Source of the DNA: Planctomycetota bacterium
Lineage (GTDB): Bacteria; Planctomycetota; Phycisphaerae; Sedimentisphaerales; Anaerobacaceae
Assembly (NCBI GenBank): GCA_019456195.1
Contig: VRUK01000002.1
Location: 1-64,000 of the forward strand
Direction of reading: 5' to 3'
DNA: 64,000 bases
Part shown: piece by piece, positions 1-64,000 of the stretch
How the letters are laid out: every line of letters begins with the position of its first letter
How positions within the stretch are numbered: position 1 is the stretch's first letter
Program-made: the position numbers and the translations under genes
Notes under the pieces: generated by a model
Databases searched by the model: none
Seen by the model: the letters and a program-made list of their open reading frames with translations, nothing else
What the model was told of the DNA's origin: nothing

Positions 1-1100
1 TGACTGCCGAGCTTGGCAAGCTGAGCATACTCGATATGCTGAAATACTTTGAAAAGCGTGGTGCGATGCGGGTCTCGGATTTGCATATCAAGGTCGATGC
101 TCCGCCTGCATATCGCATAGACGGCGACCTGGTAAAACTCAAAGGTCCCAAAGTGACACCTAAGATGGCCAAGCAGCTTCTCTATCCGCTTTTAAGTAAT
201 GAAAATTTGCGCAAACTCCGCCAACAATATAGTATTGACTGCTCTTATAGACTTGGCCAACTTCAGTTTCGAATCAACATCTTCAGGGAGAACGACGGTC
301 TGGCCGGGGCGATTCGGGCCTTGTCGCTGGATATACCGCCGGTTGAGGACATCGGTTTTCCAAATGATGTTTGGAAAGACATCATCAATCGGCGGCACGG
401 CCTTGTTCTTATGACCGGTATCACAGGCGCAGGAAAATCCACAACAATCGCTTCAATAATACACCGAATCAGTGAAAAAAGTGCCTGCCGGATTATGTCC
501 ATCGAGGATCCAATCGAATATATTTTCCCTCAGAAATATTCAATTACCTCCCAGCGTGAACTCGGAAGAGACGTCGAGTCATTTGGTGTTGGTCTGAAAG
601 AAATGCTGCGTCAGGACCCCGATATAATATTCGTTGGCGAGATGCGCGACGCAGAGACGATATCCATGACCCTTATGGCCGCTGAGACGGGCCACCTTGT
701 TTTTTCCACACTGCATACGAGAGATGCGACCGGCACTATAACAAGAATATTGGACTACTTCCCCTCCGGCAGACAGTCCGAGGTGCGCAACCAGATGTCG
801 CTTGGGCTTGCTTATATTATATGTCAGAAGCTTGTGCCCAAAAAGGATGGAACCGGCAGAATCGTAGCGATGGAAATTCTCAACAACAACTACGCCTGTG
901 CCAATCTTATACGAACGGGCAAAGTCGAGCAGATTTATTCACAACTGCAGACAAAGACCCGAAACAGGCCCGATGAAAAAATGATGACGTTGGAAAGGCA
1001 TTTGGCGACGCTTGTAAAAGCGGACAAGATTGATCTGCTGGAGGCAAAAAAGTGGGCCAATGATCTCAAATGCTTTACTGATGCCATGCAGCGTGTTTGA
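1..1100 (+). CDS. pilT: PilT/PilU-type twitching-motility ATPase (5' end at window edge)
   Basis: Hexameric ATPase of the type IV pilus that drives pilus retraction at the inner-membrane base. Numbered from the ATG at 36, the Walker A loop (GITGAGKST) is near residues 128-136, the Walker B region (DPDIIFVGEMRD) near 194-205 and the His box (GHLVFSTLHT) near 219-228. The early SDLH motif and the APPAYRIDG stretch are typical of the PilT N-terminal domain. The frame stays open to the left edge and the ATG at 36 has no Shine-Dalgarno. The window begins TGACTGCC, so the true ATG probably begins one base before the window, giving an N-terminus of M-T-A-E-L-G-K-L. PilT and the accessory PilU are hard to separate by eye. 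No other pilus gene is in the window. Confidence 0.9.
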   Translation, partial: TAELGKLSILDMLKYFEKRGAMRVSDLHIKVDAPPAYRIDGDLVKLKGPKVTPKMAKQLLYPLLSNENLRKLRQQYSIDCSYRLGQLQFRINIFRENDGLAGAIRALSLDIPPVEDIGFPNDVWKDIINRRHGLVLMTGITGAGKSTTIASIIHRISEKSACRIMSIEDPIEYIFPQKYSITSQRELGRDVESFGVGLKEMLRQDPDIIFVGEMRDAETISMTLMAAETGHLVFSTLHTRDATGTITRILDYFPSGRQSEVRNQMSLGLAYIICQKLVPKKDGTGRIVAMEILNNNYACANLIRTGKVEQIYSQLQTKTRNRPDEKMMTLERHLATLVKADKIDLLEAKKWANDLKCFTDAMQRV

Positions 1101-1158
1101 GTTTGACGTGCATTTTTTGATGCGCATCGGATGAGAAATAAAATGCAGTAAGATTCAG

Positions 1159-2040
1159 ATGACAATCCAGTTTTTTTGTCCCAGTTGCAATGATATAATC
1201 GGTTTTCCCGATAAGCACGCCGGAAGACGCGCAAGATGTACCAGTTGCGGGCAGTTTTTTATAATTCCTTCCGAAAATTACAAAAAGCCGAAGAAAGTCA
1301 AACTTAGGGAAGAAAAAGGCGAGCCGCTGGGAGGTTTTTACCGTGCTGTGTTCGTTGATAACTGGAAGCTGTTTTTCGACTCTGAAAATGTTACTTCGCT
1401 GGCCTTTGTGATTGCCGTAGTATGCTTTAAGTTTTTTACGTCTGGTTCGCCCTGTTGTGCCTACGTAACATATTATGCTGTCTGGGGCTGGCTGTTCGGC
1501 TTTTATCTGAACATTATTTATGAGACGGCTTTTGAGATAGATAAGCTGCCCGAAATTAACCTCGGCACGAGCATTACCTTTTTGTGGTACATCATTAAGC
1601 CGCTTTTTCTTTTTTCGATTACTATGGCGGTGGTCCAGTTGCCATGCATTATCATGTACATAAAGCTCAAAGAACAGGGCTTGTCTTTCAATGATATTCT
1701 GCACTGCGAATTTGGTTTGCTGCATGTTCTTTTTATCTTTGGTTTGTTCCTGTTCCCGATAGCAATATTAACTACATCCGTCGGCCAGACTTTTACTATG
1801 TTCAGGCCCGATTATCTTCTTGGCCCGGTATTCAGGGCTTTTGTCCCTTATGCTGTAACGGTGCTTTTGCTTGTTGCTGCTGCACTTCTCGAAATGCGGA
1901 CAACTCAATTTGCCGGTGCGAACCTGCTAACGACAGCGGGCCATCTGGCGATGAATTTTGCCGTCCAGTTTATTGCGATATTTGCCATGCGCTCGATAGG
2001 CCTGTTCCACCGGCATTATAACTGCCACTTCGCCTGGTAA
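1159..2040 (+). CDS. Zinc-ribbon-tagged polytopic membrane protein, unknown function
   Basis: 293 residues. The N-terminus holds a short zinc ribbon with CPSC (Cys7/Cys10) and CTSC (Cys27/Cys30), the MJ0042-like tag seen on many planctomycete proteins. A lysine-rich linker (residues about 43-52) follows, then a membrane domain with about six hydrophobic segments, including ones near residues 80-92, 98-118, 148-170, 190-215, 230-245 and 262-280. No catalytic motif was recognised. It follows the pilT-like gene by 58 nt on the same strand and could be co-transcribed. The Shine-Dalgarno before the ATG is weak. The ribbon would face the cytoplasm if the protein inserts N-in; this is inferred. Coding status is supported by length and the clear domain structure. 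Confidence 0.75.
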   Translation: MTIQFFCPSCNDIIGFPDKHAGRRARCTSCGQFFIIPSENYKKPKKVKLREEKGEPLGGFYRAVFVDNWKLFFDSENVTSLAFVIAVVCFKFFTSGSPCCAYVTYYAVWGWLFGFYLNIIYETAFEIDKLPEINLGTSITFLWYIIKPLFLFSITMAVVQLPCIIMYIKLKEQGLSFNDILHCEFGLLHVLFIFGLFLFPIAILTTSVGQTFTMFRPDYLLGPVFRAFVPYAVTVLLLVAAALLEMRTTQFAGANLLTTAGHLAMNFAVQFIAIFAMRSIGLFHRHYNCHFAW

Positions 2041-2129
2041 TGCCCATCAGCCCGGTCTTTACGAGCCTGCCAAAGATGAATGCAGCTACCTCAAATATAA
2101 ATCCTTCAATCTCTTTTTTCTTTCTCACC

Positions 2130-2735
2130 TTACTTGGGAGATGTTTCTTGTTCGATAAGGCTTTTAAGCAGCCGTTCCAGAAGCTCCATGGGCAAGCCCA
2201 TCACATTTGTCAGGCTGCCATCGATTTTTTCGATAAATACATCGCCGTTTTCCTGTATGGCATAAGCGCCCGCCTTGTCATGCCAGGAGCCGCTTTCTAT
2301 GTGTTCAGCGATCTGCTCAGAGGTCAGTTTTTTCGGGTAAACGGTCGTTGTATCACTTTTGTTTATTTCGATACCGTCGCGCAATCTGACAATTGCAATA
2401 CCGGTAATCACCTTATGAGGTCTGCTGAAAAGCTTGTTGGTAATCTGCTCGGCATCCGTCCGGTCGGCCGGCTTGCCTATGATTTCACCCTCGAAATACG
2501 CAATGGTATCTGCTGCGATGACCAGGCAGTCGGGATGATATTCGGCGATATTTTTCGCCTTGGCCAAAGCCAGCCGTTCGGCATATTCACAGGGCTCAAC
2601 GTCCTTAGTGGAAAAGGCCGATTCATCGATATCCGGCCTGACAATCGTAAATTTATAGCCGGCTTCGGTTAATAACTGTTTTCGCCGGGGTGAAGCCGAT
2701 GCGAGAATAAAAGAGTATTTGGATTGTTTGGACAT
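2130..2735 (-). CDS. maf: Maf-family nucleoside triphosphate pyrophosphatase
   Basis: Hydrolyses non-canonical or modified nucleoside triphosphates to monophosphate and pyrophosphate in the cytoplasm, a housecleaning role. Family features are the N-terminal ILASASPRRKQLL loop, the DIDES segment, VIAADT, IIGKP and a C-terminal GLPMELL motif. The length of 201 residues matches Maf proteins. The next gene on the same strand (metallopeptidase-like lipoprotein, stop at 2751) lies 15 nt upstream of this start, so the two are likely one transcript with maf downstream. The plus-strand reading frame over the same DNA is a shadow. Confidence 0.93.
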   Translation of the reverse strand: MSKQSKYSFILASASPRRKQLLTEAGYKFTIVRPDIDESAFSTKDVEPCEYAERLALAKAKNIAEYHPDCLVIAADTIAYFEGEIIGKPADRTDAEQITNKLFSRPHKVITGIAIVRLRDGIEINKSDTTTVYPKKLTSEQIAEHIESGSWHDKAGAYAIQENGDVFIEKIDGSLTNVMGLPMELLERLLKSLIEQETSPK

Positions 2736-2750
2736 AAATAAATTGCTGCT

Positions 2751-3794
2751 TTAGTATTGGGTATTGATTATTTGCCTGCAGAAGGCAAGGTATTCTTTCT
2801 CGATTTGCTCAAAATTATCACCGACATAATCTTCAAATAATCCCCGGCCGACGATTCGATTCCAAAGAACGGTTTTCGGGACATTTCTGTCTGTTGCTAT
2901 TCTTTTGTTAACCTCGTCGAGCTCCCAATCTCCTGTTAGGCCGTCGAGGAGCAACCGGCGATAGACGCCCCGCCATCTTCCATACCCTGCTTCCTGCAAG
3001 AATCGCACTAATGCGTATGACTGGCTGTAAAAGGCCATCACGGCTTTGGTCTGGTTGGTGGCAAGCACATCACCGGGATTCATTGAAATTAATTCTTTGA
3101 GCGGTATCATTTTGTTTTTAGTAAGCGTTCTTTTAAGCCCGTCCAATCGATACATGTTCTCAGTCGGCTCGAAGTAAAACAGCCCGCCATCACTTCCGTG
3201 GGTTTCGAACAGCATTGCTATGCCTTCATCAAGCCAGCTCGGCAGGCGAAACTTAAAGCATCTGCCGTTGAACTGGTGCCATCCTTCGTGCCCCAAAGCT
3301 GAAAAAGTCCGCTCTATGCCGATATCATATACCACACAGGCACCTTTATGATAATAAGCACCGGCCTTTATTTTGCAAAATATTTCCGCCTGCTCACCGG
3401 CGAAGCTCTTCGTGAAGTTCTCCCACTGGCTTCGCTGGGCAAAAAGATAAATGGTAAATTTGGATTTTGTTTCGATGGATTCGGGCAACTGACTATTATA
3501 GGCCCGATAGGCAGACTCAATAAATCCGCTGATGCCTCGAAGTACGAAAGGCTCCAGAAGTGTTGTGAAAATCTCGTAGTGGGTGGTAGTCAATTTCAGC
3601 CCCGGTGCGTAACTATTATTCCAGACCTCGACGGATTTCAGGTCGTGCAGAGCCTGACCCTGCAAATACGCCGCCATCCCCGCACCAGTATCGAGCCGCT
3701 GAGTATTATTAATACCCTTAATCTCGATTTTATCGGTTCCGGAACATCCGGCCAGACTGATAATGACTATGAAAATTAGCGAGAACTTCCTCAC
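2751..3794 (-). CDS. Lipoprotein with HExxH metallopeptidase-like domain (DUF1570 type)
   Basis: About 347 residues if read from the GTG at 3794. That start gives a textbook lipoprotein signal (RKFSLIFIVIISLAGC, lipobox LAGC) and is preceded by GGAG about 10 nt upstream. An ATG 45 nt further upstream would place fifteen unlikely residues before the signal. The mature part contains HEGWH near residues 168-172, an HExxH zinc site, followed by WLDEGIAMLFE, where the downstream Glu fits a gluzincin-type third ligand. This resembles the DUF1570/peptidase-MA group of planctomycetes. A substrate cannot be told; it is probably anchored in the periplasm. It precedes maf on the same strand. Confidence 0.75.
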   Translation of the reverse strand: MRKFSLIFIVIISLAGCSGTDKIEIKGINNTQRLDTGAGMAAYLQGQALHDLKSVEVWNNSYAPGLKLTTTHYEIFTTLLEPFVLRGISGFIESAYRAYNSQLPESIETKSKFTIYLFAQRSQWENFTKSFAGEQAEIFCKIKAGAYYHKGACVVYDIGIERTFSALGHEGWHQFNGRCFKFRLPSWLDEGIAMLFETHGSDGGLFYFEPTENMYRLDGLKRTLTKNKMIPLKELISMNPGDVLATNQTKAVMAFYSQSYALVRFLQEAGYGRWRGVYRRLLLDGLTGDWELDEVNKRIATDRNVPKTVLWNRIVGRGLFEDYVGDNFEQIEKEYLAFCRQIINTQY

Positions 3795-4182
3795 TCCAAC
3801 CCTTTCTCCGAAGACCAGAAACTGTATTTTGACCGGCAATTGACTGCATTACCGGGATAAAGCCAAATCCAAGAAACATAGTTACAAAACCCTGAACTCC
3901 ATATTATTGTTAACATCGGCTGCAAATGATAAGGAATCCATTATAATTTGTCCACCCTGGTGTCATTTTTCGTCTAAACTGATGGCCGGCCCGATAAGGC
4001 AAATGCGAAACTTTCGGTAGTTTGGTGATGACAAGAGTCACTTGAAAACCAAGAATGAAAAAGTCAAAAGCAGTTGCTATTTCGCAATGGATTTGGTAAG
4101 CTAATTGTGCCTGGAGGCTTAGTTGTGTTTATTCCCGGTGTTTAGGGGAAATCCGGATTATTGTTTAAGATTGAGGTGTAAG
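3795..4182. other. Intergenic region between divergent genes
   Basis: About 390 nt between the minus-strand lipoprotein gene and the plus-strand glycine-zipper gene, so it must hold both promoters. A short inverted repeat GTGA-N8-TCAC lies near 4025-4041. The ATTATAAT-like stretch near 3950 could be a -10 element, but no matching -35 was found. An upstream in-frame start for the glycine-zipper gene exists at 4123 but is not preferred. No convincing gene or known RNA was seen. Confidence 0.4.
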
Positions 4183-4401
4183 ATGAAAAGTAGGTTAGTG
4201 ATAGTCCTTGTGTTAGTGTTTCTCTGTATCTGTTTGCCGCTTATGAACGGCTGTGCAAACAACGCCCAGACATGTGCCGCTATTGGTGGAGCCGGTGGTG
4301 TATTGATAGGAGCTGTTGCAGGCGGGGGCGGAGGAGCGATAGTTGGAGGGCTAATAGGGGCCGGCGGTGGCTATGTCGTGGGTAACGAAATGGACAAGTA
4401 A
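4183..4401 (+). CDS. Small glycine-zipper lipoprotein
   Basis: 72 residues. The N-terminus is a lipoprotein signal ending in LMNGC. The mature part is Gly/Ala-rich with a repeating small-residue pattern (AIGGAGGVLIGAVAGG, then GGLIGAGGGYVVG), typical of glycine-zipper outer-membrane lipoproteins such as the OsmB/SlyB-like group. The ATG at 4183 has GAGGTG 5 nt upstream. A longer in-frame start at 4123 would put non-signal residues first and is less likely. Such proteins may affect envelope permeability, but no specific role is claimed. Confidence 0.7.
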   Translation: MKSRLVIVLVLVFLCICLPLMNGCANNAQTCAAIGGAGGVLIGAVAGGGGGAIVGGLIGAGGGYVVGNEMDK

Positions 4402-4414
4402 CGAAAACGGCAAA

Positions 4415-4975
4415 CTATATATCTTTGAAATCCGCCCCGAATACACCGGCTGTGAACAGATAAACTTCTGTCTCCGGGTCTTTCCAGGCGTCGGGCGCAA
4501 GGCCCGCTTTGTGAGAGCAGCAATACGAAAGAAATTCCTCTTTGCTCCAGCCGGTCTCAGTGGCAACCTGAGGAAGGAAGCAGCCTGAAGCACGCCCTTG
4601 TTTTATATATATACCGTCAACGCCAAGCTGCAGATTTAACGGTTCACTTGTCTTGAGCAGCGGCGAGAGAACCGATATCTCGACATCCAGTTGGTCTAAT
4701 TCCCTGGCGCTTATCTGGTCGGCGAAAAAGCGCGGGTCGCTGGTGGCTGAGGCCTTTGCCATATCTTCCACTAATTCAATCAGGGGGCTGTCCGAGATGA
4801 AGTTGCCTATACAGCCCCGCAGTCGGCCATGATTTTTCAATGTTACAAAGCAACCGCAGTGGGCGTTCAATTCAGGGTCATCCGATTGGGGCGCTTTGGT
4901 CGGCTTTCCTTTGATTACAGCCTCAACGGTATCGTGTGCGACTTTCAGAAGAGTTTGTTTTTGTTTATCGTTCAT
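4415..4975 (-). CDS. AMMECR1-domain protein
   Basis: 186 residues covering one AMMECR1 domain. The hallmark CFVTLKNHGRLRGCIGNF segment (core LRGCIG) is near residues 42-59, and the later WSKEEFLSYCCSHKAG stretch is also typical. In many bacteria and archaea this domain occurs with a Memo-like protein and a radical SAM enzyme (AmmeMemoRadiSam system). Neither partner is in this window. The biochemical role is not established. It lies downstream of the VTT-domain gene on the same strand with a 41-nt gap. Confidence 0.88.
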   Translation of the reverse strand: MNDKQKQTLLKVAHDTVEAVIKGKPTKAPQSDDPELNAHCGCFVTLKNHGRLRGCIGNFISDSPLIELVEDMAKASATSDPRFFADQISARELDQLDVEISVLSPLLKTSEPLNLQLGVDGIYIKQGRASGCFLPQVATETGWSKEEFLSYCCSHKAGLAPDAWKDPETEVYLFTAGVFGADFKDI

Positions 4976-5016
4976 AATAAAAGCTCAATATTTAACCCCT
5001 GGTTCGACCAGGGCTC

Positions 5017-5691
5017 TTAATGCAGCCATTTAATCACAAGAAAACCACCGATTAATAGTACCGCGAAAGCGAGTGAAAGCAAATTGAAATACTTTTCGAC
5101 TAAGGGACGAATTTTTTCACCCTTCCAGCCCATCAGGCCTGCGACGATAAAAAATCTTGCGGAGCGGCTCACGGTCGAAGCGATCAGGAAGCCGGCAAAA
5201 CTGATCCTGGCAACACCGGCGGATATGGTACAGACCTTGTAGGGCAGTGGGGTAAAACCGCAGGTGAAGACTATCCAGAAGTCGTATTTCTCATACCAGC
5301 CCTGGAATTTAGTGAAGTTGGCTTCGGTCAGACCGATAGAACCGAGGTGGAGATAGACCCACTGGCTTATCATGGACCAGAGGAATATTCCGATGCAATA
5401 GCCCAGAATGCCGCCGAGGACAGATGCAATCGAGCAGGCGAGAGCGAAACGCAGCCATTTCTTCGGCGCCCCGAGCGTCAGTGGGGCGAGCAGGACGTCC
5501 GGCGGGACTGGGAAGAAACTGGACTCGGCAAAGCTCAGGCAAAATAGTACCGTCGGGCCGTGCTTCGTATCGGCGAAGTGAATGATCCAGTCGTACAACC
5601 GCCTGTGCCAGTGCCACCAGGTAACGGCTTTGTTGTTTGTTACAGATTGCTCATTACTCGTTTTATCAATTATTGCTTCATCGTTCGCCAC
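5017..5691 (-). CDS. VTT/DedA-family (YqaA-like) membrane protein
   Basis: 224 residues. After a polar N-terminal arm of about 35 residues comes a VTT-type membrane domain. It shows the FAESSFFPVPPDVLLAPL re-entrant motif near residues 54-71, then GGILGYCIG, then FTPLPYKVCTISAGV near 141-155, and a final hydrophobic helix. YqaA/DedA-like proteins are inner-membrane proteins; some DedA members act in lipid-carrier recycling, but the role of this subgroup is not fixed. The gene sits 24 nt downstream of the DUF6398 gene on the same strand. Confidence 0.85.
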   Translation of the reverse strand: MANDEAIIDKTSNEQSVTNNKAVTWWHWHRRLYDWIIHFADTKHGPTVLFCLSFAESSFFPVPPDVLLAPLTLGAPKKWLRFALACSIASVLGGILGYCIGIFLWSMISQWVYLHLGSIGLTEANFTKFQGWYEKYDFWIVFTCGFTPLPYKVCTISAGVARISFAGFLIASTVSRSARFFIVAGLMGWKGEKIRPLVEKYFNLLSLAFAVLLIGGFLVIKWLH

Positions 5692-5715
5692 TCAATATTC
5701 CTTAGTCTTTATTTC

Positions 5716-6354
5716 TTATTCCTCTAATTCCTCGAACAGATTGGGTACATTGTCTTTTGGCTTGGAAGCCTTGCTCTTACTGGAAGGAAATTCTATGATT
5801 TTTATATCCGGACCGGATTCTGATTCCGGTTTCTGCATATCAGCCGGAATGAAAGGTATCAGTCCCATTTCATACGCTTCTTGCTGTACATCCCGTGAGG
5901 CCGTTCGGATATCCATTATTAATCCATCGACATCAAACATCCAGACCAGCGGATTATCTATAAGCAGTTCGGGCAGACACCAATCCGGGTCCAATTGCAT
6001 CAGTTCGAACTTGTCACGGATGATTTTTGATTTCGCCGTCATTGTCCCTTTTGAAACGCCGAATCCCTCTGCCAGTTGTACCGATGTCATATGGGGGCTT
6101 TGTTTGGGATCATGCAAAAAATTGACCCAGCCGATGGCGTGAACTATTCCGCCTGCCCAGGCGGCCGGACTACTGCTGCTCAGTGGTAAATGTGTTCGGC
6201 AAATTTCACCTGCCATGTGCTCACAAAGCTCCCTATAGTTCTCATTGAGGTGAGCATCGCATAAGGCATCTATCAACTCCACAATTTGCTCAAAGAGCTG
6301 CCGATTTTTTTTTGGGACATGCATCTGTTCGGCTTTGCTTTTACTCTTTCTCAT
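5716..6354 (-). CDS. DUF6398 protein with helix-turn-helix-like segment
   Basis: About 212 residues from the ATG at 6354, preceded by AAAGGAG at a spacing of 7. The ATG seven codons upstream lacks such a site, so the shorter start is chosen. It matches the DUF6398 pattern: an aromatic/acidic N-terminal helix (QIVELIDALCDAHLNENYRELC), then WAGGIVHAIGWVNFL, then a helix-turn-helix-like FGVSKGTMTAKSKIIRD near residues 118-134. The C-terminal 70 residues are acidic and lysine-rich and look disordered. DNA binding is a guess from the HTH-like part; function is unknown. Confidence 0.7.
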   Translation of the reverse strand: MRKSKSKAEQMHVPKKNRQLFEQIVELIDALCDAHLNENYRELCEHMAGEICRTHLPLSSSSPAAWAGGIVHAIGWVNFLHDPKQSPHMTSVQLAEGFGVSKGTMTAKSKIIRDKFELMQLDPDWCLPELLIDNPLVWMFDVDGLIMDIRTASRDVQQEAYEMGLIPFIPADMQKPESESGPDIKIIEFPSSKSKASKPKDNVPNLFEELEE

Positions 6355-6714
6355 GTCAATCTCCTTTCTCTCCATAGCTCAACATAAGTCATCCTTATCA
6401 CAAGGCCTGCTTTGCACATTGTTTAATCTCAGCTTTTTTTCCTGTCCTTACTATCCGATCCCAATACTCAGCCTAAAAAAATCAAGTCATACCGTGCAGT
6501 ACGAGGTATAGCTTGTGATTCTGTTTTCCAGCTTGTATCCTGAGTTTGTAGTCTCTATTCTCCGTTTCATTTTGCTTGTAAATTTTGCGTAACGCAAGTT
6601 ACATATCATATACGATATACGAGATATTCCTGCTGCTTGTCGAGATACGTTTTCCTTTCAGACAATTTTCGTGTTCAGAATAAATCCAACCTGCTATAAT
6701 GTCAACGAGCAACT
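6355..6714. other. Intergenic region between divergent DUF6398 and ispE
   Basis: About 360 nt holding two divergent promoters. The DUF6398 Shine-Dalgarno lies at its left edge. The right end has a good extended -10 for ispE, listed separately. A short AT-rich near-repeat of the form CATATACGATATACGAGATA lies near 6607-6626. No coding potential or known RNA was recognised. Confidence 0.4.
6672..6700 (+). promoter_or_regulatory. Extended -10 promoter of ispE
   Basis: TGCTATAAT at 6692-6700 is an extended -10 element (TGnTATAAT). The -35 region 17 nt upstream (TGTTCA) is weak, as is usual for extended -10 promoters. A start about 7 nt after the -10 would leave a leader of only about 8 nt before the ispE ATG at 6715, and no Shine-Dalgarno is visible there. 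Confidence 0.5.
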
Positions 6715-7617
6715 ATGAATGACAAAGAACAATTTGAAAGCGTTGGCGAGGGATTATTGATAAGAGCGCCTGCCAAAATCAACTTAAGTCTGCTTGTAGT
6801 GAGGCAGCGCTGCGATGGTTTTCACGAATTAGAAACGATAATGGCCAAGGTCAACTGGTACGACGAAGTCCTCATCGAGCCGGGACAAAAAGCCGGTATC
6901 GAACTTGTCTGCCAAGGGCCGCACTGGGCGCCGACGGGAAAAGAAAATCTTGTCTATCGGGCGGCTGAATTATTGCTTAACAATTGCGGTCTGAAAACGG
7001 ATGTCAAAATCACTCTAACAAAAAATATTCCCGCCGGCTCAGGGCTCGGCTCGGCTAGCAGCGACGCGGCGGCGACCCTTATGGGGCTGAATAAATACCT
7101 TGATATACAACTTCCAAACAAACAGCTTGCCAAACCGGCATCACAGCTTGGCAGTGACGTAGTCTTCTTTTTGAATGGACCGCTGGCATTTTGTACAGGA
7201 AAAGGCGAAAAAATTAAAAAATTAGAAGAAAATTTCAACTTCCTGGTTCTTCTGGTGCTTCCAGGCATAAGTGTTTCTACTAAAAAGGTTTACGTTAATT
7301 ATGAGCACAGCCGCCCCCTTTATGAAAAGCTGAGTACCCAAATAAACGGCTATATGAAGAAAAACAGGATTGATTTAGTTGCGAAGATGTGCGCAAATAT
7401 GCTTGAGAAAAGCTGTTTTAGTTTGGTGAAAAGCCTTGCCGAACTGAAGTCGAAAGTTGAATTGTTAGGTATTGGGCCATGCTGTCTAAGCGGTAGTGGT
7501 TCAACAATGTTTTGTCTCATTGAGAGCGGGGATGAAGAGATAGCCAGGCAATATAAACACAAACTTGAAGAAAAGATTGGCTGCAAAAGCATTATCGCCA
7601 GTAACAATAGATGGTAA
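6715..7617 (+). CDS. ispE: 4-diphosphocytidyl-2-C-methyl-D-erythritol kinase
   Basis: GHMP kinase of the non-mevalonate (MEP) isoprenoid pathway; it phosphorylates CDP-methylerythritol at the 2-position. 300 residues, the usual size. Visible motifs are APAKINLSL near residue 19, the ATP loop [15 protein letters not shown] near 106-120, and the C-terminal GHMP motif [10 protein letters not shown] near 260. It is followed after 22 nt by spoVG, a pairing also known from Firmicutes. A polyprenyl synthase at 30.5 kb would use the isoprenoid products. Confidence 0.95.
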
Positions 7618-7639
7618 ACTTTTTAGTGAGGCACAGAAA

Positions 7640-8080
7640 ATGAAAATCACTGAGGTCAGAGTCAAGTTGGTGAACAACAAAGATGACAGGCTGAAAGCTT
7701 TTTGCTCAATAACGATGGACAATGAGTTTGTGGTTCGCGACATCAAGATCATCGAAGGTACGAATGGCTACTTTGTTGCTATGCCATCCAGGAAAATGAG
7801 CGACCATTGTGAAAAGTGCGGAGGCAAAAACCATCTCAGGGCCAGGTACTGTAATAACTGCGGAGGTGCACTCCAGGATAACAGGGCCAAAAAGGATTTC
7901 AAAGGCAGAATGAAGCTGCACGCCGATATCGCCCATCCGATAAACGCCGAATGCAGAAAAAGAATTCAGGAAAGAGTTTCTTCCGCTTTCAAAGAAGAGA
8001 TGGAGAGATCAAAGCAGCCCGGCTACAAGCCTGTCGAACTGGATGAGCCGGACGATGATGTTCCTGAAATAGTCTCGTAG
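7640..8080 (+). CDS. spoVG: SpoVG-family protein with an inserted zinc ribbon
   Basis: SpoVG proteins are small nucleic-acid-binding regulators. The ATG at 7640 starts directly with the family N-terminus [10 protein letters not shown]; the longer frame from 7565 overlaps ispE and is rejected. The SpoVG fold is recognisable as [23 protein letters not shown], and later [15 protein letters not shown]. Between MPSRK and DIAHPIN, where ordinary SpoVG has a short loop, about 37 residues are inserted. They carry CEKC (Cys57/Cys60) and CNNC (Cys71/Cys74), a four-cysteine zinc ribbon. The tail is acidic. It is co-oriented with ispE and 22 nt from it. Confidence 0.88.
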
Positions 8081-8229
8081 TAAAAGGGAAAACCATTTTG
8101 CAGTAAATCGCGAAATCGGCCACTCATAAGACAGTAACACCAAATACAGACACACTGTCAAGAAGTCACCTCTTGAGATTCAATTACTCTCCGATTGCCT
8201 TATCAGGCCTCGTGCAAAGCACCCCCTCT

Positions 8230-8511
8230 TTAGGCGGTAAGGTCTTCGAGAACCTTATCGAGAGCGACATCCAGATATTCATTGAGTTCGTATTTGCCTT
8301 CTGTAAGCTGCTGTCGGACATTAAGAACTTTCTCTTTTCTTCCATCCGGCAGCGAAGCTATCTTTTTCAACACTTTGCCAATGGGAGTAGTGTTTAGGTT
8401 TTCAAGAATCTGCTCCATAATATAATCCTTATCCGGAGCAAGGCTTTCGTCGACAGTATCCACTTGGCGATTTTGGCCCTTAAAACGGCTGTTAGAATCG
8501 AAATCGGACAT
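8230..8511 (-). CDS. FlgM-like anti-sigma-28 factor (probable)
   Basis: 93 residues. The C-terminal half, RKEKVLNVRQQLTEGKYEL followed by NEYLDVALDKVLEDL, has the arrangement of FlgM C-terminal helices (R-x-E-K-V, then Q-x-x-x-G-x-Y, then a final amphipathic helix) that bind the flagellar sigma factor. The N-terminus is polar and probably disordered, also FlgM-like. AAGGT 7 nt upstream may serve as the ribosome-binding site. No other flagellar gene is in the window, so the assignment rests on the short motif alone. Confidence 0.55.
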   Translation of the reverse strand: MSDFDSNSRFKGQNRQVDTVDESLAPDKDYIMEQILENLNTTPIGKVLKKIASLPDGRKEKVLNVRQQLTEGKYELNEYLDVALDKVLEDLTA

Positions 8512-9346
8512 TCAGACTACCTTGCATGATAAGCTTCGAGGAAAAAAAATCCTTTTCCCCCCTCAAAGCTAATAACCACTATATATTGTGTATCCCCTTA
8601 ATCCCTTAGGAGGCCCAAATAACCTACTAATACTGGTATCGACAACAACGGCCTGAAAACTTTAGAAAAGTTTGGCGTCCGGCTAACTTTTGCGAAGGGC
8701 AAAATTTGCATTAATACAAAGCAAAGTAAACTGTAACAGTGTTAAAAACGGACTTTTTTAGAAGGCCCATTTTAACGGCGTGGTCGTGAATATGGGACCA
8801 TGCAGAGAAATTAGGCAATATACCATATATAGTGATAGTCAAACAATCACTGAGCATAAGAAAGCGGATGTGATTAGGGCGAATTTGAGAAGCCGGGGGA
8901 CTAAGGTTTTCGCTTGTGATTGGAGAATTTTTTTTAATTATTTTTGGCTCAAAATAAAAAGAAGTGTTTACTCTGACTGAGTGTAACTGTCAAAAGTGGC
9001 GGTTTTGAATATACGTACCTTCGGAGATAATGGGCGGGAATATCGAATTGGACGTGAGCGAATTGATGGAAAAGGTGTGTTTTGATGCATAATCGCAGAG
9101 ATTATTCTTGACGAGACGGTGGCTAATTTGGTAGAAATATAGATGGTGAAGGGTTCCTGCGGGGCCGCTCATCTGTGGATTTTGGTCATCCTGCGGGTTC
9201 AATTCCTGTTGATTATCGAATAGAGGAGGAATTATTGTGCATTACGTTACGTGAAGCGCAGAGTTGGAAGGGGGACTCAGTTCTTTGCAGTGAAGAGATT
9301 CCTACATTTCAATTGACAACCAGTATTTTTTTTAAGGAGGATTATT
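8512..9346. other. Long intergenic region with no supported gene
   Basis: About 835 nt between the minus-strand flgM-like gene and the plus-strand LamG gene. A 66-codon frame at 8780-8980 has no recognisable features. The stretch 9111-9218 contains tRNA-like D-arm and T-arm strings but cannot fold as a tRNA. A good Shine-Dalgarno (AGAGGAGG) at 9222-9229 precedes only a six-codon frame and closely resembles the site in front of the LamG gene, possibly a local duplication. TTGACA at 9315-9320 has no matching -10. Confidence 0.45.
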
Positions 9347-11431
9347 ATGTGTAGAAAATTGAGTTATTTGGTTCTTTATGTTTTGGCGCTGAGTGTGACT
9401 TTTACGGGTACAACTAAGGCAGAGCTTGTCGGTTGGTGGAGGTTTGATGAAAGTTCCGGCACTACCGCTTATGATACGAGCGGCAACGGCAACGACGGCA
9501 CCTTCAACGGCGAGCCGCAGTGGGTATCCGGGTTTACAGGCGGTGCGCTGGAATTTGATGGGGTAGATGATTATGTTGCAATAGGAGATTTGGACCTGAC
9601 AGGATCCTTCACCCTCACATTTTGGATGCAACCTTCCTCGATCCCAGGCGATTGGCATTCGGTGGTTATGAAAGAATATGACTATGGCTTCGAATTTGAT
9701 GGAAACAGTCTTCTTGGGAGAGTCGGCGACGGCGCGGGGGGATGGGGTGCTACTGTTTCCACAACCATTTCTACACCTGCCGTATGGTATCATACTGCGA
9801 TAACGTGGAATGGATCAGACCTCGAAATGTTCATTGACGCGTCCAGCGTCGGCCAAAATACGGGAACACATGTTTCAAATGACAATTCGCTACTCTTTGG
9901 CAGTTGGAACACGTCCGGCGAATTTTTCAATGGCATCATCGACGACGTCCGCATCTACGACCACGTTTTGTCGGAAGTCGAAATTCTGAGCGCTATGGAA
10001 GGTCAGATATGGCCTTACGCCTTTGGCCCTGACCCGGCTGATGGTACCCTATATCCGGATACATGGGTGAACCTTAGCTGGTCTCCGGGAGGTCTTGCGG
10101 TCTCACACGATGTGTATTTCGGCGATAATTTTGACGATGTGAACGCCGGCGCAGAAAGTACATTCGTGGGCAACCAGACAGCAACATTTCTTGTTGTAGG
10201 ATTTCCCGGATTTCCTTATCCGGATGGCTTAGTTCCCGGTACGACATATTACTGGCGGATTGATGAGGTCAATGACACCGAGCCGAACAGTCCGTGGAAG
10301 GGTGACCTCTGGAGCTTCGGTATTCCTCCCAAGACAGCATACTCTCCCGAGCCTGCCGATGGCGCCGCTTCTGTAGTTCTGGATGTGGAGCTTAGCTGGA
10401 CTGTAGGTTTTGGAGCGAAACTACATTACGTGTACTTCGGTGACAATTTTGACGATGTCAACAATGCCGCCGGAGGACTCCCTCATGGATCTACAACCTT
10501 TGATCCCGGCCCGCTTAAATTGGCTAAGACTTACTACTGGCGTGTCGATGAGTTCGATGTCGTTGAAACACATAAAGGCGAAGTCTGGTCCTTTACAACT
10601 GAGGGCGGGGTTGCAAATTCTGACCCTGCCAAAGGCGCCGTGGATATAACACAAACACCAATTCTCACCTGGTCACCGGGTGTCTTTGCCGATACACATG
10701 AGGTCTATTTCGGAGCCGATGCAGCCTCTCTGGAGTTAAAAGGCAGTGGAAACCTTGGCTCCGAGAGCTATGAGCCCGGGCAGCTCGAATGGAATACCAC
10801 TTACTACTGGCGTATCGATGAAGCCAACAACGCCAACACCGACAGCCCGTGGACAGGTCCACTCTGGAGCTTTACTACTGCAAACTTCCTTACCGTGGAC
10901 GATTTTGAAAGCTACAATGACCTTGACCCGGCTGACCCGGCAAGCAACAGGATATTCTTTGCATGGGTAGATGGATTCGACAATCCCGCTGTTAACGGTT
11001 CTGTTGTTGGTTATGCCAATCCTCCCTTTGCCGAGCAGTCTATCGTTCACGGCGGCAATCAGTCGATGCCTTTTGCCTACGACAACGCAGTCGGCAAATC
11101 CGAGGCTACTTTAACATCGACTTCCTCTCGTGACTGGACAGTCAAAGGCGTCAACACATTGACGATTTGGTTCAGAGGTGAAGCAGCTAATGCCGCTGAG
11201 ACTTTGTATGTGGCTCTCAACGATAGCGCTGTTGTCGCTAATGATAAACCTGATGCAGCGCAGGCAGGTTCCTGGACCCAATGGAATATCGACCTTCAGG
11301 CATTTGCCGACCAGGGTGTAAACCTTGCAAATGTCAATACGATTACTCTTGGCCTTGGTAACAGGAGCAACCCGGTTGCCGGCGGTGCGGGCATAATGTA
11401 CTTCGATGACATTCGTTTGTATGCTCCATAG
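9347..11431 (+). CDS. Secreted LamG and Fn3-like multi-domain protein
   Basis: 694 residues, preceded by AAGGAGG at good spacing. Residues 1-26 form a signal peptide. A LamG/concanavalin A-like domain follows (about 27-225: LVGWWRFDES, then NGNDGTF, ending in GIIDDVRIYDHVLS). Three Fn3-like repeats (about 230-510) each end in the motif YYWRIDE or YYWRVDE followed by an LWSF or VWSF strand. The C-terminal module (about 515-694) begins TVDDFESYND and ends MYFDDIRLYAP, like a carbohydrate-binding jelly roll. No catalytic site is visible. This build is typical of planctomycete exported proteins that bind polysaccharide or cell surface; the exact role is unknown. A strong terminator follows, so it is probably monocistronic. 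Confidence 0.88.
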   Translation: MCRKLSYLVLYVLALSVTFTGTTKAELVGWWRFDESSGTTAYDTSGNGNDGTFNGEPQWVSGFTGGALEFDGVDDYVAIGDLDLTGSFTLTFWMQPSSIPGDWHSVVMKEYDYGFEFDGNSLLGRVGDGAGGWGATVSTTISTPAVWYHTAITWNGSDLEMFIDASSVGQNTGTHVSNDNSLLFGSWNTSGEFFNGIIDDVRIYDHVLSEVEILSAMEGQIWPYAFGPDPADGTLYPDTWVNLSWSPGGLAVSHDVYFGDNFDDVNAGAESTFVGNQTATFLVVGFPGFPYPDGLVPGTTYYWRIDEVNDTEPNSPWKGDLWSFGIPPKTAYSPEPADGAASVVLDVELSWTVGFGAKLHYVYFGDNFDDVNNAAGGLPHGSTTFDPGPLKLAKTYYWRVDEFDVVETHKGEVWSFTTEGGVANSDPAKGAVDITQTPILTWSPGVFADTHEVYFGADAASLELKGSGNLGSESYEPGQLEWNTTYYWRIDEANNANTDSPWTGPLWSFTTANFLTVDDFESYNDLDPADPASNRIFFAWVDGFDNPAVNGSVVGYANPPFAEQSIVHGGNQSMPFAYDNAVGKSEATLTSTSSRDWTVKGVNTLTIWFRGEAANAAETLYVALNDSAVVANDKPDAAQAGSWTQWNIDLQAFADQGVNLANVNTITLGLGNRSNPVAGGAGIMYFDDIRLYAP

Positions 11432-11481
11432 CCGCAAGTGTTAATAAAGTGTGTTTGATATAGCAGTTTTAAAGCAATTCA

Positions 11482-11515
11482 GGGCTTATACCGATTGTGT
11501 ATAAGCCCTTTTTTT
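11482..11515 (+). terminator. Rho-independent terminator after the LamG gene
   Basis: A perfect 10-bp stem (GGGCTTATAC at 11482-11491, GTATAAGCCC at 11499-11508) with a 7-nt loop, followed by seven T residues. It lies 50 nt after the LamG stop codon. Confidence 0.95.
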
Positions 11516-11635
11516 CGTTTGCTTTTGAAAGATTCTCAATTGTATAGGAGTTAAGTCAGAAGAAATAAAAACGCTTGCATTTATCGCGGTTTTCGGTCAG
11601 ACTTTCGTTTGGAATTTTGCAAGGAGGCTCGAATT

Positions 11636-12748
11636 ATGGACGATAAATATTTTTTCTTTGCCGGCGGCGGGACAGGGGGGCATATATATCCAGCCGTCGC
11701 TGTGGCAGAGCAAATAGCAAAGATTCGGCCGGGGGCGAAAATACATTTTTTCTGCAGCAGCCGCAGTATCGATGAGAAAATCCTTGCACAAACCGATTTC
11801 GAATTTACCAGGCTTACAGCTACAGGTTTTTCCGCTCGGCCCGGTAAACTAATCAGCTTTTGCAGTTCCTTTTTTGCCAGCTACAAGAAAGCAAAAGAAG
11901 CAATTGCGAAAAATAAGGAGGCGGTGGTAATAGGGGCCGGGGGTTTTGTGTCGGCGCCGGTCTGTCTGGCGGCACATAAGTGTAAGGTTCCTGTCGGGCT
12001 TTTGAATGTCGATATTGTGCCGGGCCGTGCAAATAAGATAATAAGCCGCTGGGCGGATGAGATATTTGTGCAGTTTGAAGAAAACGCGCAATACTTCGCG
12101 CGAAAGGGTGGAAATGTCAATATTGTCGGCTGTCCGCTGCGAAGCGGCTTTGACAATCCGGAACCGAACAAGGCGATTGAACAATTGGGGCTTGAGAAAG
12201 ATAAGAAAACTTTGCTCATAACCGGAGCGTCGAGCGGTTCGGAGAATATTAACAGAGCTGTATGTTCGCTTTTGAAAAAGCTGGATGCTTTTGCGGATGG
12301 TTGGCAGATAGTTCATCTGGCGGGAGTCGGTAATTACGAGAAAGTTAAGAGCCAATACGACAAAGCCAAAATCAACCATAAGGTTTTGGGATATTTCGAT
12401 GATATGGCGAACCTGTTGGCTGCCGCGGATTTGGTCATTGGCAGAAGTGGTGCGGTCAGTGTCGCTGAATTCGCAGCGTCGGAGACACCGAGCATCTGTA
12501 TGCCCTATCCGTACCACAAGGACAGACATCAGTATCTGAATGCGGGTAAGCTGGTTGAGGTCGGTGCTGCGGTTATCGTGGATGATTTGCAGGATGAAAA
12601 AGGCAGGGCCGAATGGCTGGCCGAAGAGCTTGAAGAGTTGATGAAAGACGACGAGAAAAGACAGGAAATGAAAAAGAGTTGCCGGGCAATTGCAAAGAAG
12701 GAGGCCGGCTTGAAAATAGCAGAAAAGCTAATTGAAATCAGCGGATAG
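11636..12748 (+). CDS. murG: UDP-N-acetylglucosamine-undecaprenyl-pyrophosphoryl-MurNAc transferase
   Basis: Glycosyltransferase that adds GlcNAc to lipid I to make lipid II on the inner face of the membrane in peptidoglycan synthesis. The ATG at 11636 has AAGGAGG 8 nt upstream, so the nine extra codons before it are excluded. Motifs: the N-terminal glycine loop GGGTGGH at residues 10-16, the second glycine motif VIGAGGFVSAP, and the UDP-GlcNAc site (SGAVSVAEFAA, then PYPYHKDRHQYLNA). 370 residues. No other division or cell-wall genes adjoin it, so it lies outside a dcw cluster here. Its presence supports a peptidoglycan wall, as does the L,D-transpeptidase at 36 kb. Confidence 0.92.
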   Translation: MDDKYFFFAGGGTGGHIYPAVAVAEQIAKIRPGAKIHFFCSSRSIDEKILAQTDFEFTRLTATGFSARPGKLISFCSSFFASYKKAKEAIAKNKEAVVIGAGGFVSAPVCLAAHKCKVPVGLLNVDIVPGRANKIISRWADEIFVQFEENAQYFARKGGNVNIVGCPLRSGFDNPEPNKAIEQLGLEKDKKTLLITGASSGSENINRAVCSLLKKLDAFADGWQIVHLAGVGNYEKVKSQYDKAKINHKVLGYFDDMANLLAAADLVIGRSGAVSVAEFAASETPSICMPYPYHKDRHQYLNAGKLVEVGAAVIVDDLQDEKGRAEWLAEELEELMKDDEKRQEMKKSCRAIAKKEAGLKIAEKLIEISG

Positions 12749-12824
12749 AAAATAACGAGCTGCGTATCACATCTCGGAAATCTGGGAAGGATGAAGAGGA
12801 GGGCCGTTTTTTTGCAGAAATCGC

Positions 12825-12853
12825 TTGACAGAAGCGTCCTTGCCGGTGATAAT
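12825..12853 (+). promoter_or_regulatory. Sigma70-type promoter of the 13-17 kb sugar locus
   Basis: TTGACA at 12825-12830, a 17-nt spacer, then GATAAT at 12848-12853. It lies 112 nt upstream of the first gene of the Tat TIM barrel, Gfo/Idh and isomerase cluster. The consensus match is 11 of 12. Confidence 0.65.
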
Positions 12854-12965
12854 AGCGGTTCTTGGTCGTCAGCGAGGACGGGCTAAGAATTTAGGGTGAA
12901 AGCTCTTGAGAAAGTGACCGAGAGCAAATTTGCTACATAGCACAGTAAACAGAAATGAGGAGAAC

Positions 12966-14765
12966 ATGAGCACATTCAATAACGCACGTCGCGATTTTCT
13001 TAAACAATCAATGTATTTTGGCGCCACTGCGGTTGCGGCAGGACCATTGGGTAAGGTGCTGGCGATGAGTTCAGCCCGAAGAGGGGCCAAAATGAAACTC
13101 GGATTGGTTACCTATCTCTGGGGCCAGGACTGGGACCTGCCGGCGCTCATAGCCAATTGCGAAAAGGCTGGAATCTCCGGCGTTGAGCTGCGAACACAGC
13201 ACGCTCACGGAGTTGAATCGACTCTTAACCCCCGACAACGCCGGGACGTGAAGAGGCGGTTTGAGAATAGTCCCGTTACGCTCGTCGGCCTTGGGACTAA
13301 CTTTGCCTTCCACCATACCGACCCGGCGAAACTTCGCAGTGACATTGATGGAGCGAAGAAGTATATCAAGCTATCCCACGATGTAGGCGGCTCGGGTGTG
13401 AAGGTAAAACCGAATGACCTGCCGAAAAGTGTCTCGCAGCAACAAACAATAGAGCAGATAGGCAAATCACTGAATGAGTTAGGTCAATATGGCGCCCGCT
13501 ACGGGCAGACAATCCGGCTGGAAGTGCATGGTGGATGCTCACAGTTGCCGGTGATCAAGGCAATTATGGACGTTGCCGACAATCCCAACGTTGGTGTCTG
13601 CTGGAACAGCAATTCTCAGGACCTCCAGGGTCAGGGGCTGGAGTACAACTTCAATCTGGTCAAAGACAGGTTTAGCGATATTGTCCACGTGCGCGAGCTG
13701 AACATTGGCGACTATCCTTACCAGGAGCTGATGAACCTGTTTGTGGCGGCGGACTACGACGGTTGGATTCTTCTCGAAGCCCGCACAAAACCTGCTGACC
13801 GCGTCAAGGCATTAGCAGAGCAGCGACAGGTCTTCAAGGAAATGGTTGCAAAGGCGCAGAGCGCCGGAACAAGGCAAAGAAGTGCTTCGGGCGTTAAGAT
13901 TACCGAAGGGGAAAAGACATTGCGGATTGATATAAACGGTAAACTTTTTACAGAGTACTGTTTTAATGATGTGCCCCGTCCTTATTTCTATCCGGTGATT
14001 GGTCCTACTGGTGAGCCGGTTAATCGCCATTGGCCGATGAAGGAAGGTAAAGACGAGGCCCAGGACCATGTCCACCACAAGAGCCTGTGGTACACACACG
14101 GCGAGATAAACGGGCAGGATTTTTGGGGCGAGGGCTCCAACAGCGGCAAGGTTGTTCACGAAAAATTTCTCAAGGTCGCTTCCGGTCGGAAAAGGGGTGT
14201 TATTCAATCGCAAAATAAGTACGTAGCGCGCGACGGAAAGGTTATCTGCACCGATACACGGACACATAGATTCTACAGCTCAAAAGACGGCCAAATAATG
14301 GACTTCGAGATAAAGTTCCACGCATCCGAAGGTAAAGTGGTCCTTGGCGATACGAAGGAAGGCTCGATGGCGATTCGATTAGCGCCGACTATGCGGCTCA
14401 AAGGGAAAGTTGGAAAAGGACATATTCTCAATAGTGAAGGTCAAAAAGACGGGCAGACCTGGGGCAAGCGGGCGGCGTGGTGCGATTATTACGGACCGGT
14501 AAAAGATAAAATCGTAGGTGTTGCCATTTTCGACCATCCGAAGAATCCGAAACATCCTACCTGGTGGCATGTCCGTGATTACGGACTGTTCACCGCCAAT
14601 CCGTTCGGACAGCATAACTTCGAGAGGAAGGAGAAAGGCGTAGGTGATATTACGATACCGGCAGGTAAAAGCCTGACCTTCAGGTACCGCTTCTATTTCC
14701 ATAAAGGTGATACGAATCAGGCAGATGTGGCTAAGCATTACCGACAATACGCGGCGGGTAAATAA
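12966..14765 (+). CDS. Tat-exported TIM-barrel sugar isomerase fused to a PmoA-like (DUF6807) domain
   Basis: 599 residues from the ATG at 12966, preceded by GAGGAG; the 12 codons before it are rejected. The N-terminus has a Tat-type signal (ARRDFLKQS then a hydrophobic stretch). Residues about 40-305 form a xylose-isomerase-like TIM barrel (KLGLVTYLWGQDW, GVELRTQHAHGVES, RLEVHGG, VHVRELNIGDYPY, GWILLEART). Residues about 315-599 match the PmoA-like DUF6807 family (YCFNDVPRPYFYPVIGP, HVHHKSLWYTHGEING, DFWGEG, WCDYYG, TWWHVRDYGLF). Each half is usually a separate protein, so this is a fusion. It is first in a three-gene set with Gfo/Idh and a second isomerase; a sugar acid or ketosugar route is likely, substrate unknown. 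Confidence 0.82.
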   Translation: MSTFNNARRDFLKQSMYFGATAVAAGPLGKVLAMSSARRGAKMKLGLVTYLWGQDWDLPALIANCEKAGISGVELRTQHAHGVESTLNPRQRRDVKRRFENSPVTLVGLGTNFAFHHTDPAKLRSDIDGAKKYIKLSHDVGGSGVKVKPNDLPKSVSQQQTIEQIGKSLNELGQYGARYGQTIRLEVHGGCSQLPVIKAIMDVADNPNVGVCWNSNSQDLQGQGLEYNFNLVKDRFSDIVHVRELNIGDYPYQELMNLFVAADYDGWILLEARTKPADRVKALAEQRQVFKEMVAKAQSAGTRQRSASGVKITEGEKTLRIDINGKLFTEYCFNDVPRPYFYPVIGPTGEPVNRHWPMKEGKDEAQDHVHHKSLWYTHGEINGQDFWGEGSNSGKVVHEKFLKVASGRKRGVIQSQNKYVARDGKVICTDTRTHRFYSSKDGQIMDFEIKFHASEGKVVLGDTKEGSMAIRLAPTMRLKGKVGKGHILNSEGQKDGQTWGKRAAWCDYYGPVKDKIVGVAIFDHPKNPKHPTWWHVRDYGLFTANPFGQHNFERKEKGVGDITIPAGKSLTFRYRFYFHKGDTNQADVAKHYRQYAAGK

Positions 14766-14817
14766 ACAACAAAATATACCGGACAACAACCTTTGTAAGA
14801 AATATAGGAGAAACATT

Positions 14818-16290
14818 ATGAGTGAGTTAAATCGTAGAGATTTTATGAAAGGTACGATTGCCGCCGGAGCGATGATGGCGTTAATAGGCCCTAATTCCCG
14901 TGTCCGCGGAGCGAATGACGCGATTCGGCTCGCCACCGTTGGCGTTGGCTCACAGGGAAGCGGCCATACAAAAATCTTCAGCGCGATTCCCGGCGTGCGT
15001 TATGCGGCAGTTTGTGACGCCGACCAAAACCATGTTGACCGGCGAGTCAAGTACTTTGCCGACAAGGGCGTTAAGGTGAACGGCTACACCGATGTGCGTG
15101 AGCTGCTCGAACGCAAGGACATCGACGCAATCACCTCAGCTACACCGAACCACTGGCATGCGCTGGTGACGGTGTGGGCCTGCCAGGCGGGCAAAGACGT
15201 CTATATCGAAAAACCCGCCTCGCATGAAATCTGGGAGGGCCGTAAAATGGTCGAGGCCGCCCGCAAGTACAATCGTATCGTGCAGATCGGCACGCAGAAG
15301 CGCTCTTCCGAGGCCCATCCTGAGGCGTTTGAGTGGATACGTCAGGGGCATATCGGCAAGATGAAGTGGGTTCGCGGGTTCTGCTATAAGCGCCGTGGTC
15401 CCGGCAGCAATGGCATTGTCCACGGAACGAACGGCCCGAATCCGGTCCCGGAGAGTGTAGATTATAATAAGTGGTGCGGTCCGGCCGATATGGTGCCGTT
15501 GAATCGAAGGGACCTGCATTATGTATGGCACTGGGTCTGGAACACCGGTTGCGGCGACATAGGCAACCAGGGTCCCCACGAGATGGACATTGCCCGCTGG
15601 GCGCTGGGCGACCCGGGGCTGCCGAGACGCGCCTTCAGCATTGGCGGCCGGTTCGGCGTCGGTGAGACGGACGATGTCGGTGAAACAGCCAATACTCAGA
15701 TCGCCTTCTACGATTACAAGCCGGTGCCGCTGATCTTCGAAGTTCGCGGCCTGCCTCGTAAAAAGGACGACAGGGCAATGGATCATTACCGTGGCACACG
15801 CGTCGGCAACTGCGTGCAGTGTGAGGGCGGCTACTTCCCGTGCGATGACGGCGGCGGTTGGGTGTACGACAATGACGGCAAGAAGATCAAACAGTTCTCC
15901 GGTCGTGGCGGCCAGGGACACCATGAGAACTTTATCAAGGCCGTACGCAGCCACAAGCGCAGTGATTTGAACGCCGACATTGAAGTCGGGCACCTCTCGG
16001 CCTCCTTATGTCACATGGCCAATATCTCCCACCGGATCGGCAAGAAAGCGACACCCGACGAGATCAAGGCCGCCATAGGCGACAACGCCAATATGATGGA
16101 CTCATTTGACAGGATGCTCGAGCACCTGGCCGCCAACGAGGTGGACCTTGGGAAAGAGCCCATCACGATGGGCCCGATGCTGACGATGAATCCGAGGACG
16201 GAGAGATTCGTCGGCGAATACAGCGATATGGCGAATATGTACGTCAAGCGCAATTACCGTGAACCATTTGTTGTACCGGATAAAGTCTGA
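14818..16290 (+). CDS. Tat-signal Gfo/Idh/MocA-family oxidoreductase
   Basis: 490 residues. The ATG at 14818 follows TAGGAG; the long upstream frame overlaps the previous gene and is not used. The N-terminus NRRDFMKGTIAAGAMMAL is a Tat signal. A Rossmann domain follows (RLATVGVGSQGSGHTKIF, then VCDADQNH), then EKPASHEIWEGRKMVEAA, where the EKP motif carries the catalytic lysine of the family, and a C-terminal dehydrogenase domain. Such Tat-containing members are abundant in planctomycetes and are thought to act on sugars with tightly bound NAD(P). Its stop codon shares one base with the next start (TGATG), indicating coupled translation. Confidence 0.9.
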   Translation: MSELNRRDFMKGTIAAGAMMALIGPNSRVRGANDAIRLATVGVGSQGSGHTKIFSAIPGVRYAAVCDADQNHVDRRVKYFADKGVKVNGYTDVRELLERKDIDAITSATPNHWHALVTVWACQAGKDVYIEKPASHEIWEGRKMVEAARKYNRIVQIGTQKRSSEAHPEAFEWIRQGHIGKMKWVRGFCYKRRGPGSNGIVHGTNGPNPVPESVDYNKWCGPADMVPLNRRDLHYVWHWVWNTGCGDIGNQGPHEMDIARWALGDPGLPRRAFSIGGRFGVGETDDVGETANTQIAFYDYKPVPLIFEVRGLPRKKDDRAMDHYRGTRVGNCVQCEGGYFPCDDGGGWVYDNDGKKIKQFSGRGGQGHHENFIKAVRSHKRSDLNADIEVGHLSASLCHMANISHRIGKKATPDEIKAAIGDNANMMDSFDRMLEHLAANEVDLGKEPITMGPMLTMNPRTERFVGEYSDMANMYVKRNYREPFVVPDKV

Positions 16291-17102
16291 TGAAGTTTGC
16301 ACTTTGTAATGAGATGTTCGAAGACCGGCCGATGGCCGAGGTCTGTTCAACCGCAAAGCGGTTAGGATATGATGGTATTGAGATAGCGCCTTTTACCTTA
16401 GCGGCTTCGGCAGAGGATATCGGCCCTGAGCAGCGGAAGGAAGTTCGACAGATTATCGCTGATAACGGTCTTGAGACTGTGGGGCTGCACTGGCTTTTTG
16501 CCGGGCCTTCCGGTCTGCATATGACCACTACTGATAATAAAACATGGGGCAGGACAAGAGATTACTTGTCCTGCCTTCTTGATTTGTGCAGCGATCTTGG
16601 CGGCAAGGTGTTGGTGCTCGGCTCACCGAAGCAGCGAAGCCTTGAGGCCGGACAAACCAACGAAGGTGCGTGGAAAAAGGCTGTGGAATTGCTCAGCAGC
16701 GTTCTGGATAAAGCCGGTGAGCTGGGTCTTAACATTTGTCTTGAACCGCTCTCGACTAATGAGACCGATTTTATCAATACAGTCGCCGAAGGGATGCAAA
16801 TGGTTCGCGAAATAAATCATCCGAACATGAAGATTCATCTCGACGTCAAGGCGATGTGCTCGGAAGAAACACCTGTTCATGATGTTATCCGTTCAGTCCA
16901 GGCCGGCGATATTGGCCACTTTCATGTCAATGATGCCAACCTTTATGGACCCGGTATGGGGGATGTGGACTACGGTCCCATCGCAGAGGCGATAAAAGAT
17001 GTTGGGTGGGACAAGTGGCTCAGCGTTGAGGTATTTAAATACGACCCGGATCCGGAAACGATTGCCCGCAAGAGCATCGAGTACCTTCGGTCTTATTTTT
17101 AG
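16290..17102 (+). CDS. Sugar phosphate isomerase/epimerase (xylose-isomerase-like TIM barrel)
   Basis: 270 residues without a signal peptide, so cytoplasmic. The TIM-barrel pattern is clear: GYDGIEIAPFTL, ETVGLHWLF, ICLEPL then NETDFINT, MKIHLDVKAM, IGHFHVNDANLYGPGMGDVDYGP, and WLSVEVFKYDPDPE. The conserved Glu, Asp, His and Glu residues that bind the divalent metal in this family are all present. It overlaps the Gfo/Idh gene by one base (TGATG). With its neighbours it probably interconverts ketosugars; the substrate cannot be read from sequence. Confidence 0.9.
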   Translation: MKFALCNEMFEDRPMAEVCSTAKRLGYDGIEIAPFTLAASAEDIGPEQRKEVRQIIADNGLETVGLHWLFAGPSGLHMTTTDNKTWGRTRDYLSCLLDLCSDLGGKVLVLGSPKQRSLEAGQTNEGAWKKAVELLSSVLDKAGELGLNICLEPLSTNETDFINTVAEGMQMVREINHPNMKIHLDVKAMCSEETPVHDVIRSVQAGDIGHFHVNDANLYGPGMGDVDYGPIAEAIKDVGWDKWLSVEVFKYDPDPETIARKSIEYLRSYF

Positions 17103-17152
17103 ACTGCGAAGAATACCGGAATAAGAATGAGGGAAAAAAGCCGGGTTGCTTT

Positions 17153-17434
17153 TTATTTTTTCTTCTTTGGGGCGTTCAACCAATCCTGGAGGTTTTTGGC
17201 TAAAATTTCCACATCTTCCTTTTGCATAATATGATTGATGATTGCCGGCGAGACTTTCAGCTTTACCATTGCTTTGTGGGCCCTTTGCCATAGCCGGTCT
17301 TTCTTGGCTTTGGTATCAGCTAAGTACAGTTCGGTTACAAGCTCGCCGAGTTTGCCGAGCATTATTGTATCAAGGTTGTTGTAATAACCTGATATCACGC
17401 CTTGTTGATATTGTGAGTAGTCATTTTTGGCCAT
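17153..17434 (-). CDS. Small conserved-looking protein of unknown function
   Basis: 93 residues, soluble, mostly predicted helix, ending in a lysine-rich tail (APKKKK). No domain was recognised. The frame is likely real because it is the only reading over this stretch, has even codon use and is followed by a convergent AT-rich hairpin (AAAAAGC/GCTTTTT, 17135-17154) shared with the sugar isomerase gene. It is transcribed alone toward that gene. Confidence 0.55.
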   Translation of the reverse strand: MAKNDYSQYQQGVISGYYNNLDTIMLGKLGELVTELYLADTKAKKDRLWQRAHKAMVKLKVSPAIINHIMQKEDVEILAKNLQDWLNAPKKKK

Positions 17435-17648
17435 ATTAGCTTTCTGAAAGGTTTTTCGTTATTTTTGGATGCTTTTTTACAGGAAAGTTTCAGATAAATC
17501 AAGTTATGGGTATTATTAAGAACGATTTTTGCTGGCTTTGTCAAAATAACCGGCTATAATCTGCGGAAACGTTTTGGCGGTGAGCTATGTTCTAAGGCGG
17601 CTTTGGTACGCCTTTAGGTAAGCTGTCGCGTAAATTCTCAAAAGGGAT

Positions 17649-20600
17649 ATGAGAGTTGGTATGCTAAATAAAACGCTGTTTATTTTATTTTTTTTAATTT
17701 TGCTGTCGGGCCCGGCCTTCCCGGCCATGGATAGTGGTGCCGAACAGGTACCAAATGTAACCGCCTTTGTCGGTCAGGATTTGCACATGGAGGGGCGGGC
17801 GGTTGTAAGCCATCAGTTGAGCACGGGCGAGCATATTCTGATTTTCCGTGAAGGATTTTCGATGTCGATTGGGGCCAATCAGTTGTCCAGTGAGAATGCC
17901 GTAGTGTGGCTGATTCCACGAGCTGCAGTGCCTGTTGAAAGCACAGTCCCGGAAAAACTCAGAGTCGGCGACAGGTCTCGAATCGGTTATAAGGCGATGG
18001 TTTATCTCCTGGGCGGTGTATCGGTGGAAAAAGCCAAAGGCGCCAGGATGACCAGTCTGACTGGGACGGTAATTGAGCCGGGCCGGATTATGGCGGTTCA
18101 AGCTGGTGTAAGCGGGGAGGTCTTTGTAACGGCGGACAAAAGAAGGACTACCGACCCTCGCGGATTAACACTCTACTCAGATGCCTTTTCGGGGTTGCGG
18201 AAAGTCGGGTTTTGGCCGACGAGTGCTGAGGCCCAGCCGCAGGAGATTGAGTTTACTGAAGAAAGTGAAGAGCCGGTGGCCGCTGACATCAAGCCGGAAG
18301 ACAATGAGCCAAAATTCAGATATCCGCTTCACTATTCGGGCGTCGGTGGGGTTGTTCCGAAGATAGAATGGGACGGAGCTGCAAGGACTGGGACGATAAT
18401 AGGCAGGATATATCTGTGGCAAAAGAAGGATGAAAAAGGCGGCCTGTTGGAGTTTATGGCTGACAATGCAGTTCTTTTCCGTTCACCTCTGGCCCCTGAA
18501 GGCAAAGAGAAACGAACAGGCGATGAAGGTGTTTTGGGCGGCGGGGGTGTAAAAGCGATTTATTTGTCCGGCGATATTTTGATGACCGAAGGGCCGCGGA
18601 CGATTCGGGCCGAAGAAATATACTACGACTTCGAGGAAAAAAAAGCTCTTGCCGTAAAAGCGGTCATGAGGAATTTCGATGAGACTCGCGGGATTCCAAT
18701 TTATATCAGGGCGGCGAAGTTAAGACAGTTGGCGGAGAATAAATTTGGGGCCGAAAATATAACTTTGACAACGAGTGAATTTTATGTACCTCAGCTTTCG
18801 TTTAACGCTTCGAAAGTGATTATAACCGATACAACGAGTCTTGAGGCACAGCAGGGTGAAATCCCCAAGAGCAGTTTCGATGCCCAGATGCGTGATGTGC
18901 GTTTGAAGTTATATGATAAAACAATTTTCTATTGGCCTTTGATGCGCAGTAATCTCCAAAGACCTGATACCCCGCTTAAAACTGCGCGCATTGGCAGGGA
19001 CAACACGTGGGGGACACAGGTTGAGACGCAGTGGTACCTGGCCCGGCTTTTAGGGCTGGAAGAGCCGGAGGGTACGGAAAGCACTCTTTCGCTGGATTAT
19101 TACAGCAAGCGCGGCTTCGGCAGCGGAATCAACATCGATTATGCGAGAGAGGACTATTTCGGAAGGATTATAGGCTATATAATCAACGACAGAGGCCAGG
19201 ACCGGCTTGGCAGAAATGCCAGCCGAAAACATCTTGAGCCGGAAAGAGATCTGCGCGGACGGTTCAGATGGCAGCACAGGCAGTTTCTCCCCTTTGACTG
19301 GCAGCTTACCACCGAGATTAGTTATATATCTGATGAGCATTTTCTGGAGGGTTTTCATCGCGGCGAGTTTAATGTAGGTAAGGATCAGGAAACGCTCATT
19401 CACATGAAGCGTATCGAGGACAACTGGGGTCTTTCCCTTTTGAGCAAGGTGCGAATCAACGATTTTGTCGATGAGCTTGAAGAATTGCCCAGTGGCGAGT
19501 TTCACTGGACGGGTCAGTCATTTCTCGACGATAGTCTGACATTCTACAGCGACACTCAGGTAGGCCGATTTCGTGAGCGTTACTCAGAGAGCGCACCGGC
19601 CGGTCCACAGCAGTTTTTTTCCTTCATGACAACGAGAAACGAGCTTGACATGCCTTTGATGTTTGGCACGTCGAAAGTTGTACCTTTTGTGGCAGGGACG
19701 GCGGCGTATGAAGACGGGCTGGGTTTTTACAGTGAGCTTGACGGCGGCACTGGGGCAAGAGAAGATGAAGTTTGGTTTGGAGAAGCCGGTGTCCGTATGT
19801 CGTCGCAGCCATACTGGAAGGTTTTTCCCAGTGTCGAATCGAAAATATGGGACTTAAATCAGATAAGGCATATTATCAGGCCGTATTTGACGGCCGCGGC
19901 TTACACTGAAACCGACTCGGTTATCGAACAACGTGATACCTTGAGCGTAGGTATTTCACAGAGGCTGCAAACAAAAAGAGGCACCGGTGATAAGATGCGA
20001 ACCGTTGACTGGATGTGGTTGGATATGAACGTTACATGGGTGAATGATTCTGATGACGTAGCATCAACAGCAGGAGCGGACAGGTTTATCTGGAACAAAC
20101 CGTTTATTCCGCTGCTCAACAGATTCAACACAATATTGAACCCGCAAGACGGATACGACAGGCGAAGCGGTGATGTATTCGGACCGAGGCGCAATTATTT
20201 CGGCGCCGACTATTTATGGCGTCTGGGTGATACAACCGCGGTGCTCTCTGATATGAATTTTGATATACAAAGCGGCGTGGTGCAGCAATATAATGTTGGT
20301 TTTTCGCACATGCGCTGGCCTGATTTGAGTTATTATTTAGGCAGCAGATATTTAAGACGGCTTGATAACGGGTTTGGTGAACAGGGCTCTAATGCATTTA
20401 CTTTTGCGGCTACGTACGTGCTCGACCCGCGATACACCCTTGTTTATTCGGGACAGCTTGATTTTGACTATGGCAAGACTGTACGGAGTGATTTATCGCT
20501 TATAAGGCAGTATCACAGGATATACTGTGGTATTACATATAGCGCCGATGCCTCTTTAGACAGGCAGGCGATAGTATTTAGTATCTGGCCTCAGGGAGTG

Positions 20601-20660
20601 CCGGGTTTAGGAATTGGCTCGGGAAGATATATGGGAACGAGCGGTTCGACTGAGTACTAA
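17649..20660 (+). CDS. lptD: LptD/OstA-like outer-membrane protein
   Basis: 1003 residues. A signal peptide (LFILFFLILLSGPAFPA) starts from either ATG 17649 or ATG 17661. The region near residues 300-345 (IYLSGDILMTEGPRTIRAEEIYYD) matches the OstA/LptA-like beta-jellyroll repeats of LPS transport proteins. The part from about residue 420 is rich in alternating aromatic strands and turns typical of a large beta barrel. LptD inserts lipopolysaccharide into the outer leaflet, so this supports a Gram-negative envelope. The N-terminal 240 residues are longer and more divergent than in proteobacterial LptD, so a paralogous role is possible. TATAAT at 17555-17560 may be its -10. Confidence 0.7.
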   Translation: MRVGMLNKTLFILFFLILLSGPAFPAMDSGAEQVPNVTAFVGQDLHMEGRAVVSHQLSTGEHILIFREGFSMSIGANQLSSENAVVWLIPRAAVPVESTVPEKLRVGDRSRIGYKAMVYLLGGVSVEKAKGARMTSLTGTVIEPGRIMAVQAGVSGEVFVTADKRRTTDPRGLTLYSDAFSGLRKVGFWPTSAEAQPQEIEFTEESEEPVAADIKPEDNEPKFRYPLHYSGVGGVVPKIEWDGAARTGTIIGRIYLWQKKDEKGGLLEFMADNAVLFRSPLAPEGKEKRTGDEGVLGGGGVKAIYLSGDILMTEGPRTIRAEEIYYDFEEKKALAVKAVMRNFDETRGIPIYIRAAKLRQLAENKFGAENITLTTSEFYVPQLSFNASKVIITDTTSLEAQQGEIPKSSFDAQMRDVRLKLYDKTIFYWPLMRSNLQRPDTPLKTARIGRDNTWGTQVETQWYLARLLGLEEPEGTESTLSLDYYSKRGFGSGINIDYAREDYFGRIIGYIINDRGQDRLGRNASRKHLEPERDLRGRFRWQHRQFLPFDWQLTTEISYISDEHFLEGFHRGEFNVGKDQETLIHMKRIEDNWGLSLLSKVRINDFVDELEELPSGEFHWTGQSFLDDSLTFYSDTQVGRFRERYSESAPAGPQQFFSFMTTRNELDMPLMFGTSKVVPFVAGTAAYEDGLGFYSELDGGTGAREDEVWFGEAGVRMSSQPYWKVFPSVESKIWDLNQIRHIIRPYLTAAAYTETDSVIEQRDTLSVGISQRLQTKRGTGDKMRTVDWMWLDMNVTWVNDSDDVASTAGADRFIWNKPFIPLLNRFNTILNPQDGYDRRSGDVFGPRRNYFGADYLWRLGDTTAVLSDMNFDIQSGVVQQYNVGFSHMRWPDLSYYLGSRYLRRLDNGFGEQGSNAFTFAATYVLDPRYTLVYSGQLDFDYGKTVRSDLSLIRQYHRIYCGITYSADASLDRQAIVFSIWPQGVPGLGIGSGRYMGTSGSTEY

Positions 20661-20777
20661 TTATTATTGAATCGGTCCGTGTTAATGTCCGATATTTGAT
20701 ATTTATTAGTGTATAGAATGTGTGGTTAAATAATTTTTTAGCCTTAAGATAATTTTGAGGGATTTTAGGAGAATATA

Positions 20778-21728
20778 ATGGCATTAGTTAATACCAAAAA
20801 AATGTTCGAGATGGCTTACAAGAACGGCTATGCAATTGGTGCGTTCAATGTGAATAATATGGAAATCACGCAGGGTATTATTGAAGCAGTGGCTGAAGAA
20901 AAGGCCCCGCTCATCCTGCAGGTTTCAAGAGGCGCACGCGAATACGCAAAGAATAGCTATCTCAAGGCGATTATTAATGTGGTGGTGGAGGAAAATCCGG
21001 ATATTCCTATCGCGATTAATCTTGACCACGGTGATACATTTGAGACGTGCAAACAATTTGTCGATGATGGTTTTACGTCGGTGATGATAGATGCTTCACA
21101 CAAGCCGTTTGAGGAAAATATCGCGGTTACGAAACAGGTGGTTGAGTACGCTCATGCCCGGGATGTTGTGGTCGAAGCCGAGTTAGGCCAGTTGGGTGGC
21201 ATTGAGGAAGACGTCGTTGGTGTCTCTGAAGATGATATAAGCAAACACATGGCCGACCCGAATCAGGTTGAAGAATTTGTCGAAAAAACAGGGGTGGATT
21301 CCCTGGCGATAGCTATAGGTACCAGCCACGGCGCCTACAAGTTTAAGAAGGCACCGAAGCTGGCTTTTGATGTTTTACAGGAGATAGCAGAGAAGCTGCC
21401 CGGCTTTCCGCTGGTTATGCACGGCTCCAGCAGTGTGCTGAAGGAGTTCAAAGACCTTATCAATAAGTACGGCGGGGATATGCCGAATGCAATGGGTGTG
21501 CCCGAGGATGCCATCAGTAAGGCGGTAAAGATGGCAATCTGCAAGGTAAACATTGATACGGATCTGCGAATGGCGCTGACGGCGAAGATCAGGCAGGTCT
21601 TTGCCGAAAAGCCCGGCGAATTTGACCCGCGGAAGTATCTGGGACCGGGCAGAGCGGCTATTAAGGAAATGGTCAAGCATAAGCTGCACGTTTTGGGCTG
21701 CGCCGGGAAAGCGGCGGAATGCATATAG
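20778..21728 (+). CDS. fba: Class II fructose-bisphosphate aldolase
   Basis: Zinc-dependent aldolase interconverting fructose-1,6-bisphosphate with dihydroxyacetone phosphate and glyceraldehyde-3-phosphate in glycolysis and gluconeogenesis. 316 residues, the normal size. Expected residues: AFNVNN near 22-27, NLDHGDT with the Asp83 base and zinc ligand His84, VEAELGQLGG with Glu135, the zinc ligand His184 in SHGAY, and His215 in VMHGSSS. A TAGGAG ribosome-binding site precedes the ATG. A DeoC-type aldolase at 61 kb also yields glyceraldehyde-3-phosphate. Confidence 0.95.
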   Translation: MALVNTKKMFEMAYKNGYAIGAFNVNNMEITQGIIEAVAEEKAPLILQVSRGAREYAKNSYLKAIINVVVEENPDIPIAINLDHGDTFETCKQFVDDGFTSVMIDASHKPFEENIAVTKQVVEYAHARDVVVEAELGQLGGIEEDVVGVSEDDISKHMADPNQVEEFVEKTGVDSLAIAIGTSHGAYKFKKAPKLAFDVLQEIAEKLPGFPLVMHGSSSVLKEFKDLINKYGGDMPNAMGVPEDAISKAVKMAICKVNIDTDLRMALTAKIRQVFAEKPGEFDPRKYLGPGRAAIKEMVKHKLHVLGCAGKAAECI

Positions 21729-21877
21729 AGTCCCTGTGCTTCCTGTTGATTTGCTTTGTAGAAAGCAAAGCAGTGTCGGATGATTGATATTTTAAGAGTA
21801 AAAATCAGGAATTAGAAAAACGGAAATAGAAAATGGGCTACTTATTTTCACGAAATTCAAGAAACGGGGTTTTTGGG

Positions 21878-24112
21878 ATGAAAAGGACATACTTAATTAG
21901 TCTAAGCTGCTTTGCGACGTTTTTGTTGTTTGCTTGTTACGGTTTTAGGGCTCACACGAACAATGCGGTAGCGTTGCAGGCCGCGTCGGTAACGGTTGGG
22001 GGTGAGTCTTCTGTACTGATAGGACAGATTTGTTCAGAGATTTATGAAGGTGATTTTGCCGGCGCACGAGGGCTTGTCAAGAGAAGCAATAAATCTAATA
22101 GTGCAGCAATCAGCCAACTGGCGAATGTTATTTCCGAGTATGAAGTGACAGAAGAGAAGCGCGTTATAGCACTCAAGGCCGCTTATGAAGAGCAGTTGGC
22201 TGAGTTTGAGAAGCTTAAGGCTGAGAAGGATATTGATGACATAAACGATGTCAATGATATTGTTGATGCGCTTTCGGTTATCAACCAGGCGTGTGAGTTT
22301 GCAGGCGAGTCACAGAAGGAGCAGCTTCTGTCTGATTCATCTGTCAAAGAGATTTTGCAAAAAGCGATAGATAGGGCCGCCAAATTAGAGGTAGAGGGCA
22401 AATGGCTTGAGGCATACACAAATTGCTACGTTTGGCTGATGGCGATAGACTCAGACAACCAAGGGTATTCGGATTATGCCGACCAGCTTCTGGATAAGGC
22501 CGCTATTGCAATATCTTTTGAGGATAGTCCCTGTGAGACCCGCGACGAGCGTTTCTCGGGCATTGAGAAAGAGATGCTTATTCGGACGATTATTTTCTTA
22601 GACCTGTATTACGTCAATGCTATTGATTACAAACAAATGGCGACCAAAGCAATTGAGCGGTGCGAATTATTAGGAGAGGTAATCGGAGCATCGTCCCGAT
22701 TTAGTCTGGATTCACAAAAGACCAAAGCGAACAGCTCTGATGCAGAGCCGTTTTTGCCGCCTGATCGTAAGAAGCTTGCAGACTGGTTGGAGTATTTAGA
22801 TGCGCTGTCGGATGAAGTCAAGTCAGCTTCTGAGGGTCCGAGGGGTTTTGACAAGCGAAAGTTTATAGGGATTTTTGAAAAGGTTCTACAGTTGAACGGA
22901 ATGACTGTGGATTTGCCGCAATCAATATTGATTGCGCAGTTTTCAGAAGCGTCGCTTGCTTCACTTGACCCTTATACGGTGATAATCTGGCCCAAGCAGG
23001 TGCAGGATTTTGAAAAGATGATGACCAGTGAGTTTACAGGTATCGGGATAGAGATTTCGAAGCCCAAAGGATTATTGACGGTGGCGAGCCTGCTGCCTGA
23101 TACGCCGGCATACAAATCCGGGCTTGATGCCGGAGACGTAATACAAGCGGTGGACGGGCTGAAAACCAAAGATATGACTCTTAGCTGTGCGGTTCATAAG
23201 ATAACAGGCCCGAAAGGGACGAAAGTTGTGTTGACTATAGAACGGCCCGGCGAAGAAAAGACCAAGGATATCACGATAACAAGGGACAGGATAATTGTTC
23301 CGACAATTCGTGGCTGGCAAAGGACCGATTCGGGGCAATGGCGATATATGATTGACCAGAAGAACAAGATCGGTTATGTCCGACTCACGAGTTTTGCCTC
23401 TGAAAGCGCTGCGAGATTAGAGAGGGTATTGCTTCAGCTTGAATCACAGGGTTTGAGGGGATTGGTTCTGGATTTGCGATCCAACAGTGGCGGTCTTTTA
23501 GACAGCGCAGTTGCGGTAGTTGATAAATTTATCGAAAAAGGATTGATAGTCAAGCGACAAGGGGGATTTGGCAAGATGCCGAAGTATGAGAATGCACACT
23601 GGAGAAACACACATCCGAATTATCCGTTTGTTATACTGGTAAATTCCGGCTCGGCCAGTGCTTCGGAGATTGTGGCCGGCGCGTTGGCGGATGAAAAATA
23701 TAAGCGTGCAACTCTGGTAGGGACCAGGACCCACGGCAAAGGCAGCGTGCAGGGGATAACGGGCTATCCCGGCGAAGGAGCACAGTTGAAATATACGATG
23801 GCGCATTACCATTTGCCTTCCGACCAGCGGGTCTTAAGCCGGGATGCAGTGAAAAAACTTGGCAGAAAAGATTGGGGTGTCGGGCCGAATGTCGAAGTTG
23901 AGCTGAAAAGCAATGAAATTAAAAAAATGATTGAGATGCAGAGAGATAATGACGTGCTGGTTCAGGCCAACCACAATAACGCCAACCATAAGCAGAACAA
24001 ACATACTGCCGAGGAAACACTCGAAGCTGACCCGCAATTGGCGGTTGGCCTTTTGGTTGTCAGGAGTAAATTGATTCAGGCTGAGGCTCCGGCGCTGGCT
24101 AAGCGCAATTGA
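21878..24112 (+). CDS. C-terminal processing peptidase (S41 family, PDZ domain)
   Basis: 744 residues from ATG 21878, which begins directly with a signal-like segment (MKRTYLISLSCFATFLLFAC). An upstream in-frame ATG at 21833 cannot be excluded. Residues about 30-330 form a helical domain with lysine-rich coiled stretches. A PDZ domain spans about 381-470 (FTGIGIEIS, AYKSGLDAGDVIQAVDG). The S41 catalytic domain has the Ser nucleophile in NSGSASASE near residue 592 and the general-base Lys in THGKGS near 617. Such Ctp/Prc proteases cut the C-termini of periplasmic proteins and can regulate cell-wall hydrolases. The last 60 residues are low-complexity. Confidence 0.88.
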   Translation: MKRTYLISLSCFATFLLFACYGFRAHTNNAVALQAASVTVGGESSVLIGQICSEIYEGDFAGARGLVKRSNKSNSAAISQLANVISEYEVTEEKRVIALKAAYEEQLAEFEKLKAEKDIDDINDVNDIVDALSVINQACEFAGESQKEQLLSDSSVKEILQKAIDRAAKLEVEGKWLEAYTNCYVWLMAIDSDNQGYSDYADQLLDKAAIAISFEDSPCETRDERFSGIEKEMLIRTIIFLDLYYVNAIDYKQMATKAIERCELLGEVIGASSRFSLDSQKTKANSSDAEPFLPPDRKKLADWLEYLDALSDEVKSASEGPRGFDKRKFIGIFEKVLQLNGMTVDLPQSILIAQFSEASLASLDPYTVIIWPKQVQDFEKMMTSEFTGIGIEISKPKGLLTVASLLPDTPAYKSGLDAGDVIQAVDGLKTKDMTLSCAVHKITGPKGTKVVLTIERPGEEKTKDITITRDRIIVPTIRGWQRTDSGQWRYMIDQKNKIGYVRLTSFASESAARLERVLLQLESQGLRGLVLDLRSNSGGLLDSAVAVVDKFIEKGLIVKRQGGFGKMPKYENAHWRNTHPNYPFVILVNSGSASASEIVAGALADEKYKRATLVGTRTHGKGSVQGITGYPGEGAQLKYTMAHYHLPSDQRVLSRDAVKKLGRKDWGVGPNVEVELKSNEIKKMIEMQRDNDVLVQANHNNANHKQNKHTAEETLEADPQLAVGLLVVRSKLIQAEAPALAKRN

Positions 24113-24206
24113 CTCGCGGTTATGAATATGTGTGAATTTTACGAGAGCAGAGGATATGCCCCGTTAGAAATTCTACAAAAGGGCGTGTAAAAGGAATTAT
24201 GAAAAT

Positions 24207-25679
24207 ATGAAGCAAGAAGAGGTTTCTAACGAGGCAAACAAGTTCGAGAAGCAAAGGCAGGAGAAACTGTCACGTATTAAAGAATCTGGAATTGATCCTT
24301 ACGGGGGCAGATATGAGGGAGCCGAGCCGGCCGAAGATGTCAAGCTGAGATTTAAGGACGGAGACGAGAGCCAGCAGGCCAAATGTGCCGGCAGGATTGT
24401 GCTGTTAAGGGACATTGGGAAGCTGATTTTTATAACTTTGCGCGACCGCAGCGGTACTATCCAGGTCGGATTGAGCAAAAAGCTTCTTAGTGAGCAGTGG
24501 TCGCTTGCGAAATTGCTGGATCTTGGTGACATAATCGGTGCGTCCGGCCAGTTGGGAAGGACCAGAACCGGTGAAATTACGATATGGGTTGACGATGTTG
24601 TTTTTCTAAGCAAGTGCCTGCTGCAGCCGCCAGAGAAATTTCACGGTCTGTCGGATATTGACCAGCGTTACAGGCAGAGATATGTGGATTTGTGGGCTAA
24701 TCCTGAAGTGATGGAGCGGTTCAAAAACCGCAGCGCAATCATCTATACAATTCGCGAGCTTCTCAAATCCAAAGGATTTTTGGAAGTCGAGACTCCGATG
24801 ATGCAGGCGATAGCCGGAGGAGCCGCGGCAAAGCCTTTCGTAACGCATCATAATAGCCTGGATATGGATTTGTTTTTGCGGATTTCGCCTGAACTGTTTC
24901 TAAAGAGACTGCTCGTTGGAGGAATGGAGAAAGTTTTTGAGGTAAATCGAAATTTCCGCAACGAAGGATTGAGCCGGCAGCACAATCCGGAATTTACAAT
25001 GCTTGAAGTGTATCAGGCCTACGGCGATTACAATGTAATGATGGGTTTGACCGAGGAGATTTTTGGGCTTTGTGTGGAGAAATACTGCCAGAGCGAACAG
25101 GTGCAGTTCGATGATATGACGATAGATTTTACCCGGCCGTGGCGTCGGGCCACATATTCGGAGCTGCTGAAAGAATACAGCGGCTGCGATATTGATGACA
25201 TCGAGGCTGTTCGGGCAAAAGCAAAACAGCTCGGACTTCAAGCGGATGTGGATGATGCGGTGGTTGTCAATGAAGTATTTGAGACCACTGTCGAGCACAA
25301 TTTGGTAGCCCCGACATTTGTGATAGATTATCCCGCGGTGCTGTGTCCTTTAGCCAAACGCAGAAAAGACAATCACAAATTTTCGGAGCGGTTTGAATTG
25401 TTTATCGCCCGGATGGAATTGGCGAATGCTTATACGGAGCTCAATGACCCTGCCGAGCAATATGAGAATTTCCGTACTCAGCTTCGCGGGCAGGAAGAAT
25501 CACTGACGAAGATGGACATGGACTATATCACGGCGTTGAAATACGGCATGCCTCCCGCCGGGGGTTTGGGTATTGGGATTGATAGATTGGTTATGGTGCT
25601 GACCGGTGTTGCGAGCATTCGTGACGTGGTGCTGTTTCCTCTTCTAAGGCCTAAATCACCAGATAGTAATAGCGGATAG
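24207..25679 (+). CDS. lysS: Lysyl-tRNA synthetase, class II
   Basis: Charges tRNA-Lys with lysine. 490 residues with an N-terminal OB-fold anticodon-binding domain (CAGRIVLLRDIGKLIF, then LRDRSGTIQVGL, residues about 60-150). The class II catalytic core follows: motif 1 region near VETPMMQ, motif 2 FRNEGLSRQHNPEFTMLE, and motif 3 GLGIGIDRLVMVLTG near the C-terminus. The ATG at 24207 is read despite a modest Shine-Dalgarno (AAGGAA 12 nt upstream). A palindromic repeat follows the stop codon. Confidence 0.95.
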   Translation: MKQEEVSNEANKFEKQRQEKLSRIKESGIDPYGGRYEGAEPAEDVKLRFKDGDESQQAKCAGRIVLLRDIGKLIFITLRDRSGTIQVGLSKKLLSEQWSLAKLLDLGDIIGASGQLGRTRTGEITIWVDDVVFLSKCLLQPPEKFHGLSDIDQRYRQRYVDLWANPEVMERFKNRSAIIYTIRELLKSKGFLEVETPMMQAIAGGAAAKPFVTHHNSLDMDLFLRISPELFLKRLLVGGMEKVFEVNRNFRNEGLSRQHNPEFTMLEVYQAYGDYNVMMGLTEEIFGLCVEKYCQSEQVQFDDMTIDFTRPWRRATYSELLKEYSGCDIDDIEAVRAKAKQLGLQADVDDAVVVNEVFETTVEHNLVAPTFVIDYPAVLCPLAKRRKDNHKFSERFELFIARMELANAYTELNDPAEQYENFRTQLRGQEESLTKMDMDYITALKYGMPPAGGLGIGIDRLVMVLTGVASIRDVVLFPLLRPKSPDSNSG

Positions 25680-25691
25680 CGGATGGGTTAT

Positions 25692-25716
25692 GGATTCCTG
25701 CTTGCGCAGGAATGAC
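25692..25716. repeat. Palindromic dispersed repeat (GGATTCC...GGAATGAC type)
   Basis: GGATTCCTGC, a short TTGC centre, then GCAGGAATGAC. The arms pair as ATTCCTGC with GCAGGAAT. The same family, with C for T in the arms, occurs inside pabB at 60469-60495. Here it sits 12 nt after the lysS stop and could act as a transcript-end hairpin. Confidence 0.7.
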
Positions 25717-25808
25717 AATTGATCGGTAACTGGTAACTAAGTTGCGTGTGAAAAGAAATTTAGTTTTTAGAGCTAGTATAACTTGTATCTTTAATTTATT
25801 ACGTTTCG

Positions 25809-27428
25809 ATGGAATATTACACGCTTCAAAATATAGTATTTGGCTTACTCCTTACCTGGGTCGGGGGTCTGGCAGTACCAATTATCTTGCAAAGCATAAT
25901 TTGTCATCCATTTAAGAGGTTTTGGGCAATTATTATAACTGCTTTCTTATGGTTCATCAATGTATTAGTTTTTACAGCCCTTGGAAGTCAAAGTAAAACC
26001 CATGCACCATTGTTTTTTGTTGCATTGGTAACTTACTACATTCTGCGCAAAGGAATTGGACTTAAGTTTCTAAGTTACTTTTTATGGCTGCGCTATCTGC
26101 ACAAGAAAAAGATAGTATTTCTGAGCATCGCTGCAGTTGCGCTTTCTGTGTCGTTACTGATAATCGTTTCCAGTCTGTTCACCGGTTTTATCAATGTATT
26201 CGAGCAAGCGGCTGTTGAGGCAATAGGCGATGTGGTTCTTGATCCTTCGACGGTTCTTGATCCTTCGGCCAAGTTTGCAAAATACGGGCGGTTTATAGAG
26301 CGATTGGAGCAAACAGAGGCGGTGGAGGCGGCAACGGCGATACTGAAAGCCGAGGGCCTGTTACGGTTGGGTACGGGCAATGTTCGTGCCGTGTCAGTTT
26401 GGGGGATTGAGCCGGTTCGACGAGTAAAAGTGATGGGTTTTGACCGTTTTTTGCTCAGACAAAGAGGTTCCGGCGGTAAACCATCTTTCAATATAAAAGG
26501 CTCTGAAAACAATGTCGGAGGTTTTGTGGGAATAGGAGTTTTGGCGGAGCCCGACGAAAAGACGGATAAATATGATGTTGAAGCGGTTGAAAAGATGTTC
26601 GGTAAGGAAGTTGTTCTTACTACCGGAACCGTATCGCAGGCAGACCCGGACAGCGGAACAAGAGCTGAAATTAAAAGAAGAGTGATAAAATTTACAATTG
26701 CGGATGTCGTTGAAACCGGAGTCCATCAATTTGATAAAAGCTGCGTTTATCTTCCGATAGAAGAGCTGCGAAAATATTTATACCCTAAGGAGGAGTTACC
26801 GGTTGCCAGCCAGATTCAAATCAAACTGGCTAAAGATACCGATGCTGAAGGAGCTGTGGCTGTAATTCGCGGGGTATGGCGGAGTTTTGTTGAGGAAGAG
26901 CTGGGGGGCAACCTGTACCTTATCAATGCTGATATTATGACAGCCAAACAGATACAAAGACCGATGGTTCAGGCATATCGAAAGCAAATGGGGATTTTGT
27001 TGTTGATATTTGGTGTTGTGAGCCTTGGTGTTGTTATGCTGATATTCTGCATATTTTATATGATAGTCACGCTTAAGCAGAAGGATATTGCCATAATAAA
27101 AAGTTGTGGAGCGTCGGGAAGCTCTGTGGCCTGGATTTTTGTCGGATTTGGCGCTTGTGTTGGAATGATAGGCTCTGTGTTTGGGGTCTTGTTGGGATAT
27201 TTTGTTACAAAGAACATAAATACGATTGAGGAGTGGATAAGCATAATCTTCGGGCTCAAGCTGTGGAAAAGTAGTGTATATCTGTTTAGCAAAATACCCG
27301 ATGAGGTTAATTGGTTCTGGGCTTTGTGTTTCGTATTGTTGGCAATTGTAGCGGCGGTTATTGGGGCATTGATTCCGGCGATTGTCGCCGCCGCAACTAA
27401 GCCGGTTAAAATTCTAAGATATGAATAA
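25809..27428 (+). CDS. FtsX-family permease of a Lol-type ABC transporter (LolC/E-like) with extra N-terminal helices
   Basis: 539 residues. Residues about 95-539 form the LolC/LolE/MacB-like permease: one helix (IVFLSIAAVALSVSLLIIVSSL), a large periplasmic domain of about 270 residues, and three C-terminal helices ending in AATKPVKILRYE. The extra piece is the first ~90 residues with about three further hydrophobic helices (about 8-30, 38-58, 64-80) absent from ordinary LolC. The ATG at 25809 has no clear Shine-Dalgarno, so a later start is possible. It is followed by a second permease and an ATPase, giving a complete LolCDE-like set for lipoprotein release from the inner membrane. Confidence 0.85.
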   Translation: MEYYTLQNIVFGLLLTWVGGLAVPIILQSIICHPFKRFWAIIITAFLWFINVLVFTALGSQSKTHAPLFFVALVTYYILRKGIGLKFLSYFLWLRYLHKKKIVFLSIAAVALSVSLLIIVSSLFTGFINVFEQAAVEAIGDVVLDPSTVLDPSAKFAKYGRFIERLEQTEAVEAATAILKAEGLLRLGTGNVRAVSVWGIEPVRRVKVMGFDRFLLRQRGSGGKPSFNIKGSENNVGGFVGIGVLAEPDEKTDKYDVEAVEKMFGKEVVLTTGTVSQADPDSGTRAEIKRRVIKFTIADVVETGVHQFDKSCVYLPIEELRKYLYPKEELPVASQIQIKLAKDTDAEGAVAVIRGVWRSFVEEELGGNLYLINADIMTAKQIQRPMVQAYRKQMGILLLIFGVVSLGVVMLIFCIFYMIVTLKQKDIAIIKSCGASGSSVAWIFVGFGACVGMIGSVFGVLLGYFVTKNINTIEEWISIIFGLKLWKSSVYLFSKIPDEVNWFWALCFVLLAIVAAVIGALIPAIVAAATKPVKILRYE

Positions 27429-27451
27429 TGAATATCGTTAGTGATTGAGAT

Positions 27452-28807
27452 ATGCACAAAATTATTCTTGCATTCAGGTATTTTCTTAAAAGACGCATAA
27501 CGCACTTTGCTGTGCTTGCAGTTGCACTTTGCGTTTTTATTGTTGTTGTAGTGATGACTGTAATGACGGGCCTGGTGGGTGATTTTAAGCAAAAGAACTA
27601 CAATTTTGTGGGAGATTGTGTCGTTGGGACCGAATCATTAGTTGGCTTTGCGTATTATGAAGAATTTGTAAATATACTTCAGCAGCAGAATGATTTTGTT
27701 CAGGCTGTCTCGCCTGTTATTAAGAGCTATGCACTGTTAAGTCCAAAAGGTTCGGTACAAAACAGAGGTCTTGAAATTATGGGCATTGACCCGGTAAGGC
27801 ATAGCTGGGTTACCGGTTTTGGTAAAACATTGAAGTACAGTACATCTGATGTATCCAGGGCTTTTGAACCATCCTATGACCCGAATCTTTTGGGGTGCGT
27901 TTTGGGGATTGATATCGCTCTGAGCCGTGATGCCAATAACCGGTATTTTTTTACTTCGAGCCCGGCACGGGCGGCTTTTTCTATAAGTTGTTTTCCTCTT
28001 ACTTCAAGGGGCGCTTTATCAAAAGCCGGTACCGGTCTGGTTAATACAAAAACTTTTTACTACAGCGATGTTTCACAAAGCGGTTTGGCCCGTGTGGACA
28101 TTTCGTTAGTCTATCTGCCTTTCGAACAGGCTCAGGAGCTTTGCGGTATGGACCGGTCGGTCAAGAGAGTCAGTGCTCTTCATATAAAGTTTAAGCCTGA
28201 TGTCAGGTTGCAGGCCGGATGTGAAAAAGTCGATTTGCTGTGGCAAAAATTCAAACAGGAAAAGGCCAACGAAAGACAAGCGTACTTATTGGATACCGTT
28301 AACGTACAAAGCTGGAAGGATTACAGACGTTCGTCCATCGCGCCAATGGAGAATGAACATACCGAGTTGATTGTCATGTTTGCTTTTGTGGGGATTACAA
28401 ATGTCTTTATTGTTTTAGTTGTATTTTATATGATTATCAGCCATAAGAGTAAAGACATTGGAATACTGAAGAGCATAGGCGTATCGAATACGGATATTTT
28501 GGAATTATTTTCCGGTTTTGCTTTTTTGGTTGGTTTTTTAGGTTCTTGTATAGGTCTGCTTGGCGGGTGGGTGTTTTTGTTGAAAATAAACCGAATAGAA
28601 GCTTGGCTTTTTGAACATTTCGGATTCCAATTGTGGGACAGGACAATGTATGCGATAGAAGATATTCCAAACCGGATGAATCCAAAAGTTCTGTCGATAA
28701 TTGCCCTTTCAGCGATTGTTGCCTGTTTGGCCGGGGCGCTGATACCGAGCTGGCAGGCGGCCAGGCAAAAGCCAATAGAGATTTTGCAGGTAAACCAGTT
28801 TTATTGA
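27452..28807 (+). CDS. Second FtsX-family permease of the Lol-type transporter
   Basis: 451 residues. The N-terminus (FRYFLKRRITHFAVLAVALCVFIVVVVMTVMTGLV) is the LolC/E signature helix preceded by the short amphipathic segment. A periplasmic domain follows, then three C-terminal membrane helices (MFAFVGITNVFIVLVVFYMI, FLVGFLGSCIGLLGGWVFLL, ALSAIVACLAGALIPSWQAA), and the family end ARQKPIEILQVN. It starts 23 nt after the first permease and precedes the ATPase by 67 nt. The two permeases probably form a heterodimer, as LolC and LolE do. Confidence 0.88.
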   Translation: MHKIILAFRYFLKRRITHFAVLAVALCVFIVVVVMTVMTGLVGDFKQKNYNFVGDCVVGTESLVGFAYYEEFVNILQQQNDFVQAVSPVIKSYALLSPKGSVQNRGLEIMGIDPVRHSWVTGFGKTLKYSTSDVSRAFEPSYDPNLLGCVLGIDIALSRDANNRYFFTSSPARAAFSISCFPLTSRGALSKAGTGLVNTKTFYYSDVSQSGLARVDISLVYLPFEQAQELCGMDRSVKRVSALHIKFKPDVRLQAGCEKVDLLWQKFKQEKANERQAYLLDTVNVQSWKDYRRSSIAPMENEHTELIVMFAFVGITNVFIVLVVFYMIISHKSKDIGILKSIGVSNTDILELFSGFAFLVGFLGSCIGLLGGWVFLLKINRIEAWLFEHFGFQLWDRTMYAIEDIPNRMNPKVLSIIALSAIVACLAGALIPSWQAARQKPIEILQVNQFY

Positions 28808-28874
28808 ATATTGTTGATTGCTTTGTTAGATGTGAACGGGCTTTGCGATAACGGCATAATTAATTGGTGATTAG

Positions 28875-29591
28875 ATGAGTGATAACGATTTCATATTAAA
28901 GGCCGAGGGGATTCATAAATCTTATCGGATGGGTGCTACCAGGGTCACTGTGCTCAAAGGTGTCGATCTGGCTGTCAAGAAGGGTGAATTTGTGGCAATA
29001 ATCGGTGCCTCTGGAAGCGGCAAAAGTACACTCCTGCATATATTGGGCGCATTGGATAAGCCGGACAAAGGGCTCGTCAAATTCGAGGGCCGGGATTTGA
29101 GCCGGCATAGCAGCGGCGAGCTGAACAGATTCCGAAACAAGATGGTGGGATTTGTATTTCAATTTTATCATTTATTAGACGAATTAAGTGTGTTGGAAAA
29201 TGTTTTTCTGCCGGTGATGGCGGGTAAAAGTGTAGTCGGCTGGTTTGGGAGTCGCAGATGGGCTAAAAACCGAGCCAAAGAGCTGCTTGAGCAGTTTGGA
29301 TTGTCGCAGCGGACTAAACATAAGCCGTATCAGTTGTCCGGTGGAGAAAGACAAAGAGTGGCTATCGGCAGGGCATTGATGAATGAACCGAGACTGCTTT
29401 TAGCGGATGAACCGACAGGAAATCTTGACTCTGCGACAGGAAATGGTATCTTAGAAGTTCTTGAAAAATTGAACGGCCTCGGCCAGACCATTGTGATGGT
29501 TACACATGATGAGAGGATTGCACGAAGGGCCGGGAGAATAGTAACATTGGTAGATGGAAAAATAGAAAACAAGAGTATAGAGGATTTGTAG
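28875..29591 (+). CDS. lolD: LolD-like ABC transporter ATPase
   Basis: 238 residues of the MacB/LolD ATPase family. Walker A GASGSGKST at residues 44-52, ABC signature LSGGERQRV near 153-161, Walker B LLLADEPTGNLDS near 173-185, and the switch His in MVTHDERIA. The Q-loop FVFQFYHLLDELSVLENV is typical of LolD. Third gene of the set; it powers release of outer-membrane lipoproteins toward a LolA-like carrier, which is not in the window. It lies immediately upstream of ilvE. Confidence 0.88.
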   Translation: MSDNDFILKAEGIHKSYRMGATRVTVLKGVDLAVKKGEFVAIIGASGSGKSTLLHILGALDKPDKGLVKFEGRDLSRHSSGELNRFRNKMVGFVFQFYHLLDELSVLENVFLPVMAGKSVVGWFGSRRWAKNRAKELLEQFGLSQRTKHKPYQLSGGERQRVAIGRALMNEPRLLLADEPTGNLDSATGNGILEVLEKLNGLGQTIVMVTHDERIARRAGRIVTLVDGKIENKSIEDL

Positions 29592-29622
29592 TTTGTGTGC
29601 TTTTGTTGCTTTGGAGAGTGTT

Positions 29623-30489
29623 ATGGCATTGAAAATTTGGATTGACGGTAAACTTGTTGACCAGGCGGATGCAAAAATATCCGTCTTTGACCATGGTCTG
29701 CTTTACGGTGACGGGGTCTTCGAGGGTATTCGTGTGTATAACAGCAGAATATTTGAATTAGAGGCACATATCAGGCGGCTTTATAGCTCGGCGAAGGCTA
29801 TACGTCTTGATATCTCGATGAGCTCGGAAAAGCTTATCAGTGCGGTTGAAAAAACCGTTGAAGCCAATGGTGTTATTGACGGTTACATTCGGCTGCTTGT
29901 TACGCGAGGTGTTGGAACTTTGGGATTGAATCCCTTCGTCTGTGAGAACAGCAGTGTAATTATCATAGCTGATAACATTCAGCTTTATCCGGAAGAGCTT
30001 TATGAAACAGGGATGAAGGTAATCAGTGCGACTACGGTTCGTAATCATCCTTTGGCCATTCCGCCTCAGGTCAAGAGCCTGAATTATCTAAATAACATCC
30101 TGGCCAAGATTGAAGCGCTGGACTATGAGGTGCCGGAAGCGGTTATGTATAACCACGAAGGATATGTGGCCGAAGCGACCGGTGATAATGTTTTTATCGT
30201 CAGGGATGGTGTGATTCTCACCCCGCCGGCTGAAGCAGGTTCGCTGGAAGGAATAACGAGGAGTGTCATTATCAGGCTGGCCAAAGAAGACAATCTTGAG
30301 GTTGTTGAAAAGAATCTGACGAGATTTGATTTATACGTTTGCGATGAATTTTTCCTCACAGGCACGGCTGCCGAGGTCATTGGAATTGTTGAGATTGACC
30401 GCAGAATTATCGGTAAAGGCAAGCCGGGGCCTATCACAAAATTATTGAGAAAAAAATTCTTCAAATATGCCCACGGTAAGAAGTTGTGA
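29623..30489 (+). CDS. ilvE: Branched-chain amino acid aminotransferase
   Basis: Class IV PLP transaminase for leucine, isoleucine and valine. The ATG at 29623 (GGAGAG upstream) is preferred over the earlier frame start, giving 288 residues with the expected N-terminus MALKIWIDGKLV. Motifs: VFDHGLLYGDGVFEGIRVY near 21-39, the PLP lysine at Lys151 in QVKSLNYLNN, and EATGDNVFIV then LEGITRSVI in the C-terminal half. The next gene may begin inside its stop codon, or 45 nt later. Confidence 0.9.
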   Translation: MALKIWIDGKLVDQADAKISVFDHGLLYGDGVFEGIRVYNSRIFELEAHIRRLYSSAKAIRLDISMSSEKLISAVEKTVEANGVIDGYIRLLVTRGVGTLGLNPFVCENSSVIIIADNIQLYPEELYETGMKVISATTVRNHPLAIPPQVKSLNYLNNILAKIEALDYEVPEAVMYNHEGYVAEATGDNVFIVRDGVILTPPAEAGSLEGITRSVIIRLAKEDNLEVVEKNLTRFDLYVCDEFFLTGTAAEVIGIVEIDRRIIGKGKPGPITKLLRKKFFKYAHGKKL

Positions 30490-30533
30490 GTTTTGGGGCT
30501 TTAGTTGTAACTCAGAATTCAAAACTTAAAACT

Positions 30534-31547
30534 ATGAGTTCACCTACCAATATATCCGATGGTATTTCACAAAGCAGGGTACCTGCTTTTGCGCTTATCG
30601 AGAGCCATTTAAGACGGGCAAAAAAGCTGATAAATGAGCAGATGACCGGGCCTGCTGAAGCGGGAGATATGAACCAGTTGCTCGAACTTATGCACTCCCA
30701 CAGCAGCGAAATGATTCGACCCGGTCTGGTTTTGCTTGCAGGTAAGTGTTGCGGCAAAATTACAGCCGAACATATCCGTGTTGCAGCGATTATTGAGATA
30801 ATCCACAATGCTACACTGCTGCACGATGATGTTATCGACAAGGGGCAAAAACAGCATAACAGGCCCTCGGTAAATAATAGTTGTGGTAATGAAAATGCGG
30901 TGTTGTTGGGGGATTTTTTGTTAGGTCGAGTTTTTCAGATGTGTGCCGGGCTAAAGCCCCAGGTAAATGAGGTGATTGCCGCCGCGGCGGTTCGGATATG
31001 TGAGGGCCAGTTGAGGCAGATTGCTCAAAGGCGGAATTGGCAATTAAGCGAGTCGGAATATATCGACGTTATCACCGAAAAAAGTGCAGTTATCTTTAGC
31101 ACCGCCTGCCGCCTTGGCGCGCTTTTGTCACAGGGGACAGAGCCCCAGACTCAGTCGTTGGCAGAATATGGTTTGAACGCCGGCATTGTGTATCAAATTA
31201 CCGACGATTTGCTCGAGGTAATTGGAGATGAAAAACAAACGGAAAAAACGGCAGGCAATGACATTGACAAACATAAGCTGAACTTGGTTTTTATACATTT
31301 GTTGAGTTCGGTTGACGAGAAAGAGAAAGAGGCGGTTATAAATTCATATTTCGAACAAACAAATGTGAAATACGACAGGGATGCTCTGGTGAAGATGTTA
31401 AGACGTTATAGTAGTCTGGAATATGTGAGGGCTCGGACGCAAGATTTTGTTGCTGAGTCGGTCGGAGTGTTAGATCTTTTTAAAGAAAGCGATGCCAAAG
31501 ATGCTCTGATTGAGACGGTGAAATTTATGGCATGCAGAACAACATAG
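30534..31547 (+). CDS. Trans-polyprenyl diphosphate synthase
   Basis: Builds a long-chain prenyl diphosphate from IPP and an allylic primer, for quinone or cell-wall carrier synthesis. 337 residues from ATG 30534. A GTG at 30486 overlapping the ilvE stop would add 16 residues of poor quality. The first Asp-rich motif is LLHDDVID (98-102), followed by NRPSVN. The second is QITDDLLEVIGDE near 222-234, where the usual final Asp is Glu. A bidirectional terminator follows. Product length cannot be told, though the residues before the first motif suggest a long chain. Confidence 0.85.
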   Translation: MSSPTNISDGISQSRVPAFALIESHLRRAKKLINEQMTGPAEAGDMNQLLELMHSHSSEMIRPGLVLLAGKCCGKITAEHIRVAAIIEIIHNATLLHDDVIDKGQKQHNRPSVNNSCGNENAVLLGDFLLGRVFQMCAGLKPQVNEVIAAAAVRICEGQLRQIAQRRNWQLSESEYIDVITEKSAVIFSTACRLGALLSQGTEPQTQSLAEYGLNAGIVYQITDDLLEVIGDEKQTEKTAGNDIDKHKLNLVFIHLLSSVDEKEKEAVINSYFEQTNVKYDRDALVKMLRRYSSLEYVRARTQDFVAESVGVLDLFKESDAKDALIETVKFMACRTT

Positions 31548-31587
31548 TGTCGGTTCGTTTAGTGGGCTGATGTTATGAGCAAACAAA

Positions 31588-31618
31588 AAAAGGCCGGCTT
31601 TTTTAAGACCGGCCTTTG
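31588..31618. terminator. Bidirectional terminator between polyprenyl synthase and porin genes
   Basis: Stem AAAGGCCGG / CCGGCCTTT (31589-31597 and 31609-31617) with an 11-nt loop. A run of A residues lies on the left and TTTG on the right, so it reads best as an intrinsic terminator for the minus-strand porin gene (seven T residues on that strand). It can also stop the plus-strand transcript. Confidence 0.85.
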
Positions 31619-31640
31619 TTGCTTATATTACTTAGTCGTT

Positions 31641-32477
31641 TTAGAATGCGTACTTCAGACCCACGCTGACCCATGTGAGATCCTCATCGGGATTGACCGT
31701 CTTTTCCATGCTATTTTGATGGTAAACACCCGGAGTCAAAGTAAGATCGTTGCCGAGGTCGAAATCTGTAGAGACACCTAAGACAAAATGCGACAAATCA
31801 TGGTCCACACCTGTCGCACCGGCGCCCTCGTTATAGACCACTGCTGCGGACAGATGAAGGATTTGCTCCGGAAGGTCAGGGAGCAGGTCCTCAATGGGCA
31901 GGTCGTAGCCAATTCCAAGAATATGTATCCAGCCGGAAATGTCACCCGCAGGCGTTCCGCGTGCAGACGTTGGTGAACTGGGACGACCGCTTTCAGATTT
32001 CCACATTCTAACAATGGTGTAGCTTGGGACGGTACCTGCCGGGCAGATTTCAGGCCAGGAAAAAGAGGCGAATATTTCCTGCGTATCTACTAAGCTACTG
32101 GGTTGATCTGGGAAATCATAATACGTCCACCCAATCGTGTAGTTAGTGGAGTAGGTCTCGTATTCGAAGCAACTGCTGCCGTAAGTTAAGGTAAGCCATA
32201 ATTCCTCGGCATTTACGAGACTACCATTACCTACTGAACCCGTATTAGGCAAAACCCACTTTGTACTTGCGCCGAATCCCGTACCATAAAGATCCAGATC
32301 CAAAGTGGTTTCAGTTACGCCTTTGCCGTGGGCTCCGACCATTCTATCGATACCGTACCATGTATATGCGCTGCGGTAGGTTGCATCGATAGTTCCACTA
32401 AGCTCGCCTTCCTGTGCCTGGGTAAAACCTGCTGTACTCAAGAAAACTAAGACAGCTAACAAAATTCCTTTCTTCAT
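31641..32477 (-). CDS. Outer-membrane porin-like protein, copy 1
   Basis: 278 residues from the ATG at 32477, which has AAAGGAG 7 nt upstream. A second ATG six bases earlier overlaps that site. The signal peptide is cleaved after TQAQ. The mature part starts EGELSGTIDATYRSAYTWYG and ends VSVGLKYAF, with a final aromatic residue as in beta-barrel outer-membrane proteins. Alternating strands and tight turns resemble the TorF-like putative porin group. The neighbour at 33138-33962 is a clear paralog with the same signal, the same DLPIEDLLPDLPEQIL segment and the same end. Substrate unknown. Confidence 0.8.
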   Translation of the reverse strand: MKKGILLAVLVFLSTAGFTQAQEGELSGTIDATYRSAYTWYGIDRMVGAHGKGVTETTLDLDLYGTGFGASTKWVLPNTGSVGNGSLVNAEELWLTLTYGSSCFEYETYSTNYTIGWTYYDFPDQPSSLVDTQEIFASFSWPEICPAGTVPSYTIVRMWKSESGRPSSPTSARGTPAGDISGWIHILGIGYDLPIEDLLPDLPEQILHLSAAVVYNEGAGATGVDHDLSHFVLGVSTDFDLGNDLTLTPGVYHQNSMEKTVNPDEDLTWVSVGLKYAF

Positions 32478-32715
32478 GTTCATCTCCTTTAAAACTAAAC
32501 TCCATTTAAATTTCCCTGCTACGTGAAACGTCACTAAATTACAATATAAGATTAAACCACCCACCTTACTTTCTTCTTTCTAAAAAGTTTATCGGCTCAT
32601 CGCTGTAAATCAAATAAAAAAAAGTTATTTTTATATTTTTTTATATTTGCTGTATATGAGATAAAGGGCAAAAAATCCTACTCAGAATTCTCGTTTTTAG
32701 TATTAAGAATAAACT

Positions 32716-32745
32716 TTCGACAGTTTTACACTTCTGATATACAAT
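32716..32745 (+). promoter_or_regulatory. Decayed copy of the rarA promoter
   Basis: TTCGAC at 32716-32721, 18 nt, then TACAAT at 32740-32745, directly in front of the rarA pseudogene. It is the duplicated counterpart of the TTCGAC-N18-TATAAT promoter of intact rarA, with one change in the -10. Confidence 0.5.
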
Positions 32746-32753
32746 ATAGAACT

Positions 32754-33100
32754 ATGGTTAAAAACAAGGGCGCCGAAAATTTGTTCAGTGGTTTTGAAGA
32801 GATGAATATAGGCTCAGTAGCGCCGCTGGCGGCTCGGATGAGGCCGAGTAGGCTTGATAGAATTCATCGGACAAAGGCATTTTCTTGGGTCTGAAAAGCT
32901 GCTGACGAGAATACTCGAAGCGGACAGGCCCAGCAGCCTGATATTTTATGGCCCTCCGCGGATCGGCAAGACGTCTTTGGCGACGGTAATTGAAAACTAC
33001 ACGAAGGCCGAATTCTACTATCTCAGCGCTCCAATTCGGCAGATAACCAAGTCGCTGCGCCCGTGACAGACTCGCGATGGACGCAGCGAAAACGGTGCCT
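32754..33100 (+). pseudogene. Truncated, frameshifted copy of the rarA 5' end
   Basis: The first ~115 codons of rarA are repeated here with many substitutions. Starting at ATG 32754, the copy keeps NIGSVAPLAARMRP. An extra A at 32859 then shifts the frame; the reading resumes as EFIGQRHFLGSEKLL at 32860. Walker A is altered from GPPGVGKTS to GPPRIGKTS. About 18 nt are missing after YYLSAP compared with intact rarA, and similarity ends near 33100, just before the second porin gene. It cannot make a working ATPase. It arose with porin copy 1 or 2 by tandem duplication. Confidence 0.9.
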
Positions 33101-33137
33101 TGTTACTAACATAGAATATTAGCTTGGGGTTTAGGTC

Positions 33138-33962
33138 TTAGAACGCATACGATAGACCCAAGGTGCCCCAGAATTCATCTGAAGGATTGACTGTATCTTC
33201 CCAGGATGATTGATAATAAATGCCTGGGGTCAAAGTAAGGTCATTGCCGAGGTCAAAGTCTGTTGAGGCACCGAAGACAGTATGTGACCAATCTTGATCT
33301 ACCCCGTTTACACCGTCGTTGAAGACCGTTGCTACAGAAAGATTGAGGATTTGCTCCGGAAGGTCAGGCAGCAGGTCCTCGATGGGAAGGTCGTAGCCAA
33401 TTCCGAAGATGTGAAAGTAGCCTCCGTAACCGCCAGATGAGCTAAGGCCCCTACTTAGGGCGGAACCACTTTCGGATGTCCACGCTTTAACGAGAGTGTA
33501 GCTGGGGACGGTACCTGCGGGGCAGATTTCCGGCCAGGAAAGAGAAACAAATAATTCCTGCGTATCTGAATTTGTATCGCCTCTACCTCCATGGGTACTA
33601 CCAGATCTCGGTTGGTCCGGGTAGCCGTAATAGATCCAGCCAACGGAGTAGTCAGTGGCGTAAGTTTCGGAATCAAAGAGGTTGCTGCTGTAAGATAAGG
33701 TAATATCTACTTCCTCAGCATTTTCGAAACTGCTTGCATTGGCCCTTGACCACCAAACATTTAGTCCGAATCCTGTGCCATAAAGATCCAGGTCGATACT
33801 GGGCTGAATCGCACTCTTATCACCGTACAAATCGAAACCACGCCAAAGATACTTGCCTACATAGGTTACATCAATGGTTCCACTAAGCTCGCCTTCCTGT
33901 GCCTGGGCAAAACCTGCTGTACTCGTGAAAATTACTACAGCTAACAAAAGTCCTTTCTTCAT
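33138..33962 (-). CDS. Outer-membrane porin-like protein, copy 2
   Basis: 274 residues from ATG 33962 (AAAGGAG upstream). Signal peptide ends FAQAQ. It is a paralog of the gene at 31641-32477: both share EGELSGTID at the mature N-terminus, the WPEICPAGTVPSYT and DLPIEDLLPDLPEQIL segments, and the STDFDLGNDLTLTPG strand near the end. The middle loops differ, which may change specificity. Its 5' leader carries the same GTGA-N4-TCAC palindrome as copy 1. Both copies read away from a rarA copy. Confidence 0.8.
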   Translation of the reverse strand: MKKGLLLAVVIFTSTAGFAQAQEGELSGTIDVTYVGKYLWRGFDLYGDKSAIQPSIDLDLYGTGFGLNVWWSRANASSFENAEEVDITLSYSSNLFDSETYATDYSVGWIYYGYPDQPRSGSTHGGRGDTNSDTQELFVSLSWPEICPAGTVPSYTLVKAWTSESGSALSRGLSSSGGYGGYFHIFGIGYDLPIEDLLPDLPEQILNLSVATVFNDGVNGVDQDWSHTVFGASTDFDLGNDLTLTPGIYYQSSWEDTVNPSDEFWGTLGLSYAF

Positions 33963-34006
33963 GTTCATCTCCTTTAAATAATCTCCATATAAATTTTCCC
34001 TACTAC

Positions 34007-34018
34007 GTGAAACGTCAC
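34007..34018 (-). promoter_or_regulatory. Conserved GTGA-N4-TCAC palindrome in the porin leaders
   Basis: GTGAAACGTCAC at 34007-34018; the identical palindrome, with flanking TAC and TAAATTA, is at 32523-32534 in front of porin copy 1. It has survived while surrounding leader sequence diverged. A possible promoter (TTGATT, 16 nt, TAAACT on the minus strand; plus positions 34062-34089) lies upstream of it. A regulator site is inferred. Confidence 0.4.
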
Positions 34019-34191
34019 TAAATTAAATTTTAAAATTAATCCACCCACCTTCTACATAAAAAGTTTATCGGCTCATGGTTGTAAATCAAATAAAAAATAG
34101 ATTTTTTTTATATTTTTTACATTTGCTGTGTGGTAGAGAAAGCGGTTAAAAACAGGTCTCTGGGCTCCTCAATTAATGTTCCAAATAAACT

Positions 34192-34221
34192 TTCGACAGC
34201 TTTAGGTATCTTTTATATAAT
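34192..34221 (+). promoter_or_regulatory. Promoter of rarA with start codon at the expected transcript start
   Basis: TTCGAC at 34192-34197, an 18-nt spacer and TATAAT at 34216-34221. The ATG of rarA is at 34230, only 8 nt after the -10, so the transcript would be leaderless or nearly so. No Shine-Dalgarno is present. Confidence 0.55.
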
Positions 34222-34229
34222 ATAGGACT

Positions 34230-35618
34230 ATGATAAAAAACAAGGGAGGCAAAACTCTGTTCAGCGGCTCTGAAGAGGCGAATATAGGCTCAGTAGCGCC
34301 GCTGGCGGCTCGGATGAGGCCGAGAAAGCTTGATGAATTCGTCGGACAAAGGCATTTTCTTGGGTCCGATAAGCTATTGACGAGGATCCTCGAGGCAGAC
34401 CGGCTTAGCAGCCTGATATTTTATGGCCCTCCGGGGGTCGGCAAGACATCCTTGGCGATGGTAATTGCGAACTATACGAAGGCCGAATTTTACTATCTAA
34501 GCGCTCCTGCGGCTAGCGTGAAAGATATTCGGCAGATAATCGAACACGCCCGTGGCAGACTCGCAGTGGACAAAACGAGGACAGTGCTTTTTATTGACGA
34601 AATTCACCGCTTCAACCGTGCACAGCAGGATGTCCTGCTGGATGATGTCGAGGCGGGCGTTTTGATCCTCATAGGTGCCACTACTGAAAACCCTTTTTTT
34701 TCTGTTAATTCGCCACTGATATCCCGCAGCACTGTATTTCATTTTGAGCCGTTGAAACAGGAAGATATTTTGCAATTGCTGAAGATGGCAATTAACGATT
34801 CCGAGCGGGGACTCGGGAAACTTGATATCGAGGCGGAACAGAAAGCACTGAATCTCTTAGCTGTTATGTGCGATGGGGATGCCAGAAAAGCACTGACGGC
34901 TCTTGAGGTGGGCGTGTTGTCGCAGGGGTCCCGAAAACCCAATGCGAAAATAAAATTTAATCTGGAAGTTGCGACCGAGTCGATACAACAGAAGACGATT
35001 AACTACAACGGCACGGGCGATACACACTATGATCTGGCAAGTGCTTTGCAGAAGAGCATGCGGGGTTCGGACCCTGACGCTACGGTTTACTGGCTTGCCC
35101 GTATGTTAACGGGTGGGGAAGATACGCGATTTATCGCCCGGCGGATTGCGATTTGTGCTGCTGAAGACGTGGGAAACGCCGATCCGATGGCAACTGTGTT
35201 AGCTGCGGCGGCGCTTCAGATATCTGAGTTTGTTGGTTTGCCGGAAGCCCGGTTGGCACTGGCTCAGGCGGCTTTATACATTGCATGTGCGCCAAAATCG
35301 AACGCGGCAGCTTGTGCTGTATGGTCGGCGATGTCGGATGTAAAACAGCAGCCGACTATACAAGTGCCGAAACATTTGAAAGACAGCCACTATGCGGCTG
35401 CAAAAAAGCTGGGTTTTGGGGCTGATTACAAGTATCCACACAAATATAAGGACGGTTTCGTGCCACAGGAATATCTTCCGGCCCAAATGAAGAAAAAATA
35501 TTACATGCCGAAAGATATCGGTTGTGAAAAAAATATTAAGCGCTATTTACAAAAGTTGCAAAGCTTGATACAAAACAGCAAACCTGTCGAAGACAATACC
35601 GTAGATAAGGATAGGTAA
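34230..35618 (+). CDS. rarA: Replication-associated recombination protein A (MgsA/RarA AAA+ ATPase)
   Basis: 462 residues. AAA+ clamp-loader-like ATPase acting at stalled replication forks. PLAARMRPRKLDEFVGQ is the family N-terminus; Walker A GPPGVGKTS at 66-74, Walker B LFIDEIHRFNRAQQD, sensor segment GATTENPFF, and the C-terminal tetramerisation region (RIAICAAEDVGNADP, PKSNAA) are all present. Its stop codon abuts the start of the cyclo-ligase gene, so they form an operon. A decayed 5' copy lies 1.5 kb upstream at 32754. Confidence 0.94.
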   Translation: MIKNKGGKTLFSGSEEANIGSVAPLAARMRPRKLDEFVGQRHFLGSDKLLTRILEADRLSSLIFYGPPGVGKTSLAMVIANYTKAEFYYLSAPAASVKDIRQIIEHARGRLAVDKTRTVLFIDEIHRFNRAQQDVLLDDVEAGVLILIGATTENPFFSVNSPLISRSTVFHFEPLKQEDILQLLKMAINDSERGLGKLDIEAEQKALNLLAVMCDGDARKALTALEVGVLSQGSRKPNAKIKFNLEVATESIQQKTINYNGTGDTHYDLASALQKSMRGSDPDATVYWLARMLTGGEDTRFIARRIAICAAEDVGNADPMATVLAAAALQISEFVGLPEARLALAQAALYIACAPKSNAAACAVWSAMSDVKQQPTIQVPKHLKDSHYAAAKKLGFGADYKYPHKYKDGFVPQEYLPAQMKKKYYMPKDIGCEKNIKRYLQKLQSLIQNSKPVEDNTVDKDR

Positions 35619-36209
35619 ATGGACAAGGCTCAGTTCCGCCGGGAGTTACAAAAATGTCTGCTTTCTATAACATCGGAGCAGAGGAGTGAAAAAAGCCGGA
35701 AAGCCTGCCGGAATTTGGTTTCGATACCACAATTTCAAAGTGCATCGATGATTATGATGTTTTTGTCTCTTCCGAATGAGGTTGATACCTCCGAGGCAAT
35801 ACTGAACGCCTGGCAGCTTGGTAAGGCAGTAGCGGTGCCGAAGGTTTCCTGGCAGCAAAGGCATATGATAGCTGTACAGATAAACTCACTGGAAACGGGA
35901 ATTTCGACCGAAGCATCCGGCCTGCAAAATCCAATTGCAGGGGTACCGGTGGCATTTGAGGAGATTGATTTGGTGGTAACGCCGGGGTTGGGATTTGATA
36001 AAAAGGGCAATCGGCTTGGTCGGGGAGGTTCCTATTACGACAGGTTTTTCGCTAATACCGAACTTAAGGCTTCCAGATGCGGATTTGGTTTTGCTGAGCA
36101 GTTAGTTGAGACAATACCGGTGGCCGAGCATGATGAGCCGGTAGATATTGTAGTTACGGAAAAGGAAATAATATATATTAAGGAATCCCGTGAGACGGGA
36201 ATCCAATAA
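35619..36209 (+). CDS. 5-formyltetrahydrofolate cyclo-ligase
   Basis: 196 residues. Converts 5-formyl-THF to 5,10-methenyl-THF using ATP, rescuing a dead-end folate. Recognisable features are the basic N-terminal helix (RRELQKCLLSITSEQRSEKS), MMFLSLPNEVDTSEAI, AVAVPKV, and the diagnostic C-terminal loop VTPGLGFDKKGNRLGRGGSYYDRFF. It starts on the base after the rarA stop codon, so translation is probably coupled. A folate-synthesis pair (pabB, pabC) is found at 58-61 kb. Confidence 0.9.
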   Translation: MDKAQFRRELQKCLLSITSEQRSEKSRKACRNLVSIPQFQSASMIMMFLSLPNEVDTSEAILNAWQLGKAVAVPKVSWQQRHMIAVQINSLETGISTEASGLQNPIAGVPVAFEEIDLVVTPGLGFDKKGNRLGRGGSYYDRFFANTELKASRCGFGFAEQLVETIPVAEHDEPVDIVVTEKEIIYIKESRETGIQ

Positions 36210-36226
36210 CGTAAAAGGAGAATAAA

Positions 36227-37342
36227 ATGGCTCGTCGTTCTCGTCGTTCTCGTCGTCCGCGAAACAGACGAAGACCCCAGCAACGCTGGAGGTATATCGT
36301 TCTGGTTTTGCTTATCGTTGGTGTGGTTATTGCTGTTAAATATGGTTTTTTCGGTAAAGACTCAAGTCCGGATGATGTTAACGGTGACACACTTGAATCC
36401 AAAATACCCGAAGTGATGGAAAAAGAGCTGGAGGTGGCTAAGGTGCCGGAACCGGAACCACTGCCGGAACCGATACCGGAGCCGATACCGGAGCCAGAGC
36501 CAAAATTGCCGGTAGTTGATACGAAACCGGATTTGCCTGACATCGCACCTTTGCGGGATTTTGCGCCTAATTCGGAAGCTGCAGCGCTGATTGCCGAAGC
36601 CACGGCCTTGCTCAGAGAAAAGCCAGAGAGGATTATAGAGGCCCGTACAAAGTTGACCGAGGCGTTTAGAATGCCTTTGAATAAACAGCAGCGGGCATTT
36701 GTGAAGGAGCAACTGACTGATCTTGCCGATAAATGGCTGTTCGGCAAGACTATTTATCCTGATGACAAGCTTTGCGGCAGTTACAAGGTCAAGTCGGGTG
36801 ATTTACTTTCTACGATTGCCAAGAAGTATAAAGTCCCCTGGGAAATTCTTTTGGGAATTAACAAAATCATCAGGCCCGAAGTACTGCGGGCCGGTGATAC
36901 GATCAAAGTCGTCAATGGTCCGTTCCATGCCAGAGTGGATCGTTCGTCTTTTATTATGGATTTGTATCTTCAGGACAAAACGTTTGTTCGTAGTTTTCGT
37001 ATTGGTCTCGGCAAGCCCGGACGTGATACACCAACCGGTCTCTGGCGGGTCAGGTCTTCTGGAGTGGGAAAGCTCATCAAACCACCATGGCCGGACCCGG
37101 ACACAGGCAAAATGTATTATGCCGAGGATCCAGCATATCCTTTGGGTTCAAGATGGATAGGACTGGATGGTCTCGAAGGAAACGCCAAAGGCAGGACTGG
37201 TTTTGGTATTCACGGCACAAAGGACCCGGAACAAATAGGCAAGGCGGATTCACGAGGATGTATTAGAATGTATAACGGCCAGGTGAAACTGGTATATGAC
37301 CTGTTGGTGGAGGGGATTTCAACAGTGAGAGTAGTGGAATAA
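36227..37342 (+). CDS. Membrane-anchored LysM L,D-transpeptidase (YkuD family)
   Basis: 371 residues. An arginine-rich cytoplasmic start (ARRSRRSRRPRNRRR) leads into one membrane helix (about 22-42). A Pro/Glu repeat (PEPEPLPEPIPEPIPEPEP, near 75-95) acts as a spacer. A helical piece follows, then a LysM motif near 182-225 (YKVKSGDLLSTIAKKYKV) and a YkuD catalytic domain with HGTKDPEQIGKADSRGCIRM, holding the catalytic His and Cys. L,D-transpeptidases make 3-3 cross-links or attach proteins to peptidoglycan in the periplasm. AAAGGAG precedes the ATG. It follows the cyclo-ligase gene by 17 nt. Confidence 0.92.
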   Translation: MARRSRRSRRPRNRRRPQQRWRYIVLVLLIVGVVIAVKYGFFGKDSSPDDVNGDTLESKIPEVMEKELEVAKVPEPEPLPEPIPEPIPEPEPKLPVVDTKPDLPDIAPLRDFAPNSEAAALIAEATALLREKPERIIEARTKLTEAFRMPLNKQQRAFVKEQLTDLADKWLFGKTIYPDDKLCGSYKVKSGDLLSTIAKKYKVPWEILLGINKIIRPEVLRAGDTIKVVNGPFHARVDRSSFIMDLYLQDKTFVRSFRIGLGKPGRDTPTGLWRVRSSGVGKLIKPPWPDPDTGKMYYAEDPAYPLGSRWIGLDGLEGNAKGRTGFGIHGTKDPEQIGKADSRGCIRMYNGQVKLVYDLLVEGISTVRVVE

Positions 37343-37362
37343 GGTATTATTTTCAAGCTAAA

Positions 37363-38373
37363 TCACAAGATGAGGGTCTGAGACGAGAGAGTGTTTTTCG
37401 ACCGTCTCGTTGAAGCAACAGGCGTTTTTGTCTTTTGTTTTTGCCCCTTTAGTGTATTTCTTTCCCAGAATACACCATCGCTGTAGCCTTGAATTGTCAT
37501 ATCAAGCTCTGCTAAGTGCAGGCGTTTTGCGGCGAGCAGACAATATTCGGTTTCAATCTCAAGGCCAAGGAATTTACGATTTAGCTTTTTAGCCGCAACA
37601 AGACTGCTGCCGACGCCCATAAAGGGGTCGAATACAAAGTCGTTTTCATTTGTGCTTGCCAGGATCAATTTTGCTAACAGCTTTTCGGGCTTTTGTGTCG
37701 GGTGGTCTGTGTTCTCCGGCATTGACCAGAAAGGCACAGTTATATCATTCCATAAATTTGACGGATGCGTGAGACGAAATTGGCCGTCGGATGTATTAAG
37801 CCAGTCTTTTGGTTCGCCGTTTGTGTCGGTGTACGGTGCGAGCACTCTGCGTTTTAGCTTTATATTTTCAACATTGAATACATAATCGTCAGAGACAGTG
37901 GCGAACCAAATATCCTCCGAGGCGTTTTTGAAGTTTCTTTTTGCGCCTCTGCCTTTTTCCCTTTCCCAGGTTATTCGATTTCTTACTTTAAGCAGCTTAT
38001 CCAGAACAAGATGGACCGCTGTTGACGAATACCACTCAGAACAAACATAGACCGAGGCCGTGTTTTTAAGTGTGGGTAGCAGTTTGACCATCAGCTTTTC
38101 GAGCCATTCGGCGTACCTGGCAATGCTCTTTTTTCTAAAGGTGGTTGAGTTGAAAGTTTTTGTAAGATTGTAGGGTGGGTCCACTATAAGCAGGTCAACA
38201 AACTTCTCCGGAAGGAAAGTAAGTGCTTCAAAAGTATCCTGGTTTACTATTGTATTTTTGAAAGTATTTACAACAGCAGGTTTGGAAATGTGAATTAAAT
38301 CCTTGCTGTAACGTTCTGTTTCACCGCAGTTGAGTGTTAATGTACGATTTCTTTGTGCCCGGACCTTATTCAC
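37363..38373 (-). CDS. Beta-class site-specific DNA methyltransferase (N6-adenine or N4-cytosine)
   Basis: 336 residues from a GTG at 38373 with GGA 8 nt upstream; a stop codon lies seven codons further up, so no better start exists. The catalytic motif DPPYNL is at 65-70 and the AdoMet-binding motif DPFMGVGSS near 249-257, with HPTQKPE (224-230) just before it. This order is the beta class. The C-terminus is basic. No restriction enzyme gene is adjacent, so it may be an orphan methylase. It is last in a minus-strand run with the HEPN/MNT genes, 24 nt after HEPN. Target sequence unknown. Confidence 0.88.
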   Translation of the reverse strand: MNKVRAQRNRTLTLNCGETERYSKDLIHISKPAVVNTFKNTIVNQDTFEALTFLPEKFVDLLIVDPPYNLTKTFNSTTFRKKSIARYAEWLEKLMVKLLPTLKNTASVYVCSEWYSSTAVHLVLDKLLKVRNRITWEREKGRGAKRNFKNASEDIWFATVSDDYVFNVENIKLKRRVLAPYTDTNGEPKDWLNTSDGQFRLTHPSNLWNDITVPFWSMPENTDHPTQKPEKLLAKLILASTNENDFVFDPFMGVGSSLVAAKKLNRKFLGLEIETEYCLLAAKRLHLAELDMTIQGYSDGVFWERNTLKGQKQKTKTPVASTRRSKNTLSSQTLIL

Positions 38374-38397
38374 AACGATAATCCAACCATCTCATAT

Positions 38398-38811
38398 TTA
38401 AGTGACATTATCTTTTTGCTGTTGGATAATTCTTTCCGCCCATAGAACAACCGTTTCTGCTAATCGTGCCGTCTCTTTGTATTCTTCTTCATTAACAGGC
38501 TCAAAGTCACCAGGATAACGGCTTGTAACGGCATAGTCGCTAAGACTTGCTGCATCTTCTATTTCCCGTGGCGCAAGGATCTCTTGCGGCAAAAGGTCAA
38601 GGAGTGTTCTGATATTGTGAGTTTTCGGAGGTGGAACGCCTTTGGCAATAAGTACCGCTTTCAGAGCTTTTTCTGCCGCCTGTTGAGCATGAAAGCAGAG
38701 TCCTTCAAATAAAACCTCATCTGGCCGGACTATGCGAGCAAGCTCTAAATCGCTGCGAGCATAACGTAACCAGTCAGCAGGGCTTCCTGAAAAATGACCC
38801 TCATGCGGCAT
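38398..38811 (-). CDS. HEPN-domain protein (toxin partner of MNT)
   Basis: 137 residues, all helical. The HEPN pattern is visible: DWLRYARSDLELARIV, CFHAQQAAEKALKAVLI, HNIRTLLDLL, and SDYAVTSRYPGD. In HEPN/MNT modules this protein is usually the RNase-type toxin, blocked by AMPylation by the MNT partner. The classical R-x4-6-H catalytic motif is not obvious here, so activity is uncertain. The start codon lies inside the end of the MNT gene (11-nt overlap), typical of such pairs. Confidence 0.85.
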   Translation of the reverse strand: MPHEGHFSGSPADWLRYARSDLELARIVRPDEVLFEGLCFHAQQAAEKALKAVLIAKGVPPPKTHNIRTLLDLLPQEILAPREIEDAASLSDYAVTSRYPGDFEPVNEEEYKETARLAETVVLWAERIIQQQKDNVT

Positions 38812-39118
38812 ATATTTCTTTTCCTTCTTTTAGAACAGTTCGATAAATTAAGCCGATATTATCTTTATGTTTTTCTAAAGTACTTGGTGTTGACACTAAA
38901 ACATCAAAAGGAACCCCTAATCCTCTAATTTGCCGATATAACAGTTGTGCAGTTCGTCGGCAATGAACACCTTCGGGCATCACGACCAGAACATCAATGT
39001 CGCTTTCTGGATTTGCATTGTCTCGGGCGTATGAACCAAAAAGAATTATCTTTAGCGGGTGTACAGCTTCAACGATTTTTTGTACAAGTGATTCAATCAC
39101 TTTAGGATTGGGCAGCAT
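38801..39118 (-). CDS. MNT-type minimal nucleotidyltransferase (antitoxin partner)
   Basis: 105 residues from ATG 39118, with TTGAGG 6 nt upstream; a TTG four codons earlier is rejected. The nucleotidyltransferase motif GSYARDNANPESDIDVLV (GS-x9-DxD) is near residues 27-44, with a third acidic position in PFDVLV. Such proteins AMPylate and silence a HEPN toxin. The gene follows clpX by 32 nt. A perfect hairpin covers its ribosome-binding site (listed separately). The HEPN gene overlaps its end. Confidence 0.88.
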   Translation of the reverse strand: MLPNPKVIESLVQKIVEAVHPLKIILFGSYARDNANPESDIDVLVVMPEGVHCRRTAQLLYRQIRGLGVPFDVLVSTPSTLEKHKDNIGLIYRTVLKEGKEIYAA

Positions 39119-39125
39119 ATTTAAC

Positions 39126-39145
39126 CTCAAATCTAATCATTTGAG
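39126..39145 (-). promoter_or_regulatory. Hairpin over the MNT ribosome-binding site
   Basis: On the minus strand CTCAAAT, a 6-nt loop GATTAG, then ATTTGAG, with the next G completing the GAGG of the Shine-Dalgarno. The 7-bp stem is perfect and starts 5 nt after the clpX stop codon. Pairing would hide the MNT ribosome-binding site. On the plus strand the stem is followed by six T residues, so it could also be a terminator for antisense transcripts. Confidence 0.55.
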
Positions 39146-39150
39146 CTTTT

Positions 39151-40422
39151 TTAGGCCGATTCTTTTTTTGTTGTTTGTTTTGCTGTTAACAGTTCGGCTT
39201 TGCCATCGACAATATCACGGTTGATTACATATTTTACGGGCTTTGGTTCATCTGGCAGTTGGTACATAAGGTCAATCATCAATTCCTCTGTGATTGCTCG
39301 CAATGCCCGGGCGCCGGTGTCACGCTTGAGGGCTTTCTGAGCCAGGGCGTGCAGGCCGTCTTCTGTAAACTCCAGCTCGGCGTTTTCCATCTGGAAAAAT
39401 TTTTGATACTGCTTGCAGAGCGCATTCTTCGGTTGAGTCAGAATATCTATGAGCGCATTTTCATCGAGAGTTGTAAGAGTAGTAATTACAGGAAGCCGGC
39501 CCACCATTTCAGGAATCATTCCATACTCGATAATATCCTCCGGTACCACCTGCTGCAATATGTCGCTGTACTCGGCTTTTTCATCGGTTCTGCCGGCCAG
39601 CTCGGAATCGAATCCAATCATCTTTTTGCCGAGCCGCTTTTTGATAATATTTTCCAGGCCTACAAAGGTTCCGCCGCATATAAAAAGTATCTGCGTGGTG
39701 TCGATTTGTATGTACGACTGCTCGGGGTGTTTTCTGCCGCCCTGGGGCGGGATGTTTGCGGTGGTACCTTCGAGCATTTTTAACAGGGCCTGCTGGACGC
39801 CTTCCCCCGAGACGTCACGTGTGATTGAGACGTTCTGAGAGGTTTTACCGACCTTATCTATTTCATCGATATAGACGATTCCACGTTGCGCCGTTTCGAT
39901 GTCGTAGTCTGCGGCCTGGAGTAATCGAAGCAAAAAGTTTTCAACATCTTCGCCGACGTATCCGGCTTCGGTAACTGTCGTCGCGTCGCATATTGCGAAG
40001 GGCACTTCCAGTTTATTTGCAAGTGTTTTGGCAAGAAGGGTTTTGCCGGAACCGGTCGGGCCGATTAAAAGAACATTGGATTTGTCTATCTCTATATCAC
40101 TGTCATTGCTGTCCTTGTGCATAAGCCGTTTGTAGTGGTTATGGACAGCGACTGAAAGATATTTTTTGGCATGTTCCTGGCCGATTACGTACTGGTCCAG
40201 ATATTCTTTTATTGTTCTCGGTTTGGGCATTTCTTCAAGACTAGCGCCCCCTATACTGGTTCGCTTGCGGTTTTGCCGGATGATGTTATGGCACAGTTCA
40301 ACACATTCCGGACAAATATAGACTTTGCTGGGGCCTTCTATCAGCGTGTCAGACTGAGTTGCCGCTCTGCCGCAGAAACTGCAGATTGTCTTGTTTTTTT
40401 TCGTATTTGATTGCTTGCCCAT
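39151..40422 (-). CDS. clpX: ATP-dependent Clp protease ATP-binding subunit ClpX
   Basis: AAA+ unfoldase that feeds proteins to ClpP. 423 residues with all family parts: N-terminal zinc finger (Cys14, Cys17, Cys37, Cys40), Walker A GPTGSGKT at 121-128, Walker B region [13 protein letters not shown], the pore-loop GYVGED, sensor region, and the C-terminal domain with [21 protein letters not shown]. clpP is not beside it in this window, which is unusual. It is followed at once by the MNT/HEPN pair on the same strand. Confidence 0.96.
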
Positions 40423-40537
40423 TTTAGCTTCCCAATCTTAGTTTAAATCTTATTCTGTTCCTTACTTTAGACATTGTATCTCATGGTGGATATTTATGCA
40501 AGTTTTTACGAAACCTTTGGTGTTGTCCGGGCCGTCT

Positions 40538-42163
40538 TTATTTGGCATTTTTGCCGGTCAGTTGACTTTTTTTGAGAGAAAACGTGTAGATGACCTCGTT
40601 ATCGATGCTGATTATTTTATAGGTTACCTGCGGGTCGGGTATAGAAGTATCAAACTGGAGCCGTCCGAATGAGCATTTCTTGTTGTAGCCGAATAAAGAG
40701 CCGGGCATTACTTTGTGTGTGTGGATGTTAGTCAGTCTTGAACTCTCGAACTCATACAGCGGATACCCGTCCGGCCTTTCAATCTTCCAGATGTCGGAGC
40801 GATGGCGATCGGCTGAGATGAGTATTACTCCGTCAATATTGTTGGATGCAAGAAAGGAAAAAATCTGCTCTCGTTCTGTTTTATAACCCTGCCATGGGTC
40901 TCGACTGCCAGGCTTGGCGCCATAAGACCAGGGCACGGGCGAAGCGAGAACTTTGAAAGTTGCCTTGGAGGACTTCAATTTTTTAAACAGCCATTTTTTT
41001 TGGGCATCGCCGAGCATCGAGGGATTCGTAACCTTGGATTTGGTACGATAATAGCGGCTATCCAGCATAAAGAAATCGACATCGCCGATAGAAAAATCAA
41101 ACCAGCAGCCCGGTTGATTTTCCCCTCCCCCATAGTAAGGATTGACCCAGTTGTTGGCAAATGTGCGCCAGACAGGAATCTTCCAGTAGGGTTTGAGGAT
41201 TTCCGGTCCGCCACCGGCGTCGTTGGTTGTGAAGTCGTGGTCGTCCCAGATGGCATAAATGGCTGCCGATGCGGCAAAATCCCGGAATTCGAGACGTGAC
41301 TGACGCCGGTAATAGCAATATTGCTGGACGCCCTGTCTTGTAGGATTATCGATATATACGTTGTCGCCGAGTAAGAGAAATGCACGCAGATTGTGAGAGG
41401 TAATCGTATCCCACATTCTTTCGTACTGTGGAGTGTAGCCCGCCCCGCCGCCGAAGCCAATCCAAAATTTACTTTGGGCCCCTGAAGCTGGAAAAGTGCG
41501 GAAAGCCCACTGTCTCGGTTGAATCCTGCCATCCACCAGTAGTTTGTAGGAGTAGCGGGTATCGGGTTTTAAGCCCCTGACTGCAAGCACGGCTGTAAAG
41601 TCTTTTTCTTTGGCTGTCTTGACGATGGTCGAGCTGATAGGCGACCTCGCCGTTCGTGATGTTCCGATGAGGATTTGTACGGGCACTTCGTTGGCTGTGC
41701 GCACCCAGAACTTTGCGCTGGTATCAGTAACGCACCCGAGCATAGGCCCGTGCAGGAGTTCGACGTTATGTTTTTGAGCCAGTGCCTTAAACTCAGCGCT
41801 GTTGGTCAGAGGTCTTAACAAATCTCTCGGGCCTGCGAGGAAACGGCTGAATTGAAGTCCATCATTGAGGGCTTTATTCACGTATGCCAGAGTTGTGGTT
41901 ATATTATTTTTTTGAGAGTAGGCCACTGCAAGGCCATACATGGATTCGAGGTCTTTGGGGTGTTCGCTAAGATAGTCCTCGAAGTGCTTTATTGCGGCGT
42001 CATACTCACCGTCAACGATTTGTGAAATTGCATCTCTGCTTAACTTCTTGTATTGCTCCTGGGCACAGGTGGCAGGGACAAGAAATAATAACATCAGCAG
42101 ACACATAAGCGACAATAGCCAGCTTTTATTCGCTGCTTTGTGTAGCAGACCTTGACGATTCAT
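40538..42163 (-). CDS. PhoD-like exported phosphatase with N-terminal TPR segment
   Basis: 541 residues; GGAGG precedes the ATG. A signal peptide (residues about 1-34, ending TCAQ) is followed by a short TPR-like stretch (DGEYDAAIKHFEDYLSEHPKDLESMYGLAVAY). An Fn3-like PhoD N-terminal domain begins at LLHGPMLGCVTDTSAKFWVRT. The metallophosphatase core has LLLGDNVYIDN, IWDDHDFTTNDAGG, FFMLDSRYYR and ISADRHRSD. PhoD enzymes are Ca/Fe-dependent alkaline phosphatases/phosphodiesterases. The TPR piece is an addition. It lies 39 nt after korC on the same strand. Confidence 0.85.
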   Translation of the reverse strand: MNRQGLLHKAANKSWLLSLMCLLMLLFLVPATCAQEQYKKLSRDAISQIVDGEYDAAIKHFEDYLSEHPKDLESMYGLAVAYSQKNNITTTLAYVNKALNDGLQFSRFLAGPRDLLRPLTNSAEFKALAQKHNVELLHGPMLGCVTDTSAKFWVRTANEVPVQILIGTSRTARSPISSTIVKTAKEKDFTAVLAVRGLKPDTRYSYKLLVDGRIQPRQWAFRTFPASGAQSKFWIGFGGGAGYTPQYERMWDTITSHNLRAFLLLGDNVYIDNPTRQGVQQYCYYRRQSRLEFRDFAASAAIYAIWDDHDFTTNDAGGGPEILKPYWKIPVWRTFANNWVNPYYGGGENQPGCWFDFSIGDVDFFMLDSRYYRTKSKVTNPSMLGDAQKKWLFKKLKSSKATFKVLASPVPWSYGAKPGSRDPWQGYKTEREQIFSFLASNNIDGVILISADRHRSDIWKIERPDGYPLYEFESSRLTNIHTHKVMPGSLFGYNKKCSFGRLQFDTSIPDPQVTYKIISIDNEVIYTFSLKKSQLTGKNAK

Positions 42164-42202
42164 TGTATTCCTCCGACTTATATTTTTCTGTGTCTTGTTT
42201 AC

Positions 42203-42772
42203 TCAAACCTTGCAGCATGATTTGGTAAATTCGGCGCCGCATTGCAGGGCTTTGATATTTACCGGCAAAGTTTTATGGTATCGTTTGGCAAGTACATTAG
42301 GCAAAGCTTGTGCGGCCTGGTCGGCTGTGAGGTATTCCCGTTTTTGCAAGTACGCACCCAAAGCTACCATATTGGCGCTTTTCTGACTGCCTAATTCAAC
42401 AGCCAATTCGTCGGCAGGGATGGAAATTATCTCGATTGTCTCGTTCAGTTGCGGTGCAGTATCAATCAGGGAGCTGTTCATTATTAGCAGGCCGTGGTTT
42501 TTAAGACGCGGGCCGAATTTATTCAGTGAGGCCTTGTTCATTACAATTAATGAATCGGGTTTTGCGACCACCGGACAGGCGATTTTTGTCTCTGAAATAA
42601 TCACCATACAATTAGCGGTGCCGCCTCGAACCTCGGCGCCGTAAGAGGGCATATATGTTACCTCTTTGCCGCTCTGCATACCGGTCTGCGCCAACAGTTT
42701 GCCCGTTAGCATAATACCCTGACCGCCGAAACCGGCAATGATAATCTCTTCATAAAAACCGTTTGCTGTCAT
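42203..42772 (-). CDS. korC: 2-oxoacid:ferredoxin oxidoreductase, gamma subunit
   Basis: 189 residues. The N-terminal IIIAGFGGQGIMLTGKLLAQ motif and the later ATYMPSYGAEVRGGTANCMV-like segment (here VTYMPSYGAEVRGG) are diagnostic of the gamma domain. Last gene of a korDABC operon. Two nucleotides separate it from korB. The complex oxidises a 2-oxoacid with CoA, reducing ferredoxin, in the cytoplasm of anaerobes. Confidence 0.9.
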   Translation of the reverse strand: MTANGFYEEIIIAGFGGQGIMLTGKLLAQTGMQSGKEVTYMPSYGAEVRGGTANCMVIISETKIACPVVAKPDSLIVMNKASLNKFGPRLKNHGLLIMNSSLIDTAPQLNETIEIISIPADELAVELGSQKSANMVALGAYLQKREYLTADQAAQALPNVLAKRYHKTLPVNIKALQCGAEFTKSCCKV

Positions 42773-42774
42773 TA

Positions 42775-43509
42775 TTAGCCCTTCAATCGGCCCAAAGGAA
42801 AAACCTTTGTCATTTCATTATCGATCCATTTTGTCGCTTCAACCGGGCTCATTCGCCAGTATGTCGGGCACGTGCTGAGCAGCTCAACAAGCGAAAGACC
42901 ATGGGCTTTGTTTATCTGAAGCTCAAAAGCGTGCTTCAGGGCTTTTTTGGCCTTGCGTATATTAGGAGGCGTGCTGAGTGCGCATCGCTCGATATAACTT
43001 ACACCCGGCAGTACGGCCAACAGTTCTGAGACACAGAGAGGATAACCCTCTTCGATAACGTTCCTGCCTTTAGGTGTTGTCGCTGTTATCTGGTCAGCCA
43101 TTGTTGTCGGAGCCATTTGTCCCCCGGTCATCCCGAAGACGGCGTTGTTAATGAATATGACCGTTATTTGTTCGCCACGATGTCCGGCGTGCAGAATCTC
43201 ACCCGCACCTATACTCGCCAGGTCACCGTCGCCCTGATAGGAGAAAATTATTTTATCCGGATTTGTCCTTTTCATACCCGTCGCAACGGCCGGCGCTCTG
43301 CCGTGCGCAACCTCTACCATATCGATATCAAGGTAATCATAGGCCAGCACGGCGCAACCTACGGGTGCTATGCCGATAGTGCTGCCGCGGATGCCGAGTT
43401 CATCGATGACCTCCGCGATCAATCGGTGAGCTATTCCGTGTCCGCATCCGGGGCAATAATGTGTCGGACAATCTTTGAGAGTAGGTGTTCTTTGAAATAC
43501 TGTTTTCAT
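42775..43509 (-). CDS. korB: 2-oxoacid:ferredoxin oxidoreductase, beta (thiamine diphosphate) subunit
   Basis: 244 residues. Contains the CPGCGHGIAHRLIAEVID N-terminal region, the thiamine diphosphate site QGDGDLASIGAGEILHAG followed by NNAVFGMTGGQMAPTT, and SYIERCALSTP. It fits the 2-oxoglutarate (Kor) or branched-chain (Vor) type rather than pyruvate; the two cannot be separated here by eye. Three nucleotides lie between it and korA. Confidence 0.9.
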   Translation of the reverse strand: MKTVFQRTPTLKDCPTHYCPGCGHGIAHRLIAEVIDELGIRGSTIGIAPVGCAVLAYDYLDIDMVEVAHGRAPAVATGMKRTNPDKIIFSYQGDGDLASIGAGEILHAGHRGEQITVIFINNAVFGMTGGQMAPTTMADQITATTPKGRNVIEEGYPLCVSELLAVLPGVSYIERCALSTPPNIRKAKKALKHAFELQINKAHGLSLVELLSTCPTYWRMSPVEATKWIDNEMTKVFPLGRLKG

Positions 43510-43512
43510 GTT

Positions 43513-44613
43513 TTAGTCTTTAATTTCGTGGTTTAAGGTCAATTGCCTTATTTTATCGAGAATCTCATCAACAGTAGGTACTCCGCCGCCCGGTCTGCCG
43601 TAAAATACTACCGGAGCTTTTCCAGCCACGGCAAGTTTTACATCCTCGACCATTTGGCCGGTACTCATTTCAACGGTCAGGAACAGCCGAAATTCGTCAG
43701 CCGCTTTGCTGATTTGCTCTGTTGGAAATGGCCACAGGGTGACAGGGCGTATCCAGCCGACCTTGATTCCTTCTTCTCTTGCCCGGGTTACTGCGCCGCT
43801 GACGATTCTTGCTGCGACGCCGTATGCGACGACGATGATTTCGGCGTCGTCAACCTCGTATTGCTCGCAGAGAACTTCATTTTTTTGGATCTGCTTGTAT
43901 TTGTCATCCAACTTAAAGTTTAGATCTTCCAATACTCCCTCGCCGAGCCATAATGAGCGAACGATATTTTGCTCTCTACCTTTGGCACCGGTCAGCGCCC
44001 AGTCTTTGGGCGGCAATTCAGGACTTGGCCTTTTCTTCAAAACAACCGGCTCCATCATCTGGCCCAAAAAACCATCGGCCAGGATCATCGCGGTCATTCG
44101 ATATTTATCAGCAAGTTCGAATGCCAGCGACATACAGTCGGCCATCTCCTGCACACTCGATGGACCAAACACGATGGTTCGGTAGTCACCGTGCCCGCCT
44201 CCTCGGGTGGCCTGAAAATAATCGCTCTGAGATGGTGCAATGTTACCCAGGCCCGGACCTCCCCGCATTACGTTGACCACTACCGCCGGCAGCTCAGCGC
44301 CAGCCAGAAAGCTTATTCCCTCCTGCATTAGACTTATACCGGGACTCGATGAGCTTGTCATAGCTCTTTTGCCGGTCGCCGAAGCTCCGAAAACCATATT
44401 AATTGCCGCTAGCTCGCTTTCGCTCTGTACAAAAACCCGGCCTTCCTCCGGCATTCTGCGGGACATATAAGCGGGAATCTCGTTTTGAGGTGTAATCGGA
44501 TATCCGAAGTAAGCATCGCATCCGGCAAGGATAGCCGCTTCTGCAAGGGCCTCATTGCCGCACATTAAAACCCGCTCTTCTGTACCGATAGAAATTTGCC
44601 CTTTTTCTACCAT
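43513..44613 (-). CDS. korA: 2-oxoacid:ferredoxin oxidoreductase, alpha subunit
   Basis: 366 residues. Pyrimidine-binding domain with GNEALAEAAILAGCDAYFGYPITPQNEI, then SSSSPGISLMQEG and NVMRGGPGLGNIAPSQSDYFQATRGGGHGDY. The C-terminal transketolase-like domain ends near VVFYGRPGGGVPTVDEIL. Close to subunits annotated korA or vorB; specificity for 2-oxoglutarate is inferred from the four-gene order ferredoxin, alpha, beta, gamma. AGGGA precedes the ATG. Confidence 0.9.
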   Translation of the reverse strand: MVEKGQISIGTEERVLMCGNEALAEAAILAGCDAYFGYPITPQNEIPAYMSRRMPEEGRVFVQSESELAAINMVFGASATGKRAMTSSSSPGISLMQEGISFLAGAELPAVVVNVMRGGPGLGNIAPSQSDYFQATRGGGHGDYRTIVFGPSSVQEMADCMSLAFELADKYRMTAMILADGFLGQMMEPVVLKKRPSPELPPKDWALTGAKGREQNIVRSLWLGEGVLEDLNFKLDDKYKQIQKNEVLCEQYEVDDAEIIVVAYGVAARIVSGAVTRAREEGIKVGWIRPVTLWPFPTEQISKAADEFRLFLTVEMSTGQMVEDVKLAVAGKAPVVFYGRPGGGVPTVDEILDKIRQLTLNHEIKD

Positions 44614-44640
44614 ATTCTTGATCCCTGCTTCCGACGGGGC

Positions 44641-44919
44641 TTATACTTTTTCCTTAATTAGACTCAACTTCGGTTTTTTGTCTGGTTCGGCAATTGTCTC
44701 GATTTTGCTGCATTGATTGTGAAATACTTCAATTATGGCTTCCGGACAAATAATGGCACAGGCTCCGCAGCCTGTACAGTCAGTACTATCAGCCTGAGCC
44801 GGGAAGAAACCGTTTTTATTGGATTTTTCGGAGACGATGATGCAGCTCTTCGGACATGCCATTATGCACAAGCCGCAGCCTTTACATCGTTCGATATTAA
44901 TAATAATTTTACCGGCCAT
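44641..44919 (-). CDS. korD: 2-oxoacid:ferredoxin oxidoreductase, ferredoxin-like delta subunit
   Basis: 92 residues with two [4Fe-4S] motifs: CKGCGLCIMACPKSC near 13-27 and CTGCGACAIICPE near 48-60. First gene of the korDABC operon, with a plausible promoter upstream (44966-44994). It carries electrons from the thiamine subunit to free ferredoxin. Confidence 0.92.
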   Translation of the reverse strand: MAGKIIINIERCKGCGLCIMACPKSCIIVSEKSNKNGFFPAQADSTDCTGCGACAIICPEAIIEVFHNQCSKIETIAEPDKKPKLSLIKEKV

Positions 44920-44965
44920 CTGGATAACTACGCGTAAATTGGTCTATTGTTTAATCAATTCGTGG

Positions 44966-44994
44966 ATTCTAACAGGCATTAGAACCATTGTAAA
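44966..44994 (-). promoter_or_regulatory. Promoter of korDABC
   Basis: On the minus strand TTTACA (44994-44989), 17 nt, then TAGAAT (44971-44966). A start near 44959 leaves a leader of about 40 nt. Matches are 5 of 6 and 5 of 6. Confidence 0.5.
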
Positions 44995-45022
44995 GTCAAA
45001 AGGCCATTAAATAGAAGGGTTC

Positions 45023-45189
45023 ATTCGGTTAAAGCGTAGGTGAACTTGGTATATCAGATCCATGGAGTGGCTTGGAGAGAAAAATCGTTTGGGTAGAGGC
45101 TCAAATTTGGGTTGCCTGGGGGGAAATTTGTGCCTCTCGGGCCCCGAACGATTTTTCTCGGTCGTTCGAAACACCGAATCCACCTACGC
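45023..45189. other. Strongly self-complementary element between korD and nagA-like gene
   Basis: A 13-bp perfect stem (GAGAAAAATCGTT at 45077-45089 with AACGATTTTTCTC at 45147-45159) encloses two more helices: AGAGGC 45095-45100 with GCCTCT 45132-45137, and CAAATTT 45102-45108 with AAATTTG 45124-45130. Around it GCGTAGGTG (45034-45042) pairs with CACCTACGC (45181-45189). ATTCGGT (45023-45029) pairs with ACCGAAT (45173-45179) in a crossing order, so either a pseudoknot or two alternative folds. It lies upstream of the korD promoter, so it is not in that leader; it could be a small RNA, a leader of the nagA-like transcript, or a miniature palindromic element. The surrounding 44920-45376 holds no supported gene. 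Confidence 0.55.
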
Positions 45190-45376
45190 ATTTGCCGGAA
45201 GAGCCAAATTAAGCGGATTATTCTCGATATTTGAATTGTACTTTTGCTGCGGCTTACACATATTAGGGATAACAACTCGCTGGACAAAAATGCCGTAAAG
45301 CCTTAAACTAATACTGATAGGTGATGTTAGTTAAGCTTCATTTTACCCTTTAAACGGATTTTGCGAAAGTTTCAAG

Positions 45377-46669
45377 ATGAAGACAATTAAGCTCAAAGGC
45401 GGCTACGCAGTCACACCGAACAGCGTTGAACGTACCGATATCATTATGCGCGACGGGAGAGTCGAATTTACTGCCGATGAGGACGACTACAGCGAAATCA
45501 TCGATATCACCGGCAAATATGTCGTGCCGGGATTTGTTGACATACATTTTCACGGTTACAACCTCTTTGAATTCACCAGCGGTCTTTATGACCCAAAATC
45601 CGAGACCTTTGATAATAGCCCATCCGCGTATGAACATGGCCTGGATATGCTCAGAAAAACCCTGGCGAGATTTGGCGTAACAGGTTTTTACATAGGGACC
45701 TGGGCCAGCCCGGTTGAGAATCTGCGATATTGTTTTGCTCAATTATATAATTATCTAAGTAAACCGCAAACCCAGCCGGGGGCCAGGCTTTTGGGCGGAC
45801 TTTTAGAGGGTAGTTTCATAAATCCTCAGATGGCCGGTGCTCAAAATCCTGACATGGTCCTTGAATTTGCCACCGATTCCTTCGATAGCATCGCCGACAA
45901 AGGGACAATCAAGCTGGCCAATGTTGTGCCGGATTTTGGACAAACCGGCTATAAGCTGATTGATTATCTCACAAACAAAGGCATCGTAGTAGGGGCCGGA
46001 CACACCAACGCAACCTGTGATCAGATTGAAGAAGCAATCCGGGCCGGTCTTAAGTACTTCATTCACTTTACCAACGGCCCGACGGGCGGTTCGTACAAGC
46101 CGTTCCATGGCGGCGGAGCTATTGAAGCTGTGCTGAAATCCGAGGAGCTTTATGCCGAGCAGATTCTTGACGGCTACCATGTTAATCCCGCCTACGTGAG
46201 GGACATTCTGAAGCGAAAAGGCGCTGACAGGATAATAGGAGTAACGGACTGTCTGTTCGCAGCAGGTTCGCAGGTCAGGCAGTTCACCGGCGGCGGTATC
46301 CAGGGTGCCCTCAGCGAAAGCGGCGAATACTTTCAAGTTGTCGAAAAGCCCGGCACCCTCTTCAGCAGTAATCTTACAATGGACCGCGGATTTACCAACC
46401 TGCTCAATTGGCTCTCTGCGGATATGCAGGGTATCTGGAACCCCCGGCATGATGCGCTGAAACTCGATCAGGCTCTTGTTACAGCGGCGAAGATATTGTC
46501 AACAAATCCGTGTGTGTTGACCCAAATGGATAAAGAAGGCTGCGGCTCGATTGTCGATGGGGCCAAAGCTGATTTGTGCGTGCTCGACATCGCAGGTCAG
46601 CCGGGCGAATATAAGGTAACGATCGAGCGGACTATAGTAGATGGCGATACGGTTTATTCGACCGGATGA
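45377..46669 (+). CDS. NagA-like N-acetylglucosamine-6-phosphate deacetylase family amidohydrolase
   Basis: 430 residues of the amidohydrolase superfamily. GFVDIHFHGYNLFEF carries the first metal site (HxH), then GLLEGSFINPQMAGAQ with the metal-binding Glu, VVGAGHTNA with His, FIHFTNGPTG with His, and the catalytic Asp in GVTDCLFAAG. Ordinary NagA has H-x-E-G-P and ends that loop in GAH; here these read LLEGS and GAQ, so the substrate may be a variant amino sugar. It is followed 52 nt later by a galactokinase-like gene, suggesting amino-sugar catabolism. Confidence 0.82.
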   Translation: MKTIKLKGGYAVTPNSVERTDIIMRDGRVEFTADEDDYSEIIDITGKYVVPGFVDIHFHGYNLFEFTSGLYDPKSETFDNSPSAYEHGLDMLRKTLARFGVTGFYIGTWASPVENLRYCFAQLYNYLSKPQTQPGARLLGGLLEGSFINPQMAGAQNPDMVLEFATDSFDSIADKGTIKLANVVPDFGQTGYKLIDYLTNKGIVVGAGHTNATCDQIEEAIRAGLKYFIHFTNGPTGGSYKPFHGGGAIEAVLKSEELYAEQILDGYHVNPAYVRDILKRKGADRIIGVTDCLFAAGSQVRQFTGGGIQGALSESGEYFQVVEKPGTLFSSNLTMDRGFTNLLNWLSADMQGIWNPRHDALKLDQALVTAAKILSTNPCVLTQMDKEGCGSIVDGAKADLCVLDIAGQPGEYKVTIERTIVDGDTVYSTG

Positions 46670-46727
46670 AACTTCGTATTTGCCAGCATTTTGAAAAGCA
46701 GGCGGATATATTTTAACAGGAGTGCTT

Positions 46728-48380
46728 ATGGCTTTTGAAGTCGGTGGCCGGCGGAACCTCGGCGATTGGATTGCTCTGATTAAAGAGGCAAACAGTCCCT
46801 ATTGCACCAGGTTGGACCAAATCTACGGTGATAATAAAGACTTAAAGGCCGAAGCAGCCCGGATGTGTTTGCAATGCCTTGAAGAATTTACCGGCAGATA
46901 TGGCGCAAAAGGCAATGTTATTATAGTACGCTCAACCGGTCGTGTTAATCTGTTGGGCACTCATATCGACCACCGAGGCGGTTCCGTCAATCCGGTCTGT
47001 GTAAAGGATATGTGGCTGGTAGTCCAGCCGCGCGATGACGACCGGGTACTGCTCAAAAATGTCGATTCGAGCCAGTTTCCTGACGAGCAATTCAGCATCA
47101 GCGATTCCCTGCCGACCGCTGAAAAAATCCGGGACTGGGACACATGGTGTTACCAGGAATATGAAAAGCGCAAGAACGACCCATCGGTTACTTGGTCGAA
47201 TTATATACGCGCCGCTGTCCTGTACCTCCAGCACCTCAATACAAACGACGAAGGCATCTTTACCCCGGCGATTAAGGGTATGAATATGATGATCTATGGC
47301 AATATACCAATAGCTGCTGGCCTAAGTTCGTCATCGGCTTTGGTTATGGCCGCCGCCGAAGCCGTAATAAGGATAAACTCGCTTGATATTAAACCTGTCG
47401 ATTTAGTTGAGAATTGGGGTTTTGCCGAATGGTATGTGGGAACACGAGGCGGTTGCAGTGACCACGCTGCAATTATATCCGGCAAACTCGGTACAATTCT
47501 CCATATCACAGCTTTTCCAATGTCGGTAGAGAACGCCGCACTTCCGGGCGGGCACAGTTTTGTTCTGGCCAACAGCAACATCGAAGCGAAGAAGCAGGCC
47601 GGGGCACGCGATGTTTTTAACAGCCGGGTAGCTGCGTATATATTCGGATTGATGATGATACGCGAAAACTTTCCCCAGTATGCCGGAAAACTCAAACAAC
47701 TTCGCGATATCAACCCGGAGACACTTGGCGTTGATGAGGTTCAAATCTATCGAATAATAAAGTCATTGCCCACCTCTGTCAACCGTGCGGACATTCTAAA
47801 AATCCTCTCCGAACACGAGCAAAAGGTTCATCGTGTTTTTAGAAGCCATGCAGAACCTGAACAGGGCTACCGTCTCAGGCAGATATGTCTTTATGGGATA
47901 GCCGAGTGTATTCGTGCTGAGATGGTCCCGAAGTGCCTGAGAACCGGCGATATGAAAACCTTCGGTGAGTTGATGAGCGCCTCCCACAATGGCGACCGCG
48001 TAACAAAAGTAGTTGACGGCCAGCGAATACCAACCGACAACAGTTATCCGGCCCAAAGGATAGATGCCCTTATAAGCGACTTGAAATCAGGGGACAAGCC
48101 GCGTATGAATCAAGCCCGGCTATGGCGACAGGGAGGTGGTTATAATGTAAGCCTGCCCGAAATAGATATGCTCGTTGACATTGCGCTGGCAACTCCCGGA
48201 TGTTTAGGTGCCTGTCTTGTCGGTGCCGGGATGGGCGGCAGCATTGTTGCTGTTGTCCAGGATAAACATGCAGAGCAGCTCATCGAAAATATGGCTGAAA
48301 AATACTATAGCCCGCGCAATCTGCCGTCGGGGGTGGAGATTATTACCCCCGTGGGTGGTTTATGCACAATGGATATCTGA
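46728..48380 (+). CDS. Galactokinase-like GHMP sugar kinase, extended
   Basis: 550 residues from the ATG at 46728 (ACAGGAG upstream; a GTG two codons before overlaps it). Galactokinase signature region GRVNLLGTHIDHRGGSVNPV near 74-93, ATP loop PIAAGLSSSSALVMAAAEA, and C-terminal GACLVGAGMGGSIVAVV. Galactokinases normally read GEHTDY; here GTHIDH, so the sugar differs or is bound otherwise. The protein is about 150 residues longer than a typical galactokinase. Together with the NagA-like gene it may phosphorylate an N-acetylated or other hexose; the substrate is not known. Confidence 0.8.
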   Translation: MAFEVGGRRNLGDWIALIKEANSPYCTRLDQIYGDNKDLKAEAARMCLQCLEEFTGRYGAKGNVIIVRSTGRVNLLGTHIDHRGGSVNPVCVKDMWLVVQPRDDDRVLLKNVDSSQFPDEQFSISDSLPTAEKIRDWDTWCYQEYEKRKNDPSVTWSNYIRAAVLYLQHLNTNDEGIFTPAIKGMNMMIYGNIPIAAGLSSSSALVMAAAEAVIRINSLDIKPVDLVENWGFAEWYVGTRGGCSDHAAIISGKLGTILHITAFPMSVENAALPGGHSFVLANSNIEAKKQAGARDVFNSRVAAYIFGLMMIRENFPQYAGKLKQLRDINPETLGVDEVQIYRIIKSLPTSVNRADILKILSEHEQKVHRVFRSHAEPEQGYRLRQICLYGIAECIRAEMVPKCLRTGDMKTFGELMSASHNGDRVTKVVDGQRIPTDNSYPAQRIDALISDLKSGDKPRMNQARLWRQGGGYNVSLPEIDMLVDIALATPGCLGACLVGAGMGGSIVAVVQDKHAEQLIENMAEKYYSPRNLPSGVEIITPVGGLCTMDI

Positions 48381-48417
48381 TTTGCTCGGCGAAGAGGTTT
48401 GTTATTTCCCGGATGAT

Positions 48418-49782
48418 TTAAACCGCTTCTTCTACAGCCTCGCGAATTACCTCGCAGCCTTCCATGACCGCTTCTTCACTAATGCACAAAGGCGGCGCTA
48501 TCTTAACGCAGCCTCCGCCCACACCCACAGGCGCGAACATCAGTAAGCCCTTTTGGAAACAAAGATTGATCACATTCCATGCCAGTTCGTAGTCCGGTTC
48601 TTTACTACCCTTTTTGACCATTAGCAATCCGGCGACAAGGCCAGCTCCCGGCGCAAAACCTATGACGTCGGAAAACTCGTTCTTTATCAACTGCAAGTGT
48701 TTCTGGAGTACCAATCCGACCTTTGCCGCGTTCTCAACTAACTTTTCCTGTTCGATAACTTCTATACTTGCCAAAGCGGCCGCACAGCAAATGGGATTAC
48801 CCGAGTGAGTACTGGTCATTTCGTTGGGCCCGAACAAATCCATCACATCTTCGTTGCCGATTACTCCGCTGATTGGCAATGAGCTGCTGACTCCCTTGCC
48901 TATACAGAACAAATCGGGCACAACGTCGTACAGCTCAAAACCCCACATAGTTCCGCATCTGCCGAAACCAGCCTGGACCTCATCGAAACAGAGCAAAGCG
49001 CCATGCTTGCAGCACCATTTTCTAAGGTCCTTTGCGTATTGTTTTGGCATGAAGTTAGGCCCTACTCCCTGATACGTTTCACCTATTACTCCTGCCACGT
49101 TATCCGCCTCGACCCCAAGCCGCGCAAGGGTCTTCTCGAACAGCTCGAATCCGGTGTCTTCACAGCGGAATCCATCGGGCAGCGGCACATGAACTATCTC
49201 GGGATCGAGATTTTTTATCCATGCTTTGCCGTCACTCGAACCTCCCATCTGCTGCGCACCCAGGGTCCTGCCGTGAAAGGCATTTTCAAATGAAACTATG
49301 ATGCTCTTGTCATCTGTGCCATGCTTTCGTCCGTATGTGCGCATCAGTTTCAGGGCGCACTCTGTGGACTCTGCGCCGGTACTGAGTATGAAAACCTTAT
49401 TTAAGCGTTCCGGTGCAAGTGAAACTAACTTCTGTGTAAGCTTAATCCTTGGCTGGTTGGGAAAACAATATGTGTGCAGAAGCGGTTTGGAAGCTTGATT
49501 AATAATTGCATCGGCGATTTTTTTAGCCCCATGGCCGGCATTGGCAACAAGTACACCGGATGAAAAATCAAGCCACATATTGCCGTAAGCATCGTAAACA
49601 TTTACACCATGAGCGCGGTCCCAGATTACCGGTGGCTGACCTCGCATACTTAATGGCTCCGCCTCGCGAAGCTCTTCAATCTGTTTTATTGTCTCATCAT
49701 TTGGAATAGATCCGGAAAGTTTACGGAACTTTGTTGATACAGGCTCTACTTTGATTGAAACAAGTGGGAATTCTTTTGCCAT
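48418..49782 (-). CDS. Class III PLP-dependent aminotransferase
   Basis: 454 residues of the 4-aminobutyrate/ornithine aminotransferase class. WLDFSSGVLVANAGH, the STGAESTECALKLMR phosphate-binding region, ENAFHGRTLGA, CFDEVQAGFGRCGTMWGFE (PLP Asp) and the lysine in CIGKGVSSSLPISGV near residue 296 are all present. It lies 51 nt downstream of a Gfo/Idh oxidoreductase on the same strand. An oxidation-then-transamination route to an amino sugar or its breakdown is a plausible reading, not proven. Confidence 0.88.
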   Translation of the reverse strand: MAKEFPLVSIKVEPVSTKFRKLSGSIPNDETIKQIEELREAEPLSMRGQPPVIWDRAHGVNVYDAYGNMWLDFSSGVLVANAGHGAKKIADAIINQASKPLLHTYCFPNQPRIKLTQKLVSLAPERLNKVFILSTGAESTECALKLMRTYGRKHGTDDKSIIVSFENAFHGRTLGAQQMGGSSDGKAWIKNLDPEIVHVPLPDGFRCEDTGFELFEKTLARLGVEADNVAGVIGETYQGVGPNFMPKQYAKDLRKWCCKHGALLCFDEVQAGFGRCGTMWGFELYDVVPDLFCIGKGVSSSLPISGVIGNEDVMDLFGPNEMTSTHSGNPICCAAALASIEVIEQEKLVENAAKVGLVLQKHLQLIKNEFSDVIGFAPGAGLVAGLLMVKKGSKEPDYELAWNVINLCFQKGLLMFAPVGVGGGCVKIAPPLCISEEAVMEGCEVIREAVEEAV

Positions 49783-49833
49783 CCTGGTTTTGGTTTCTTT
49801 CTATTTGCTCAAAAAGAGAAATTAAAATGTTTA

Positions 49834-51102
49834 TCAATCTTTGTGAAAATCGACGCCGCCATTTTCACCGTATGTTATTTCTACCCTTCTGCCGCCGTTT
49901 AAAATCGATAACCGCGCCGCCTCGGTCACCAGCTCATTGTACGAACTGTTCGCTGGCGTTGCCATTATACCTTCGCTATCGAATTGTTTAATCAATTTCT
50001 GCCTGCTGGCTAAAGCTTCTTTGTGGTCAGTCCCGCCGGATACTTCAATACACTTGCAGATATTTTTTATTATAAATTCTATCGAACGATACCCGTATCC
50101 GACAGGAGTCAGCCCTTCGCCGCCAAGCTCGATATACTTAAAATAATCCGGACTCGGCTCAGAGTAATATGTATCACCCGGCTCGCTGCCTTTTGTAATA
50201 TAACAGTGTTCGATACCGCGATACTGGTCGTTGTGTACGAGCATACCGCTTTTATCCTCACCTCGGCTGTACATACGGAGGCCCTGAAAATTACCGCCCG
50301 GCCCTTCGTCGGGATAACCCATAATGTTTGTAACGTGCAGGCACGCATCGTTTTCCCAGATAACACGGGCATCGGTCCACAAGTAACCTTTTTTGCCGTT
50401 TGGGTATGAATCTTTTATGCCATATACGGATACCATTTTGGGCAGTAGTCCCGTAATGAAATGCACCTGGTCAACGTAATGGCAGCCGACATAAGTAAAC
50501 ATATCGGAATTTTCTACAGTACACCAGTTCTGGAAATTCGAATCTCGATAGTAATAGGGCTCGTTCATTTCCGCGTGGCCGATACGAAATTCCCCGAATC
50601 TGCCTTCTCTGTAAAGCTGGCGGGCCATTAACGCCCTGTCGTCGAGCCGCTTATGATATTCCACCGCCACGACAAGCCCTTTCTCGTATGCGATTTTTTC
50701 GATTTCCACGGCCTGTGAATATTTTAACACTAATGGCTTCACACAGACAATGTGCTGCTCGGCGGCAAGGGCCGCTTGTAAAACCGGATAATGCAGTTGG
50801 TCCGGCACCGCAACGATTACAATGCTGCCTTTGGGCATCTTGTCGATTGCTTCTTTAAATAAATCGGGGAAATTCTCTTGCGGGTCGGTATCCGTCGAAG
50901 GGTACGCCTTGAAGCTGTGAGAGGGAAATGCTTTTTTGAGTGTCTTCTCCTGTTCCAGCACTCTCAGCGGAGCGCTGTTCAATGCGCACGCACTAACCTC
51001 ACCGACAACACCAAGGCGCTGAAGCTGATAGACCGAAGGCAGAATCTGCACCTGCGTTATCATCCCGCCGCCAACAATACAAATCTCGGGTTTCTTACTC
51101 AT
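49834..51102 (-). CDS. Gfo/Idh/MocA-family oxidoreductase (cytoplasmic)
   Basis: 422 residues from ATG 51102; the frame extends 16 codons further but that start lacks support. The Rossmann loop reads ICIVGGGMITQVQILP. VAVPDQLHYPVLQAALAAEQHIVCVKPLVL contains the family lysine (CVKP, where EKP is usual), and YHKRLDDRALMARQLYREGRFGE follows. There is no Tat signal, in contrast to the homologue at 14818. It heads a two-gene minus-strand operon with the class III aminotransferase and diverges from the heparinase-like gene. Confidence 0.87.
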   Translation of the reverse strand: MSKKPEICIVGGGMITQVQILPSVYQLQRLGVVGEVSACALNSAPLRVLEQEKTLKKAFPSHSFKAYPSTDTDPQENFPDLFKEAIDKMPKGSIVIVAVPDQLHYPVLQAALAAEQHIVCVKPLVLKYSQAVEIEKIAYEKGLVVAVEYHKRLDDRALMARQLYREGRFGEFRIGHAEMNEPYYYRDSNFQNWCTVENSDMFTYVGCHYVDQVHFITGLLPKMVSVYGIKDSYPNGKKGYLWTDARVIWENDACLHVTNIMGYPDEGPGGNFQGLRMYSRGEDKSGMLVHNDQYRGIEHCYITKGSEPGDTYYSEPSPDYFKYIELGGEGLTPVGYGYRSIEFIIKNICKCIEVSGGTDHKEALASRQKLIKQFDSEGIMATPANSSYNELVTEAARLSILNGGRRVEITYGENGGVDFHKD

Positions 51103-51363
51103 CGAGTCATCTCGTAAATAAACTTTTCCATAATTTCGCTTCTTTCTCAAAGAAGTCCTATAGATTTGGCATAATCATAATCAATTTCAGCCCAAGCTGC
51201 AAAAGATTTTCCTTGCCTTGAAGGTATCAAATATTCTATAACATTTGGAGATGTTGCACCGGAAAGTAACCTGTCAGCCTTTGCCGGTTTCAAGAAAGGC
51301 AAAGGAGTCTTGTTGTCGGGAGGGTTCGCAATATTAACACAACTCAGTAAATGGAGGTAGATT

Positions 51364-53223
51364 ATGACGAATGTTTGCAGATTTCTCACGCTGGCGGTTA
51401 CTCTTGGTCTTTGCCTTTCGTTGTCAGGCTTAGCTCAGGAAACTCCCGTAGATTCTTCTGAAGTTCTAAATACACTCGAAAAGAACCATCCCAGATTGAT
51501 GTTGAATAACAAAGACCTTGGGCACCTGAAAGTATTGTATGTGAAAGATAAGGTTTTACAGAAATGTTTGAAAGATGTTCTTAAAGATGCGGACAACTGC
51601 GCTGAAAAACCGATGCTTACTTACCGAAAGATTGGCCCCAGGCTGCTGAGTGTCAGCAGGGAATGCGTGCATAGAATTTACGCCCTTGGCCTTGCGTACA
51701 GATGGACCGGCCAAGAAAAATATGCAGAAAAAGCGGCTCAAAACCTGCTGACCGTCTGCGCATTCAAGGACTGGAATCCGTCCCACTTTCTCGACACCGC
51801 TGAGATGTCACACGCGGTCGGAGTCGGTTATGACTGGCTGTATTCCTATCTCGATGGGAATACAAGGGAGAAAATCAGGGCTGGCCTCGTTAAGAACGGC
51901 CTGATACCGGCGCTAAGCGCCTATCAAAAATCATGGTGGAGCAAAAGTGAACACAACTGGAACCAGGTCTGTAATGCCGGGATGTTAATCGGTGCTTTGG
52001 CAATCGCCGAATCCGAACCGCAGTACGCCGAGAAGATTATCAACTCTGCGATTAAATCGTTGCCGCTTGCCCTGAAAAGCTACGGCCCCGACGGCGCATG
52101 GATGGAAGGCCCCGGCTACTGGAGTTATGCAACGCGTTATACGGCTTACGGGCTTACCGCGCTGCAAACCGCTCTTGGCACAGACTTTGGTCTGCTTAAA
52201 ATTAAGGGGCTGGCCGAATCAGGAAACTTTCCAATATACACGGCCGGACCCAGAGGCCTGTACTTAAATTTTGCCGACTCTGGAGAAAAAGGCTCCAGAA
52301 GACCCATGCCGTGTATGTTCTGGCTTGCTCGAACCTACGATAATTCTCTATACGCCGAATCCGAACACGCTGCAATCACCAAACGCGACGCCAGTGCCCA
52401 GCACATAGTTTGGTATATGCCGCCTCCGAGAAAGATTCCACAAAAAGCGCTCGATTGCTATTTCCGCGGCCCTGTAGAGATAGCAGTATTCCGCAGCGCC
52501 TGGAACGACCCGGAAGCGCTCTTTGTCGGCGTTAAGGCCGGCTATAACCAGGTTAATCACGGCCATCTGGATTTGGGTAACTTCGAGCTTGATGCTATGG
52601 GCGTTCGATGGGTGCGCGACCTCGGCTCGGACAACTACAATCTGCCCGGCTACTGGGATGGAAAAAGAGGCGGCAGGAGGTGGGATTATTACCGCTTGAA
52701 TTCGAAAAGCCACAGCGTCCCGCTGCTCAGCGGCGAGAACCAGGACCCGCTGGCAGCATCCAACTTTACAAAATTCGAAACAGAGAACTCTTCTGCTTTT
52801 GTCCTTGTGGACCTTTCAAGCGCTTATCAAAAGTCTGCAAGCAAAGTAACCAGAGGCATTGCAATGGTAGCCGATAGGCGGGCGGTCCTTGTGCAGGATG
52901 AATTCGAAATCGAAAGTCCCTGTGAACTTGTCTGGGCAATGACGACAGATGCGAAAATAGATATAAAGGAACAAAATACCGCCCTGCTTACCCTTGCCGG
53001 CAGAAAACTTATCGCACGGCTTGTATCTCCTTCCGCAGCAGGTTTTGCAATCGAGTCGGCTCAGCAAAAACCTCCCCAGAAAACCAACAAGAGTGTAAGA
53101 CGGCTTATAGTTCGCCTACCCAATGCTAAGGGCGATGTTCGGGTAGCGGTCCTGCTTTCGCCGGTTTGGAAAGACAAGGAAGTAGTAACAAATGCACCAA
53201 TAAAGCCCTTGGCTAAGTGGTAG
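51364..53223 (+). CDS. Exported heparinase II/III-like polysaccharide lyase
   Basis: 619 residues; GGAGG precedes the ATG. A signal peptide (to about residue 24, LSGLAQ) leads into an alpha-toroid region (YALGLAYRWTGQEKYAEKAAQNLL, MSHAVGVGYDWLYSYL, SEHNWNQVCNAGMLIGALAI, GPDGAWMEGPGYWSYATRYT). The C-terminal beta-sandwich has the heparinase II/III pattern VNHGHLDLGNFELDAMGVRW followed by DLGSDNY. Enzymes of this type cut uronic-acid-containing polysaccharides such as heparan or alginate; the substrate is not known. It starts a plus-strand row of three exported enzymes. Confidence 0.85.
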   Translation: MTNVCRFLTLAVTLGLCLSLSGLAQETPVDSSEVLNTLEKNHPRLMLNNKDLGHLKVLYVKDKVLQKCLKDVLKDADNCAEKPMLTYRKIGPRLLSVSRECVHRIYALGLAYRWTGQEKYAEKAAQNLLTVCAFKDWNPSHFLDTAEMSHAVGVGYDWLYSYLDGNTREKIRAGLVKNGLIPALSAYQKSWWSKSEHNWNQVCNAGMLIGALAIAESEPQYAEKIINSAIKSLPLALKSYGPDGAWMEGPGYWSYATRYTAYGLTALQTALGTDFGLLKIKGLAESGNFPIYTAGPRGLYLNFADSGEKGSRRPMPCMFWLARTYDNSLYAESEHAAITKRDASAQHIVWYMPPPRKIPQKALDCYFRGPVEIAVFRSAWNDPEALFVGVKAGYNQVNHGHLDLGNFELDAMGVRWVRDLGSDNYNLPGYWDGKRGGRRWDYYRLNSKSHSVPLLSGENQDPLAASNFTKFETENSSAFVLVDLSSAYQKSASKVTRGIAMVADRRAVLVQDEFEIESPCELVWAMTTDAKIDIKEQNTALLTLAGRKLIARLVSPSAAGFAIESAQQKPPQKTNKSVRRLIVRLPNAKGDVRVAVLLSPVWKDKEVVTNAPIKPLAKW

Positions 53224-53285
53224 CCAATGTGATTATAAAACGAATTAGATGCTCTTAATATGTTGAGAAAATTATGAGGTATAAA

Positions 53286-54491
53286 ATGAAAAGTACATCA
53301 GTCGGTATTTACAGAGTATTTGTTGTCGGTTTATTACTTTTTGTGCTAACACTTTCGGGCAGGCTTGTTCGAGGTTCCCAAAATAAAAAGCCTCAGCTTT
53401 GTCAGGGGAATTATCAAAGCGAAGAAGCTGCAAAAGAACAGCTCGCCAAATTTGCCCGCAGCTACTCCAACAAGGCAGAATGGAAGGCCCGGGCCGAACG
53501 GATTCGTGAGGGGATTCTGAGAGGAGTGGAACTAACACCTTTGCCAAAAAAACGCCCGCTCAAGCGGATTATTCACAGCAGACGCAAATACGATGGCTAC
53601 ACCGTCCAAAACGTAGCATTTGAAAGCCTGCCCGGCGTCTTTGTAACCGGAAACCTGTATCGTCCTCGCAAAGCCAAGGGACCTTTCGCCGCTATTCTTT
53701 GTCCGCATGGCCACTGGAGCAAACCCGATAACTACGGACGCTTCCGAACCAATATGCAGAAGCGATGTGCCGCACTGGCTCGCATGGGCGCGATAGTTTT
53801 CTCTTATGATATGGTCGGATATGGTGACTGGAAGAATGCCGGATGGGAGCATAAACGCCCGGAGGTCCTGAAGTTGCAGCTTTGGAACAGCATCCGCGCC
53901 ATCGATTTTCTTACCTCGTTTAAAAAAGTTGACCCTAAGCGCATAGGCGTAACCGGAGCTTCCGGCGGAGGTACACAATCGTTTCTTTTAACGGCGGTTG
54001 ATGACCGTATTGCCGTTTCCGTCCCAACCGTAATGGTTTCGTCCCACTTCTTCGGCGGATGCGACTGCGAAAGCGGTATGCCCATCCACTTAAGCGAAAT
54101 GCACGAGACAAACAATACGGATATTGCCGCTTTAGCCGCACCGCGCCCACAGATGCTGATCTCCGACGGCAAAGACTGGACCAAGAATACACCAAACGTC
54201 GAATATCCTTATATCAAAAATGTATATCGTCTCTATGGCGCCCAAAATCTTGTAGGGTATGTGCACCTTCCAGACGAGGGGCATGATTATGGAATTTCCA
54301 AGCGTACCGGCGCCTATAAGTTTCTCGCCAAACACCTCAAGCTTTCACTCGACAAAATAACAAAGCCGGACGGCTCGATTGATGAAAGTTTTGTTACCAT
54401 CGAAAAGAAGGATGATTTGTACGTTTTCAACGATGAGCATCCCCGTCCTGCTCACGCAGTCAAACCTGACGATGAGCTGCCCTGGAATTAG
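53286..54491 (+). CDS. Exported alpha/beta hydrolase, acetyl-xylan-esterase-like
   Basis: 401 residues from ATG 53286, which has GAGG 6 nt upstream; an ATG four codons earlier is less well placed. A signal anchor ([18 protein letters not shown]) is followed by an alpha/beta-hydrolase fold: [13 protein letters not shown] as the oxyanion region, the nucleophile Ser in [13 protein letters not shown], and the catalytic His in LPDEGHDYG. It resembles planctomycete acetyl-xylan esterases and dienelactone-hydrolase-like enzymes. It lies 62 nt after the heparinase-like gene and 29 nt before the esterase-SGNH fusion. Confidence 0.82.
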
Positions 54492-54520
54492 TTAAAAATT
54501 ATTTTAAGGGTTTGGAAAAG

Positions 54521-56065
54521 ATGAAAAAGATAATTTCAATGTTTCTGATTTGTATCACTGCGAACTTGCTTTGTGCGGCTCGGAGCCGGGATGTACCCCG
54601 GGAAGTTAAGATAAAGCCGATACTGGTGGTATATAAAACAATCGGCGAGGTCGAGCTGAAACTTCATATATTTGAACCACCCGACCGTCAGGCAAAAGAG
54701 CCGGCCCCGGCCATAGTGTTCTTTTTCGGCGGTGGCTGGGTCGGTGGTACTCCAACGCAGTTTTATCACCAGTGCGATTACTTGGCTTCACGCGGAATGA
54801 TGGCAATTTCCGCTGAATATCGCATCAAAAACACCCATGGCACAACCCCATTTGAATGTGTTGCCGATGGCAAGTCCGCCATTCGCTGGGTCCGGGCCAA
54901 CGCAGCCCGGCTTGGCGTCAATCCGGACAAAATCGTCGCAGGTGGTGGCTCAGCCGGCGGTCATGTCGCGGCCTGCACAGGTGTGCTTAAAGGGCTTGAT
55001 GAAGAAAGTGAAGACCGCAATATCAGCTCAAAGCCGAATGCGTTAGTGCTGTTCAACCCGGCTCTTGACCTTGTTGAATTTTCGAAGAAAAGGGCCTCGG
55101 ATGAAAGGTTCAGACGCGCAAAGGAAATATCTCCCCTGCAGCACGTAACAAAAGGTGTCCCGCCGTGCATTATTTTTCACGGCACTGCGGACAAGACTGT
55201 TCCATTCGACAGTGTTGAGCGTTTCAGCGCGGCGATGAAAAAGGCCGGAAATATTTGCCGTCTTGTTCCGTTCGAAGATAAAGGCCACGGCTTTTTCAAC
55301 TACGGAAGAGACAAAGATAACAGCTCATTCAATAAAACCATCGAAGAAACCGACAAGTTTCTCACTTCCTTAGGTTATTTAAAAGCTAAATCAAAACCAA
55401 ATCAGCCCAAAAAGAAACCAGCCCGAGTAAATCCTGTTTTCGCTCCCGTAGAAGATGATCCATCTTTACCGCGGGTTCTTCTGATTGGCGATTCTATCTC
55501 GATAGGCTATACACTGCCGGTGCGAAAGCTCCTTGCCGGAAAGGCCAACGTCCATCGGGTTCCAACTAATGCCCGGCATACGGGTATTGGCCTGGAAAAG
55601 ATTAACGAATGGCTCGGCGACGGCAAATGGGATGTGATACACTTCAACTGGGGTCTGCACGACCTTTGTTATCGAAGCACCGACCCAGACGCTCCGAACC
55701 GTAGGGACAAAACAAATGGCAGACTGGACTTAACTTTTGAAGAGTATCAACAGAACCTGCGCAAACTTGTCAGAATACTCAAGGCCACCAGTGCCGAGCT
55801 TATCTGGGCCAGCACAACCCCGGTTCCCGATGGTGAGTCGGGCCGCATCAAAGGCGATGAAATAAAATACAACAAGGCCGCGAAGAAAATTATGAGAAAA
55901 AACGGCGTGTTGATTAACGACCTGCATGCTCGCGCTATGCGGAAACTGAGCGAAATTCAACAGCCAAACGGCAATGTTCACTTTACTCCCGAGGGCTCCG
56001 GCTACTTAGCCGAACGAGTTGCTGCTCGTATCCGATATGCTCTTAGAAAATCACGCAAAAAATAG
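54521..56065 (+). CDS. Exported bifunctional esterase: alpha/beta hydrolase fused to SGNH hydrolase
   Basis: 514 residues from ATG 54521 (a TTG three codons earlier is ignored). Signal peptide to about residue 20. Residues about 35-285 are a BD-FAE/lipase-type alpha/beta hydrolase: oxyanion loop FFFGGGWVGG, nucleophile GGGSAGGH, Asp in FHGTADKTVP, His in DKGHGFF. A lysine/proline linker (about 290-310) joins an SGNH/GDSL domain (about 318-510): GDSISIGY with the Ser, FNWGLHDL in block III, and VHFTPEGSGYLAE with the His. Two esterase types in one chain could remove different acyl groups from the polymer cut by the lyase upstream. Confidence 0.85.
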   Translation: MKKIISMFLICITANLLCAARSRDVPREVKIKPILVVYKTIGEVELKLHIFEPPDRQAKEPAPAIVFFFGGGWVGGTPTQFYHQCDYLASRGMMAISAEYRIKNTHGTTPFECVADGKSAIRWVRANAARLGVNPDKIVAGGGSAGGHVAACTGVLKGLDEESEDRNISSKPNALVLFNPALDLVEFSKKRASDERFRRAKEISPLQHVTKGVPPCIIFHGTADKTVPFDSVERFSAAMKKAGNICRLVPFEDKGHGFFNYGRDKDNSSFNKTIEETDKFLTSLGYLKAKSKPNQPKKKPARVNPVFAPVEDDPSLPRVLLIGDSISIGYTLPVRKLLAGKANVHRVPTNARHTGIGLEKINEWLGDGKWDVIHFNWGLHDLCYRSTDPDAPNRRDKTNGRLDLTFEEYQQNLRKLVRILKATSAELIWASTTPVPDGESGRIKGDEIKYNKAAKKIMRKNGVLINDLHARAMRKLSEIQQPNGNVHFTPEGSGYLAERVAARIRYALRKSRKK

Positions 56066-56103
56066 GTTTAACGGCAAGTGTGATATTACAAAATGAGCGG
56101 CTC

Positions 56104-56790
56104 TCAGGCAGGCGGCTTTTTAAGCTCTTCTATTTTAGGCAGGTCTTTGAGTGTATTAAGCCCGAAAATTTCCAGGAATTTCTTTGTCGTCCCGTAGAGC
56201 ATCGGCCTGCCCAAAATTTCAGCCCGGCCTACTATCTTTACCAGCCCCTTATAACAAAGAGTTCGAATTACCTCGCCGGCGGCGACACCTCTAATGACCT
56301 CGATATCGGCACGAATAACCGGCTGTTTGTATGCGATTATGGCAAGGGTCTCCAGCGCCGCAGGGCTAAGTTTGCCGTCGCTGCGGGCTCGAAGTAATTT
56401 TTTCAGCCAATAGTTATAAGTGCCCAGGGTAAGCATCTGATAACCACCGGCAATTTGCTCTATTCTGAATGCGTTATTATTAGCCTCATATTTCTCGTTC
56501 AGGTTCTTGATACTTTCACGGACCTGCTTTACGGATGCCTCAACGATTTTGGCCAGCCGATTATCTGTGAGAGATTCATCGCTGGCAAACAGGACCGCTT
56601 CTACGACAGTCTCAACTGTCGGCTCACCATCCTGGCCCTGTTCGGGTAAGTCGTTCTGTTCTTCGACATCTTCACTGGCTTCAGTCTTTGGCAACGGCGT
56701 TTCCATTTGTTCCAGTTGCTCTTCCGTCTCTTCACTGGTTTCAGTCTTTGGCAACGGCGCTTCTGTTTGTTCCAGTTGTTCTTCTGTCAT
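56104..56790 (-). CDS. scpB: Segregation and condensation protein B
   Basis: 228 residues from ATG 56790; a TTG four codons upstream is not used. ScpB binds Smc-ScpA in chromosome condensation. Two winged-helix domains: EAVLFASDESLTDNRLAKIV near 62-81, and the C-terminal LSPAALETLAIIAYKQPVIRADIEVIRG, then GRPMLYGTTKKFLEIFGL. The N-terminal 40 residues are two copies of a 20-residue acidic repeat. The ATG overlaps the stop of the nif3-like gene by the ATGA arrangement. scpA is not in the window. Confidence 0.93.
   Translation of the reverse strand: MTEEQLEQTEAPLPKTETSEETEEQLEQMETPLPKTEASEDVEEQNDLPEQGQDGEPTVETVVEAVLFASDESLTDNRLAKIVEASVKQVRESIKNLNEKYEANNNAFRIEQIAGGYQMLTLGTYNYWLKKLLRARSDGKLSPAALETLAIIAYKQPVIRADIEVIRGVAAGEVIRTLCYKGLVKIVGRAEILGRPMLYGTTKKFLEIFGLNTLKDLPKIEELKKPPA
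56669..56788 (-). repeat. Two tandem 60-nt copies at the start of scpB
   Basis: Positions 56669-56728 and 56729-56788 are direct repeats with few differences, encoding two 20-residue units of the type TEEQLEQxExPLPKTExSEx. They lengthen the N-terminal acidic arm of ScpB in frame. Confidence 0.85.
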
Positions 56791-57899
56791 ACCTTTTTCC
56801 AATTAAATGGGTCTGCGTCTTTTTTACTTATCCTTATTGTCACTGAATTTAGCTGTTTTTGCAACTGTTTGGCAAATTTTTTTAATATAAACCGTTCCGA
56901 GACGGTATGGCTCAGGCAGATGCAGGTCAGGCCTGCTTCCTGTGCGGCTAATGCCTGATGGTGTTTCAATTCGCCCGTTAGATACAGGTCGGCCTTTGCC
57001 GCGATAACCAAATTGATAATCGCCCCGCACGAACCGGCACAAACCGCCGCTGTTTTTACCAGCCGTTTTTCTTTTCCAATCAGACCGCAGGCTTCAGCGC
57101 CGGTGTGTTTCTTTATTCTCCCGATAATCTGCTCTATTCGTAAAGGTTTTGATAATTTGCCGATTCTGCCGAGGCCGAATTTGTTTTGGCTGTTATACAG
57201 TTTGATAATGTCAAAGGCAGGCGTTTCATAAGGATGGGCCTTTCTCATCGCCGCTACCACGTTGTCGAGTTTTTCAGCCGGTACAATCGTCTCGAATCTT
57301 ATCTCAAGAACTTTTTCTATCCGTCCTTTTTTACCGATAGCCGGCTTTGAGCCTTCCAAAGGTAAAAATGTCCCTGTTCCGTCGGTGCTGAAGCCGCAGT
57401 CGCTGTAATTTCCTATTGCTCCTGCGCCCGCGGCAAAGACTGAGTTTGAAACTCTGGCTAACGACTCGGCTGGAACAAAAACAACGAGCTTGTAATTATC
57501 GTTCGCTGGATTAACAACATAATCTCCAATCGGCTTTCCGTCTTCGATACCGATAATCTCGGCAAGACCGTCGTTCACTCCCCCTGTAACGACATCTAGC
57601 GCGGTATGTATCGAAAAAACCGCAATATTACGGCGAATCAATTCATGGACCGTGCTGCTTGGGCCTTCTGAGGTAATTTTTTTCAAACCGTCCCAGATTA
57701 CCGGATGATAACTTACAATCAGGTCGGTCTTGAGCTTTTTAGCCTCGGCGACAACATCGGCGGTTATGTCGATGGTCAGTAGAATTCTTTTTACGTTTTT
57801 ACTCGCATCACCGATAAGCAGCCCGACATTGTCCCAGTCCTGTGCTAAGTTAAGCGGGACTATCTTTTCTATTTGCTCTGCAATATCTTGTATCTTCAT
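56787..57899 (-). CDS. Nif3-like dinuclear metal-centre protein (YqfO type)
   Basis: 370 residues. The ATG at 57899 forms an ATGA overlap with the pabC stop and is preferred over an ATG five codons earlier. N-terminal Nif3 part: LAQDWDNVGLLIGD, IVSYHPVIWDGLKK, VFSIHTALDVVTGGVNDGLAE. A PII-like middle domain is inserted (KLVVFVPAESLARVSNSVFAAGAGAIGNYS to AHPYETPAFDIIKL). The C-terminal half has CAGSCG, DLYLTGELKHHQAL and SHTVSER, holding further metal His/Glu. The family binds two metals in a toroidal hexamer; the function is not settled. It overlaps both neighbours by four bases. Confidence 0.9.
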   Translation of the reverse strand: MKIQDIAEQIEKIVPLNLAQDWDNVGLLIGDASKNVKRILLTIDITADVVAEAKKLKTDLIVSYHPVIWDGLKKITSEGPSSTVHELIRRNIAVFSIHTALDVVTGGVNDGLAEIIGIEDGKPIGDYVVNPANDNYKLVVFVPAESLARVSNSVFAAGAGAIGNYSDCGFSTDGTGTFLPLEGSKPAIGKKGRIEKVLEIRFETIVPAEKLDNVVAAMRKAHPYETPAFDIIKLYNSQNKFGLGRIGKLSKPLRIEQIIGRIKKHTGAEACGLIGKEKRLVKTAAVCAGSCGAIINLVIAAKADLYLTGELKHHQALAAQEAGLTCICLSHTVSERFILKKFAKQLQKQLNSVTIRISKKDADPFNWKKV

Positions 57900-58759
57900 T
57901 TGTCTTTCCCGCATTGGCTTTCAATAAGTTCACCGTAACTGATCTGCAATCTTTGAGTCATCGCACCGACCTTGCCGTCACCTACGGTATGCTTTTCTAC
58001 CGCGGTCACCGGCATGATCTGCATAATTATATTCGTCAGAAAAATCTCATCGGCTCCCAGCACGTCATCTATATTGAGGTCTTTTTCAACTAATTTAATA
58101 GAGTTTGACAAAGCGATTTTACATACGTTCTTTCTCGCTATCCCCGCAAGGACGGGCGTTGCAATCCTCGGCGTATAAATGACAGAATCTTTAACTAAAA
58201 ACACATTGCTTACGCACCCTTCGGCCAGCCGGTTGTCCGTCGTGAACCATAATGCTTCGGTCGCTCTTTGCTGATGTGCGATGTTGAGCGTAATCATACG
58301 CGAAAAATAACTTGTTGTTTTATGTCCGCATGTCGGCTCGAAGGTGTTCTGCCTCGTTGCCGATAGTATCACCATAACGCCTTTTTTATAATATTCTCCC
58401 GGATAAGGCTGGAGCTTTGTAGCGGTGATAAGAAGAGTCGGTTTACGCTCCTCCTCGGCACCGGCCATCGGACCGTTGCTAAGGGTCAACCGAAACCGGG
58501 CGTCGGTCAATTTATTGGCTTCCAGAACTTTGTAAATAGCGTCGGTGAGGTATTCCCTATCGTATGGATTATTGATAGATAATACGCCCGCACTGGCAAA
58601 TAATCGGTCCAGATGGTCCTTGAGCGAAAAGACCACACCGCCGTAGCTTCGCATCGTCTCGAAAAGCCCCGCCCCATATAAAAATCCGCTGTCCGTTACG
58701 GATATATGGGCCTTGTCGATACCCATGAGTTTGTCATTGAGAAATACTTTTTCCATCAT
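57896..58759 (-). CDS. pabC: Class IV aminotransferase, probable aminodeoxychorismate lyase
   Basis: 287 residues. VTDSGFLYGAGLFETMRSYGG near 21-41 is the class IV signature, the PLP lysine is Lys147 in CGHKTTSYFSRM, and EGCVSNVFLV and LAGIARKNV follow. By sequence alone it could be a D-amino-acid or branched-chain transaminase. Its place in the same operon as pabB favours aminodeoxychorismate lyase, which makes p-aminobenzoate for folate. Two ATG codons are adjacent at its start. An S23-type remnant separates it from pabB. Confidence 0.75.
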   Translation of the reverse strand: MMEKVFLNDKLMGIDKAHISVTDSGFLYGAGLFETMRSYGGVVFSLKDHLDRLFASAGVLSINNPYDREYLTDAIYKVLEANKLTDARFRLTLSNGPMAGAEEERKPTLLITATKLQPYPGEYYKKGVMVILSATRQNTFEPTCGHKTTSYFSRMITLNIAHQQRATEALWFTTDNRLAEGCVSNVFLVKDSVIYTPRIATPVLAGIARKNVCKIALSNSIKLVEKDLNIDDVLGADEIFLTNIIMQIMPVTAVEKHTVGDGKVGAMTQRLQISYGELIESQCGKDK

Positions 58760-58836
58760 TATGTTTTATTTTAATATTTAAGGATTTCGTTTTTGTCCTT
58801 TTTATATCTACTATGCATTGCGCTCGACGCATCAAG

Positions 58837-59196
58837 TTAAAGCTTTTTAATCAGATTTGAAATCATTCCGCAAATATGGTCCAACTTTTCGAGCAATATA
58901 TTTCCCTTATCTTTTTGTATATATTTTAATTCTGTTGCTATTGTTATCTGTGTCTCAAGTTCTGCGCAACTTCCTAATGAGATATATAGAAATTGTTTAT
59001 ATTCCTTGTTGTGATGTCTCCTGAAGCCTTCTGCTACATTGGAAGGTATGGAAACTGCGGACCGCCTCATCTGACTAACTAAGCCATAAATTTCTTGTTA
59101 TGGGAAGTTTTCCGTTAATTTATATATATCTTTAACGACTTCGATTCCTTTATTCCAAATATTTAAATCTCTGTATGTTTTTATTTTCCTTTCCAT
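58837..59196 (-). pseudogene. S23-type four-helix-bundle protein gene broken by a nonsense codon
   Basis: Read from ATG 59196 the frame gives MERKIKTYRDLNIWNKGIEV and 12 more residues, then a TAA at codon 33 (59100-59098), then continues in the same frame as QEIYGLVSQMRRSAVSIPSN and on to the normal end LIKKL at 58837. This is the 23S rRNA intervening-sequence (S23) protein family, about 120 residues. The stop replaces what is usually a Lys or Asp codon, so a single base change explains it. A shorter protein from ATG 59070 would lack the first helix. It sits alone between pabB and pabC. Confidence 0.85.
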
Positions 59197-59237
59197 ATTA
59201 TGCCCTTGCACTATATGTATTATGTGTTGTGCATTGT

Positions 59238-59276
59238 ACGCAATACGCAATACGCATCACGCACGACGCATCACGC
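59238..59276. repeat. Short degenerate tandem repeat overlapping the pabB stop codon
   Basis: ACGCAATACGCAATACGC, then ATCACGCACGACGCATCACGC: units of about 7-8 nt of the type ACGCAAT/ACGCATC. The last codons of pabB (Ser-Val-Met-Arg-Arg-Ala-stop) lie inside it. Confidence 0.7.
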
Positions 59277-60762
59277 TTCTTATTCCTGCTAAAAGCGCTC
59301 TTGCTTTCGTGATAGTCTCGGCCCACTCGGCCCGGGGGTCTGAATCCGCTACTATTCCGCCGCCTGTTTGGGCAAAAGCCTTTCGCCCTGTGATAATAAT
59401 CGTTCGTATCCCAATATTCAAGCACGCACTGCCGTCAATGCCGATAAACCCGATACTCCCCGTATAAACACCTCTTGCGGTCGGCTCGGTCTCGTCGATG
59501 ATTTCCATCGAGCGGATTTTCGGTGCGCCCGTGATAGACCCCCCCGGAAACATAGCCTTCAAAATATCGCAGATTGTAATTTCACTGCGAAGCTCCCCGG
59601 CCACCGTAGCAACAGCGTGAAAAACCGTTGGGTAGCTTTCAATCGTCCTGGGCTGAGTTACTTTCCGTGTCCCCGGCTTGCAGATTTTAGCCACATCATT
59701 ACGCTCCAGATCGATTATCATATTAAGCTCGGCGCGTTCTTTTTCGCTGTAAAGCAGCTCATTGAAATTATTTGTATTTGTTTCTTTAATTTGCGGGTCT
59801 TCCCCGGAAGTCTCAATGATACGCCGTCGGGTGCCTTTTATCGGCTTGGTTCGGATAAAGCCGTCATTGATTGTGACAAACATCTCAGGAGAGGCGCTGA
59901 CTATATGAAAATTTCCGCCGTCGATATATGTAGCGTACCCGCTTGGATTATAATGATTTTGCCAGTGATAGAGATTTATCGCTTCGGCGTCGTATTCGCA
60001 TTCGAATCGCTGTGAAAAGTTAATCTGATAGACCTCGCCGTCATAGATATAGTCTTTTATTTTATCTATCGTCCGCAGATAGTACTCTTTATCCATATTG
60101 CAGCGAATTTGCGAAAAATCTATTCTTTCAAGGTCGGCCAGCTTCGGTTCCGAGATACGGATTGTTTGAGATTCTCTAACCAGCTCCTCCAGAATCGCAA
60201 ATTTGTCCTGAGCCCTTTCAGTCTCGCCCTGCAATTCCAGCGCGATTAACCAAAAAGTCCCTTCGATATGGTCGTAGGCAATGAGCCTGTCATAAAAACA
60301 AAGTCGAATCAGAGGCATTTTAAGGTCGTCTATGGTCGTTTCCGGGAGCTTTTCAATATATTTGCCGAGTTCGTAGCTGAAATATCCAATCCATCCCCCG
60401 CAAAACATCCCTGTAGGGGCAACCCCGTGTGGTTGCCCTAATCCCGTGTGGTTGCCCTTATCCTCTTTGTCATTCCCGCGAAAGCGGGAATCCAGTAATT
60501 TATATTTATTCAGGACTTCATACAGTTTTCCGAACGGGTCTTTTTGTCCGGTCTTAAATTCGAATATCTCTTTCGGCTCGGCCGCCCAGTAGCTGAATCT
60601 GTCCGCATCCGCCTTGGCCGGGTTGCCTCCGAGAATTGAGGCCGATTTTAGGTCTGCAAATCTTTCGCTCAAGGCCGGCAAATCTATGGATGTACTAATC
60701 TCTTTGCAGTGCACTTTGCAGAGAATATGATTATCCGTTTTGGCAACCGCCCCTGCTGTCAT
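59257..60762 (-). CDS. pabB: Aminodeoxychorismate synthase component I, carrying in-frame repeat insertions
   Basis: 501 residues. Converts chorismate plus ammonia (from PabA) to aminodeoxychorismate. The chorismate-binding domain fills the C-terminal half: YQINFSQRFE, SASPEMFV, TKPIKGTRRR, LNMIIDLERNDVAKIC, VFHAVATVAGEL, AMFPGGSITGAPKIRSMEIIDE, and AQTGGGIVADSDPRAEW. The TrpE homologues share these; PabB is chosen from the neighbour pabC. Residues about 89-118 are coded by two palindromic repeats and should form an extra loop. The last six codons come from a tandem repeat. ATGA overlap with the deoC stop. Confidence 0.88.
   Translation of the reverse strand: MTAGAVAKTDNHILCKVHCKEISTSIDLPALSERFADLKSASILGGNPAKADADRFSYWAAEPKEIFEFKTGQKDPFGKLYEVLNKYKLLDSRFRGNDKEDKGNHTGLGQPHGVAPTGMFCGGWIGYFSYELGKYIEKLPETTIDDLKMPLIRLCFYDRLIAYDHIEGTFWLIALELQGETERAQDKFAILEELVRESQTIRISEPKLADLERIDFSQIRCNMDKEYYLRTIDKIKDYIYDGEVYQINFSQRFECEYDAEAINLYHWQNHYNPSGYATYIDGGNFHIVSASPEMFVTINDGFIRTKPIKGTRRRIIETSGEDPQIKETNTNNFNELLYSEKERAELNMIIDLERNDVAKICKPGTRKVTQPRTIESYPTVFHAVATVAGELRSEITICDILKAMFPGGSITGAPKIRSMEIIDETEPTARGVYTGSIGFIGIDGSACLNIGIRTIIITGRKAFAQTGGGIVADSDPRAEWAETITKARALLAGIRSVMRRA
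60413..60495. repeat. Two palindromic repeat families inserted inside pabB
   Basis: First, GTAGGGGCAACCCCGTGTGG continuing as TTGCCC (60413-60438), whose arms GGGCAACC and GGTTGCCC pair; its right half CCCGTGTGGTTGCCC is repeated at 60443-60457. Second, GTCATTCCCGCG, AAAGCGGGAATCCAG (60469-60495), whose arms ATTCCCGC and GCGGGAAT pair; this family also lies after lysS at 25692. Together they keep the pabB frame open. Confidence 0.85.
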
Positions 60763-61460
60763 TGTTGTCCCGCCCTGAACTCATTAATAATCTGTACACC
60801 CGCAGAAGTGCCTATCCTTTCAGCCCCAGCCGCTAACATCTCAAGGGCTTGTTTTGCCGTTTTGATGCCGCCTGCCGCCTTTATTCTGCACTTCGGAGCC
60901 GTTTCTTTCATTAACTTTATGTCTTCAACAGTTGCTCCGCCGGCGGGATTCATTCCTGTGCTGGTCTTGATGAAATCTACGCCGCACCTTTGGGCCGCCT
61001 GGCAGGCGAATATCTTTTGGTCATTATTAAGGGCGGCCGATTCGATTATCACCTTAAGTACCACCGCAGGTCTCATCGACCGGCAGATTTTCAGCACGGC
61101 CTGAAACTGAGTTTGCAGATATTTTATATCACCGGCGATTATGGCGGCCAAATCGGCGACCATATCAATCTCGTCGGCGCCGGCAAAAACAGCATCTTTG
61201 GCCTGGGCGACTTTAATTTTCGTCGTGTCCCCGCCGAGCGGCAGACTCACCACACCGCCGACTTTTACTTTCGTATTATGTAATCGCTCCGCCGCCAAAG
61301 CAAGCCATCGTGGATTAACACAAACCGTATGAAATCCGTATGACTTTGCCTCTTCGCATAACTGTTCGATGCGCTCTTTTGTCGCCGCCGCATCAAGCAG
61401 CGTATGGTCAATACAGCCGGCCAATTCCTTTTCCGATATTTGCTTCTCGATATTCGACAT
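60759..61460 (-). CDS. deoC: Deoxyribose-phosphate aldolase
   Basis: 233 residues. Cleaves 2-deoxyribose-5-phosphate to acetaldehyde and glyceraldehyde-3-phosphate. CIDHTLLDAAAT, VCVNPRW, ADEIDMVADLAAII, VLKVIIESAAL, the Schiff-base lysine in VDFIKTSTGM, and the second lysine in KAAGGIKTAKQALEML. The ATG at 61460 directly follows the stop of the upstream gene, and its stop overlaps the pabB ATG (ATGA). It is therefore tightly coupled to the P-loop/deoxyribosyltransferase-like protein. Confidence 0.95.
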   Translation of the reverse strand: MSNIEKQISEKELAGCIDHTLLDAAATKERIEQLCEEAKSYGFHTVCVNPRWLALAAERLHNTKVKVGGVVSLPLGGDTTKIKVAQAKDAVFAGADEIDMVADLAAIIAGDIKYLQTQFQAVLKICRSMRPAVVLKVIIESAALNNDQKIFACQAAQRCGVDFIKTSTGMNPAGGATVEDIKLMKETAPKCRIKAAGGIKTAKQALEMLAAGAERIGTSAGVQIINEFRAGQQ

Positions 61461-62549
61461 TTAACTTCTTTGTATATACCCTTTCTTTTTGAAAAAGTCC
61501 ATTGCCCCGGCGGTATCGTCAAAGACTTTCGTTGCCGTCTGGGTTATGAATACAGATGGAGTCTGCTTTGCCGTCCAGATGACATAAACTTCTTTGGCCG
61601 CCTCGTGAGCGTGCTGGAGTTCTCTCTCAACTCCGCTGGATATAGAGGCTCGTCCATCGTCCAGCGCCGGAATTAAGCTCACAATCATCTCCGCCTGGTC
61701 AATCAGCATAAAATCACGGGCGTATATCTGGCTGTTAATATCGCGTTCGATTTGCCTGACCTCGTGCAAATCCAGCCGAACTTTCCGCCCCAGCACCGTC
61801 ACTTCGACGTAGTCCAGTCCTTTTTCGCTTGCTCGCCGGGCCTTTAGAGGCAGATATGATTCTTCCAGATCACCCGGGTCGAAGCAGATAAACGATTGCT
61901 TCATCTTATGTCGAAATTCGGCAATTTCATTTTTCACATTTTCCATACCTTCAACTGCCGTCATAGGAAAACTCAGGTATGCTTTTTTGGATTGACCGTC
62001 AAAGACAAGTCCGTAGAATGTCTCGGCGGTTAGCTCTTCCGTACCCCGGGCAAGGCAATAAAAAGGAATCTTTTCGTTAATACCTTTGCACAGCATTTCA
62101 GTCCCGAGAATCTCTTCTTCACGCCAGACAATCAAATCTTTCAGCGTATGTTCCGTCGAATGTTCGGAATCAAGCCGGGTATGTAGTGCGCTCACCCCGT
62201 CAATCAGGCAGATATACATATCGGCGTTAAGCAGCCGCATCTGGTCGAAATCGACCGCCGGAAACAACCCGTGACGCCAGCGGAAAGTCGCGTGAGTATT
62301 GACTATCAAATTCGGGGCATTTTTGGCCTTTGCGATGATATCTTTGAATACGCTTCGGCGAAGCGAATTCAGCCGTTTCATCTGTATATCCAGGATTTTC
62401 CCCGCCGGAATATCCGGCGCCTCGGCATACATCCGATCCCCTACGTTGCACAGCAGCACCTCTTTCCCATTTTCACCGGCGAGTCGGCATACTCTCTCAA
62501 GATAGCTTTTTTTATCAACGCCAACCGTTCCGGTAACTACGACTATCAT
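61461..62549 (-). CDS. Archaeal-adenylate-kinase-like domain fused to a nucleoside-2-deoxyribosyltransferase-like domain
   Basis: 362 residues from ATG 62549; the longer frame upstream overlaps RAYT debris. Residues 1-190 resemble archaeal-type adenylate kinase: VVVTGTVGVDKKS as P-loop, VLLCNVGDRMYAEA, then IAKAKNAPNLIVNTHATFR and the DMYICLIDG strand. Residues about 205-362 look like the nucleoside 2-deoxyribosyltransferase/RCL fold: KKAYLSFPMTAVEG at the first strand, and DFMLIDQAEMIVSLIPA followed by SSGVERELQHAHEA, where the Glu is at the position of the catalytic Glu in that fold. Both calls rest on motif likeness. It abuts deoC, whose substrate such an enzyme could supply. Confidence 0.65.
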   Translation of the reverse strand: MIVVVTGTVGVDKKSYLERVCRLAGENGKEVLLCNVGDRMYAEAPDIPAGKILDIQMKRLNSLRRSVFKDIIAKAKNAPNLIVNTHATFRWRHGLFPAVDFDQMRLLNADMYICLIDGVSALHTRLDSEHSTEHTLKDLIVWREEEILGTEMLCKGINEKIPFYCLARGTEELTAETFYGLVFDGQSKKAYLSFPMTAVEGMENVKNEIAEFRHKMKQSFICFDPGDLEESYLPLKARRASEKGLDYVEVTVLGRKVRLDLHEVRQIERDINSQIYARDFMLIDQAEMIVSLIPALDDGRASISSGVERELQHAHEAAKEVYVIWTAKQTPSVFITQTATKVFDDTAGAMDFFKKKGYIQRS

Positions 62550-62585
62550 ATCTAATCCGATCTTACAATATACCAATAAGCTTGC

Positions 62586-62789
62586 GAATTGATACGATAT
62601 ACAATAACCATCTGGTTGGCAAATGAATCTTTGCGCGATCGTGACCAGCAAAGACTGACCAACTCTATCAAATGCGTCTGTCCGTATGGCTGTGAGTAAT
62701 GGACAACACAAACCGCCACGAGACTGGAACTGACATCAATCCTCCGTTCAAGAGGAAGACCGAGAAAACAACTCGAAAAAGGTTCCTGA
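62586..62789 (+). pseudogene. C-terminal remnant of a REP-associated (RAYT/IS200-like) transposase
   Basis: One frame reads NESLRDRDQQRLTNSIKCVC, PYGCE, an in-frame TAA at 62697-62699, then WTTQTATRLELTSILRSRGR and PRKQLEKGS with a stop at 62787. The pattern YG-x3-W-x3-TA-x2-L-x-L ending in RGRPRK is the usual end of RAYT transposases. Only this tail (about 65 codons) remains. TTCCTGACCC at its end (62783-62792) recurs at 62989-62998. Confidence 0.75.
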
Positions 62790-63497
62790 CCCGAATGGTG
62801 GTTCCTTAAAGGGATTGATGCGTAAAAAACTCCCGCATCGACAAGAGGGCACGTATGAATTAGAAGATACCGCTCTTGCCGCAAAAAGAAAGCAAGAACT
62901 GCCTTTAGAAGCAATATCGTCAATCGGAGCATGAAACCTCCAATAATTACGAAAAAGACCGATATACGGCTTAAGGCACCGCCATTTGTTCCTGACCCCT
63001 TTAATTCTCCCGAAGTAGATAAAAAGAACTGTCTTATTAATTGCCGGTGTTCATCGATGTTTTTGCTTGCATTTTGCATTTCGTCAGTGTCTAATTTACC
63101 TGCTGAATTTTAACACCCTATGAGCTTCTATCAAGCAAATTCAAACCGGCAGGATATTTCTGGCTGTTAGAAGAGACTTAGTGCCAGAAAATGATTTGAC
63201 TTGCGCTTGCTACGATGGTATAATAATATAGTGTGTGGATACGTAGCCCAGTGTATATTGTCTGACGAATGCAAATAGTAAATGAGGCAAGTATTTCACT
63301 TACTGGCTGGGTATACCCAATTGACAAATTAAACATTTTAATGGTACGATTATGTAGCAGTCGTAAATGCTGTACAGTGGCCGAGCCACGTTGAATCAGT
63401 TGTTACAGACTTACCTGTGCTTTTCGCCATGGGAAATTGTGAGTTGCGTATGGACACGAATCTTGTTCTTGGCTACTGCTTGTGGAGGAATTAAGAC
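62790..63497. other. Mobile-element debris and intergenic region
   Basis: About 700 nt. TTCCTGACCC occurs at 62783-62792 and again at 62989-62998, as expected for repeats tied to RAYT elements. A hairpin TTGATGCG ... CGCATCGA lies at 62815-62840. A 38-codon frame (62818-62934) and a minus-strand 175-codon frame cover this stretch but show no recognisable features. The right part, 63120-63497, carries the promoter of the next gene. Confidence 0.5.
63321..63350 (+). promoter_or_regulatory. Candidate promoter of the 63498 gene
   Basis: TTGACA at 63321-63326, 18-nt spacer, TACGAT at 63345-63350. It would give a leader of about 140 nt before ATG 63498. Confidence 0.4.
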
Positions 63498-63926
63498 ATG
63501 GGCACACTATCGAATCCATCACTCAAGGTAAGAGAATTTTTGTTATCGCTTTTCGCCGACTTGGCTAATGATAAGAACTTTAGGACGTGTTTCAAAGGTG
63601 ACCACAAAGCAGTGCAACGGTTCTTTTGGACGCTTGCTCAGGACGACAACACTAGGCCTTTTGTGGTAGATCTTCTCTTTGACGCGAATGGAAACTACCC
63701 ATATTCGGAGCAGATCGACGAGCTCCTTCAGGAATTCCAGCTGTCGGGGGTTCTCTCGAGGCCAAATCCAACGTACAAGTACAACGACATTGCTATTACC
63801 AGCAGATCCTACGCCGATGAGTTCAAAAAGACTCTGTCTGCAGACCAAAAAAGCATCTACGAGAAGATTTTGGACAGCTTTAAAGAAAAACTTGGCGTTC
63901 GGAGTGAAATATATCGGGTTCGGTAG
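63498..63926 (+). CDS. Unrecognised small protein, first of a gene pair
   Basis: 142 residues; GGAGG (63484-63488) precedes the ATG. No family was recognised. The chain is soluble and mostly helical, with FDANGNYPYSEQIDELLQEF and SGVLSRPNPTYKYNDI in the middle, which could be a winged-helix-like turn, and a charged helix near the end (LSADQKSIYEKILDSFKEKL). A second gene begins 13 nt later, so this is probably the first gene of an operon that continues beyond the window. It follows transposase debris, so recent acquisition is possible. Confidence 0.7.
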   Translation: MGTLSNPSLKVREFLLSLFADLANDKNFRTCFKGDHKAVQRFFWTLAQDDNTRPFVVDLLFDANGNYPYSEQIDELLQEFQLSGVLSRPNPTYKYNDIAITSRSYADEFKKTLSADQKSIYEKILDSFKEKLGVRSEIYRVR

Positions 63927-63938
63927 AGAGAGGCCTGC

Positions 63939-64000
63939 ATGCAGACTGATGAAACCATCAAGGCGTTCGAGGAACGAGTCAATAAATTCGTTACTGCCAG
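63939..64000 (+). CDS. Start of an unrecognised gene, cut by the window end
   Basis: ATG at 63939 with GAGAGAGG just upstream; the first 20 residues read MQTDETIKAFEERVNKFVTA, an amphipathic acidic/basic helix. It is 12 nt after the stop of the previous gene, on the same strand. Too little is visible for any assignment. Confidence 0.55.
   Translation, partial: MQTDETIKAFEERVNKFVTA

Follow-up and report, generated by a model that had tools for sequence, protein, structure and literature searches.

The window analysed here is a 64,000-nucleotide stretch from a Planctomycetota bacterium whose genome (5.82 Mb, 217 contigs) is hereafter called the source genome. Among its genes is a pabB gene interrupted, without loss of frame, by two short palindromic repeats (Table 1). 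The gene product contains the Pfam domains Anth_synt_I_N (residues 54-170) and Chorismate_bind (residues 225-486). No curated PabB model was passed: the best NCBIfam matches, trpE_most (361.1 vs cut-off 517.7) and PabB-clade2 (321.9 vs 408.55), lie below their cut-offs, as does the curated pabB model (302.9 vs 328.4). We nevertheless use the name PabB because the adjoining frame encodes a class-IV aminotransferase which, from its sequence, we take to be PabC-like, and because a separate TrpE-like gene is present on contig C176 of the source genome. The nearest named records in the PabB comparison are metagenome bins of Planctomycetota / Phycisphaerae. Outside the loop discussed below, the two dN/dS estimates (0.062/0.370 and 0.071/0.448) both amount to about 0.16, and pabB is thus under purifying selection.

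Table 1 Repeats and associated genes in the window
Feature	Position	Strand	Remarks
lysS open reading frame	24207-25679		
CGTC-1-type REP, ATTCCTGC sub-type	25691-25717	-	11 bp past the lysS stop codon
pabB (probable aminodeoxychorismate synthase component I)	59257-60762	-	uninterrupted 501-aa open frame; host gene of both elements
Repeat-derived PabB loop, residues 90-117	60412-60495	-	28 residues, spacer included
GTAG-type REP	60413-60438	+	GTAG tag, 8-bp stem GGGCAACC/GGTTGCCC, 6-nt loop CCGTGT
19-bp half-element, tandem pair	first copy 60424-60442, second copy 60443-60461		one base differs between copies
CGTC-1-type REP	60468-60494	+	TGTC tag, 8-bp stem ATTCCCGC/GCGGGAAT, loop GAAA, tail CCA

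The initial annotation of this DNA had placed both palindromes side by side within pabB, in frame and ahead of the conserved GGWIGYF stretch, and direct reading of the sequence together with the continuous open frame bears this out. On the minus strand, the first element is translated as GQPHGVAPT and the second as LDSRFRGND. The repeated half that had been noticed in the first element is the tandem unit of Table 1, the second copy of which yields GNHTGL. The window contains a single match to each of the two spaced palindrome patterns, whereas 100 dinucleotide shuffles contained no match to either. With its unpaired GTAG, 8-bp stem and 6-nt loop, the first element belongs to the GTAG superfamily of Di Nocera et al. 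(2013; PMC3733652), for which Table 1 of that paper specifies a hairpin of 5-13 bp in the stem and 2-20 nt in the loop, with GTAG left unpaired at one of its ends. Its stem GGGCAACC is placed by this superfamily definition, within which that paper distinguishes 24 families. The second element, and equally the copy beyond lysS, has the tag, the AT-initial 8-bp stem, the 4-nt loop and the CCA-like tail of CGTC family 1, for which the tag may be CGTC, TGTC or CCTC (PMC3733652). The lysS-side copy had been assigned to the same family as the second pabB element, correctly so, although it represents a compensated sub-type, with ATTCCTGC accompanied by GCAGGAAT, and differs from the pabB copy at 3 of 25 bases. 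The two elements had further been credited with adding about 30 residues to PabB; the repeat-derived stretch amounts to 28 residues, and the linker has gained a net 18 residues (32 vs the commonest repeat-free length of 14), fewer than that estimate.

In an AlphaFold2 model of the protein, which is weak overall (mean pLDDT 67.2) and good over most of residues 11-90, residues 92-113 form a coil with pLDDT under 50 between a helix (residues 76-86) and the strand (residues 123-129) that starts the GGW motif. The loop is thus predicted to be disordered and would presumably be exposed on the surface. The best PDB matches of the model are PabB and TrpE, and the best alignments with solved structures begin at F120, just past the loop.

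Both families proved to be dispersed. The GTAG element occurs at 25 places in the source genome as an exact match and gives 43 matches when up to 2 mismatches are allowed, with no match for the reversed-pattern control in either case; two of the sites appear on both strands, so that the number of sites is about 41. For the CGTC-1 element, 19 matches with up to 2 mismatches were obtained in the source genome (control 0), and it was matched in 25 of the 26 genomes searched (control 0); a looser pattern gave 79 places in the source genome vs 19 in its control. Most of the GTAG and CGTC copies sampled lie outside Pfam-supported genes. Open frames of at least 150 aa cover only 2 of the 25 exact GTAG sites, namely pabB and a frame of 279 aa that matches no Pfam family, and 2 of the 14 CGTC sites among the source-genome loci, namely pabB and a frame of 320 aa encoding a MauE domain, in which the element falls after the domain. 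Across the 26 genomes, 24 exact CGTC loci were collected, one of them from the source genome, and two lie inside Pfam-supported genes, dihydroorotate dehydrogenase and the pabB of G008; a frame covered the element in 8 of the 24, and 5 of these 8 frames were tested against Pfam. The full set comprised 30 CGTC loci, including 6 that lack an exact match and were left unclassified, among them the pabB of G024 (L137). The dihydroorotate dehydrogenase case (L129, positions 1501-1526, genome G006) reads DSRFRGNDK, in the same frame as in pabB.

A RAYT transposase that might match these repeats was also sought, and two genes above the cut-off were found in the source genome, each having imperfect GTAG sequence less than 400 bp away. 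The RAYT gene on contig C74 scores 99.5 bits against NF047646 (cut-off 80) and is preceded, about 121-181 bp upstream of its start codon, by a pair of GTAG elements with 1 mismatch and 4 mismatches, respectively. The second gene, on contig C171 (181 bits), has a GTAG copy with 2 mismatches at a distance of 395 bp, and a CGTC copy lies 541 bp from this same gene, the flanks scanned being those of 13 RAYT-like loci. By chance, with 41 sites, the expected number of GTAG sites at 400 bp or less from a given RAYT is about 0.01. The association is loose across the 26 genomes, 10 of which encode a RAYT above the cut-off: G001 and G024, as well as G007 with its ten GTAG matches, carry GTAG elements without a RAYT match, these being incomplete assemblies, and the GTAG pattern of the window was not found in G021 and G022, which possess strong RAYTs. 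Other repeats also accompany the two genes. One, beginning GGGTGGCAGCCACTG, lies on both sides of the C74 RAYT (L041, positions 1354-1368 and 2088-2102) and may be the terminal repeat of that RAYT in place of GTAG; a search of the window that allowed 2 mismatches gave no copy of it. Beside the C171 RAYT, a frame at about positions 1861-2283 of L157 translates tandem copies of IIGAIHRTLPHYWCDTSHPTSLLVR, which represents another repeat family.

We then compared the linker between the KY and GGW motifs of PabB across the family. Among the 89 family genomes searched, 77 yielded a pabB match and 74 were examined, the matches of G012, G043 and G051 stopping short of the linker. Linkers were extracted and scanned from 70 of the 74; visual inspection of G068 and G102 showed no repeat, and G006 and G044 gave no linker. 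The scan tolerated 5 mismatches (6 for NIEYR and 8 for a longer pattern) and matched 2 of 210 codon-shuffled control genes. Repeats were found at the linker before GGWIGYF in 17 of the 70 scanned genes, representing 11 of 39 genera (G000-G005, G008, G014, G017, G018, G024, G047, G054, G065, G083, G088 and G100). This count is that of the family census and not of the peptide-pattern comparison, in which one pattern was derived from the loop and so biased the result towards relatives that have it. Four kinds of repeat are involved, namely GTAG, CGTC-1 and two that encode EILRFAQND and NIEYR, respectively, the EILRFAQND-coding repeat also starting with TGTCATTC on the opposite strand. Several linkers contain more than one repeat: NIEYR, EILR, CGTC and EILR in G008, two GTAG elements in G083, and CGTC with EILR in G024 and G088, the CGTC copy of G088 being of the ATTCCTGC sub-type. 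Many linker copies match the repeat consensus with zero mismatches, and the CGTC, EILR and NIEYR repeats are each read there in a constant direction and frame, even though alternative frames are free of stops. The linker of G062 contains a long insert without repeat assignment.

Repeat-free linkers account for 49 of the 70 and are exactly 14 residues long in 33 cases, the others ranging from 11 to 19 residues. This length is strikingly constant despite the large repeat inserts at the same site. The copy-number search extended to the bearing genomes other than G047, G054, G065, G083, G088 and G100, and within this scope revealed further CGTC copies in G000, G002, G003, G004, G008, G018 and G024, and further EILR copies in G008, G017 and G024; NIEYR is rarer, with ten matches in G008 and two in G014. 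The initial annotation had considered that the loop might be an old protein feature, in which case relatives of different lineages should carry it with unrelated codons. No such loop was found among the linkers compared, in which other repeats or a short linker occupy the site, and the repeat-derived nature of the loop, as well as its absence or replacement in relatives, was upheld.

Differences are already apparent within a genus. The pabB of the window contains both GTAG and CGTC, whereas three members of the same genus (G002, G003 and G004) have CGTC only, and two have GTAG without CGTC, as a single element in G001 and with the doubled half, as in the window, in G005. Doubling of the half adds 19 bp, and the adjoining flank is one base shorter than in G001; the reading frame is therefore kept. 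In another genus, the linkers of G099 and G101 retain the length of the insert and, at 33 and 31 of 42 bases, respectively, agree with the GTAG copy that is still intact in G100 of the same genus; they represent decayed GTAG copies. The linker of G022 was likewise considered as a decayed GTAG copy; at 22 of 42 bases the match is not convincing, and this genome was counted neither as repeat-bearing nor as repeat-free. A PabB tree was constructed without the linker columns (48 rows, G005 being absent); it does not distinguish gains from losses. On this tree, possession of an insert of whatever kind (21 rows, including the doubtful G022, the decayed G099 and G101, the G062 insert and the different repeat of L113) entails 11 changes, and at least 7 gains or losses are forced by well-supported branches. 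For the individual repeats, the total and forced changes are 6 and 4 for CGTC, 5 and 4 for GTAG, 4 and 2 for EILR, and 3 and 1 for NIEYR. Collectively, the recurrence of four kinds of repeat at one PabB loop is well supported.

Other loops and other genes are not devoid of such inserts. In the lysS gene, used as a control, the same scan identified 1 of 79 loci, compared with 17 of 72 for pabB (Fisher test, 1.5e-5, for genomes that are not independent of one another and with incomplete sequence for some lysS loci). Inspection by eye, however, revealed additional repeat-like inserts in lysS, near residue 9 in 6 loci, near residues 52-53 in at least 4 and near residue 294 in at least 2, so that the contrast between the two genes is softer than the Fisher value implies. 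The lysS loci with repeat-like inserts are L268, L269, L283, L285, L295, L305, L307, L316, L320 and L321. Among 19 TrpE loci, one GTAG element is situated in the gene (L176) and one CGTC element seemingly before the start codon (L188). The element of L176, which is the TrpE of G024, is in frame in the N-terminal part and reads GDHTGSPLR. Within PabB itself, G103 has, ahead of the helix, an EILR-type element with the reverse reading direction. The outgroup protein L115 (G025) has two GTAG-like elements between its domains, with 4-5 mismatches, and its catalytic domain contains a CGTC element that matches exactly and is translated as CHSRESGNP. A further repeat-like insert is found at the linker itself in L113 (G031), outside the family. 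Given the inserts in other loops, in lysS and in TrpE, tolerance of such elements is general; pabB is not unique but is the strongest of the three genes examined.

The most probable interpretation, which we hold with good though not full confidence, is that known selfish REPs reside in pabB and that, as they keep the frame, a disordered surface loop mostly tolerates them. One GTAG-type and one CGTC-1-type REP would have landed in pabB in ancestors of the genus, the GTAG elements probably being copied by a RAYT transposase. Insertion would not have been aimed at pabB; instead, selection would purge gene-breaking copies and spare frame-keeping ones in disordered surface loops, and the KY-to-GGW loop would be such a tolerant place, so that unrelated repeats would have collected there again and again. 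Once resident, the repeats would become partly duplicated, might take part in recombination between alleles of neighbours, and could be lost or decay by point mutation, with the enzyme remaining under purifying selection throughout this turnover and the inserts presumably serving no function. Several observations count against this interpretation. A freely tolerant loop should show small indels, yet two-thirds of the repeat-free linkers share one length. Independent random insertion does not require the single orientation and frame of the CGTC, EILR and NIEYR copies, which descent or selection could explain. The loose co-occurrence of RAYTs and GTAG elements and the presence of repeat-like inserts in lysS and TrpE as well are further points of the same kind.

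Some of these patterns could be accommodated if insertions had been few and ancient, with numerous later losses as well as gene conversion and the transfer of alleles of pabB, a history that we regard as distinctly less probable yet worth serious consideration. The borders of the GTAG copy are common to G001, G005, G100 and G054, those flanking CGTC are common to the window, G002, G003 and G004, and the linker of the window resembles a mosaic of G003-type and G005-type linkers; even so, four repeat kinds at the site and the ATTCCTGC sub-type of G088 make several separate gains likely in any event. Such common borders may reflect descent, which weakens the case for a hot spot at the DNA level, where a target sequence or structure, or a resident REP, would attract further repeats. 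This possibility appears rather unlikely: the presence of several repeats per linker in G008, G083, G024, G088 and the window is what it would produce, but linkers with a single insertion exist, and in lysS and TrpE inserts occur at other loops.

Far less plausible is the proposal that PabB of this clade has long possessed the loop as a functional part, its likeness to repeats being secondary. Decayed GTAG-derived linkers do persist in genus g56, and the site has been reused in many genera; sisters, however, differ in repeat kind, length and sequence, most scanned linkers are repeat-free, and many copies are identical to the consensus. We rejected this proposal on the grounds that the kind of repeat in the loop changes between sisters. 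Equally improbable is the retention of the hairpins for regulating the stability or translation of pabB mRNA. The stretch 60405-60500 folds with -32.6 kcal/mol (z = -2.98), and none of 200 shuffles was as stable; strong folding is nonetheless to be expected of any palindrome, some sisters lack the element or have decayed ones, and no match to Rfam at the gathering score was obtained in the window.

The suggestion in the initial annotation that the repeats could mark a new mobile palindrome system was not sustained and has been rejected, since both superfamilies, a proposed link between GTAG repeats and RAYTs, and in-frame copies within genes were already in print in 2013 (PMC3733652), and the in-frame palindromes of Rickettsia are older still. 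The GTAG repeats described in PMC3733652 resemble those studied here in their tag, 8-bp stem, short loop, dispersal, proximity to RAYTs, in-frame copies and occurrence in Planctomycetes, but some of those families comprise thousands of copies, against about 41 sites here. That paper reports RAYTs next to GTAG repeats and not next to CGTC repeats, the mobilization of GTAG elements by RAYTs being put forward as a hypothesis. The CGTC-1 repeats are alike in the TGTC variant of the tag, the AT-initial 8-bp stem, the 4-nt loop and the CCA tail, and are equated in PMC3733652 with dRS3 of Neisseria and RPE-6 of Rickettsia conorii; the results of that paper list five phyla without Planctomycetes for CGTC, whereas in its abstract Planctomycetes are mentioned in connection with both superfamilies.

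Rickettsia likewise has palindromic repeats that are translated as part of conserved enzymes without loss of frame (PMC2229807); there, a guanylate kinase with a translated palindrome is active but has a changed substrate affinity; the Rickettsia elements measure 105-146 bp (PMC2229807), a size range well above the 26-27 bp of the present repeats. Rickettsia are obligate intracellular bacteria, whereas the relatives considered here are environmental planctomycete bins. For inserts in linkers and loops, possible neutrality has been suggested (PMC3733652). A parallel in the same paper is recB of Xanthomonas, in which different REPs occupy about one site in related species, as in pabB; the pabB linker differs in having four repeat kinds across 11 genera at one site. 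In the open-licence literature searched on palindromes or REPs in genes and on CGTC repeats in Planctomycetota, no title or abstract on repeats in pabB was found.

In-frame insertion of REPs is known, and in the earlier example that was found of a site shared by different REPs, two species are involved; what is new here is comparative, a single enzyme loop for which fresh, doubled, mixed, absent and decayed stages are represented in related genomes. Whether such inserts are neutral or useful thus becomes testable on a single loop. A bolder proposal, to which we give some credence while considering it more doubtful than not, is that the helix-to-strand loop of PabB is a genuine recurrent capture site, which acquires unrelated mobile palindromes, exchanges them and domesticates them as loop peptide throughout the family, at a rate far above that of other genes; if true, it would provide a natural series for watching selfish DNA become protein. 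For annotation purposes, the repeats explain the stretches 'SRLRGND', 'GNHTGLPL' and 'EILRFAQND' in planctomycete proteins.
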